DNA from: Microcoleus sp. FACHB-DQ6
Lineage (GTDB): Bacteria; Cyanobacteriota; Cyanobacteriia; Cyanobacteriales; Microcoleaceae
Reading direction: 5' to 3'
DNA: 37,593 bases
Assembly: GCA_014695175.1 (NCBI GenBank)
Contig: JACJNV010000103.1
Coordinates: forward strand, 1-37,593
The translations under genes and the position numbers were made by a program. Below are positions 1-37,593 of the stretch, one piece after another. The notes under the pieces were generated by a model. It was not told the origin of the DNA. It saw nothing but the letters and a program-made list of their open reading frames with translations, and ran no database searches. How positions within the stretch are numbered: the stretch's first letter is position 1; every line of letters begins with the position of its first letter.

Positions 1-147
1 GGTGTTGGCTTAGATGGAGAAAAGTGGGTTAATTATCTCGAACAATATTCTGATGTGGTGGAACAGTTAATAAAGTTAACTCCAAATAAACGTCGCTTTT
101 ATCAACAAGGTATGCGGGCTGCAACCCTGATTCGGTCTATCTCGTAG
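1..147 (+). CDS. 3' end of an unidentified gene (partial)
   Basis: Frame 1 is open from the first base to a TAG stop at 145-147, giving the last 48 residues of a protein whose start lies outside the window. The tail is hydrophilic and probably helical (it contains WVNYLEQYSDVVEQLIKL and ends in ATLIRSIS). No signal, membrane segment or recognisable motif is visible. The residue composition looks like real coding sequence, but I do not recognise the family. It runs convergently towards alaS, with about 370 bases of repeat-rich DNA between them. Confidence 0.5.
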   Translation, partial: GVGLDGEKWVNYLEQYSDVVEQLIKLTPNKRRFYQQGMRAATLIRSIS

Positions 148-335
148 GCCTCTTTGTCACCCCCCCAGGGCAAAATCATCATCGATTAGTTTTAGATTCT
201 TTTCTAGGATAACAATTTGTTCTTCTCTAGAGGAGTTGAGGAGAGATTGGATGAGGGCGATTTGTTTTTTATTCTTCATTGCAATACCCATGTTTGGGAT
301 ATTTTACATTGTTTGCGGGGGGAATGCAAGATTGG

Positions 336-444
336 CAGCGGATTTTTTAGCGGATTTAGCGGATGGATTTGGGGTTGGTTGCGGAGGCCGTTAGCAGCGG
401 ATTTTTTAGCGGGTTTAGCGGATGGATTTGGGGTTGGTTGCGGA
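336..444. repeat. Two direct copies of a 50-bp unit in the 148-518 intergenic gap
   Basis: Positions 336-385 and 395-444 are 50-bp copies with one mismatch (GGATTT versus GGGTTT), separated by 9 bp. The unit is built from shorter GCGGATTT / GGTTGCGG words that continue to about 463. The rest of 148-518 has no convincing gene; short open frames over the repeat are low-complexity and appear on both strands. Confidence 0.9.
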
Positions 445-469
445 TTGATTGCGGGTTGATTGCGGAAGT

Positions 470-492
470 CCCGGCGATTGGAAATCGCCGGG
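470..492. repeat. Perfect GC-rich palindrome downstream of alaS
   Basis: CCCGGCGATT and AATCGCCGGG form a 10-bp perfect stem around a GGA loop, 27 bases past the alaS stop. No T-run follows on either strand, so it resembles a dispersed cyanobacterial palindrome more than a classical terminator, though it could stabilise the alaS 3' end. Confidence 0.75.
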
Positions 493-518
493 TGTCTCAA
501 CGGCCCAATTTTTCCTAA

Positions 519-3179
519 TTATCCCAACCCTTCAACTAACAGATTGCGAGCACTTTCCAACGCTTCCTGCAACTTACTTGCATCGCGTCCCCCAGCCTGC
601 GCCAAATTCGGTCGCCCGCCGCCTTTTCCGCCGCAAATTTGAGCAATTCCCCCGATAAACTTGCCAGCTTGCAATCCTTTCTTATTGACTTCTGGACTAA
701 AAGCAGCCACCAAACTTACCTTATCCGGTTCAGGAATTGATGCCAAAACAACCGCAGCATTTCCTAACTTTTGCTGCAATCTTTCCGCCGCAGTTTTCAG
801 CGCTTCTGTATCCACATCACCCAATTGAGCTACAATGATTTTGAATTCGCCGAGATCCTCAGCCGCACTCAGCAACTGGTCGGATTTCGCGATCGCCAAT
901 TCCGACTTCACAGCAGCCAAATGTTTCTGAGTATCCTTCAACTCATTCTGCAAATTAGTAATCCGGTTCGGCAATTCTTCAGGCTTCGCCTTAAATCGAT
1001 CGCCCAAATCGCGCACCACCTTATCGCGCACATTCAAATAGTCCAAAACAGCTTGACCCGAAACCGCTTCAATCCTGCGAGTTCCCGCCGCTACCCCCGC
1101 TTCGGAAACAATCTTAAACAGCCCGATTTCTGCGGTATTGCTGACGTGAGTCCCCCCGCACAATTCCATCGAAACCCCCGGAAAATCGATAACCCGCACC
1201 ACGTCGCCGTACTTCTCGCCAAACATCGCAGTCGCGCCTTTTTCTCTCGCAAGGGCGATCGGCATTTCTGCAACGACCGCAGCGTGCGCCTCAGCAATCC
1301 AACTATTAATTAAATCCTCAATTTTCTGCAACTCTTCTGCTGTGACAGCGCGCGGAGAATTGAAATCAAACCGCAATCTCTCAGACGATACCAGCGAACC
1401 AGCTTGCGAAATCGAATCGTCCACAATTTTTCGCAAAGCTGATTGTAATAAGTGAGTTGCTGTGTGGTTAGCCTGAATTCGGCGGCGACCGCTATTGTCA
1501 ATCTTCGCAGTAATACTATCGCCAACTCTCAGCGTTCCCCGTTCCACAAAGCCGAAATGCACGAAGAAATCCGATTCCTTCTTCACATCATCAACTCTTA
1601 CCAACAAACCCTCTCCATTCTCTCCCTGAATGCTGCCGTTTAAATAACCTTTATCCCCAATTTGTCCGCCGGATTCAGCATAAAACGGCGTTTGGTTCAA
1701 AACAACTTGTACCTCGGTACCCGCCGTTGCTTCCTCGACAGATTTGCCGTCAACCAAGATAACTTCCACCTCAGCTAAACTCGACAATTCCGCATAACCG
1801 ACAAACTCAGTTCCCTGGATTGTTTCCGCCAACTTATCCAAAGAACCCTGCACAGTCAAATCGATAGTTTGGCGAGCATCTTTAGCGCGAGTTTGCTGTT
1901 CCTTCATCGCCGCTTCAAAGCCGTCCAAATCCACAGAAATTCCCTGTTCCTCAGCAATTTCTTGAGTCAGTTCTAAGGGGAAACCGTAGGTATCGTAAAG
2001 AGTGAAAGCATCTTGACCGCTGATTTGTTGGTTGGTTTGCTGTTTTGTGCGATCGACAATTTCCTCCAGCAGCTTCTCTCCGCGTTCCAAAGTCTTGAGA
2101 AACTGCGCTTCTTCCCTTGCCAATTCCGCCTTAATTTGAGCTTCCCGCCGTCGCACGTTCGGATAAGCAGCTTCCGAAAGGGCGATCGCACTTTCAGCCA
2201 CCCGCACCGTAAATTCGCCCTGAATTCCAATCAGTCGCCCGTGGCGCACCACCCGGCGAATCAACCGGCGCAAAATGTAACCCCGACCTACATTCGACGC
2301 GCGAATTTCGTCCGCAATCATGTGCACCACAGCCCGAATATGGTCGCCAATTACTTTCAGCGAAACCTTGACTTTTTCATCGCTATTGTGGTAATCAATC
2401 CCGGCAATTTCCGCCGCCGATTGAATGATCGGAAAAATCAAATCTGTTTCGTAATTATTGGGGACTTTCTGGAGGATTTGCGCCATCCGTTCCAGTCCCA
2501 AGCCAGTATCAATATTTTGATTTTGCAGCGGTGTTAAATTGCCCTCTGCATCTTTATTGTACTGCATGAAAACCAGGTTGTAGAATTCAATAAACCTGCT
2601 ATCATCTTCGAGGTCAATATTGTCGCCTCTTTCTGGGTGAAAATCATAGTAAATCTCCGAACACGGGCCGCAGGGGCCAGTCGGGCCGGATTGCCAGAAA
2701 TTGTCATCTTCTCCCATGCGCTGAATGCGATCGCCCGGAATGCCAATTTCATCGCGCCAAATCGCAAAAGCTTCGTCATCTTCTCGGAAAACACTAACAA
2801 CCAAATTCGACGCTGGTAAACCGAAAACTTCCGTCGAAAGTTCCCACGCCCAGGCGATCGCCTGTTTCTTGAAATAATCCCCGAAACTGAAGTTACCCAA
2901 CATCTCAAAAAACGTGTGGTGGCGGGCGGTGCGGCCGACGTTTTCGATGTCGTTGGTGCGGATGCACTTTTGAGAAGTCGTGGCGCGCGGTGATTCGGCG
3001 GTGCGCTGTCCGAGAAATATCGGCTTGAATTGTAGCATTCCGGCGATCGTCAGCAACACTGTCGGATCTTCGGGCACCAAAGAAGCACTCGGCAATATCT
3101 TATGTCCCCGCTGAGCATAAAAGTCGAGGAAGGTTTGGCGGATTTGGCTACCACTGAGAAACTTAGGAGAAATAGACAT
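519..3179 (-). CDS. alaS: Alanyl-tRNA synthetase
   Basis: Charges tRNA-Ala with alanine in the cytoplasm and hydrolyses mischarged Ser/Gly. All family parts are visible in order. The class II catalytic core comes first (motif 1 region with RATTSQKCIRTNDIENVGRT, motif 3 with TGLGLERMAQ), followed by the tRNA-recognition helices. The editing domain carries its zinc ligands HTATH (H572, H576) and CGGTH (C674, H678). The C-Ala domain ends with the Gly-rich GGKGGGRPNLAQAGG. With the start at 3179 (MSISPKFLSGSQ) it has 886 residues, the usual length. An in-frame upstream ATG at 3239 would add a hydrophobic 20-residue leader unlike the family and reach into a repeat element, so I reject it. No strong ribosome-binding site is seen. 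Monocistronic as far as can be seen. Confidence 0.98.
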   Translation of the reverse strand: MSISPKFLSGSQIRQTFLDFYAQRGHKILPSASLVPEDPTVLLTIAGMLQFKPIFLGQRTAESPRATTSQKCIRTNDIENVGRTARHHTFFEMLGNFSFGDYFKKQAIAWAWELSTEVFGLPASNLVVSVFREDDEAFAIWRDEIGIPGDRIQRMGEDDNFWQSGPTGPCGPCSEIYYDFHPERGDNIDLEDDSRFIEFYNLVFMQYNKDAEGNLTPLQNQNIDTGLGLERMAQILQKVPNNYETDLIFPIIQSAAEIAGIDYHNSDEKVKVSLKVIGDHIRAVVHMIADEIRASNVGRGYILRRLIRRVVRHGRLIGIQGEFTVRVAESAIALSEAAYPNVRRREAQIKAELAREEAQFLKTLERGEKLLEEIVDRTKQQTNQQISGQDAFTLYDTYGFPLELTQEIAEEQGISVDLDGFEAAMKEQQTRAKDARQTIDLTVQGSLDKLAETIQGTEFVGYAELSSLAEVEVILVDGKSVEEATAGTEVQVVLNQTPFYAESGGQIGDKGYLNGSIQGENGEGLLVRVDDVKKESDFFVHFGFVERGTLRVGDSITAKIDNSGRRRIQANHTATHLLQSALRKIVDDSISQAGSLVSSERLRFDFNSPRAVTAEELQKIEDLINSWIAEAHAAVVAEMPIALAREKGATAMFGEKYGDVVRVIDFPGVSMELCGGTHVSNTAEIGLFKIVSEAGVAAGTRRIEAVSGQAVLDYLNVRDKVVRDLGDRFKAKPEELPNRITNLQNELKDTQKHLAAVKSELAIAKSDQLLSAAEDLGEFKIIVAQLGDVDTEALKTAAERLQQKLGNAAVVLASIPEPDKVSLVAAFSPEVNKKGLQAGKFIGGIAQICGGKGGGRPNLAQAGGRDASKLQEALESARNLLVEGLG

Positions 3180-3228
3180 GACAAAAACACTTAAGTATGT
3201 AAAGATGTAGCAACAATAGAATTTATAG

Positions 3229-3333
3229 GACTTACGCACGGGTGTCCAGAAACCCGGTTTTCAAACCAAAATACTTGCTTAAAATCCTCAATCTGGGTAG
3301 AAAAACCCGGTTTCTTGGTTACGAGTGCGTGAG
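3229..3333. repeat. MITE-like element with ~33-bp terminal inverted repeats, upstream of alaS
   Basis: The left end (3229-3263) reads CTTACGCAC, then AGAAACCCGGTTT. The right end (3300-3333), read on the other strand, gives CACGCACTCG, then AGAAACCGGGTTT. The two arms form imperfect terminal inverted repeats around about 40 bp with no coding capacity. It sits about 50 bp upstream of the alaS start and may carry or displace its promoter (inference). Confidence 0.6.
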
Positions 3334-3411
3334 TGCTAACTTACATCTATTTGGAGATTCATATCATTATACTTAGTAATGTAAAGACCTATCAAGTTTT
3401 GCAAATAGTGC

Positions 3412-3440
3412 TTTACTCCTGCGAAAGGCCATGCTAACTT
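3412..3440 (+). promoter_or_regulatory. Candidate sigma70-type promoter for the 3447-3774 RNA
   Basis: TTTACT (3412-3417) and TAACTT (3435-3440) are spaced by 17 bp, with an overlapping TAATAAT just downstream. A start about 7 bases later would fall at the foot of the AGACACC hairpin. This is a motif-only prediction. Confidence 0.3.
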
Positions 3441-3446
3441 AATAAT

Positions 3447-3774
3447 AGACACCGGGACAGGAAGAGAAAGGAGGTCGCTATATTTAGAAAGAAAGTTCGA
3501 GGATATAGACATGGTGTCTCCGGTCTAGATTCCCAGGCGCAGCAGAAATTAACCGAACACAACTTGGAATAGTGGCGAACTGCCGATCGAGCAGTCAGGC
3601 CAAACCGCAGTCAAGTAAGACTTAGTTGTGGGTGCGGATTAAAAGTAAAGCTGCACAAGTTGTAAACCCTAGTAAGTAACAGTTCTCAACCGGAAACACA
3701 TCTAGTTTGTTAGAAAAAACAAAGCTCTCATATTATTGGGTCCGATCGCTGTCGATCGGGCCCTACGCTTTTTT
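3447..3774 (+). ncRNA. Candidate structured non-coding RNA or long leader, family not recognised
   Basis: No plausible ORF covers this stretch, but nested complementary segments do. AGACACC (3447-) pairs with GGTGTCT (~3514), enclosing GTC-CTATAT/ATATAG-GAC. A second domain (about 3530-3652) has GCAGC/GCTGC outside, CACAACT/AGTTGTG inside, and TGGC/GCCA plus ACTGC/GCAGT at the tip. ACAACTTG could alternatively pair with CAAGTTGT further downstream, so two folds are possible. The unit ends in a strong intrinsic terminator. It lacks the tag ORF and T-arm of tmRNA and the conserved RNase P motifs. The long bubbled hairpin is loosely 6S-like but I cannot assign it. Confidence 0.4.
3738..3774 (+). 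terminator. Strong intrinsic terminator
   Basis: GGGTCCGATCG (3738-3748) and CGATCGGGCCC (3753-3763) form an 11-bp stem with one G-U pair and a CTGT loop. TACGC and six T follow (3769-3774). It ends the candidate RNA and isolates the signalling operon from upstream transcription. Confidence 0.85.
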
Positions 3775-4303
3775 ATAGGGCGATCGCAGGAAGAGAGGGG
3801 AAGAGGGGCACAGAGGCGCAGAGTTCGACTGTATAAATGCTTTCTGCTCAAAGGCAACATCCCTCGGAGCCGATCGGCGAGCGATCGGTGCAGCTTTTGA
3901 GTTATATCTTATATATAATTAGACGTGGAGCGCGCGCCCCGCTTTTTGCCGGGGATCAAGCGCTATGGTATCAGGCACTGTCAAGATGCTATATCATTGA
4001 GGATGTCAGTCAAGACATTAAAACCTACCGCGCTGTGCTGTATAGCAGCAAAGTCTACGCTTCTCCGAGCTTGGTGCAAGGCAAGGATAGCAAACCGCCA
4101 TTTTTGGTGACAAGACCAGGCTCAAAAATTTGAATCTCAGGATATTTAGAGTCAAAACTCTAAAAAATCCCATCCCCGAAGCAGGGGTGAGAGTTCAAAA
4201 AATAAAATGCCGCCCCGTCAAAAAAGCTAGTGCCACCAACAAATTTCGTAAATCACTAGCACAGTTCTTAAACTCACAATCTCGGGAGATTCTAGGTACA
4301 AGC
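3775..4303 (+). other. Leader region of the signalling operon, no convincing gene
   Basis: It holds a HIP1 site (3780-3787), a copy of the AGAGGCGCAGAG-type dispersed repeat (3801-3823) and small hairpins (CCCCGAAGCAGGGG near 4172; CTAGTG/CACTAG near 4228-4260). A 98-codon frame at 3837-4133 is open. Its first 40 codons look non-coding, while the C-terminal half (from about GDQALWYQALSRCYIIED) reads more like protein, so a decayed gene or a small uORF cannot be excluded. Confidence 0.4.
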
Positions 4304-4912
4304 ATGGCCGAAATAACTAAAGAAGAAATGCGCGAACGGCTGGGAAATATCGACCAGATTCGCGATATAATTTTTGGAGCGCAGCTTAGAGAATACGATA
4401 ATCGCTTCGATAAAATAGATTCCGACTTGTCCATGATGCAGCAAGATATGCAAGCTCGCATCGAACAAGTGAAGACAGTTCTGTCTGCTGAAATGAAGGT
4501 GGCAGTTGATTCGTTAGAGAAGAAAGTTAAATCGCTCACCTCAAACACGCAAGAAGAAAGCGCCGACCTCCGTCAGCAAATCGATCGCGTTAACCGCAAA
4601 TTCTCCAGCAACATGGAAGCCCTGGACGAGGCGATCGACAATCAAACCAGTTCGCTTCGCGACGAACTCTCCAAAACCAGAGATCGACTATCTGAAGAAA
4701 GCCGCACTTTGAAAACACAAGTGTTTGAAGAGCTCGATCGCCGCTTTTCCATGCTCAGAGATGTTAAAGTTTCTAGAGACGACATGGCAGAAATTTTGTT
4801 TGAACTCGGCATGAGGCTCAAAGGAACAGAATTTGCGCCCGAACTTAAAAACGTTGCTGATAATAAGTTAAATAACGAATTTCTGTTGCCGGAGCGCCAC
4901 CATAACGGATAA
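4304..4912 (+). CDS. Coiled-coil protein, first gene of the GTPase/OmpA signalling operon
   Basis: A 202-residue, highly charged, almost wholly helical protein. From about residue 10 to 165 it shows continuous heptad-like patterning rich in Glu, Lys, Arg, Ser and Leu (DSDLSMMQQDMQARIEQVK, ESADLRQQIDRVNRKF). It ends in a short conserved-looking segment, SRDDMAEILFELGMRLKGTE. There is no signal peptide or membrane helix, so it is probably a cytoplasmic elongated scaffold. I chose the ATG at 4304 (MAEITKEEMRERL); the open frame extends upstream only through a TTG and non-coding-looking sequence. The stop is 6 bases before the OmpA-type gene, implying co-transcription. The family is not recognised; a partner or scaffold for the next two gene products is inferred from context only. 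Confidence 0.85.
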   Translation: MAEITKEEMRERLGNIDQIRDIIFGAQLREYDNRFDKIDSDLSMMQQDMQARIEQVKTVLSAEMKVAVDSLEKKVKSLTSNTQEESADLRQQIDRVNRKFSSNMEALDEAIDNQTSSLRDELSKTRDRLSEESRTLKTQVFEELDRRFSMLRDVKVSRDDMAEILFELGMRLKGTEFAPELKNVADNKLNNEFLLPERHHNG

Positions 4913-4918
4913 TAACGC

Positions 4919-7615
4919 ATGGCTTTACCGAAAGAAAATCCGGCTGACAAAAATGAGTTAGAGGGTTTTGTTTCTCAACCTGACGAGTCTGCTGCCGATG
5001 CAGCAGCCCAGCTAGAACCCTTGCTGAATCTGTTAGTCGATCTCAAAATTATTGCTGGTTCAAACCAGCAAAATGCAGAGCCCGAAGCTGACAGCAGCCA
5101 GGAAAAAAATCAAGCTGGGGCTCTCGGCGGGTTGATGGATTTGTTAGGTATTTCTGAGCAAGCGCCAGAGGAAGTTGCACCGAGTGTGCCAGTTTCGGGC
5201 GATCGCAAACCGGAGTCTGGCGATACGCCGGCTGTTGCAGACGAGTTAAAAAGTTTGCTGTTGGCTACTCACAAACTCAACACTTCACAACTGGAAAAAG
5301 ACTATTCCTCAGCTAAAACTATAGATGTTTCCGCGATCGCCCAGCCGGATTTGGAGGAATCAGAGCCTGTCGAAGAATTGTCTAACTTGACAATGAAAGA
5401 TTCTCTACAGGAAGTACAGGCTCAAAAATCCCACGGGTTCGATCGGCATTTAGAGGATGTTTCCGCTCCCGAAACCGAGTCAGAACCCTCGGTAATTCCC
5501 GAGAATCCCATAGTTTCCACAGTCTCAGAGCCACCAGAAACTGGATATTTAGATGCTGCGGTGGCTTCGGATCTAGAAATTCCCAACTTACGAGAACAGC
5601 CGACAGAAATATTAGGGCAAATTAAACAGGACTTAAATGAAGCCGACAGCGCGATGGAAAGGCTGCAAAATCTGATGTTTGGCGAGCAAATATCGGATAT
5701 CGAGCAAGTGAAAAGTCTGCTGGCAGAAAACGATTTGCCGGGGGTGCGCCACCTGATGGCAACAATCGACGATAAATTAGAAAAATTGGAGCACCAAATC
5801 TACGAACCCCAAGAGTTGATTGAGTTGATGCTGCCTTGGATCGCAGAAATTCTCAGCCGCAAAATTGCCGATTCCAGAGAAGAAGTTGTCAACGCGATCG
5901 TGCCCATTATTGACGAAGTGATTAGGGCAAAAACTCACGAAAACAAGTCGGCAATGAGTTCGGCAATAGCTGAGCTGCTTCCCGAGGCACTTGCTCAACA
6001 AATAGTGAATTCGCCAGCGGATATTGCTAACGCGATCGCCCCAGAAATCGGTCTGGCAATTAAAGAGCAAATTCGCCTCGACCAAGAGTCGATCGCCCAG
6101 GCGATCGCCCCGGAAATGGGCAAAGCGATTACAGCCCAAATAAAACTCGAGCGCAACTCTATGGTGGATGCGCTCTATCCCGTAATTGGCAGTACAATTT
6201 CCCGATACATGGCAGAAGCTATCAAAACAATTAATGAAAAAGTGTCCAATGCCATCAGCGTCGAAGGATTCCAAAGAAAAATTCGCTCCAAAGTACAAGG
6301 AGTCTCCGAAGCTGAATTAATCCTCCAAGAATCAGTACCCTTCACCGTCCAAGCAGCATTCTTAATTCACAAAGCATCAGGGTTAATAATTTCCGAAGTT
6401 CAAAACTCAGAAAGCTACCACTTAGAATCAGAAATGGTAGCAGGAATGCTCACAGCTATTCGCAGCTTTGTTAACGACTGTATCGTTCGACCGGGAGAAG
6501 TTTCCGAACTAAATCAAATTGAATACGGCGACTCCAAGATTATGTTAGAAGTAGCGGGATATTGCTACATGGCAGTCGTGATTAAAGGAGAACCGTCCGA
6601 CCCTTTCATCAATAAAATACGAGAAACCGTTAGTAATCTCATTCTTAATTACGGTAAAGTAATTCACGAGTTTAACGGCGATCCGGATACTATACCGGAC
6701 TCGCTGCACCCGTCGATAAAAACTTTATTCGACCCGCTGCCAACGGAAAAATCAACCAAACCCCCGATCGCCCTAGCGGGTATTGGTTTAGCCGCCCTAA
6801 GCTTAATCTTAGTACCTTGGGGAATTTATCAGTACCGCAGCAGTGTTGAGCGCCGCCTCGAAACAAATGCCATCGCAGCTTTAGCATCCACTCCCGAATT
6901 AGCAGTTTACCGCTTAGATGTTGCAGTGGATGGCAAAACTTTAAAGCTAACCGGTAAGTTGCCAAATCAACAATTGCGGGCACAAGCCGAAAAAATAGCC
7001 GCATCAACTGCACCGAAATTGCAATTAGATAATAGAATTATAGCTGTAGATGTCCCCCCAGATCCAGTTTTGACGGCGGCTGAGGTGCAGCGGATTACCG
7101 CCGTTTTGAACCTGAGAGAGGGCGTTTCTATTTCTACGCGGTATGGCGATCGCAAACTTACAGTAGAGGGCCGAGTTAGAGACGGTGCGGAGGCACAGAA
7201 AATAGCTCAGTCCCTGAAGCAAATTCCCGGTGTTCAGTCGGTCATAAGTACCGTTAAATTAGAGCCGCTGAAAATTACAACCCGCATCTACTTCGAGCAA
7301 GGAACGACCAAATTAGACTCAACAGATGAAGAAATCATCGCCCGTGTCAAAAATTTCATGGATCAATATCCTCAAAAACAGATTAAGATAATTGGGCACA
7401 GCGATCGAAGCGGAGAACTTGCTACAAATCAACAGTTGTCGCTCAGGCGTGCCGCAGCAGTGCGAGATGCTTTAGTGCGGCAAGGTGCTAACCCGAAGCG
7501 CCTCCAAACGGTTGGCATCCCCAATCCTCCTGCGGACGTGGAACCCAATCAACCGCGAATTTTAAGCAGGTGCGTGCTATTTGAACCAATAACTAAGACC
7601 ATCAACAGTAAATAA
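4919..7615 (+). CDS. Membrane-anchored OmpA-family protein with helical repeats and a roadblock/longin-like region
   Basis: 898 residues. Domains as read: residues 1-230, acidic and disordered; 230-297, helical; 298-435, six 23-residue repeats; about 462-600, a compact alpha/beta segment (QAAFLIHKASGLIISEV, then MVAGMLTAIRSFVNDCI, then YCYMAVVIKGEP) whose pattern resembles roadblock/LC7 or longin folds; about 617-638, one transmembrane helix (ALAGIGLAALSLILVPWGIY); two BON-like alpha/beta units (645-782); and a C-terminal OmpA peptidoglycan-binding domain (about 786-893; FEQGTTKLDS, KIIGHSDRSGE, LSLRRAAAVRDAL). The topology should put the N-terminal 600 residues in the cytoplasm and OmpA in the periplasm. 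The GTPase gene follows after 2 bases. The OmpA call is secure; the roadblock-like call is pattern inference. Confidence 0.9.
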   Translation: MALPKENPADKNELEGFVSQPDESAADAAAQLEPLLNLLVDLKIIAGSNQQNAEPEADSSQEKNQAGALGGLMDLLGISEQAPEEVAPSVPVSGDRKPESGDTPAVADELKSLLLATHKLNTSQLEKDYSSAKTIDVSAIAQPDLEESEPVEELSNLTMKDSLQEVQAQKSHGFDRHLEDVSAPETESEPSVIPENPIVSTVSEPPETGYLDAAVASDLEIPNLREQPTEILGQIKQDLNEADSAMERLQNLMFGEQISDIEQVKSLLAENDLPGVRHLMATIDDKLEKLEHQIYEPQELIELMLPWIAEILSRKIADSREEVVNAIVPIIDEVIRAKTHENKSAMSSAIAELLPEALAQQIVNSPADIANAIAPEIGLAIKEQIRLDQESIAQAIAPEMGKAITAQIKLERNSMVDALYPVIGSTISRYMAEAIKTINEKVSNAISVEGFQRKIRSKVQGVSEAELILQESVPFTVQAAFLIHKASGLIISEVQNSESYHLESEMVAGMLTAIRSFVNDCIVRPGEVSELNQIEYGDSKIMLEVAGYCYMAVVIKGEPSDPFINKIRETVSNLILNYGKVIHEFNGDPDTIPDSLHPSIKTLFDPLPTEKSTKPPIALAGIGLAALSLILVPWGIYQYRSSVERRLETNAIAALASTPELAVYRLDVAVDGKTLKLTGKLPNQQLRAQAEKIAASTAPKLQLDNRIIAVDVPPDPVLTAAEVQRITAVLNLREGVSISTRYGDRKLTVEGRVRDGAEAQKIAQSLKQIPGVQSVISTVKLEPLKITTRIYFEQGTTKLDSTDEEIIARVKNFMDQYPQKQIKIIGHSDRSGELATNQQLSLRRAAAVRDALVRQGANPKRLQTVGIPNPPADVEPNQPRILSRCVLFEPITKTINSK
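5810..6223 (+). repeat. Six tandem 69-bp (23-residue) repeats inside the OmpA-type gene
   Basis: Residues 298-435 divide without gaps into six 23-residue units: QELIELMLP.., EEVVNAIVP.., SAMSSAIAE.., ADIANAIAP.., ESIAQAIAP.. and NSMVDALYP... Position 9 is Pro in five of six, positions 6-8 are small or hydrophobic, and a second hydrophobic helix follows. This suggests a regular helical-hairpin solenoid. Units 3 and 4 are the most alike. Confidence 0.85.
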
Positions 7616-7617
7616 TT

Positions 7618-8154
7618 ATGTCAGTTACTATATCTAAAAAAATGTGCATGATTGGCGATTTTGGCGTGGGCAAAACCAGCCTGATCCGCCGTTTTGTCGA
7701 TCAGAAATTCAGCGACGAGTACCTGTCCACGGTGGGAGTGAAAATTTCTCGCAAAAACATCATCTTAGGAAACACAAAACAGCGGGAAAACGTGACTGTA
7801 CAGTTGCTAATTTGGGACTTAGAAGGGCATACAAAATTCAAAGGAATAGCACCGACTTACTTGCAGGGAGCTAGCGGCGTTTTAATCGTTGCCGATGTCA
7901 CCCGCTCCGAAACAGTTGAGCGAATCTCCGAACACATTCAGCTTTTTTCTTCAGTAAATCCTAAAGGTTCAATTATCGTCGCTTTGAACAAAGTAGACTT
8001 GATTGACGAGGAAAAATTGCCGCTGCTAGTGGAAATATCCCATTCGATATGTCAAGACAAAGTAATAGCAGTTTACACGACATCTGCTAAAACAGGCAAA
8101 GACGTTGACGAAATTTTCTATAAACTAGCTTACACAATGATAGAACCAGTATGA
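7618..8154 (+). CDS. Ras/Rab-like small GTPase
   Basis: 178 residues, the bare size of a Ras-superfamily G domain. All five motifs are present: G1 GDFGVGKTS (13-21), switch I Thr38 in STVGV, G3 WDLEGH (66-71), G4 NKVD (124-127) and G5 TSAK (155-158). By alignment to Ras, the Gly12 position is Phe15 and the catalytic Gln61 position is His71. Both changes would be expected to slow intrinsic hydrolysis and make a GAP important. No lipidation Cys occurs at the C-terminus (ends MIEPV), so membrane attachment would have to come from a partner. It starts 2 bases after the OmpA-type gene and overlaps the downstream kinase start by 4 bases. It resembles eukaryotic Rab more than classical MglA in its P-loop. 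Confidence 0.95.
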   Translation: MSVTISKKMCMIGDFGVGKTSLIRRFVDQKFSDEYLSTVGVKISRKNIILGNTKQRENVTVQLLIWDLEGHTKFKGIAPTYLQGASGVLIVADVTRSETVERISEHIQLFSSVNPKGSIIVALNKVDLIDEEKLPLLVEISHSICQDKVIAVYTTSAKTGKDVDEIFYKLAYTMIEPV

Positions 8155-9707
8155 ACCCCATTTTAAAAAAGTTATTGGGCCCGCAACAAATAGAGTATTT
8201 TGTAGTAAATCACCATTTCATAATTCAGGAAACCTCCGCCCAAGTGCAGCATTATGCCGATACTCCGGGCGACGCGATACCCGGTGCAGATGCTCGCATA
8301 AGTTTTCCCGAACTGATTGGCATTGAAAATATCCTCATGTCTATCATTATGGGACGGCTACCGGGTTTTGAAGTCAAAGGTATCGCTCGGTTTGCGGACC
8401 AAAACCGCCCTTTATACTTTGATATGTTGGCTATCAAACATGAAGACGAACAAGAAGATGTGCCAAATAAATTGCTAATTTTGATTGAAGATACCACCGA
8501 AAAGATGGTGATGAAGCAATCGTTGATTCAGAGCGCGAATGAAGCTAATCTTTTGGTGAGCGCCTTAGCGGCTTCTAAAGATTATATAGATAAAGTTATT
8601 CGTTCGATGGGCGATGCTTTGTTGGTGACAACAACCTTAGGAACTATCAAAACAATCAATCAATCGGCTCAATGGTTATTTGGGTATAGCGAAGCAGAAT
8701 TAATCGGTCGCCCCTTATCTTTAATCTTACTCGAAGAAACCTTAATTTGCCAAGCTCGCCACAGCTATATTTTGTCTCAGAAAGAGCTGCGTAGAGAACT
8801 ACAAATAGTCTGCACTACTAAAGCAGGAGAAGAAATTTGGGTAGAATTTTCCTGTTCGCCAATTCAGACAGAATTAGAGGGACTTTACGATTTCATTTAT
8901 ATAGGCAGGGACATCACAGAACGCAAACAACAAGAAATAGAAATTCGCGGCTCTTTGGCAAAAGAGCAAGAACTCAGACAGGTAAAATCTCGTTTTTTCT
9001 CAATGATTGCTCACGAATTCGGCAATCCTCTAAGTACAGTATTATTTGCTACTAAAATCCTCCAAGACTACGGCGACGAAATCACCCACGCGGAAAAACA
9101 AAAATACCTGCAACACGTTAAATCAGCATCTCAACAAATGGCTCAGCTATTAGATGACGTGCGGTTGCTTAGCAGCGCCGAAGCCGGAAAACTCGAATTC
9201 TATCCCGCACCCGTTGACTTAAAAAAATTTTGCAGCGACTTAGTAGAATCAATTAAGATTAGTTATGGAAAAAATCATACAATTAACTTTATTTGTCAAG
9301 AATTAGTCACGCCCGCGACCAAAAATGATAACGAGTCGCAGGAAACGCAAAACTTGCCCGCACTAGATGCAAAATTGCTGCGGCACATCTTGACAAATTT
9401 GCTGTCAAATGCTGTAAAATATTCGCCGATCGACAGCAATATTTATTTTGAATTAAATTGTCAGAATAATGAAGAAGCTACATTTAAAATTAAAGACGCA
9501 GGCATTGGCATTCCTCTAGAAGACCAAGAACAACTGTTTGAATCTTATTATCGAGCCAAAAATGTCGGAAAAATACCCGGTACAGGACTGGGTTTATCCA
9601 TAGTCAAGCAGTGTGTAGACTTGCACGGAGGTCAAATCGAATTTTCCAGCGAGACAGGGTTAGGCACTACCTTTATAGTCAAAATTCCATTTTACCAACA
9701 CAGATAA
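8151..9707 (+). CDS. PAS-domain sensor histidine kinase
   Basis: 518 residues, soluble, no transmembrane segment. Residues 1-125 form a PAS-like N-terminal domain shared with the downstream cyclase. A PAS domain follows (about 140-265; ends DFIYIGRDITERKQ). The HisKA H-box is SMIAHEFGNPLS with His288; the usual R-T of HEFRTPL is G-N here. The HATPase has its N box (HILTNLLSNAVKYSP), G1 (KDAGIGIP) and G2 (GTGLGLSIV). It should autophosphorylate and pass phosphate to a receiver; the only receiver in the operon is in the last gene. The ATG overlaps the GTPase stop as ATGA, so translation is probably coupled, which ties this sensor closely to the GTPase. Confidence 0.95.
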   Translation: MNPILKKLLGPQQIEYFVVNHHFIIQETSAQVQHYADTPGDAIPGADARISFPELIGIENILMSIIMGRLPGFEVKGIARFADQNRPLYFDMLAIKHEDEQEDVPNKLLILIEDTTEKMVMKQSLIQSANEANLLVSALAASKDYIDKVIRSMGDALLVTTTLGTIKTINQSAQWLFGYSEAELIGRPLSLILLEETLICQARHSYILSQKELRRELQIVCTTKAGEEIWVEFSCSPIQTELEGLYDFIYIGRDITERKQQEIEIRGSLAKEQELRQVKSRFFSMIAHEFGNPLSTVLFATKILQDYGDEITHAEKQKYLQHVKSASQQMAQLLDDVRLLSSAEAGKLEFYPAPVDLKKFCSDLVESIKISYGKNHTINFICQELVTPATKNDNESQETQNLPALDAKLLRHILTNLLSNAVKYSPIDSNIYFELNCQNNEEATFKIKDAGIGIPLEDQEQLFESYYRAKNVGKIPGTGLGLSIVKQCVDLHGGQIEFSSETGLGTTFIVKIPFYQHR

Positions 9708-9764
9708 ATAGATTAATTTTAGATAGTGCGCTACAGAGGGCGCATTCACTACTAAAAATTCAAC

Positions 9765-12590
9765 ATGGAAACCCTGTTAAAAAAGCTGTTAGTCCCCCCC
9801 CACTTGGAGTACCTAGCACTGGATAAAGACTTTTTAATCCAAGAAACCTCTATCAAAGTGCAGCGGTTTGGCGACTGTCCCGAGGAAGTAGTCGCCGGCA
9901 ACGATGTCCGCATTCCCTTTCCCGAATTAGTAGGAACTGAAGAAATTTTAATCGATATTTTTGAAAGACGTTTGCCACACTTTGAATTAAAAGCAATCAC
10001 GAGGCTATTAGAAAATGGATCGCGGCTTTATTTTGATATGTATATCGTCGAGTTTACCAAGGACGATAATTATCAGAGATTAATTATATTTTTTCAAGAC
10101 GTAACCGACAGGATGGCTTTAGAACAAACTCTAGTGCAAGCTACTAATGAAATGGATATTTTATTGAGTACCTTAGCGGCTACTAATAATTATGTTGAAA
10201 AAATTATTACTTCAATGGCCGAAGTTTTGTTGGTAACAACAGCCTCGGGAAAGATTAAAAAAGTCAATCAAGCGGCTCAAGATTTGTTTGGTTACAGCGA
10301 ATCAGAATTAGTAGGCCAGCAAATAGACGCTCTTGCGGCTTTTGGCTCCTCTTTGCAGGCAGTCAGCCAAGAGGAGCCTCAACAATTGCAAACTAACGCC
10401 GAAGTAATTTGCACGGCAAAAACCGGAAAAAAGCTAACAGTTTCGTTTTCCTGTACGGCGATTTCGACTGACATTAAAGGTGTTTCTGGCTCTGGGCCCG
10501 GCGTTCAAGATTTCGTGTACATCGGCCGCGATGTCACAGATAGACAGCGCGCCCGCAAGCGACAAATAACTCAGTACGTCACCACTCGCATCCTGTCGGC
10601 ATCCGAAACAATAAAAAAAGCTATAGCAGCAATTCTCCCCGTAATTTGCGACAGCTTGGGATGGGATACCGCCGAACTTTGGATGCCAGAAGCTGGGGAA
10701 AAACTGCTGTCAGAAACTAAGAGAATAACTGCGGTTTCCGACCCCAATTTGCTTCGCTGCGTCGCCAGTTGGACAAAACGCTCAGTTTCTATCCCCAAAT
10801 TTGCCGAATTTACCGAACAAATGACTTGTGCGTTTGGCGAAGGATTACCCGGTTTCGTTTGGGCCAGCGGTTCCTCTCAGTGGATTGCCGATGTCACAAA
10901 AAGCGACAGTTGTATGCGCCGCGAAATCGCTGCTGAAGAAGGACTGCACGGAGCTTTGGGTTTTCCAATTTTGGGCGACTACGACCCTGAAAATTCTGCA
11001 AAGTCTGTGTTAGGGGTGATGATTTTTTTCAGCCGCGAAGTGCAGTGTTTTGATGAAGAATTGCTCCAGATAATGGCAACCATCGGCAGCCAACTCGGTC
11101 AATTTATCAAGCGCAAACAAGCGGAAATAGCTTTGCGGGAAAGCGAAGAACAACTCCGAGACTTATTTGAAAATGCTACTGACTTAATTCAAAGTATTGG
11201 AGCAGACGGTCATTTTTTGTATGTCAATCGGGCTTGGCGGGAAACTCTGGGCTACACCGAAGCAGAAATTGCTCAAATGACTGTTTTTGATATCATTCAT
11301 CCGAACAGTTCCCCAGAGTCTCTGGATATATTGTATCAAGCTATTACCCAAAAAAACCTAAATAAAAGTACATTGTATCCACCCTCTATTGAAATAATAT
11401 TTATCACTAAAGAACATAAAAAAATTTTGCTGGAAGGCAGCATAAGCTGTAAATTTGCGGCAGGTTCGCTAGTAGCGATTCGCGCTATTTTGCGAGACAT
11501 TACTGCTCGAAAAATGGCCGAAGACGCCCTAGCAAAATCTGTATCCCTGCTGCAAGCAACTTTTGATTCTACTGCTGACGGTATTTTAGCTACTGACAGG
11601 AGCGGAAAAATTGTCACTTTCAATCGAGAATTTGTGGAAATGTGGGGCATACCTAATGAAGTGATGGCACTGCGAGACGACGCCACAACGATCGCCTTTG
11701 TCCTGAACCAACTCAAAGACCCCCAAGCATTTCAAGACAGAATACAATCGCTTGACGAGCAGCCAGAAGCCGAAAGTTACGACTTGTTGGAATTTCAAGA
11801 CGGCAGATTTTTTGAACGCTATTCGCAACCGCAGCGGCTGGGAGATACAATTATCGGCCGAGTCTGGAGTTACCACGACATTACGGAACGCAAGCAAGCA
11901 GAATATGCCCTGCGAGAAGAGCAAGAAAAATCAGAAAAGCTGCTGTTAAATATCTTGCCCAAGGCAATAGCAGAACGCCTCAAGCAAAACGAAACTACTA
12001 TTGCCGAATACTTTCCGGAAGTGACTGTTTTGTTTGCAGACATTGTGGGGTTTACTGCTTTGTCTGCCGTCATGAATCCGATCGAACTTGTGGATCTCCT
12101 AAATAAGATTTTCTCAGGATTCGACCTTTTGTGCGAACGGCACGGTTTAGAGAAAATTAAGACCATCGGCGACGCATACATGGCAGTAGGAGGACTGCCT
12201 GAACCCAGGGAAGACCACGCAGATGCGATCGCCAAAATTGCCCTAGATATGCAAGCAGAAATAGCCAGATTTAATGCTAACAATAATAAATATTTTAGTA
12301 TCCGCATCGGCATTCACAGCGGCCCGGTTGTTGCCGGAGTAATCGGTATAAAGAAGTTTATTTACGATCTATGGGGCGACACGGTAAATATTGCTTCCCG
12401 CATGGAATCTCAGGGTTTGCCTTGGCGGATTCAAGTGAGCGAAACTACTTATAAATTGTTGGAAAATAAATATTTGTTTCAGGAGCGAGGAATGATTGAA
12501 GTTAAAGGCAAAGGGGTAATGAAAACTTATATTCTCATTGGTCGAAAATCAGGCAGCTCATCAGTCATCAGTCATCTGGCTGATGACTAA
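9765..12590 (+). CDS. Multi-sensor class III adenylate cyclase (PAS-GAF-PAS-PAS-CHD)
   Basis: 941 residues, soluble. Order: an N-terminal PAS-like domain (1-125) paralogous to the upstream kinase, PAS (135-265), GAF (275-455), two PAS (460-585, 590-715), a signalling helix, and a catalytic domain (725-925). The catalytic domain has both metal Asp residues (D759 in FADIVGF, D803 in TIGDAYM). The adenine-specifying Lys797 (EKIKTIGD) and Asp868 (YDLWGD) are present, as are Asn and Arg in TVNIASRM, so ATP to cAMP is predicted and GTP is unlikely. It likely works as a homodimer. It lies 57 bases after the kinase. Its last residues (SSVISHLADD) come from a TCATCAG-type repeat that overlaps a terminator-like hairpin at the stop. 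Confidence 0.96.
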   Translation: METLLKKLLVPPHLEYLALDKDFLIQETSIKVQRFGDCPEEVVAGNDVRIPFPELVGTEEILIDIFERRLPHFELKAITRLLENGSRLYFDMYIVEFTKDDNYQRLIIFFQDVTDRMALEQTLVQATNEMDILLSTLAATNNYVEKIITSMAEVLLVTTASGKIKKVNQAAQDLFGYSESELVGQQIDALAAFGSSLQAVSQEEPQQLQTNAEVICTAKTGKKLTVSFSCTAISTDIKGVSGSGPGVQDFVYIGRDVTDRQRARKRQITQYVTTRILSASETIKKAIAAILPVICDSLGWDTAELWMPEAGEKLLSETKRITAVSDPNLLRCVASWTKRSVSIPKFAEFTEQMTCAFGEGLPGFVWASGSSQWIADVTKSDSCMRREIAAEEGLHGALGFPILGDYDPENSAKSVLGVMIFFSREVQCFDEELLQIMATIGSQLGQFIKRKQAEIALRESEEQLRDLFENATDLIQSIGADGHFLYVNRAWRETLGYTEAEIAQMTVFDIIHPNSSPESLDILYQAITQKNLNKSTLYPPSIEIIFITKEHKKILLEGSISCKFAAGSLVAIRAILRDITARKMAEDALAKSVSLLQATFDSTADGILATDRSGKIVTFNREFVEMWGIPNEVMALRDDATTIAFVLNQLKDPQAFQDRIQSLDEQPEAESYDLLEFQDGRFFERYSQPQRLGDTIIGRVWSYHDITERKQAEYALREEQEKSEKLLLNILPKAIAERLKQNETTIAEYFPEVTVLFADIVGFTALSAVMNPIELVDLLNKIFSGFDLLCERHGLEKIKTIGDAYMAVGGLPEPREDHADAIAKIALDMQAEIARFNANNNKYFSIRIGIHSGPVVAGVIGIKKFIYDLWGDTVNIASRMESQGLPWRIQVSETTYKLLENKYLFQERGMIEVKGKGVMKTYILIGRKSGSSSVISHLADD

Positions 12591-12622
12591 AAGTATTGCT
12601 AAAGTTAATTAGCAATACTTTT
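12589..12622 (+). terminator. Intrinsic terminator-like hairpin between cyclase and kinase genes
   Basis: AAAAGTATTGCTAA (12589-12602) pairs perfectly over 14 bp with the run from 12609 to 12622, around a 6-base loop. The 3' arm ends in five T. The hairpin starts at the cyclase stop codon and the next ORF begins 13 bases later, so it may partly separate the first five genes from the last two. The A/T-rich flanks would make it usable in both directions. Confidence 0.65.
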
Positions 12623-12634
12623 TGACCAAGACTA

Positions 12635-15600
12635 ATGGAACTTGCTAATTTGTCGGCAAATTTACGATCGCCCGACGAAGCTGTCGATCGCCACCCTGCC
12701 ACGGTTGGGCCCTCGACTTCGCTCGCAGAGGCGCTCGCCCTGATGCGTCAGACGAGCAACCCTTGCCCACTGCCTAATTCACCTGCATTTCCCGACTCAA
12801 ACGAAACTGTAAAAGCATCTCTTAGTTGCGTCTTAGTTGTCGATGAAAATCAGCTAGTCGGACTGCTAAGCTCGGAAGATGTGCTCAACTTAGCTGCCTC
12901 CGAATACGGATGGCAAGGCATGAAAGTTGCCGACGCAATGACGCGGAATTTAATTGTCTTACAAGAATCAGAATTTACAGATATTACTAGCGCATTCAAG
13001 CTATTTTGTCAATACTCGATCGATTGCTTGCCAATTGTAGATGAACGGGGTCAGCTCGTAGGTTTAGTCAGCGAAAAAACGATTCGGCCAGCAATGTATA
13101 GCTGGATGGAGGCACGGCACCAAGAAGCTGCAAAACTTCAGCAACAATCTGAACTGTTAAACGGTAATTGTGAACTAGAAACACGAGTCAGCGATCGCAA
13201 AAATGCCGAAAATCACCTGCTGCAGAGCCAGATACGCTACCAGGCGATTGTGGAAGACCAAACCGAACTGATTTGCCGCTACCTCCCCGACGGTAAAATC
13301 ACCTTTGTCAATCAAGCTTACTGCCACTATTTCGGCGTGCAACTAGAAGACTTGCTCGGCAACAGCTTCATGTCGCTGCTCCCAGAAGCAGACCGAAAAA
13401 TTTTTCAAGAGCAATATACTTCTGTGTGTCCCGAGAAGCCTGTTTTTACCTGCGAACACCGAGTAATTTTGCCGAGCGGGGAAATTCGCTGGCAGCAGTG
13501 GATCGATCGGGCGATATTCGACGAGAGCGGACAAATCGTCGAGTATCAAGCAGCAGGCCGGGATGTCACGGATCGCAAACAAGCAGAAATCGCTTTGCAG
13601 CAGCTCAATGCAGAGTTAGAACTGCGAGTGCAGCAGCGGACACAATGGTACGAAATGGCAGTATCGGCCGGCAAAGTGGGGGTTTGGGACTGGAATTTGG
13701 AAACCGACGAAATCTACATTGCTCCGTCTTTGAAAGCTTTGTTGGGCTATCAGGACGCAGAGATTCCCAACCGCATGGAAAATTGGGCATCTCACGTTCA
13801 TCCCGACGATCGAGTTGCAGTCGCCGAAGCAGTAAATGCTTATCTAGAGGGTTTGACAGAAATTTATGAAGTAGAATACCGGATGCTGCGTAAAGACGGC
13901 AGCATTTGCTGGATACTTGCCCGCGGCAGCGCGATCCGATCGGCTTCTGGCAAGGCCTTCCGCCTGACTGGCACTGACACCGACATTACCGATCGCAAAT
14001 TGACCGAAGAAAAACTTCAAAACTCCGAAGCCGAACTGGTGGCGCTGTTTAACGCCATGACGGATATCGTGCTGGTTTTCGACGCAAGCGGCCGCTACCT
14101 CAAAATCGCCCCCACGGCTCCCGAACTGCTGTACAAACCGGCTCCTGAAGTGCTGGGCAAAACCCTCGCGGAAATCTTCCCAGAAGCGGAAGCTAATTTT
14201 GCCCTAGCCCACATTCGCCAAACATTGGCATCTGGGCAAACGCATAGAGTTGAATACAGCATGGAAATTGGCTGCAAGTTATTTTGGTTTGATGCCAGTA
14301 TTTCGCCCCTGGATCTCGATCGGGTGATGTGGGTCGCCCGAGACATTACCGCTCGCAAACACGCAGAAGCTGCACTGCAAAAGAGCGAGGAAAAGTTTCG
14401 CAACTTATTTGACGATGCTCCGATCGCGCTTGGTTTGGCAAGCGTGCGCGACTACCGCACGATCAAAGTGAATGAAGCTCACCGCCAGATGTTGGGCTAC
14501 AGCGATTCGGAGTTGGCTACCATGACTTTTACTGAACTCACGCATCCAGAAGATTTACAAGCAGATGTGGAGCAAGTCAAGCAGTTGGTCGAGGGCAATA
14601 TTTCTCGCTTCCAAAGGGAAAAACGCTTGATTAAGAAGAATGGCGAGCTGATGTGGGCAAACTTGACGCTGACGCTGATCCGCGATCGCGAGGGCATTCC
14701 TCTCTACAGCATGGGGGCGATCGAAGATATCAGTTATCGTAAGCGAGCAGAAATGGAATTTCAGCAGTTAAAAGAACGCCTGCAATTTTTACTGGGTTCT
14801 AATCCGGCGGTAATTTTTACAGCCGCACCGACGGGAGACTTTTGTACTACTTACATCAGCGACAACGTTCAGACAATCGTTGGCTACGACCCCCAAGAAT
14901 TGTTAGCAGATTGTAAATTTTGGTCTAGCAGGATTCACCCGGAAGATCGGCAACAATTTCTAGTAAATTTGTCGGATTTGTCCGCAGAAAAAAATTGCAT
15001 TTGCGAGTACCGTTTTCTACACCAAGACGGAATTTACCGTTGGCTAAGGACGGAACTAAAACTATTGGTTGACAGCAGGGGCATTCCGATCGAAATTATT
15101 GGTTATGCCGCTGATATCAGCAATTCTAAATACGCCGAACTCGCTAGGGGGCAGCAGTTCGAGCAAGAACGGCTTGTGGAGGCGATCGCCCGTCGTGTCC
15201 GCCAGTCTTTGCAATTAGAGGAAATTCTCAACACCACGGTTGCGGAACTCCAGCAAGTATTATTAGCCGATCGAGTTTTGGTTTATCAACTTTTACCCAA
15301 AAGCGGCGGACGAGTCATTGCTGAAGCCGTGGCAGAAGGATGCAGCCCACTCCTGGATAGATATTTTGGCGAAGAGGTTTTTCCGCCTGAAAGTTATCAG
15401 CTTTATTTGCAAGGGCGAATTTCTGCGATCTCCGAACTAGATGACCCCTGCATTACACCTTGTGTGGTGGAGTTTATGAAACAAATTCAAGTTAGGGCAA
15501 AGTTAGTAGTGCCGATTATTCAGCACAGCCAGCTTTGGGGATTGCTGATCGCCCACCAATGCGATCGCTCTCGTGATTGGCAAGAATCGGAAATGAATTT

Positions 15601-16345
15601 ATTTCAGCAGTTGGTGAATCAATTGGCGATCGCCATTCAGCAATCTCTACTTTACCAGCAACTGCAAGCTGAACTGAGCGACCGCAAACAAGCGGAAGCA
15701 AATTTGAAAAACTCCCTCAGAGAAAAAGAAATTTTGCTCAAAGAAATTCACCACCGCGTCAAAAACAACCTCTGCGTAGTTGCCAGTCTGTTAGAATTGC
15801 AATCGAACACAGTTGCCGACCCGCAAGTAAGCAAAATGTTTGAAGAAAGTCAGAATCGCCTTTATTCTATGGCTCTGATTCACGAAAAACTGTACCGCTC
15901 GACTAACCTAGCGCAAATTAATTTTGGCGAATATCTCGAAGATTTGGTAAGTAACTTGTTTCACTCTTACAATATTAGCAACAACCGAATTCAGTTGCAG
16001 GTATTAGCTGACCCAATTTCCCTAAATCTTGAAACCGCTACTCCCTGCGGTTTAATTGCCAATGAATTGGTTTCAAATACCCTGAAACACGCTTTTCCTG
16101 ATGGCACAACTGGTACAGTTAGTGTAGAATGCTATCAAACGGGTGATAAAGAAATCAACCTCTTAGTTAAGGACAACGGCATTGGCTTTCCTCCCAACTT
16201 AGATTTTCGGAAAACTCAATCGATGGGGTTTCAAGTTGTCTGCACTTTAACCGAGCAGTTAGAAGGAACTATCGAAATCTCCAGAGAATTGGGTACATCG
16301 TTTCACTTAAAGTTTAACGAGTTAAACTACTTTCAAAGATTGTAA
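12635..16345 (+). CDS. CBS-multiPAS-GAF sensor kinase of the HisKA_2 type
   Basis: 1236 residues, soluble. A CBS pair (about 20-152; GLLSSEDVLNLAA, VADAMTRN, LVGLVSEKTI) could sense adenine nucleotides. Five PAS/PAC units follow (about 199-320, 340-462, 463-582, 583-705, 706-835). The GAF (about 845-1015) resembles cyanobacteriochrome/phytochrome-type GAFs. It has a Cys at the chromophore position (C943 in ITPCVVEF), but the neighbouring His is Val. The kinase core has the HisKA_2 box KEIHHRVKNN (H1039/H1040), ANELVSNTLKHAFP and DNGIGFP. This kinase class usually signals to a separate receiver, and one is encoded 4 bases downstream. Bilin binding is possible but unproven. Confidence 0.95.
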   Translation: MELANLSANLRSPDEAVDRHPATVGPSTSLAEALALMRQTSNPCPLPNSPAFPDSNETVKASLSCVLVVDENQLVGLLSSEDVLNLAASEYGWQGMKVADAMTRNLIVLQESEFTDITSAFKLFCQYSIDCLPIVDERGQLVGLVSEKTIRPAMYSWMEARHQEAAKLQQQSELLNGNCELETRVSDRKNAENHLLQSQIRYQAIVEDQTELICRYLPDGKITFVNQAYCHYFGVQLEDLLGNSFMSLLPEADRKIFQEQYTSVCPEKPVFTCEHRVILPSGEIRWQQWIDRAIFDESGQIVEYQAAGRDVTDRKQAEIALQQLNAELELRVQQRTQWYEMAVSAGKVGVWDWNLETDEIYIAPSLKALLGYQDAEIPNRMENWASHVHPDDRVAVAEAVNAYLEGLTEIYEVEYRMLRKDGSICWILARGSAIRSASGKAFRLTGTDTDITDRKLTEEKLQNSEAELVALFNAMTDIVLVFDASGRYLKIAPTAPELLYKPAPEVLGKTLAEIFPEAEANFALAHIRQTLASGQTHRVEYSMEIGCKLFWFDASISPLDLDRVMWVARDITARKHAEAALQKSEEKFRNLFDDAPIALGLASVRDYRTIKVNEAHRQMLGYSDSELATMTFTELTHPEDLQADVEQVKQLVEGNISRFQREKRLIKKNGELMWANLTLTLIRDREGIPLYSMGAIEDISYRKRAEMEFQQLKERLQFLLGSNPAVIFTAAPTGDFCTTYISDNVQTIVGYDPQELLADCKFWSSRIHPEDRQQFLVNLSDLSAEKNCICEYRFLHQDGIYRWLRTELKLLVDSRGIPIEIIGYAADISNSKYAELARGQQFEQERLVEAIARRVRQSLQLEEILNTTVAELQQVLLADRVLVYQLLPKSGGRVIAEAVAEGCSPLLDRYFGEEVFPPESYQLYLQGRISAISELDDPCITPCVVEFMKQIQVRAKLVVPIIQHSQLWGLLIAHQCDRSRDWQESEMNLFQQLVNQLAIAIQQSLLYQQLQAELSDRKQAEANLKNSLREKEILLKEIHHRVKNNLCVVASLLELQSNTVADPQVSKMFEESQNRLYSMALIHEKLYRSTNLAQINFGEYLEDLVSNLFHSYNISNNRIQLQVLADPISLNLETATPCGLIANELVSNTLKHAFPDGTTGTVSVECYQTGDKEINLLVKDNGIGFPPNLDFRKTQSMGFQVVCTLTEQLEGTIEISRELGTSFHLKFNELNYFQRL

Positions 16346-16349
16346 AAAT

Positions 16350-17468
16350 ATGAGTTTTGCCGAAAAACCAATTAATATTTTGATTGTCGAAGACGAACTG
16401 TTAATTGCTAAAAATTTATCCCCAAAATTAGAAAAATTGGGATATCAAATCGCCGATATCGTTTCTTCAGGAGCGGATGCCATCCAGCGCGCCCACGAAC
16501 TAAGACCCGATTTAATTTTAATGGATATAGTTATCAAAGGCGACATTGACGGCATAGAAACAGCAGCAATAATTAATCAAGAAATAGATATACCAATTAT
16601 CTATACAACTGCGTATGCCGACGACGCAACTTTGCAGCGAGCCGAAAATACTGGTTCTTACGGCTACCTGCTCAAACCTTTTAAAGAAAGAGAAATGCAC
16701 GCCACTATCAAGATAGCACTGAGCAAACATCAAGAAGCAGTTAGCCTGAAAAAATTAATGGCGTTAGCAGCAGAAAAAAGCGAAAATAGATCGCGCTTTA
16801 TTTCAATGGCTTACCACGATTTAAACACTCCTTTAACTACCATACAGTTATCGGCTGAAATGTTAGAAGATAGCGACTTGCAGAGAAACCCCGGAACTAG
16901 CAATAAAAATGTTGACCGGATTAAAAGAGCCGTCAGTAATATGAGTGGGCTGCTGGAAGATATTTTAATGCTGAGCAAAGCAGAATCCGGGAAAATTTCC
17001 TTAAATTTAAATCCGATCAATGCGACGGATTTATGCAATTCTATTTTAGAAGAACTGCAACCTATCGTCACCGACAAACACCTAATACATTTCCGCAGTC
17101 ATACAAATCCGCTGCACGCCAATCTCGATGCAAAACTACTGCACCACCTTCTGACTAATTTGCTTTCAAACGCTATTAAATATTCTCCAAACGGTGGCAA
17201 GGTAAGTTTAGACTTAAGCTGCGAAAACCAACAAATAATTTTGTGCGTTCGAGATGAGGGAATTGGGATGACACCGGAATATCAAGGAAAACTATTTCAG
17301 CAGTTTGAACGGGGTGCTAATGTAGGCAAGATTAAAGGCTCGGGTTTGGGACTCTGCATTGTCAAACACATAGTTGACCTGCACGGCGGTACAATAAGTG
17401 TGGAAAGTGCGATCGGCAAAGGTACTACATTTATTGTCGCGCTGCCTTTTTTAGTTAGTAGTCAGTAG
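16350..17468 (+). CDS. Receiver-histidine kinase (response regulator fused to HisKA/HATPase)
   Basis: 372 residues. An N-terminal receiver (about 8-128) has the acidic pair in VEDE, the phospho-acceptor D59 (LILMDIVIKG), Thr in YTTAYA and Lys in LLKPFK. A linker leads to HisKA (SMAYHDLNTPLT, H156). The HATPase has LLTNLLSNAIKYSP, RDEGIGMTP and GSGLGLCIV. Receiver-first architecture suggests that phosphorylation of D59, probably by the kinase 4 bases upstream, gates this kinase's own output. The final output regulator is not in the window. The last residues (LVSSQ) and the stop codon are written by the TAGTCA-type heptamer repeat. Confidence 0.96.
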   Translation: MSFAEKPINILIVEDELLIAKNLSPKLEKLGYQIADIVSSGADAIQRAHELRPDLILMDIVIKGDIDGIETAAIINQEIDIPIIYTTAYADDATLQRAENTGSYGYLLKPFKEREMHATIKIALSKHQEAVSLKKLMALAAEKSENRSRFISMAYHDLNTPLTTIQLSAEMLEDSDLQRNPGTSNKNVDRIKRAVSNMSGLLEDILMLSKAESGKISLNLNPINATDLCNSILEELQPIVTDKHLIHFRSHTNPLHANLDAKLLHHLLTNLLSNAIKYSPNGGKVSLDLSCENQQIILCVRDEGIGMTPEYQGKLFQQFERGANVGKIKGSGLGLCIVKHIVDLHGGTISVESAIGKGTTFIVALPFLVSSQ

Positions 17469-17520
17469 TCAGTAGCTAGTAGTCATTAGTCATTAGTCAT
17501 TAGTCATTAGTCAGTAGTCA
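17452..17520. repeat. STRR-type heptamer array (AGTCATT/AGTCAGT)n
   Basis: About nine heptamer-like units (TAGTCAT and TAGTCAG variants) run without interruption across the junction of two convergent genes. The stop of the receiver-kinase (17466-17468) and the stop of the FAD oxidoreductase (17511-17513, minus) both lie inside the array. Related units recur at about 28254-28272 and at the end of the cyclase gene. Confidence 0.85.
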
Positions 17521-18710
17521 TCTATCCTTCTTCCTTCTGCGATAAATCGATGGGGAGATAAAAGCTCGATCGCCCTATCTTCTTCTCCCCCCGCCGCATT
17601 CGCAAATCGCTCAGCCAAAGCAGGTACAATCACCAAAGGATTGCTGAGACCAGAAAAAACGTGCAATCCAGGGCGATCGGCAATCGGCCCCACTACAGGC
17701 AAATTATCAGCGCTAAATGCCACAATACACTCGTGCCCAGTTGCCGGTAAACCTGCCAAATCGGGCAAAACCTTGCCAATTCCTGCACGAATTGCCGTTT
17801 CGCTGGTTTCGCGATCGACTTTAGCATTCAAATCGCTCAAAGTGCGCGACAATTGCCCGATCCGCACACTCCCATCCTTAAACCCAATTGCACCCGAATC
17901 TAAAATCGGTGGCTGTAACTCTTTACCCGGTTCATCCCAAAGAAAATCCACCTCAATTCTACTCGATTCAGCTTCCAATTCAAAACGTTTTAATACCGCA
18001 GGCATCACCAAAGTCCTGAGTTTCAAATCCACAGGTGCAGTTTCCAAAATCTCCGTGCGAGTAAAATAAACTCCCACAGAAACACCAGCCGCCTTCAGCA
18101 AACTCCGACTCCAACCTCCAGCACAAACCACAGTATTTTCACAACGATAAATTCCCTGCGCCGTCTTGACTCCCGAAATCCGATTTCCCTCTTCTATAAA
18201 CCCAATTACTTCAGCAAATTCTATCGTTCCTCCCAACCGCAGAAACCCTTGACAATAAGCTTTATTTGTGGCTGTCGGCGAAATGTGACCGTGGCGCACA
18301 GTCAGAGCTCCGGCGATCGCACTTTTATTTAGCAAAGGTTCCAACTCGCCAGCTTCTGCAACACTCAAAAGCTGCGGAACAATCGCAAAATGCGCGTAAT
18401 TAGACGCCACTTTTTCGGCATCATTGCCCGCATCAATTGTCAGCAACAAATCCAACTCGCGAAACTCAGTATCCGCATCTAATTCCGCCGATAAATGGCG
18501 GTGGCGTTCGATACCTTCCCGACACAATTGCCGAGTTAAATCAGTCGTTCCCGACCAATAAGCCAAGCCGCCGTAACTAAAACGAGTAGCATTTTGCAGG
18601 GTAGCATCTCGTTCCAAAAGCAGCACAGCAAAACCTTTTTTTGCCAGTTCGTAACTCAGTGATGCACCCGTAATGCCACCGCCGACAACAATCCAATCGT
18701 AACTTTTCAT
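17511..18710 (-). CDS. FAD-dependent oxidoreductase, DAO family
   Basis: 399 residues starting MKSYDWIVVGGG. The N-terminal Rossmann motif is VVGGGITGASLSYELAKKG, with the ribose-binding Glu in LLLERD. A C-terminal FAD segment (SADNLPVVGPIADRPGLHVF, then GLSN) completes the D-amino-acid oxidase/glycine oxidase-like pattern. The protein should oxidise a small amine or amino acid with transfer of electrons to oxygen or a quinone; the substrate cannot be read from sequence. A longer frame to 18773 exists, but the extra residues look non-coding and 18710 begins exactly where family similarity does. The end (RRIDDY) is encoded by the heptamer array, so the native C-terminus has probably been replaced. 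It is convergent with the signalling operon. Confidence 0.93.
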   Translation of the reverse strand: MKSYDWIVVGGGITGASLSYELAKKGFAVLLLERDATLQNATRFSYGGLAYWSGTTDLTRQLCREGIERHRHLSAELDADTEFRELDLLLTIDAGNDAEKVASNYAHFAIVPQLLSVAEAGELEPLLNKSAIAGALTVRHGHISPTATNKAYCQGFLRLGGTIEFAEVIGFIEEGNRISGVKTAQGIYRCENTVVCAGGWSRSLLKAAGVSVGVYFTRTEILETAPVDLKLRTLVMPAVLKRFELEAESSRIEVDFLWDEPGKELQPPILDSGAIGFKDGSVRIGQLSRTLSDLNAKVDRETSETAIRAGIGKVLPDLAGLPATGHECIVAFSADNLPVVGPIADRPGLHVFSGLSNPLVIVPALAERFANAAGGEEDRAIELLSPHRFIAEGRRIDDY

Positions 18711-18778
18711 GGGAAACTCAAAGGGAAGGAAAATATCATGCTTAGATTTTAGCTTAGGTTTATTCGGAACCAATCGAA

Positions 18779-18801
18779 AAACCTCTACCTACAGGAAGAG
18801 G
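18779..18801 (-). promoter_or_regulatory. Small hairpin plus T-run in the FAD-gene leader
   Basis: Read on the minus strand, CCTCT ... AGAGG is followed by TTTTTC, about 70 bases before the FAD oxidoreductase start. It could be an attenuator or simply the terminator of an antisense transcript. The stem is only 5 bp, so support is weak. Confidence 0.25.
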
Positions 18802-18921
18802 CTGCCTGCGGTCGGCATAACTAAAAGTTCCACCCCTCGGGAGATGTTTGTGCAGGGAGATTTTTCGTTCAATAGTAGGAATTAGAGTCAGCAAAAAATT
18901 AGAAATACCAGAGAGGTTTTT

Positions 18922-19200
18922 ATGAGTATCGACAAACCAGGCAAAGATATGGAGCGCACGGTCAATCCGGGCGATCGCATTTCCGACGAACCGCAAACCC
19001 TCGAAGAAAAAGCCCAGCAACTGGCGGTAGACCACGTGCCAGACATCACGGGCGATGTTGTTACAGTTCCAACTTATGTGATGGTAGAAGAAGCCGATGG
19101 GGAAAAGAAAGCCCTGCACCACGTCAAAGACGCCGATGAAATTTCCGACGTAATTCGCCAGGCCCGCGTTGACGAAAATGGCGAGCGGATTTGGGATTAA
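18922..19200 (+). CDS. Small acidic conserved-looking protein, function unknown
   Basis: 92 residues, strongly acidic (ends ENGERIWD), with no signal peptide or membrane segment. A purine-rich GAGAGG ribosome-binding site lies 10 bases before the ATG. The middle (VPDITGDVVTVPTYVMVEE) has alternating hydrophobic residues typical of beta strands, followed by HHVKDADEISDVIRQARVD. A longer minus-strand frame overlaps it entirely, but its composition is aromatic-rich and unlike a protein, so the plus frame is preferred. It is followed after 50 bases by the DUF2231 gene in the same direction, so the two may be co-transcribed. I do not recognise the family; a cyanobacterial hypothetical is the best label. 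Confidence 0.75.
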   Translation: MSIDKPGKDMERTVNPGDRISDEPQTLEEKAQQLAVDHVPDITGDVVTVPTYVMVEEADGEKKALHHVKDADEISDVIRQARVDENGERIWD

Positions 19201-19250
19201 GTTCAATCGAATAAAAACGGCTTTGTTGTACAAAAGTTATCGTAGAAATC

Positions 19251-19790
19251 ATGGAAACAAATCCCAGAAATAGTACGCCCTATCCCAATCTTCCGCCGAT
19301 TCTCGAAAGTCTCGATACAGAGTATCGCGACGCCGGCATAACGAGTTCAGTTGCAATTGCAGGCCATCCGCTTCACCCCGTACTCGTACTGTTTCCGGTA
19401 GCCTTTTTAGTAGGAGCCGCCGGCACCGACATAGGTTATTGGCTGACAAGCGATCCGTTTTGGGCGAGAGCTTCGGTTTGGCTGATGGGTGTCGGTTTTG
19501 CTGCGGGGATTTTGGCCGCAATCACGGGCTTTTTAGATTTTTTCAAAGTTAAAAGAGTGCGCGAGCGCAGTGCCGGTTGGTTGCACATGGGCGGCAATGT
19601 GGCGGTTATGGTACTTACCCTGATTAACCTGGTGTTGCGACAAGGAAATCCGGCTGAGCCGATCGTATATACAGGTTTAGCAATATCGATCGTCGTTGCA
19701 GCTTTGCTGGGCATTACAGGCTGGTTCGGCGGCGAACTAAGTTTTCGCCATAAAATCGGCGTCATCGGCCCTACCAGTCATAATTCCTAG
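19251..19790 (+). CDS. DUF2231-family integral membrane protein
   Basis: 179 residues. After a 30-residue polar N-terminus comes the family hallmark GHPLHPVLVLFPVAFLVGA. Three further hydrophobic helices follow (around residues 75-98, 112-132 and 140-160), giving four transmembrane segments. Polar and His-containing turns (ERSAGWLHMGGN) match the DUF2231 pattern, in which conserved His residues suggest haem or metal binding, although the function is not established. It follows the small acidic gene by 50 bases. The C-terminus ends FRHKIGVIGPTSHNS. Confidence 0.9.
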   Translation: METNPRNSTPYPNLPPILESLDTEYRDAGITSSVAIAGHPLHPVLVLFPVAFLVGAAGTDIGYWLTSDPFWARASVWLMGVGFAAGILAAITGFLDFFKVKRVRERSAGWLHMGGNVAVMVLTLINLVLRQGNPAEPIVYTGLAISIVVAALLGITGWFGGELSFRHKIGVIGPTSHNS

Positions 19791-19801
19791 GTTTCTGACC
19801 A

Positions 19802-19864
19802 TTTGTAGTAGGGACTTCCGTCCCTCTTCATTTGACACTTTAGGACTAAAGTCTTGACTACAAA
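19802..19864. repeat. Dispersed inverted-repeat element with TTTGTAGT / ACTACAAA ends
   Basis: TTTGTAGT (19802-19809) and ACTACAAA (19857-19864) are terminal inverted repeats. They enclose GGGACTTCCGTCCC and TAGGACTAAAGTCTT, the kind of inner palindromes seen in dispersed cyanobacterial repeats. The right end supplies the last codon and the TAG stop of cutA. Confidence 0.65.
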
Positions 19865-20178
19865 CTTAAAGATTTTCCCAGCCAATTGAGATAAGCATCG
19901 CTGCCAGCGATAATAGGAATAGCAATAATTTCGGGAACTTCATAGGAATGGAGTTCCTGAACTTTTGTTTTTAAAGCCTCAAATTTAGCCATATCAGTTT
20001 TAATCACCAACTGCCACTCTGACTCGGCATGAATCTCGCCTTGCCAAGTATAAATAGAGCGAATTGGCGACAAACTCACACAAGCAGCCACCTTGTGTTC
20101 AACTAAAGATTTAGCGAGATTCTCCGCCTCCGCCTCCGATGCCGCAGTTACCAGCACCACCCCAAAATTAACAGTCAT
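19858..20178 (-). CDS. cutA: CutA-like divalent cation tolerance protein
   Basis: 106 residues, the normal CutA length. Signature blocks are visible: VVLVTAASEAEAENLAKSLV at the N-terminus, then AACVSLSPIRSIYTWQGEI, ESEWQLVIKT, and LHSYEVPEIIAIPI near the C-terminus. The Cys in AACVSL is the conserved one. CutA proteins are small trimeric ferredoxin-like folds associated with copper and other metal tolerance, but the molecular role is unsettled. The gene stands alone on the minus strand. Its final Leu codon and TAG stop overlap the end of a dispersed repeat at 19802-19864, so the C-terminus may have been altered by that element. Confidence 0.96.
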   Translation of the reverse strand: MTVNFGVVLVTAASEAEAENLAKSLVEHKVAACVSLSPIRSIYTWQGEIHAESEWQLVIKTDMAKFEALKTKVQELHSYEVPEIIAIPIIAGSDAYLNWLGKSLSL

Positions 20179-20374
20179 AGCGATTTTAGATTTGAGATTA
20201 AAAAATTGATTTCAACAGAAAACCTTGAGCGTAATTCTTTGTAGCTACAGGGCAATGCCTTGTCAGGCGCGGATATCTACCACTTTTAATAATTCTAGTT
20301 ACCGGGTTTAATCGATCGTGTCGCATCTAAATTTTACAGTCAAGTTGGAGGAAATTATTGTGGGGAGTAGGGGT

Positions 20375-20393
20375 TGGGCGGGATGCCCGCCCA
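20375..20393. repeat. Short perfect palindrome between cutA and the pentapeptide gene
   Basis: TGGGCGGG and CCCGCCCA surround a 3-base ATG loop. No T-run lies in the right place for either neighbouring minus-strand gene, so this looks like a dispersed palindrome and not a terminator. The rest of 20179-20451 holds a GACAAGGCATTGCCC-type palindrome fragment near 20250 and no gene. Confidence 0.7.
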
Positions 20394-20451
20394 AAAATCC
20401 AATTCAGATACGCAATTACCAATTCCCCACTTCCAAATTCCCCCTTTCCCA

Positions 20452-21351
20452 TTATCCATTTTTAATTTCCGTAACTTCCCAAGAATTGACTCTGCCAGCC
20501 CCAGCTAAAGAAAAATAGCGCCTAGTAGATTCCGGCAAAATAGCTCCCGCCAACAAAGCATTATCTAAATTAGCTCCTATTAACGTCGCCTCGCTCAAAT
20601 CTGCTGACATCAAATCTGCTTGACACAGCTTTGCCCAATTCAGATTTGCCCCTCTCAAACAACTTCCCCTCAACTTAGCCCCGGTTAAGTTTGCACCCGC
20701 CAACTTCACCCCAGGCAACTGAGCCGCGCTGAAATTCGCCCCCGCCAAATTCGAGCCTTCCAAATTAGCTCCCATTAGTTTAGCTTCACTCACGTTGACA
20801 CCGCTCAAATCTGCACCGCAGAGATTCACCCCTGTCAACTGCGCTCGCCGCAAACTGACTCCGGTTAATTGAGCTCCAAAAAGTTTTGCACTATTGAGCT
20901 TTGCACCGTAAAGGTTGGCCCACTTAAAATTAGCTGCCGTCAGATTTGCGCCCAGCAAGTTAACTAATTGCAAGTCGGCGCTGCACAAATTGGCATTCCA
21001 CAACACAGCACCGCGCAGGTTGGCGCCAGTTAAAGTTGCGCCACTTAACTTTGCTCTCGGCAATTTTGCTTTTACCAAAAAAGCTCCACTCAAATTAGCT
21101 TTTGTCAAATCTGCACCTGAGAGTTGGGTTTCACCCATTTTGGCAAAACTCAGATTTGTTCTGTGCAGCAGTGCACCTTTGAGTGTTGCTTTGGTGAGAA
21201 ACGCCCTGCTGAGGTTCGCCCCGGAAAGATTAGCTCGCGAAAGGTTGACTCCGATTAAGATTGCTCCGCTGAGGTTTTTCCCGCTGAGGTCGGCTCCAGT
21301 AAAGTCTCTTTCTCCTTTTTCGTAATTGTTTAGCAGTTCACTAACTTCCAT
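20452..21351 (-). CDS. Pentapeptide-repeat protein
   Basis: 299 residues. From about residue 16 to 282 the sequence is an almost unbroken series of roughly 50 pentapeptides of the A(N/D)LXX kind (ADLSG, KNLSG, ANLSR, VNLLG, AKLFG), with Leu or occasional Phe at the centre. The family folds as a right-handed quadrilateral beta-helix. There is no signal peptide, membrane helix, kinase or other fused domain. The short N-terminus (MEVSELLNNYEKGERDF) is the usual cap seen in cyanobacterial members. A few units deviate (KLPRA, SLRRA), which is ordinary. The function is unknown for most members; gyrase protection is one established role but nothing here indicates it. Confidence 0.96.
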   Translation of the reverse strand: MEVSELLNNYEKGERDFTGADLSGKNLSGAILIGVNLSRANLSGANLSRAFLTKATLKGALLHRTNLSFAKMGETQLSGADLTKANLSGAFLVKAKLPRAKLSGATLTGANLRGAVLWNANLCSADLQLVNLLGANLTAANFKWANLYGAKLNSAKLFGAQLTGVSLRRAQLTGVNLCGADLSGVNVSEAKLMGANLEGSNLAGANFSAAQLPGVKLAGANLTGAKLRGSCLRGANLNWAKLCQADLMSADLSEATLIGANLDNALLAGAILPESTRRYFSLAGAGRVNSWEVTEIKNG

Positions 21352-21412
21352 AGGGCATCATACCTTCTATGATTGGGGGGTTTCGATCCAGAAATCTTTA
21401 CTGTTAAGGTTC

Positions 21413-21446
21413 TTTCAGAAAGGAAACTGTTTCAGAAAGGAAACTG
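21413..21446. repeat. Exact tandem duplication of 17 bp
   Basis: TTTCAGAAAGGAAACTG occurs twice back to back (21413-21429, 21430-21446) in the divergent-side leader of the pentapeptide gene. Nothing else of note lies in 21352-21604 apart from A/T-rich sequence. Confidence 0.95.
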
Positions 21447-21604
21447 TTTTAGCGTTTGCCTCAAACGGTATAAATTTCATTAACCTGACTTTCTGTTTAA
21501 AGGCAATCTCTTAATAAAGATTTTATCTCTTCCTCGCGGTACCGATCGCGCTTTCGGTATTTTTGAATTAAAAGTTAATGTTTGTTGACAGAGAAACTCC
21601 TGGC

Positions 21605-24133
21605 TTAAGGATCGACAGTAATTCGCAACTTCAGGCGCAGCGTGCCCTTGAACCCTGCAGGAGGTTGCCACGAACTCATGGCTCTCTTGAGAGTCTCTAC
21701 GGCGTCTGTTGCTTGCAGCGTTGAGGTTTTAGTGTCGTTAGCGAAGCCCTCGAAGAGGATCGCCACTCGGGCAACGCGGCCGTCTTGTACCGATAACTCC
21801 CACACCGTTTCACCGCTAACCCGCGCCGGGAGATTAACCGATTGCAGGTATTGAGTCAAAGCGGCGAGTGCCCCGGCATCCAACCCTTCGGCGCTAACTA
21901 CTTGAAGGCGAGAAGCCAAAGGCTTCTGGGGTTGCAACTCACCGTAACCGGGCTGCCGCGGCACAGGAGCTGGACTCACGGGTGCCGAGTTGCGATTCGA
22001 GGTAACGCTGCGAGTGCCGCCTCTAGTGGGCTCTGCCCCCTCCGACTGGAAAATACCTTCATAGCTGACACCCTGCGGCAATTCCACAGGCACTTGCACT
22101 CGACGACGAGTTCCATCTGCTTCGACTCGCACTTCTTCGCTCACAGCCACAAAAGCCGTGTATTCCGACAGCAAGCGATAAGTCAGAGCAGTATTAGTCA
22201 CAGCTTCCACCAGAGATTTAGTCTCACCACCAAACATTTGATTCATTAAATCTTTAATGCGCGATCGCCCCCAAAGTTGAGCTACCGCCGGATTGCCAAA
22301 ATCCGTAGCGCCTGCTGCGACTGAAGTTGACTCCCGCTGCCGCCCGCCGGATCGAGCAAAATTAACAGGTAAAACTTGCTCGTAAGCTTTGCCGCCCGCA
22401 AGAGTGCCGCGAATGCGAAGTTGGCCGTTAGTTTGATCGGTCTTTTTGCCAAACAAAACCAGCGGCCCACTCGCAAACAAGTCTGGGGGTGCGATCGGAT
22501 AAATCTGCGGTTTTTCCCCCATTCCTTCCCAACTAATTTGAATATTAGTCAATACCGGACTATTAATTTCACGAAAAAACTTTTCTGCCGCTTCTGCCGA
22601 CGGTTCATCTTGACGAATTACCTGAGAAGTGCCTCTTCCCACTTCCGCCAAACGGTTAATCAAAAACCGATTCACAGAACCGCCGACACCAAAACTATAA
22701 AGTCGATTTCCAGGTTTCAGACTCCGCTGAACCAGAGCCAGCACTTCATTTTCATTACCAATGTAACCGTCAGTAATTAATACAATACTCCGCAGCCTTC
22801 CCGTTGCCGCCCCCGGAAAATTCATCACTGTTTGAATGCCGTTAAGCAATTCACTGCCACCGTTAGCCTGCAACTTTTCGATATAATTAATTGCTTTTTG
22901 TCGATTTTCGGGAGTATTTGCTAAAGGAGTTGTTGAAAGCGCTGTCGCAGTATTGGCAAAATCAATAATAGTAAAAGTATCGTTGGGATTCAGCCCTTGA
23001 ATGAAGCGGCGCATCAACTCCTTAGATTTTGCCAGCGGTTCGCCCTGTTGAGAACCGGAAGTATCCATCAGAAACACGACATCTTTGGGTACAATTTCAT
23101 TAGTTTTGTAGTTTAATGCCGGAATCAAATAAGTAGCAAAATGACCGCCCCGCTTGTCCGATTGAGTCAAAATAGTTGCCCGAGTATTTTCGCCCGCGAC
23201 TCGATAGCGCAGAATTAAATCTTTATTGGGAATTGTGTCTGAATTGGCTAATTGGACTTGCACAATATTGCCGCTGCGGTCAGTTGTAATTTGATGGGAA
23301 GTAGAGCGGACATCGCCGATCGCAACTCCGGCATCTATTTCTACCGAAACAGCGATATTGTGACCCGATCGCGTTCCCGGAGGCAAAACAGGCGGGTTAA
23401 TGCGATCGGCACCAGAACTATAGCCCCCCCTTGCTAAGGGGGGGTTGGGGGGGATCGTATTTCCCGAAATATAGCGCGGCCCTACCACCATTGGAAACAC
23501 AAATTCGTAATCGCCGCCGGCAAACTTGAGACTTTCCGTGTAGCGAATCGTAACTTCAATTTTTTCTCCCGGTTTGATATTAGCGAGAGACTGAGTAAAA
23601 ATATTATCGCGTTCTTGTTCCAACAAACCCGCAGTCCGGCCTTGCTTTCTGGCTTGTTCGTAAATTTCCAAAGCTTCCTCGCGGAGTTTGATATCAGCTT
23701 TAATAGTTCGCGAGCCTATTTTAATTTCCATATCATCCACCGCCGCTTCGTCGGGCAAAGGAAATATATAAACAGCTTCTATAGATTCAGGAAAAGGATT
23801 TTCAAACTTCTGAACAACTTCGACGCGGGAGATATTGCCAGCTATTTTCGCTTTAACTTCAGTCTGCTTGAGAGGAAAGACTTGTTCTGAGGTCGTATTG
23901 GGAGTTTTGACGAACAAACCGCCGACTGGACAGCGAGTTTCGGGCGATCGCGACCCATTGCAATTAACATCGTTACTAGCGACGATTTTCGGCGACACAG
24001 ACGAATAATTTTCCCCAGGAGCTTTTGCCCGCGCCGTATTTGGAGCGAGCCACGCGCCACACTCGATGGCTGCGAGCAATGCGATACCAGCAGAAAGCAA
24101 CCGTTGAGGGGATAGAACGCAGACAAACTTCAT
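21605..24133 (-). CDS. VIT and VWA domain protein, exported
   Basis: 842 residues. A hydrophobic N-terminal signal (about 1-35, ending NTARA) indicates export. A VIT domain (about 68-215; FPLPDEAAVDDMEIKIG, RDNIFTQSLANIKPGE) and a VWA domain (about 350-520) follow. The VWA has the metal-site motif DTSGS (D357) and VLITDGYIG. The C-terminal region is less defined and ends LRLKLRITVDP. Inter-alpha-trypsin-inhibitor-like proteins of this kind probably act in envelope or extracellular adhesion; the partner is unknown. Between VIT and VWA, residues about 227-237 (IPPNPPLARGG) are encoded by a dispersed intergenic-type repeat that has inserted in frame. The gene is monocistronic; no clear ribosome-binding site. 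Confidence 0.94.
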   Translation of the reverse strand: MKFVCVLSPQRLLSAGIALLAAIECGAWLAPNTARAKAPGENYSSVSPKIVASNDVNCNGSRSPETRCPVGGLFVKTPNTTSEQVFPLKQTEVKAKIAGNISRVEVVQKFENPFPESIEAVYIFPLPDEAAVDDMEIKIGSRTIKADIKLREEALEIYEQARKQGRTAGLLEQERDNIFTQSLANIKPGEKIEVTIRYTESLKFAGGDYEFVFPMVVGPRYISGNTIPPNPPLARGGYSSGADRINPPVLPPGTRSGHNIAVSVEIDAGVAIGDVRSTSHQITTDRSGNIVQVQLANSDTIPNKDLILRYRVAGENTRATILTQSDKRGGHFATYLIPALNYKTNEIVPKDVVFLMDTSGSQQGEPLAKSKELMRRFIQGLNPNDTFTIIDFANTATALSTTPLANTPENRQKAINYIEKLQANGGSELLNGIQTVMNFPGAATGRLRSIVLITDGYIGNENEVLALVQRSLKPGNRLYSFGVGGSVNRFLINRLAEVGRGTSQVIRQDEPSAEAAEKFFREINSPVLTNIQISWEGMGEKPQIYPIAPPDLFASGPLVLFGKKTDQTNGQLRIRGTLAGGKAYEQVLPVNFARSGGRQRESTSVAAGATDFGNPAVAQLWGRSRIKDLMNQMFGGETKSLVEAVTNTALTYRLLSEYTAFVAVSEEVRVEADGTRRRVQVPVELPQGVSYEGIFQSEGAEPTRGGTRSVTSNRNSAPVSPAPVPRQPGYGELQPQKPLASRLQVVSAEGLDAGALAALTQYLQSVNLPARVSGETVWELSVQDGRVARVAILFEGFANDTKTSTLQATDAVETLKRAMSSWQPPAGFKGTLRLKLRITVDP
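23424..23456. repeat. Dispersed C-run/G-run palindrome inserted in the VIT-VWA gene
   Basis: CCCCCCCTT, GCT, AAGGGGGGG is a 9-bp perfect hairpin followed by TTGGGGGGGATC. This matches a repeat type normally found between cyanobacterial genes. Here it lies inside an ORF and is read without a frameshift as NPPLARGG. Confidence 0.8.
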
Positions 24134-24240
24134 AGCTGTTTTTTTTAGCAGACTTGAGGTGCTTTGTGTACCATGACTTTACGATTGCCGAAACGTTCCT
24201 GAGTTAGCTTTCTGGGAAAAATGACTGAGCGCGTAGGGCT

Positions 24241-24272
24241 GATTTTAGATTTTAGATTTTAGATTTTAGATT
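24241..24272. repeat. STRR heptamer array (ATTTTAG)n
   Basis: Four heptamer units run without interruption. They read GATTTTA on this strand, the complement of the TCTAAAA arrays at 27741, 31883 and 32139. It lies in the 24134-24476 gap, which otherwise holds only the possible gene remnant at 24270-24422. Confidence 0.9.
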
Positions 24273-24422
24273 GACTCGCCTAGGGGCGGACTGGGCGCTG
24301 GAACTTTTGTCGAAGCCATGATTGCTCAGGGCGACTGCTGTCGGCCGCTCGATCCGTATTTGGGTGAGGTCGGTTGGGGCGATCGTCCGCGAACCCAACC
24401 TATAAGATTGTATGATAGTTAA
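24270..24422 (+). pseudogene. Possible gene remnant, unidentified
   Basis: A 50-codon frame without a start codon opens directly after the heptamer array and ends at TAA (24420-24422). Its translation (SPRGGLGAGTFVEAMIA, then PLDPYLGEVGWGDRPRT) looks more protein-like than the surrounding spacer. The family is unknown and the opposite strand is also open, so support is weak. Confidence 0.25.
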
Positions 24423-24476
24423 ATAATTAAATAACTCTAACCTCAACCTCTCAAGCTCTAATAAATTGAAATTGCC

Positions 24477-25412
24477 ATGAATTTTATTAACCCCAAAACC
24501 GACTTTGCCTTTAAAAAAATCTTCGGCTCTGCTGAGAGTAAGGACATTTTGATTAGTTTCTTGAATGCCATGCTCTACGAAGCACAGCCAGTCATAGAAG
24601 ATTTAGAAATTATCGACCCCTATTTGGCTCCCAAAATCAAAGGAGTCAAAGATACTTACTTGGATGTCAAAGCTAAGATTGATGGGAACAAAACGGTAAT
24701 TATTGAAATGCAAGTATTGAATGTAGAGTCATTCGAGAAGCGGATTTTATACAATGCCACTAAAGCTTATTCGATGCAGCTAACCACAGGAAGCCGTTAC
24801 AGCTTGTTAAACCCTGTGATTGCTCTGACGATTACCGATTTTCAAATGTTTGAGCATCTGGAAACAGTGATTTCGCGCTTTGTTTTCAAAGAAAAAACTT
24901 TTTTAACAGATTATCTAGCTGAGGAATTTGAACTTGTGTTTGTTGAATTGCCAAAATTTGATAAGACCTTACAGGAGTTAGAAACGCTGACAGATAAGTG
25001 GATATATTTCATGAAAACTGCTCAAATTTTACGGTCGGTTCCCGAAGAGTTGGGAAATGTGCCGGAACTGCGACAGGCTTTTGCAATTGCGAATGAAGCG
25101 AATCTCGCTCCTGATGAATTGGAAGATTTAGAAAGGCGAGAAATTTTTATTCAAGACCAGCGCGGTGCAATTACCAAAGCTACCAGAATCGGGAGAGAAC
25201 AAGGCATCGAACAAGGTATCGAACAAGGCATCAAACAAGGAAAGTTGGAGTTAGTTGTGCGGCTGTTGGAGCGCCGTGTCGGCCCGTTGTCGTCGGAGAT
25301 TCAAACTCGCATCAGTCAGTTATCCGCTGAACAATTAGAGAATTTAGGAGAGGCCGTCTTAGAGTTGGCCAGTGTGTCAGATTTGACAGATCGGTTACAG
25401 AGATATTTTTGA
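24477..25412 (+). CDS. Rpn-like PD-(D/E)XK nuclease / putative transposase-family protein
   Basis: 311 residues. The N-terminus NPKTDFAFKKIFG is the hallmark of this nuclease family. The predicted catalytic set is D63 (TYLDVKAKIDG) with E77 and Q79 (VIIEMQ). The C-terminal 60 residues form a DUF4351-like helical region (LVVRLLERRVGPLSSEIQ, LSAEQLENLGEAVLEL). It is preceded by a short repeated linker (three and a half copies of EQGI/KQGI, residues about 241-256), typical of slippage-prone variation. Family members promote RecA-independent DNA recombination or act as defence/selfish nucleases. No terminal inverted repeats or target duplication were seen around it, so it is not an obvious mobile element. 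Confidence 0.93.
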   Translation: MNFINPKTDFAFKKIFGSAESKDILISFLNAMLYEAQPVIEDLEIIDPYLAPKIKGVKDTYLDVKAKIDGNKTVIIEMQVLNVESFEKRILYNATKAYSMQLTTGSRYSLLNPVIALTITDFQMFEHLETVISRFVFKEKTFLTDYLAEEFELVFVELPKFDKTLQELETLTDKWIYFMKTAQILRSVPEELGNVPELRQAFAIANEANLAPDELEDLERREIFIQDQRGAITKATRIGREQGIEQGIEQGIKQGKLELVVRLLERRVGPLSSEIQTRISQLSAEQLENLGEAVLELASVSDLTDRLQRYF

Positions 25413-25432
25413 GGAAGGGAAAAGAAGTCTTG

Positions 25433-25627
25433 GTGAAGGTGGTTTTCTCAAAAGATCGATCGCCCTTGACTGGTATCCGCGCAAAGCGAACTGATGAACA
25501 ATCAACAGTTTTGAAATTGGCCTACGAGCTTAAAACCCCTGCAAACCGCACGATCGAGGTCGTGGCCCACTCGTCGTATCCCCAGCCGTATTTGAGAAAT
25601 GGTCAAACACTGCTGGACAATTTTTGA
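25433..25627 (+). CDS. Possible small ORF downstream of the nuclease, unidentified
   Basis: A 64-codon frame from a GTG at 25433 (preceded by the purine-rich AGGAAGGGAAAAGAAG) reads VKVVFSKDRSPLTGIRAKRT and ends GQTLLDNF. The frame opens from the nuclease stop. The residues are plausible for protein, but there is no recognisable motif, the start is non-ATG and the length is short. It could equally be a gene fragment. Confidence 0.3.
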   Translation: MKVVFSKDRSPLTGIRAKRTDEQSTVLKLAYELKTPANRTIEVVAHSSYPQPYLRNGQTLLDNF

Positions 25628-25665
25628 TTTTAGCTCTTAGAGTTGAGTGTTACCTTCTTAAATGA

Positions 25666-27348
<1,683 letters not shown>

Positions 27349-27397
27349 TCTCATATCATGTTCGATCGATTAGTTCTGATATATTAGATGTCTGTAG

Positions 27398-27459
27398 GGG
27401 CGGGTGAGAGTACACCATATTCAAATCAGGCAGACAATGGATCGTACTCTCACCCGCCC
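27398..27459. repeat. Perfect 16-bp inverted repeat downstream of pyrG
   Basis: GGGCGGGTGAGAGTAC (27398-27413) is exactly complementary to 27444-27459, with a 30-base loop. No T-run follows. It may be a small palindromic repeat or a 3'-end stabiliser. The remaining gap (27349-27827) contains an AAGGCAG-type heptamer array (27583-27620), an STRR array (27741-27770) and no gene. Confidence 0.85.
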
Positions 27460-27582
27460 AACCCAACAATCGGATTTGATTCGGGTCGCACTTACCGGAC
27501 ATGATATCGGGCAGCATTCTCAACCCGTGAAAAATCTCACCCCTCAGCCCTAGCATAGGGGTTGGGGGATAGTACCCGAAGG

Positions 27583-27620
27583 GAGAAGGCAAAAGGCAGA
27601 AGGTAGAAGGCAGAAGGCAG
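27583..27620. repeat. Degenerate heptamer array (AAGGCAG)n
   Basis: Five to six units of AAGGCAA, AAGGCAG and AAGGTAG run in tandem. A third heptamer sequence family in this window, beside the TCTAAAA and TAGTCAT arrays. Confidence 0.75.
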
Positions 27621-27740
27621 ATGGTAAAAATGCTGATATTTTTACTTAACTTTTTAGCTTTGATTTCAAAGGTGATACCAGTAAAAAAAAAATGCCACTT
27701 TAGGCAGGTTCCAAACCCTGATAGTCATCAGTCATGCCCA

Positions 27741-27770
27741 ATCTAAAATCTAAAATCTAAAATCTAAAAT
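27741..27770. repeat. STRR heptamer array (TCTAAAA)n
   Basis: Four tandem TCTAAAA units lie 57 bases upstream of the next gene's start. They are preceded by TAGTCATCAGTCAT, so two heptamer families abut here. Confidence 0.9.
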
Positions 27771-27827
27771 GGTATGAGTTGTCAAACTATCCTAAAATAC
27801 CAGGAAACACAGGTTTGAGGAGGCTTT

Positions 27828-28250
27828 GTGGCTTATTGGAGCAAAATTACTTATGAGAAAAGTACATACATAATTGACCTTGACACTATTAGTGCTTTTT
27901 CTAGCGAACTGGATAACAAGCGTCTCACCTTTTGGCTGCCTAATAGCAGTCAGCCGATTATCCTCAATCCCCAAGGCAATTATGAGGCTTACAAGCAAGT
28001 TCTCGATTACCTCAAAAAAACCATCGATCGCAATTCTAAAGGATCGTGGATTAAAATTCATTATGACCGCAAAGAATTTGCGATCGATATGAGTCGAATT
28101 AGCTCTTTTGCTTGCGAACAAAACGGTCGGCTAAGCTTTTGCCTGCCTGACAGCGCAACTAATATTGTTATCCTCCGCCAAAGCAACCCGGAAACTTATC
28201 AAGAAATTCAGGAATACATTAAAAATACGACTGGACAATCTCTGCCATGA
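27828..28250 (+). CDS. Small two-repeat protein, function unknown
   Basis: 140 residues made of two homologous halves. Residues 4-66 start WSKITYEKSTYIIDLDTIS and residues 73-135 start WIKIHYDRKEFAIDMSRIS. Each half continues with a Phe-rich beta segment (LTFWLPNSS and LSFCLPDSA), I(I/V)L, and a closing helix (YEAYKQVLDYLKKT and YQEIQEYIKNT). Each unit is about 63 residues, mixed beta then alpha. The start is GTG at 27828, supported by an excellent GAGGAGG ribosome-binding site 5 bases upstream. There is no signal peptide or membrane helix. I do not recognise the fold; an internal duplication of a small binding domain is the direct reading. Confidence 0.85.
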   Translation: MAYWSKITYEKSTYIIDLDTISAFSSELDNKRLTFWLPNSSQPIILNPQGNYEAYKQVLDYLKKTIDRNSKGSWIKIHYDRKEFAIDMSRISSFACEQNGRLSFCLPDSATNIVILRQSNPETYQEIQEYIKNTTGQSLP

Positions 28251-28385
28251 AGCAGTCATTAGTCATTAGTCATGAGTTAGAAGCATGAACAATCAAGGGA
28301 GACTATGTTGAGTAACTCCTCACATTCATTTTATTTTTTTTGAGCTAAAGTGCTTAGGTTGCACCGTAATTTTAGATATGAAAAA

Positions 28386-28411
28386 AGCGCAGTAAAATGC
28401 GCTAGTTTTTT
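28386..28411. terminator. Bidirectional intrinsic terminator
   Basis: AGCGCA and TGCGCT form a 6-bp stem with a GTAAAA loop. A-rich sequence lies on the 5' side and AGTTTTTT on the 3' side, so the hairpin has a T-run when read from either strand. It serves the convergent ROK kinase gene (10 bases beyond its stop) and the two-repeat gene upstream. Confidence 0.8.
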
Positions 28412-28420
28412 AAATTTTAA

Positions 28421-29308
28421 CTATTGAACAAGCTGCCAAGCTAATTTGGCCGCCCCTACCATGCCTGCTTGATTTCCCAATTCAGCAACCAATAACTGCA
28501 AATCTTCGCGAGAACTCGGCAGAACCCGCCGCTCAATTTCTTCTCGAACCTGCGGCAAGAAAAATTCCGCACCTGCACTAATTCCACCGCCGATAATAAT
28601 AGCTTCCGGCGTCAAAATATAAATGAGACTTGCCAAACCGATACCCAGATAGCGCCCGTAATTTTGCCAAAATTCTAAAGCTTTGGCATCTCCAGACTTA
28701 GCTAAATTTGCTAATTCTAGAGGTTCCAAACCCGTTTCCCGGCGAATTGCTTGCACCGAAACGTACTGTTCTAAAGAACCGCGATTGCCGCTGTTGCATT
28801 CCGGGCCGTCGGGATTTATAGTAATCAATCCTAGTTCTCCGGCCGCGCCTTGATGACCTACAAATAGTTTGTCGTCTAGGATAACTGCACCGCCGACTCC
28901 TGTACCTAAAGTTATTAAAATTAGGTCTTTAAAGTGCCTGCCTGCGCCCAACCAAGCTTCTCCCAATCCGGCACAGTTGGCATCATTTGCTAAGATGGTC
29001 GGCAGTCCGGTTTTAGCTTCCACCCAGTCAGCGAGGGGGACGTTATGCCAGTTTTTGAGGTTAATTGCTACTCTGGCTATGCGGCCGGCGGCGTCTGCGG
29101 GGCCTGGAGTGCCGATGCCGATCGCACTTACAGCATTTTCGACCGGATTCAGTTGTAAAATAGCATCGGTCATTGTAGCTAAAACGGCTTCTGGCGTTGC
29201 CGGTTGAGGAGTTGGAACAGTTAATGATTGATGACAAGTGCCGTCTTCGCCGAATCTGCCGAGTTTAATTGCGGTTCCGCCTAAGTCAATGCCGATTACT
29301 TGTGTCAT
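28421..29308 (-). CDS. ROK-family sugar kinase (glucokinase-like)
   Basis: 295 residues. Phosphorylates a hexose, probably glucose, with ATP in the cytoplasm. Motifs: the phosphate loop IGIDLGGTAIKLG (residues 5-17), the catalytic segment LANDANCAGLGE, the second phosphate motif TLGTGVGGAV, and the ROK region beginning GHQGAAGELGL. The usual ROK zinc site (His plus C-x-C-G-x2-G-C) is degraded to PECNSGNRGSLEQ: only one Cys remains, the His is gone, and the last Cys is Ser. It is probably a zinc-independent member, as also occurs in other ROK proteins. The start at 29308 matches the conserved N-terminus. Transcription runs into the bidirectional terminator. Confidence 0.92.
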   Translation of the reverse strand: MTQVIGIDLGGTAIKLGRFGEDGTCHQSLTVPTPQPATPEAVLATMTDAILQLNPVENAVSAIGIGTPGPADAAGRIARVAINLKNWHNVPLADWVEAKTGLPTILANDANCAGLGEAWLGAGRHFKDLILITLGTGVGGAVILDDKLFVGHQGAAGELGLITINPDGPECNSGNRGSLEQYVSVQAIRRETGLEPLELANLAKSGDAKALEFWQNYGRYLGIGLASLIYILTPEAIIIGGGISAGAEFFLPQVREEIERRVLPSSREDLQLLVAELGNQAGMVGAAKLAWQLVQ

Positions 29309-29404
29309 TCGATGTGGGTTTTGGATGCAATAATTTGGGACTAATTTTAATAGTATAAACCTATTGTATGTGCGCCTAACACACCTTACAAATTAAGTTG
29401 GTAC

Positions 29405-29422
29405 TGAGGACTGAAGTCCTCA
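29405..29422. repeat. Short perfect palindrome upstream of the ROK gene
   Basis: TGAGGAC, TGAA, GTCCTCA: a 7-bp stem with a tetraloop, of the GAGGACT/AGTCCTC type that also builds the hairpins of the repeats flanking carB. It lies about 100 bases upstream of the ROK start. Confidence 0.6.
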
Positions 29423-29535
29423 AACTTCTCTTTTAAATGTATGATAATTAGCCAACCCAAAAACAGGCATTAATTATTAATAGTATCAGGTCGATCGCAA
29501 TACCTAGCAAAAATTATGGATACAAGCGAGTCCGC

Positions 29536-30243
29536 CTATTTAATTTCGCCTAACTTACGTTGCGCTACCTCTCGGTTGTGCAAAGCATCGTGATAGTCTG
29601 GTTTGAGAGCAATTGCCTGATTATAAGATGCGATCGCCTCTTCAAATCTTCCTAAATTATACTGCTCATTCCCTCGAACGCACCACGCCTCAGCATCTAC
29701 ATTAACTTCCGATTCGGCCTCCGCACCCTCAGCGCCTCTGCGGTTCACTTCCCCAGAAAAACCCAAACCATTCCCAACAAACACCGCCTCAATCACCCTC
29801 CCCTTTGTATCCTCCTCCTCAACCTCCGGCAGCGGAAATCGTGTCAATATCTCCCGCCCAATTTGCCTCGCAACCTCTGACAATTCCCCGCTGCCAATTC
29901 TACCTAACAATACCAGCCGCTGCGCCAATTCCTGAAGCGATGCCACCGCATCCGTAGCAGCGGTGTCATCATGTTCGCCCTCTAACAATCTTTTCCCAAA
30001 CCGTCGCAGCCAAGCCGCCAATTCACCATCTTTAAGGCGTTTTGCGATTAAGAATCCCGCTACATCCCCGCGACTCCAACCGACATTCACTCCTTCGAGA
30101 ATTTCCATGAATTTCGACTCGTATTCAGCGTCAGTTAAGGTTGGCCGGATGGTGGTATTTTCTGAAGGCGGGGTGGGCGGGGTTTGGGTTCCCAATATTC
30201 GCTGAATTAGTCGTTTGAAGAATTGCCAAATTTTGTTTAGCAT
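29536..30243 (-). CDS. TPR-repeat protein with a helical N-terminal region
   Basis: 235 residues. The C-terminus (about 183-232) is a clear tetratricopeptide unit pair (WCVRGNEQYNLGRFEEAIAS, then LKPDYHDALHNREVAQRKL). The N-terminal 145 residues are charged and helical (FMEILEGVNVGWSRGDVAG, LAAWLRRFGKRLLEGE), a pattern seen in cyanobacterial proteins of unknown role; the very N-terminus is amphipathic (MLNKIWQFFKRLIQRIL). Residues 167-175 (NRRGAEGAE) are encoded by a dispersed repeat inserted in frame between the two parts. No signal peptide. Likely a protein-protein adaptor; partners cannot be read from context. Confidence 0.85.
   Translation of the reverse strand: MLNKIWQFFKRLIQRILGTQTPPTPPSENTTIRPTLTDAEYESKFMEILEGVNVGWSRGDVAGFLIAKRLKDGELAAWLRRFGKRLLEGEHDDTAATDAVASLQELAQRLVLLGRIGSGELSEVARQIGREILTRFPLPEVEEEDTKGRVIEAVFVGNGLGFSGEVNRRGAEGAEAESEVNVDAEAWCVRGNEQYNLGRFEEAIASYNQAIALKPDYHDALHNREVAQRKLGEIK
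29718..29751. repeat. Dispersed AGAGGCGC-type repeat inside the TPR gene
   Basis: On the minus strand it reads GTGAACCGCAGAGGCGCTGA and onward, giving NRRGAEGAE. A related piece lies at 3801-3823 in non-coding DNA, which indicates that the unit is mobile or at least dispersed. Confidence 0.65.
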
Positions 30244-30318
30244 TTGTGCGGTTGGGAGGGTGGGTATTTTCTATTTTATAGCAATTTACATAGAGATTGT
30301 CGGCGATAATATCTATAG

Positions 30319-30339
30319 GGACACGGCAGTGCCGTGTCC
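30319..30339. repeat. Palindrome GGACACGGCA / TGCCGTGTCC
   Basis: A 10-bp perfect stem around a single G, in the 140-base gap between mltA and the TPR gene. A near-relative with the same outer arm lies at 32937-32959. Confidence 0.8.
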
Positions 30340-30383
30340 GGGATTGCAACGCACAGCAAACAATCACATCAAGTAGAATTAAT

Positions 30384-31607
30384 CTACTTTAAAAGCGGAT
30401 AATACAGTTCTCCTGTCGAGTTGATAAAACCGGCCCGATCGCCCGCTAAATCCCCCGTTCCCATAAATACGTCAACTCTCCCCGCACCTTTGATTGCACC
30501 GCCGGTATCCTGATCCAAAACGTAGCGATTTACCGCATTTTGTTCGAGTTGTCCCGCCGCATTCGGATAAGGGAGTTTTGTACTAATTAATGCTAGTGCG
30601 CCAGGGGGCATTAAAGCTTTATCGGTGGCGATCGACCTTTCGGCAGTTACTGGCACTCCAATGCTTCCTGTGGCTGGAACTCCATTAGTATCCCGGAAGA
30701 ATACAAAGCTTTCATTTTTCGGCAAATATTTGTTCATATCTGCGGGAAAGTTAGTGAAATATTCCCTTAGTTTCGGCAAATTTAACTCTTCTAAAGTAAA
30801 CTTTCCGTCTTTAACTAATTCTCGCCCGACTCCTGTATAACTGTGACTGGTTTTGCCTGCAAAACCGACTGTCATGACGCTACCATCTGTTAGCTGCAAT
30901 CTCGCAGAACCTTGGACGTGCACGAGAAATGCTTGGAAGCGATCGCGCAACCAAACTAATTCTAATCCCCGCAGCAATCCTTTACTTGCCTGCAAAGCAT
31001 CTTCGCCTTCTAATTGCAATCTTGTCGGGTGAGGTTTCGGCCAAGATGCCATGTTTGGCGGCATCCGGTACAGGGGATAACGGTATTCGGAATTAGGCGT
31101 GCGAGATGCTGCGTAAGTCGGCTCGAAATAACCTGTAAATGCGACTGTTCCTTTGCCATCTTTGCCCGTGGATTTGTAAAATACAAATTCGCGCTTGACC
31201 GATTCCTGGAGTTGTGCAGGGGTTGTGGAACTGACAACTAATTGGCGGAATCGATCGAGAGAACGCCGAACTCGATCGCGCGTAACTCCTGCGACTGGAT
31301 AGCGGCTGTAAGCAGTGGCGGCGGCCGATGTATTGAGATAGCGGAGGCTGTTGTCGATCGACTTTAACAGCAATTCTTTATCGCCCGGTTTGCCATTTTC
31401 GCCCCAGATTTGAGCGTCAAAGGCGAGCTCATCCGACTCGCCAGCTTGCAATTGATTTAGACTAATTGGTTGCAGTGGCGGGGCTGCAACGGCGGGCACC
31501 GAAAAAGCGATCGCCAAAACGCAACAGGCGATGGCTAATAGCTGATAGCGAAAAATCTTGCTCAATTTCCAATCTTTCCTACTCAATTGATACTTTTCCT
31601 TATTCAT
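30384..31607 (-). CDS. mltA: Membrane-bound lytic transglycosylase A (MltA domain plus 3D domain)
   Basis: 407 residues. Cleaves peptidoglycan glycan strands to anhydromuropeptides in the periplasm. An N-terminal hydrophobic segment (about 22-42, LLAIACCVLAIAFSVPAVA) acts as a signal peptide or anchor; a lipobox is not evident. The MltA domain includes FTGYFEPTYAASRTPNSEYR and RDRFQAFLVHVQGSARLQL. The 3D domain near the C-terminus has DQDTGGAIKGAGRVDVF, containing the catalytic Asp. The start overlaps the end of the upstream 84-residue gene by 8 bases, so the two are translationally coupled. Downstream is a 140-base gap with a palindrome. Confidence 0.94.
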   Translation of the reverse strand: MNKEKYQLSRKDWKLSKIFRYQLLAIACCVLAIAFSVPAVAAPPLQPISLNQLQAGESDELAFDAQIWGENGKPGDKELLLKSIDNSLRYLNTSAAATAYSRYPVAGVTRDRVRRSLDRFRQLVVSSTTPAQLQESVKREFVFYKSTGKDGKGTVAFTGYFEPTYAASRTPNSEYRYPLYRMPPNMASWPKPHPTRLQLEGEDALQASKGLLRGLELVWLRDRFQAFLVHVQGSARLQLTDGSVMTVGFAGKTSHSYTGVGRELVKDGKFTLEELNLPKLREYFTNFPADMNKYLPKNESFVFFRDTNGVPATGSIGVPVTAERSIATDKALMPPGALALISTKLPYPNAAGQLEQNAVNRYVLDQDTGGAIKGAGRVDVFMGTGDLAGDRAGFINSTGELYYPLLK

Positions 31608-31854
31608 CGTATCGTTCGACGCTAGAAGTAAATACCGGTTCTACGCGAATTGCGAGAACGCTGGTAGGCCGAACTACCATGTATTCGCCTTGAATATTTT
31701 TGATCGGGACATTAACAAATTCTGACGAATCTTGTTTGGGAACCAGAGTTTTATACCACTGTTGAAAATCTTGCAGCGTTGAAAAACGGATTTCTTCGCG
31801 GTGGCCGCCTTCAAGCAGCAGGTGCACGGAATATTCGCTGGGAGTTCTAGGCAT
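31600..31854 (-). CDS. Small conserved-looking protein upstream of mltA
   Basis: 84 residues, starting MPRTPSEYSVHLLLEGGHRE. It continues IRFSTLQDFQQWYKTLVPK and ends in a beta-rich half (VNVPIKNIQGEYMVVRPTSV). No signal peptide. The composition and regular strand/helix pattern support a real gene, and the overlap of its 3' end with mltA indicates an operon. I do not recognise the family; it may be a cyanobacterial hypothetical. A frameshifted fragment of its 5' end is duplicated 117 bases upstream, at 31918-31971. Confidence 0.78.
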   Translation of the reverse strand: MPRTPSEYSVHLLLEGGHREEIRFSTLQDFQQWYKTLVPKQDSSEFVNVPIKNIQGEYMVVRPTSVLAIRVEPVFTSSVERYDE

Positions 31855-31882
31855 AGGAGATAGGGAGAGTTGTTGGAGGACA

Positions 31883-31912
31883 ATCTAAAATCTAAAATCT
31901 AAAATCTAAAAT
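31883..31912. repeat. STRR heptamer array (TCTAAAA)n
   Basis: Four units lying exactly between the 84-residue gene and the duplicated piece of its 5' end. Confidence 0.9.
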
Positions 31913-31917
31913 TGATG

Positions 31918-31971
31918 TCGTTGCCCTCAAGCAGCAGGTGCACGGAATATTCGCACTTGTGTTCTAGGCAT
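31918..31971 (-). pseudogene. Decayed duplicate of the 5' end of the 84-residue gene
   Basis: This stretch repeats 31801-31854 almost base for base through CAAGCAGCAGGTGCACGGAA and the ATG context TTCTAGGCAT. A one-base length difference shifts the frame. Read from its own ATG it gives MPRTQVRIFRAPAA and a stop, whereas the intact gene gives MPRTPSEYSVHLL. The 31972-32211 stretch beyond holds GGGAGAG-type purine repeats, another STRR array and no gene. Confidence 0.75.
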
Positions 31972-32138
31972 ATCTTTATTTTTGATTTTTGATTTTAAGC
32001 TTTTGGAACGATTCCATATTTTACCTCTTCCTCGGTGCATTCCCTCATCTAGTAGGTTGGATTGAGGGAGAGGGAGAGACGGGAGAGGGGGAGAGTGGGA
32101 GAAGGGGAGGGTGGGAGAGTTGTTGAAGGAAAATCTCC

Positions 32139-32169
32139 ATCTAAAATCTAAAATCTAAAATCTAAAATC
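32139..32169. repeat. STRR heptamer array (TCTAAAA)n
   Basis: Four units, preceded by a purine-rich GGGAGAG-like tract (about 32056-32120). Fourth array of this family in the window. Confidence 0.9.
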
Positions 32170-32211
32170 GATTGACGGCGGCCCCCATCTGCGGCTACGC
32201 TGTGAAATTAA

Positions 32212-32426
32212 GGCTGCTTTGCTCGCAGAGAAAGCAGCCCGCGTCGCTCAAAAATCTAGTTGCACTGCCCAAAGCTGCTACCAACAGCAATGGACAGCTA
32301 ACCGCCAAACTGAGCTAACCAGTCTGGAGGCTAATGGAGAATTCTAACACTCTCTGTGGCCGCCCTGCTCTGTGTTACCGTGCGGGGCGGCTGGGTTTTT
32401 GGGTTTTCCTAGAAAAACCAAAAACC
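32212..32426 (+). promoter_or_regulatory. Structured leader of the 79-residue gene: hairpin, terminator-like stem and A/T hairpin
   Basis: Three stems in order: GGCTGCTTT/AAAGCAGCC (32212-32239); GCCGCCC/GGGCGGC (32359-32365 with 32385-32391), followed by GGGTTTTTGGGTTTT; and GGTTTTTGGGTTTT with AAAAACCAAAAACC (32394-32426), whose 3' arm abuts the AGGAGA ribosome-binding site (32427-32432). The T-tract of the second stem is also the 5' arm of the third, so termination and readthrough could be alternative outcomes (inference). Confidence 0.5.
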
Positions 32427-32439
32427 AGGAGACCATATT

Positions 32440-32679
32440 ATGTCACAGGAATTCGTGCCTGACGATAACTTATCCGCGCGTCCAAATGACACCTCAGCAG
32501 TATCGGAACAGGAAGTAGTGCGGATAACGGTTGCCGGTTCCCGCGCAGCCGTGTTAGAAACCATCCACACCTTGTGCCGACTGGGATTTGCCCCAGTCGG
32601 GGATTGGAGCCCGCCGCAGCGAGGTGCAAAGCCGGGACAAGTGATTAGCGTACTCATTCGCCGATCGCGCAAAGCCTAA
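32440..32679 (+). CDS. Small soluble protein, function unknown
   Basis: 79 residues. The N-terminal 20 are polar and probably disordered. The rest reads as a beta-alpha-beta unit: VVRITVAGSRAAVLETIHTL, then CRLGFAPVGDWSPPQRGAK, then GQVISVLIRRSRKA, basic at the end. An AGGAGA ribosome-binding site lies 7 bases before the ATG. There is no Cys pair, signal or membrane helix. The basic tail and small alpha/beta shape would suit nucleic-acid or protein binding, but that is not demonstrated. It sits behind an unusual structured leader and stands alone. The family is not recognised. Confidence 0.72.
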   Translation: MSQEFVPDDNLSARPNDTSAVSEQEVVRITVAGSRAAVLETIHTLCRLGFAPVGDWSPPQRGAKPGQVISVLIRRSRKA

Positions 32680-32739
32680 AAATAGGATGAAATACGGTAG
32701 GGAAACGACACCCTGCCTTTCGTCCTGTCAACAAACACG

Positions 32740-32886
32740 TTAAACCCTCAGTGCGAGAGGGGTTTCAACCCCTTCCTCAAAACTCAAGTCCTCGCTATGA
32801 GGACTCAGAAGAACACTTTTAAACTCATTAGTCCTCGCTATGAGGACTTTAGCTATTAGACAGGGAATTCATTCCCTGGCGGACTG
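32740..32886. repeat. Left copy of a ~140-bp repeat flanking carB
   Basis: Begins TTAAACCCT, contains AGGGGTTTCAACCCCT, two hairpins AGTCCTCGCTATGAGGACT (32787-32805 and 32830-32848), and the palindromic GGGAATTCATTCCC, and ends GCGGACTG. The copy at 36988-37122 is the same element in inverted orientation. It has no coding capacity; resembles a palindrome-rich non-autonomous element. Confidence 0.88.
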
Positions 32887-32936
32887 ACGGGCAGGTGGGA
32901 GGACTGGCGGACGATGGGCTTATGTTGACACGCTTT

Positions 32937-32959
32937 GGACACGGGGCCCGGCCGTGTCC
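32937..32959. repeat. Palindrome GGACACGG / CCGTGTCC
   Basis: An 8-bp stem with a GC-rich loop, related to 30319-30339. The gap 32680-33430 otherwise holds the left carB-flanking repeat, the zinc-ribbon fragment and A/T-rich leader sequence before carB. Confidence 0.7.
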
Positions 32960-32972
32960 TCCATCGCTGCGG

Positions 32973-33101
32973 CTACATGGCTGGATCTGTGATTGTCACT
33001 TCCTCGGAGGGCGATGGCGTCCCGGCCCGCAAACTACGGGAAATTTCCTCATCCAAGCGGGTTAATTCTACCCGTTCCCCACAGTCAGGACACGCCTTGG
33101 C
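32973..33101 (-). pseudogene. Fragment of a gene encoding a zinc-ribbon C-terminus
   Basis: A 42-codon frame on the minus strand runs from just after an in-frame TAG (33102-33104) to a TAG at 32973. It reads AKACPDCGERVELTRLDEEI, then RSLRAGTPSPSEEVTITDPAM. The CPDCGE motif and acidic tail look like genuine protein, yet there is no start codon or upstream part. Probably the relic of a gene truncated near the adjoining repeats. Family unknown. Confidence 0.45.
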
Positions 33102-33430
33102 CTAAGTCCCTACAATGATTAATGGGGCGGAATAAATGGATTGTGTATTTTAGAACACGATTTGACCGCAACACTTAAAATAGTCTTGATTTACCGATCG
33201 ACTGCACCCTTTTCTCATCAATATTTCTGGTTAGCTGGGGGTGTGTGTCAGCCGGAGTTGCGAGGTTCTGCTTCCAAAATGCTGAGAATGGTGCACAATT
33301 TCAAATTAACAACAAAAGTTGCACTATTTTGAGTAAGCTTTTGGGGGAACAGCTTAGAAAGCCTGTTTCTAAGACTGATGCAAAATATCAAATTAATCCT
33401 CCACCTTGTCCAATTACTAATTACGAACCT

Positions 33431-36400
33431 ATGCCCCGTCGTCAAGACTTAAAAAAAATTCTTCTCATTGGTTCCGGCCCAATTGTTATCGGTCAAGCGT
33501 GCGAATTTGACTATTCAGGGACACAAGCTTGCAAAGCGTTGCGAGAAGAAGGTTTTGAAGTAGTGTTGGTGAATTCCAACCCTGCAACAATTATGACCGA
33601 TCCGGAAACTGCCGATCGCATTTACATCGAACCTCTAACGCCGGTCATCCTCGAACAAATTATTGCTAAAGAAAGACCTCAAGCAATTTTACCGACTATG
33701 GGCGGTCAAACAGCGCTAAATTTAGCAGTTGCCGTCGCTAAAAATGGCGTTTTAGAAAAATACAAAGTTGAGTTAATTGGCGCTAAATTGCCAGCAATTG
33801 AAATGGCTGAAGATCGGCTATTATTTAAGGAAGCGATGGCGCGAATTGGGGTCGCCGTTTGCCCTTCTGGAATTGCAAACACTCTCGACGAAGCCAAAGC
33901 AATTGCTCACCAAATCGGCAGTTATCCGTTAATTATTCGTCCTGCTTTTACAATGGGAGGTACGGGAGGCGGCATTTCTTACAATCAAGAAGAGTTTGAA
34001 GAAATGGCACAAGGCGGGATTGATGCCAGTCCAGTATCGCAAATTTTGATCGAACAATCTTTGATTGGTTGGAAAGAGTACGAACTCGAAGTAATGCGGG
34101 ATTTGGCAGATAATGTGGTGATTATTTGTTCGATCGAGAATCTCGACCCGATGGGCGTCCACACCGGCGATTCTATCACCGTAGCCCCGGCGCAAACTCT
34201 CACAGACAAAGAATATCAGCGCCTGCGGGATGCTTCGGTGAAAATTATTCGCGAAATCGGAGTTGAAACCGGCGGTTCCAATATTCAATTTGCCGTCAAT
34301 CCTGTCAACGGAGATTTCATCGTTATTGAAATGAATCCTCGGGTTTCCCGTTCCTCCGCCTTGGCCTCGAAAGCAACTGGTTTCCCTATTGCAAAAATGG
34401 CGGCCAAATTAGCGGTAGGTTACAGCCTAGACGAAATTTCCAACGATATCACCAAGAAAACTCCGGCGTCTTTTGAGCCGACAATTGACTACGTAGTGAC
34501 GAAGATTCCCCGATTTGCCTTTGAAAAGTTCCCCGGTTCCGAACCGACTCTGACAACGCAAATGAAGTCGGTTGGGGAGGTAATGGCGATCGGGCGCAGC
34601 TTCAACGAATCCTTCCAAAAAGCCCTGCGGGGATTGGAAACAGGCCGCGCAGGTTTCGGGTGCGACAAACCGGAAAAGTTGCCGAGTTTGGAACAAATTC
34701 GCGCCGGATTGCGGACGCCAAATCCCGAACGCATTTTTACAGTTCGCCACGCGATGATGATGGGAATGTCGGTGGAAGATATCTTCGAGTTTACAGGAAT
34801 TGATCCTTGGTTTTTGGATAAAATGCAGGAATTGCTGGAAACTGAGAAGTTCTTGAAACGAACGCGGTTGGACCAGTTGACAAAAGAGACAATGTTTGAA
34901 GTAAAGCAGTTGGGTTTTAGCGATCGCCAAATTGCTTACGCCACCAAAACACCGGAAGATCAAGTCCGCGCTTACCGCAAACAGTTAGGCATAATTCCGG
35001 TTTACAAAACAGTCGATACCTGTGCCGCTGAATTTGAAGCGTTTACACCCTATTATTATTCCACCTACGAAGCGGGAGCGGCAATTTGGGAGGTGGGCGA
35101 TGAAGAAAAGAAGATTTCCCCTGTAGGCCACAGTCTCGCGCCGGAGTCGGAAGTTTTCCCTTCTACTAAACGAAAAGTGATGATTTTAGGTGGCGGGCCG
35201 AACCGGATCGGACAGGGAATTGAGTTTGATTACTGCTGCTGTCACGCTTCCTATTCCCTAGGAGAAGACGGCTTTGAGACAATTATGGTCAACTCGAACC
35301 CGGAGACGGTTTCGACGGATTACGATACGAGCGATCGCCTGTATTTTGAACCGCTAACAAAAGAAGATGTTCTCAACATCATCGAAGCCGAAAATCCAGA
35401 GGGAGTAATTATTCAGTTTGGTGGTCAAACGCCGCTGAAATTAGCGGTTCCTCTACAAACATCTCTGGAAAATCACCCCGATGTACAAACAAAAATCTGG
35501 GGAACTTCGCCGGATTCCATTGATACTGCTGAAGACAGAGAGCGATTTGAAAAGATTCTGCGGGAATTGGATATTCAGCAAGCTGCTAACGGTTTAGCCC
35601 GCAGTTTTGAGGATGCTTTAATAGTAGCTCAACGGATCGGTTATCCGGTAGTGGTGCGACCGAGTTACGTATTAGGCGGGCGAGCCATGGAAATTGTTTA
35701 TTCCGATACGGAATTGGAACGTTACATGACCTATGCCGTGCTAGTAGAACCGGATCATCCGATTTTAATTGATAAGTTCTTGGAGAACGCGATCGAGGTG
35801 GATGTAGATGCGATCGCCGATGTTACTGGCAATGTGACGATCGGCGGTATTATGGAACACATCGAGGAAGCGGGAATCCACTCCGGCGACTCTGCTTGTT
35901 CTATCCCTTACCAAACGCTTTCTGATGCAGCTTTGGCAACAATCCGCCGCTGGACTGTAGAATTAGCAAAATCCCTGAAAGTAATCGGGTTGATGAATAT
36001 TCAATTTGCTGTTCAAGGAGAACAAGTTTTCATCTTGGAAGCTAATCCGCGAGCTTCTCGAACAGTGCCTTTTGTGTCCAAGGCGATCGGAGTTCCCTTA
36101 GCAAAAATGGCCTCGCGAGTCATGTCTGGCAAAACTCTAGAAGCTTTGGGTTTTACTGAAGAGATTATACCCACTCATGTTTCGGTAAAAGAAGCTGTAT
36201 TGCCCTTTGCTAAGTTCCCGGGCGCTGATACCTTGTTAGGGCCAGAAATGCGATCGACCGGCGAAGTCATGGGAATTGACACTGATTTTGGCAAAGCCTT
36301 TGCCAAAGCTCAACTCGGCGCGGGACAAATGATGCCGCTGTTTGGAACCCTGCTGGTTTCGATGCGCGATCGCGACAAACTAGCAGTTGTACCCGTTGTC

Positions 36401-36742
36401 AAGGAATTCTTAGAATTGGGTTTCAGAGTAGTCGCAACTCACGGGACACGCAAAGTTTTGCAAGAGCAAGGTTTAGAGGTAGATTTGGAATTAAAACTGC
36501 ACGAAGGGCGGCCGAATTTGTTGGATTCGATCAAGAATGAGAAAATTCAACTAATTATCACCACGCCTTCCGGCGAAGAATCCCGAGCCGACGGAATCTT
36601 TATCCGCCGCACAGCTTTGACTTACAAAATCCCGATTATTACCACAATAGCCGGTGCCAAAGCTACAGCAGCGGGAATTCGATCGCTCAAATCCCACCCG
36701 ATGGAAGTAAAAGCAATTCAAGACTATTACCCGCAAACCTAG
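33431..36742 (+). CDS. carB: Carbamoyl-phosphate synthase large subunit
   Basis: 1103 residues, typical for cyanobacteria. Makes carbamoyl phosphate from bicarbonate, ammonia (channelled from CarA) and two ATP, for arginine and pyrimidine synthesis. The two homologous ATP-grasp halves are evident: half 1 with [33 protein letters not shown] and [15 protein letters not shown]; half 2 with [35 protein letters not shown] and [16 protein letters not shown]. The oligomerisation domain lies between them and the MGS-like allosteric domain at the C-terminus ([20 protein letters not shown]). I start at the ATG at 33431 (MPRRQDLKK), since the frame upstream has no family similarity. carA is not adjacent. 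The gene is bracketed by inverted copies of a ~140-bp repeat. Confidence 0.98.
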
Positions 36743-36747
36743 AGGGC

Positions 36748-36772
36748 GCACCACCCTATGTTTAGGGTGTGC
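36748..36772 (+). terminator. Hairpin just after carB
   Basis: CACCCT and AGGGTG (with outer GCA/TGC and a bulged C) form a stem with an ATGTTT loop, 6 bases past the carB stop. No T-run follows, so it is a weak terminator or a repeat. It is flanked by direct copies of AGGGCGCAC. Confidence 0.4.
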
Positions 36773-36833
36773 AGGGCGCACTATTAGTGTCAACTTAAGC
36801 TTTTAGTCCGCCAGTCCTCTCGCTCACCCCAGA

Positions 36834-36971
36834 ACTGTTTCATTCTCAGAAAAACCAGGGTTTTGTAGGGGCGGTGCCAAGAGTGCCCACCCAGCCCATA
36901 GACGAGCGGGTCGGGGTTTCAGACATCGGGGCAACCACGGGGGGATTGCCCCTACAAGAGAATGAAACAGT
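36834..36971. repeat. MITE-like element with nested inverted repeats
   Basis: The outer inverted repeat ACTGTTTCATTCTC (36834-36847) is exactly matched at 36958-36971. An inner pair TTGTAGGGGC (36863-36872) matches 36948-36957. The same flank, AGTCCTCTCGCTCACC, lies on both sides. The TTGTAGGGGC end is of the kind carried by small dispersed cyanobacterial elements. No ORF of note. It lies in the 36743-37184 gap next to the right carB-flanking repeat. Confidence 0.75.
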
Positions 36972-36987
36972 CCTCTCGCTCACCCGG

Positions 36988-37122
36988 CAGTCCGCCGGGG
37001 AATGAATTCCCTGTCTTATAGCGAAAGTCCTCTCAAAGAGGACTGAAGAACTCATTAGTCCTCATAGCGAGGACTTTCGCTTTGAGGCAGGGGTTTCAAC
37101 CCCGGCCGGACTTAGGGTTTAA
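36988..37122. repeat. Right copy of the ~140-bp carB-flanking repeat (inverted)
   Basis: Reads CAGTCCGCC, GGGAATGAATTCCC-type palindrome, hairpins AGTCCTCTCAAAGAGGACT (37026-37044) and AGTCCTCATAGCGAGGACT (37057-37075), GGGGTTTCAACCCC and AGGGTTTAA. This is the reverse-complement order of the left copy at 32740-32886. The hairpin loops differ while the stems are kept, which suggests selection for structure. Confidence 0.88.
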
Positions 37123-37143
37123 CGTTAAGTTCACACCCATGAC

Positions 37144-37174
37144 CGCGCACCTTATCCTAAACATAAGGTGCGCG
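37144..37174. repeat. Perfect 12-bp palindrome
   Basis: CGCGCACCTTAT and ATAAGGTGCGCG surround a 7-base loop. It lies just past the stop of the minus-strand gene at 37185 but lacks a T-run. Confidence 0.75.
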
Positions 37175-37184
37175 TCACCAAAAC

Positions 37185-37439
37185 CTAATCTGCATCGGAA
37201 TCCAAAACTCCGCTAGACAGCATCAACCTCGGCCAAACTAACAAGAAAAAACCCATCCAAGCTAATAAAGGAATCGCGACTAAAACAGTTATCCAAACAG
37301 TTTTTAATAAAAACCAACTACCGCTAATCAGGCTAGTACCAGTTAAAAGAATCGACCAAGGCTGACACCACCAAGGTTTGTAACTCCAAGGGCTAATAGC
37401 TTTTCGATCGGAAAGTTTTTTATCAGAAATAGATTTCAT
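37185..37439 (-). CDS. Small integral membrane protein (DUF6737-like)
   Basis: 84 residues. After a polar N-terminus, a Trp-rich block PWSYKPWWCQPWSILLTG leads into two hydrophobic segments: about 28-46 (WSILLTGTSLISGSWFLL) and 48-70 (WITVLVAIPLLAWMGFFLLV). The end is short and acidic (SGVLDSDAD). The PWSYKPWWCQPW block recalls the cyanobacterial DUF6737 family; I assign this from memory of the motif and not by search. The start at 37439 is the only ATG upstream of the conserved block. Function unknown. Confidence 0.78.
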   Translation of the reverse strand: MKSISDKKLSDRKAISPWSYKPWWCQPWSILLTGTSLISGSWFLLKTVWITVLVAIPLLAWMGFFLLVWPRLMLSSGVLDSDAD

Positions 37440-37491
37440 ATTTTTAGTAATTTTTTATGGATAATAGTCTGGCTAGCGGGATTGTAAGGAT

Positions 37492-37593
37492 TCAGGTCTG
37501 AAATTCGGGAATGAGGTCAGGCATAGGAAAGTAGTCACAAGAATGGGCCTCTAGAGCCTCACGGAAAAAAGCCATTACTGAACGAGCTTGAAA
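37492..37593 (-). CDS. 3' end of an unidentified gene (partial)
   Basis: Minus-strand frame open from the window edge to a TGA at 37492-37494, giving 33 C-terminal residues: FQARSVMAFFREALEAH, then SCDYFPMPDLIPEFQT. The composition is protein-like and the frame is in phase with the edge. No family is recognised. It is followed by the membrane-protein gene after a 52-base gap in the same direction. Confidence 0.5.
   Translation of the reverse strand, partial: FQARSVMAFFREALEAHSCDYFPMPDLIPEFQT

Follow-up and report, generated by a model that had tools for sequence, protein, structure and literature searches.

In the passages of Wuichet and Sogaard-Andersen (Genome Biol Evol 2014, PMC4316618) on the Group 1 Rup proteins, the genomic neighborhood of this group consists of a small GTPase without a glutamine in the G3 motif, a coiled-coil protein, a membrane protein of the OmpA type that contains a conserved domain, and an output enzyme, 'typically' a kinase or a GGDEF/EAL protein, that carries an N-terminal region with an invariant glutamine. 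The same passages describe the eukaryotic Rab, Ran, Ras and Rho proteins as very similar to Group 1 Rup, and the Rup proteins themselves as lacking, as of 2014, experimental characterization, a partner or a function. No partner or function reported after 2014 was found in the open-licence PMC literature, and its titles and the beginnings of its abstracts yielded no description of such a system beyond PMC4316618.

Two other bacterial systems combine Ras-like GTPases with partners from the longin/roadblock superfamily. In the actinobacterial conservons (CvnA-D), a histidine kinase and a small GTPase are accompanied by such a partner, as in the locus analyzed here, but the conservon partner is a roadblock protein whereas the one described below is predicted to be longin-like. 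As outlined in the conservon passages of PMC4316618 and PMC13343842, conservons have four core proteins; an MglA-type GTPase and, as a protein of its own, an MglB-type one are among them, and neither an OmpA-type protein nor a cyclase is. The MglA/MglB polarity module of Myxococcus also pairs a bacterial Ras-like GTPase with a partner of this superfamily.

Composition of the locus

The window, i.e. the entire stretch of DNA that was analyzed, comprises 37593 nucleotides (bases 1-37593 of contig C6) of a 6.72 Mb genome assembled in 402 contigs (98% complete), and its nearest relatives by the GTPase sequence, among the best 80 of 97 relatives that were kept, belong to Microcoleus. When the open frames were re-derived, the seven plus-strand genes of the initial annotation were recovered with exactly the same junctions of 6, 2, -4, 57, 44 and 4 bases, and the domain content ascribed to them was borne out by Pfam. 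Gene 1 (4304..4912), the first gene of the Rup set, encodes a coiled-coil protein of 202 amino acids, with weak coiled-coil-type Pfam matches below the cut-offs and no hydrophobic segment found in a hydropathy scan. Its frame is also open in the 5' direction as far as a TTG at 4130; the relatives, compared from the ATG at 4304 onwards, align along the full 202 residues. Gene 2 (4919..7615) encodes an OmpA-type membrane protein of 898 amino acids (Pfam OmpA, 61.9 bits; BON, 37.8 bits), and gene 3 (7618..8154) a small GTPase of the Group 1 Rup type (178 amino acids; Pfam Ras, 102.4 bits). The start of gene 4 (8151..9707), which encodes a PAS histidine kinase of 518 amino acids (Pfam PAS, HisKA and HATPase), overlaps the stop of the GTPase gene by 4 bases, and gene 5 (9765..12590) encodes a class III adenylate cyclase with PAS and GAF domains (941 amino acids; Pfam Guanylate_cyc, 224.9 bits). 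The kinase and the cyclase are treated here as outputs 1 and 2. The remaining genes encode, according to Pfam, a CBS/PAS/GAF HisKA_2 kinase of 1236 amino acids (gene 6; 12635..16345) and a receiver-histidine kinase of 372 amino acids with receiver, HisKA and HATPase domains (gene 7; 16350..17468), and are considered accessory for the reasons given below.

Promoter-like sites number 29 in the window, compared with 22.1 (sd 4.7) in shuffled sequences, and terminator-like sites 16, compared with 19.2 (sd 3.8); a search of the whole window against Rfam gave no matches at gathering scores. The stretch 3440-3770, ahead of gene 1, contains no long gene, ends in a strong hairpin followed by a T run (3738-3763), and is possibly an unlisted structured RNA.

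The architecture of the gene 2 protein fits the wall anchoring that had been proposed for it. A single transmembrane helix (residues about 614-637; 6758..6829), the sole segment of this protein with a hydropathy value >1.6, is preceded by the conserved domain (residues about 476-608; 6344..6742), which is probably cytosolic, and followed by a BON domain (6854..7012 for the better of two stretches detected by Pfam) and an OmpA domain of the peptidoglycan-binding type (7289..7516), recognized by Pfam and by sequence similarity to OmpA-like domains in the PDB. For the conserved domain, a longin fold is predicted. The model is of moderate confidence (55.6 as a whole, about 69 for the domain) and superposes on longin domains over the entire domain; the structure matches include TRAPP, Sec22b, the SRP receptor, Fuzzy-Inturned and one Lokiarchaeal longin, with phytochrome chains as rival folds in 2 of the 50 Foldseek matches listed. 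No sequence-profile link between this region and longins was detected in Pfam or PDB at E up to 10, and none of the 7 matches up to E 10 in the PDB profile search is a longin. The output N-terminal domain discussed below, treated alike, gave lists of PAS-type matches as opposed to the longins obtained for the OmpA-type region. The predicted fold of the partner and the presence of a Rab-like GTPase next door are reminiscent of the eukaryotic longin proteins and the Lokiarchaeal longin; unlike in these proteins, the domain is linked to a transmembrane segment and an OmpA domain, and its contact with the GTPase is putative.

Further upstream in the gene 2 protein, residues about 300-440 (window approximately 5816-6240) appear to form repeated short helices with AIAPEIGxAI-like units. 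This part is matched several times by a second OmpA-type protein with a longin-type region (1203 amino acids; 9352-12963 of locus L095 on contig C288 of genome G000), which adjoins a pdxA gene; contig C288 stops shortly past the paralogue and gave no Ras-family match. In G195, which belongs to the same genus, such a paralogue is the only OmpA-type protein of this kind, and the Rup GTPase has no match.

The GTPase

In the alignment of 80 GTPase sequences (the one from the window and 79 frames from the scanned loci), the nucleotide-binding motifs are fully conserved: Gly13, Gly18, Lys19, Thr20 and the G3 aspartate, Asp67, are present in all 80 sequences, and so are Asn124, Lys125 and Asp127 as well as Thr155, Ser156 and Ala157. 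By our own reading of the alignment against Ras numbering, the place of Ras Gly12 is occupied by phenylalanine in 80 of the 80 sequences, and that of Ras Gln61 by His71 in 77, with one serine, one glutamine and one asparagine in the others. A phenylalanine in the place of Gly12 should hinder the ordinary Ras arginine finger.

These features are those of Group 1 Rup. With 178 amino acids, the GTPase lies within the 150-240 range of that group; it has Ras-like G1-G5 motifs including the G3 aspartate, and histidine replaces the glutamine of G3. Its neighbors are a cytoplasmic coiled-coil protein, recognized by weak Pfam matches, conserved place and the lack of a hydrophobic segment, a protein in which a conserved domain, a transmembrane helix and an OmpA domain are combined, and an output enzyme with a glutamine-containing N-terminal region, in line with the likeness to the set outlined in the Group 1 passages of PMC4316618. 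Genes 1-4 thus are the Group 1 Rup set already in print there, and the statement in the initial annotation that no system with such a set had been described does not hold for them. What departs from those passages is the presence of two tandem outputs, one of which is an adenylate cyclase, where kinases or GGDEF/EAL proteins are typical; the predictions that the conserved domain is longin-like and that the N-terminal region of the outputs has a PAS fold go beyond them.

An identity as MglA, which the initial annotation named as an example of bacterial Ras-like GTPases, was rejected. The G3 aspartate is retained throughout the alignment, in a departure from MglA, and the roadblock/LC7 family (PF03259) has 0 matches in the genome at E 0.001, in a search whose control was positive in 3 of 14 genomes; the partner, unlike that in MglA/MglB, resides in the membrane and carries an OmpA domain. 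The locus also differs from conservons in that no MglB-type roadblock protein accompanies the kinase and the GTPase, given that no member of the roadblock family was found among genes 1-7 by Pfam or in the genome with PF03259. Among the best 80 of the 97 relatives, the sole non-cyanobacterial ones are two Asgard archaeal GTPases (L085 and L086; 38% and 35% identity).

Gene order and the private N-terminal domain

Conservation of the neighborhood was assessed in 78 cyanobacterial loci (L007-L084), i.e. the best 80 of the 97 relatives minus the two from Asgard, a sample that leans to close kin. On the upstream side of the GTPase, 70 loci extend for 3.5 kb or more, and 63 of them show the order coiled coil, OmpA-type protein, GTPase. 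Downstream, 70 loci extend for 2 kb or more, and 60 of these contain a gene that encodes the N-terminal domain of the outputs (hereinafter ND); this gene starts >300 bases past the GTPase frame in 11 of the 60 and at 6.4 kb in one. Such an arrangement is far beyond chance, and because the neighbors are kept in these proportions, the objection of non-conservation in relatives, raised along with the initial annotation, fails. The upstream count was failed by seven loci (L037, L049, L050, L052, L066, L070 and L073). In L066, none of the three genes is actually missing, and L049 does contain the OmpA-type gene, but their stop-to-stop frames overlap the GTPase frame beyond the limit; in L037, both upstream genes are present and another GTPase frame, on the opposite strand, intervenes; in L070 and L073, the coiled coil is present and an OmpA-type match is absent. 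Two GTPases are encoded in L060, with a kinase-type gene after one and a cyclase-type gene after the other, each with an ND. In a Hydrocoleum locus (L067, 6583-7355), a partial GTPase match (residues 3-88) directly precedes a near full-length one, and in Nostoc sp. UHCC 0926 (L154), a set of coiled coil, OmpA-type protein, GTPase and hybrid kinase resides on the 1-Mb plasmid pn1.

Genes 6 and 7 behave differently and were rejected as part of the core. A BLASTP comparison showed no ND in either, and matches to gene 7 and to gene 6, the latter complete or starting at about residue 183 or 455, were found beside the cyclase in no loci other than those within L007-L029, L041 and L053, i.e. in Microcoleus, Tychonema and close kin, with some contigs ending earlier.

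The ND is common to the kinase (8151..8600) and the cyclase (9765..10214): residues 1-150 of the two proteins are 43% identical (BLASTP, E 4e-46). A Pfam search of the ND gave no significant match, and genome-wide it has just two matches, the kinase and the cyclase of this locus. In the alignment of 63 ND sequences (A1), Tyr16, Pro53, Glu54, Gly57, Glu59, Tyr89 and Thr116 are invariant, and Gln123 (8517-8519 in the kinase) is present in 62; Gln26 of the kinase, considered as a candidate for the conserved glutamine, is present in only 26 and was discarded. We infer that Gln123 is the invariant glutamine mentioned in the Group 1 passages of PMC4316618. The AlphaFold2 model of the ND (pLDDT 82.5) predicts a PAS topology followed by a helix (116-149) that bears Gln123, and the model superposes on PAS domains. 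The structure matches listed by Foldseek and VIA-align are entries of the PAS, LOV and photoactive yellow protein type.

In 98 of 98 open frames, the ND is N-terminal, ahead of varied outputs. By the product of the first ND gene past the GTPase, 66 loci divide into 40 with a histidine kinase, 9 with a hybrid kinase, 9 with an adenylate cyclase, 4 with a GGDEF protein (as assigned by Pfam) and 4 with a protein of unassigned type; histidine kinase-type and cyclase-type ND genes are both present in 24 loci. Two compilations, one with 113 entries and one with 120 of 1702 entries listed, were used for domain composition only; the former includes a cyclase domain in P0199 and P0223 and a GGDEF domain in P0233. 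The occurrence of one head on four kinds of catalytic tails argues for an input role of the ND. A further, unlinked ND frame of about 705-720 amino acids occurs in three genomes (G039:C43, G099:C1:4530671 and G195:C10:8576) and is unmatched in the genome of the window.

The ND is nearly confined to GTPase-bearing genomes. Among 292 cyanobacterial genomes, the GTPase (E up to 1e-20) was found in 34, the cytosolic region of the OmpA-type protein in 34, the ND in 38, and all three in 32. The ND is present in 33 of the 34 GTPase-bearing genomes (the exception is G024) and absent in 253 of the 258 GTPase-free ones, the five others containing strong (G195 and G197) or weak (G013, G051 and G233) matches; Fisher's p for this co-occurrence is 4e-37, a value that ignores shared ancestry. 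In four genomes (G002, G066, G091 and G174), the ND lies 294-804 kb away from the GTPase, so that linkage alone does not make the co-occurrence pattern. For the ten loci without a downstream ND gene, nine genomes were searched: the ND is found elsewhere in six and absent in three, namely the GTPase-bearing genomes of two Moorena (L080 and L083) and one Cyanosarcina (L081). On the plus strand past the GTPase, which was the strand examined in Moorena and Cyanosarcina, the next gene in L083 (10814-12877) is, by Pfam, of the Ser/Thr-kinase type without an ND, and a frame in another Moorena locus (L079, 7993-10035) begins with nearly the same letters; possibly, this gene is a different output that occupies the same slot. 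L080 has an RRXRR/HNH gene ahead of a protein-kinase gene, and in L081 the next frames are NeuB-type and dehydrogenase-type genes.

A tblastn search of plasmids with the GTPase retrieved 4 records, the fourth of them from Rhizobium sp. CC1099. On pWSM1497 of Mesorhizobium sp. WSM1497, a hypothetical protein, an OmpA family protein, a Rab family GTPase and an adenylate/guanylate cyclase are encoded in this order. The cyanobacterial profiles, compared with the frames of three loci only, matched the coiled coil with E 2.5e-18 in WSM1497 and 5.6e-18 in Rhizobium sp. 007, the cytosolic region of the OmpA-type protein with E about 1e-40 in both, and the GTPase with E 2e-38 and 7e-37, respectively. 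The ND profile matched the rhizobial cyclases weakly, with E of 1e-3 and 5e-4 for the whole protein and about 0.05 and 0.04 for the best single stretch in the search of the three loci, and in this weak match the places of Gln123 and Gln127 align to glutamines. From these gene sets, it follows that the combination of the GTPase with an adenylate cyclase recurs in a second phylum.

A putative GTPase circuit and its alternatives

We propose, with a probability of about 0.6, that the locus encodes a GTPase system of the Group 1 Rup type whose two outputs are arranged in tandem, with a wall-anchored longin platform that serves the GTPase and an ND that reads its state. The OmpA-type protein would cross the inner membrane once and bind the cell wall through its periplasmic OmpA domain, and its longin-fold domain, probably dimeric, would dock the Rab-like GTPase at the membrane on the cytosolic side and set its nucleotide state. 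In one state, the GTPase would engage the ND of the PAS kinase and that of the adenylate cyclase, and the exit helix of the ND, with the near-invariant Gln123, would relay the signal to the catalytic parts, so that the state of the wall or envelope would be converted into phosphorylation and cAMP. The physical binding, the GEF, GAP and effector roles, the signal sensed and the cell process served are putative elements of this scheme. A more ambitious formulation, a complete bacterial Rab-like circuit in which a wall-anchored longin platform is combined with a PAS-fold effector placed before kinases, adenylate cyclases or diguanylate cyclases, is tentative, and we consider it possible but rather doubtful.

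The direction of the signal could be the opposite. The ND might be a GAP domain that provides the catalytic glutamine in trans, with the kinase and the cyclase acting mainly upstream, to switch the GTPase off, and the GTPase as the output; Wuichet and Sogaard-Andersen speculated on such a glutamine in trans, and their conservon passages posit the GTPase as the output (PMC4316618). Besides this precedent, the histidine in the place of Ras Gln61 in nearly all of the GTPases and the near invariance of Gln123 in the ND speak for this reading. The ND, however, heads kinases, hybrid kinases, cyclases and GGDEF proteins, which is the usual sign of an input domain, the model places Gln123 in the long helix that leaves the domain, as in a signaling helix, and GTPases exist in genomes without an ND match, so that we regard this alternative as unlikely. 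The GAP and effector readings are compatible inasmuch as an effector can also be a GAP. The idea of the initial annotation that two sensors and a relay set the state of the GTPase is not supported: genes 6 and 7 lack the ND and are outside the core, and the kinase and cyclase seem to read the GTPase and not merely to regulate it.

It is less probable still that the neighborhood is an operon conserved for some other reason, the OmpA-type protein being a structural anchor and the kinase and cyclase answering their own signals without touching the GTPase. Both enzymes do bear ordinary PAS or GAF domains, and the Rup passages of PMC4316618 report no experimentally shown interaction by 2014, but in the absence of a functional contact one would hardly expect the two enzymes to share a private domain that, even where it is unlinked, occurs almost exclusively in genomes with the GTPase. 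Least credible of all is a single phosphorelay-GTPase system of seven genes with genes 6 and 7 as integral parts: the junctions of 44 and 4 bases and the synteny in Microcoleus and close kin speak for such a system, but, in addition to the absence of the ND and the restricted, partly contig-limited adjacency to the cyclase, only a C-terminal remnant of gene 6 persists in L018, L021 and L024, and L023 has neither gene.

Reading the locus, then, as a Group 1 Rup system in which the ND responds to the GTPase, the features that are new, as far as the literature was searched, are the predicted longin partner, the PAS-fold head that extends to an adenylate cyclase, the near confinement of this head to genomes with the GTPase, and the rhizobial parallel. 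If the proposed circuit is real, bacteria would possess an equivalent of the GTPase-longin pairing of eukaryotes, one linked to the state of the envelope, and the ND would be a GTPase-gated input module for second-messenger enzymes. With candidates named for the longin-type partner and for the dedicated effector domain, the system becomes testable with a few purified proteins. It would link bacterial Ras-like switches to cAMP and may bear on the age of the GTPase-longin pairing.
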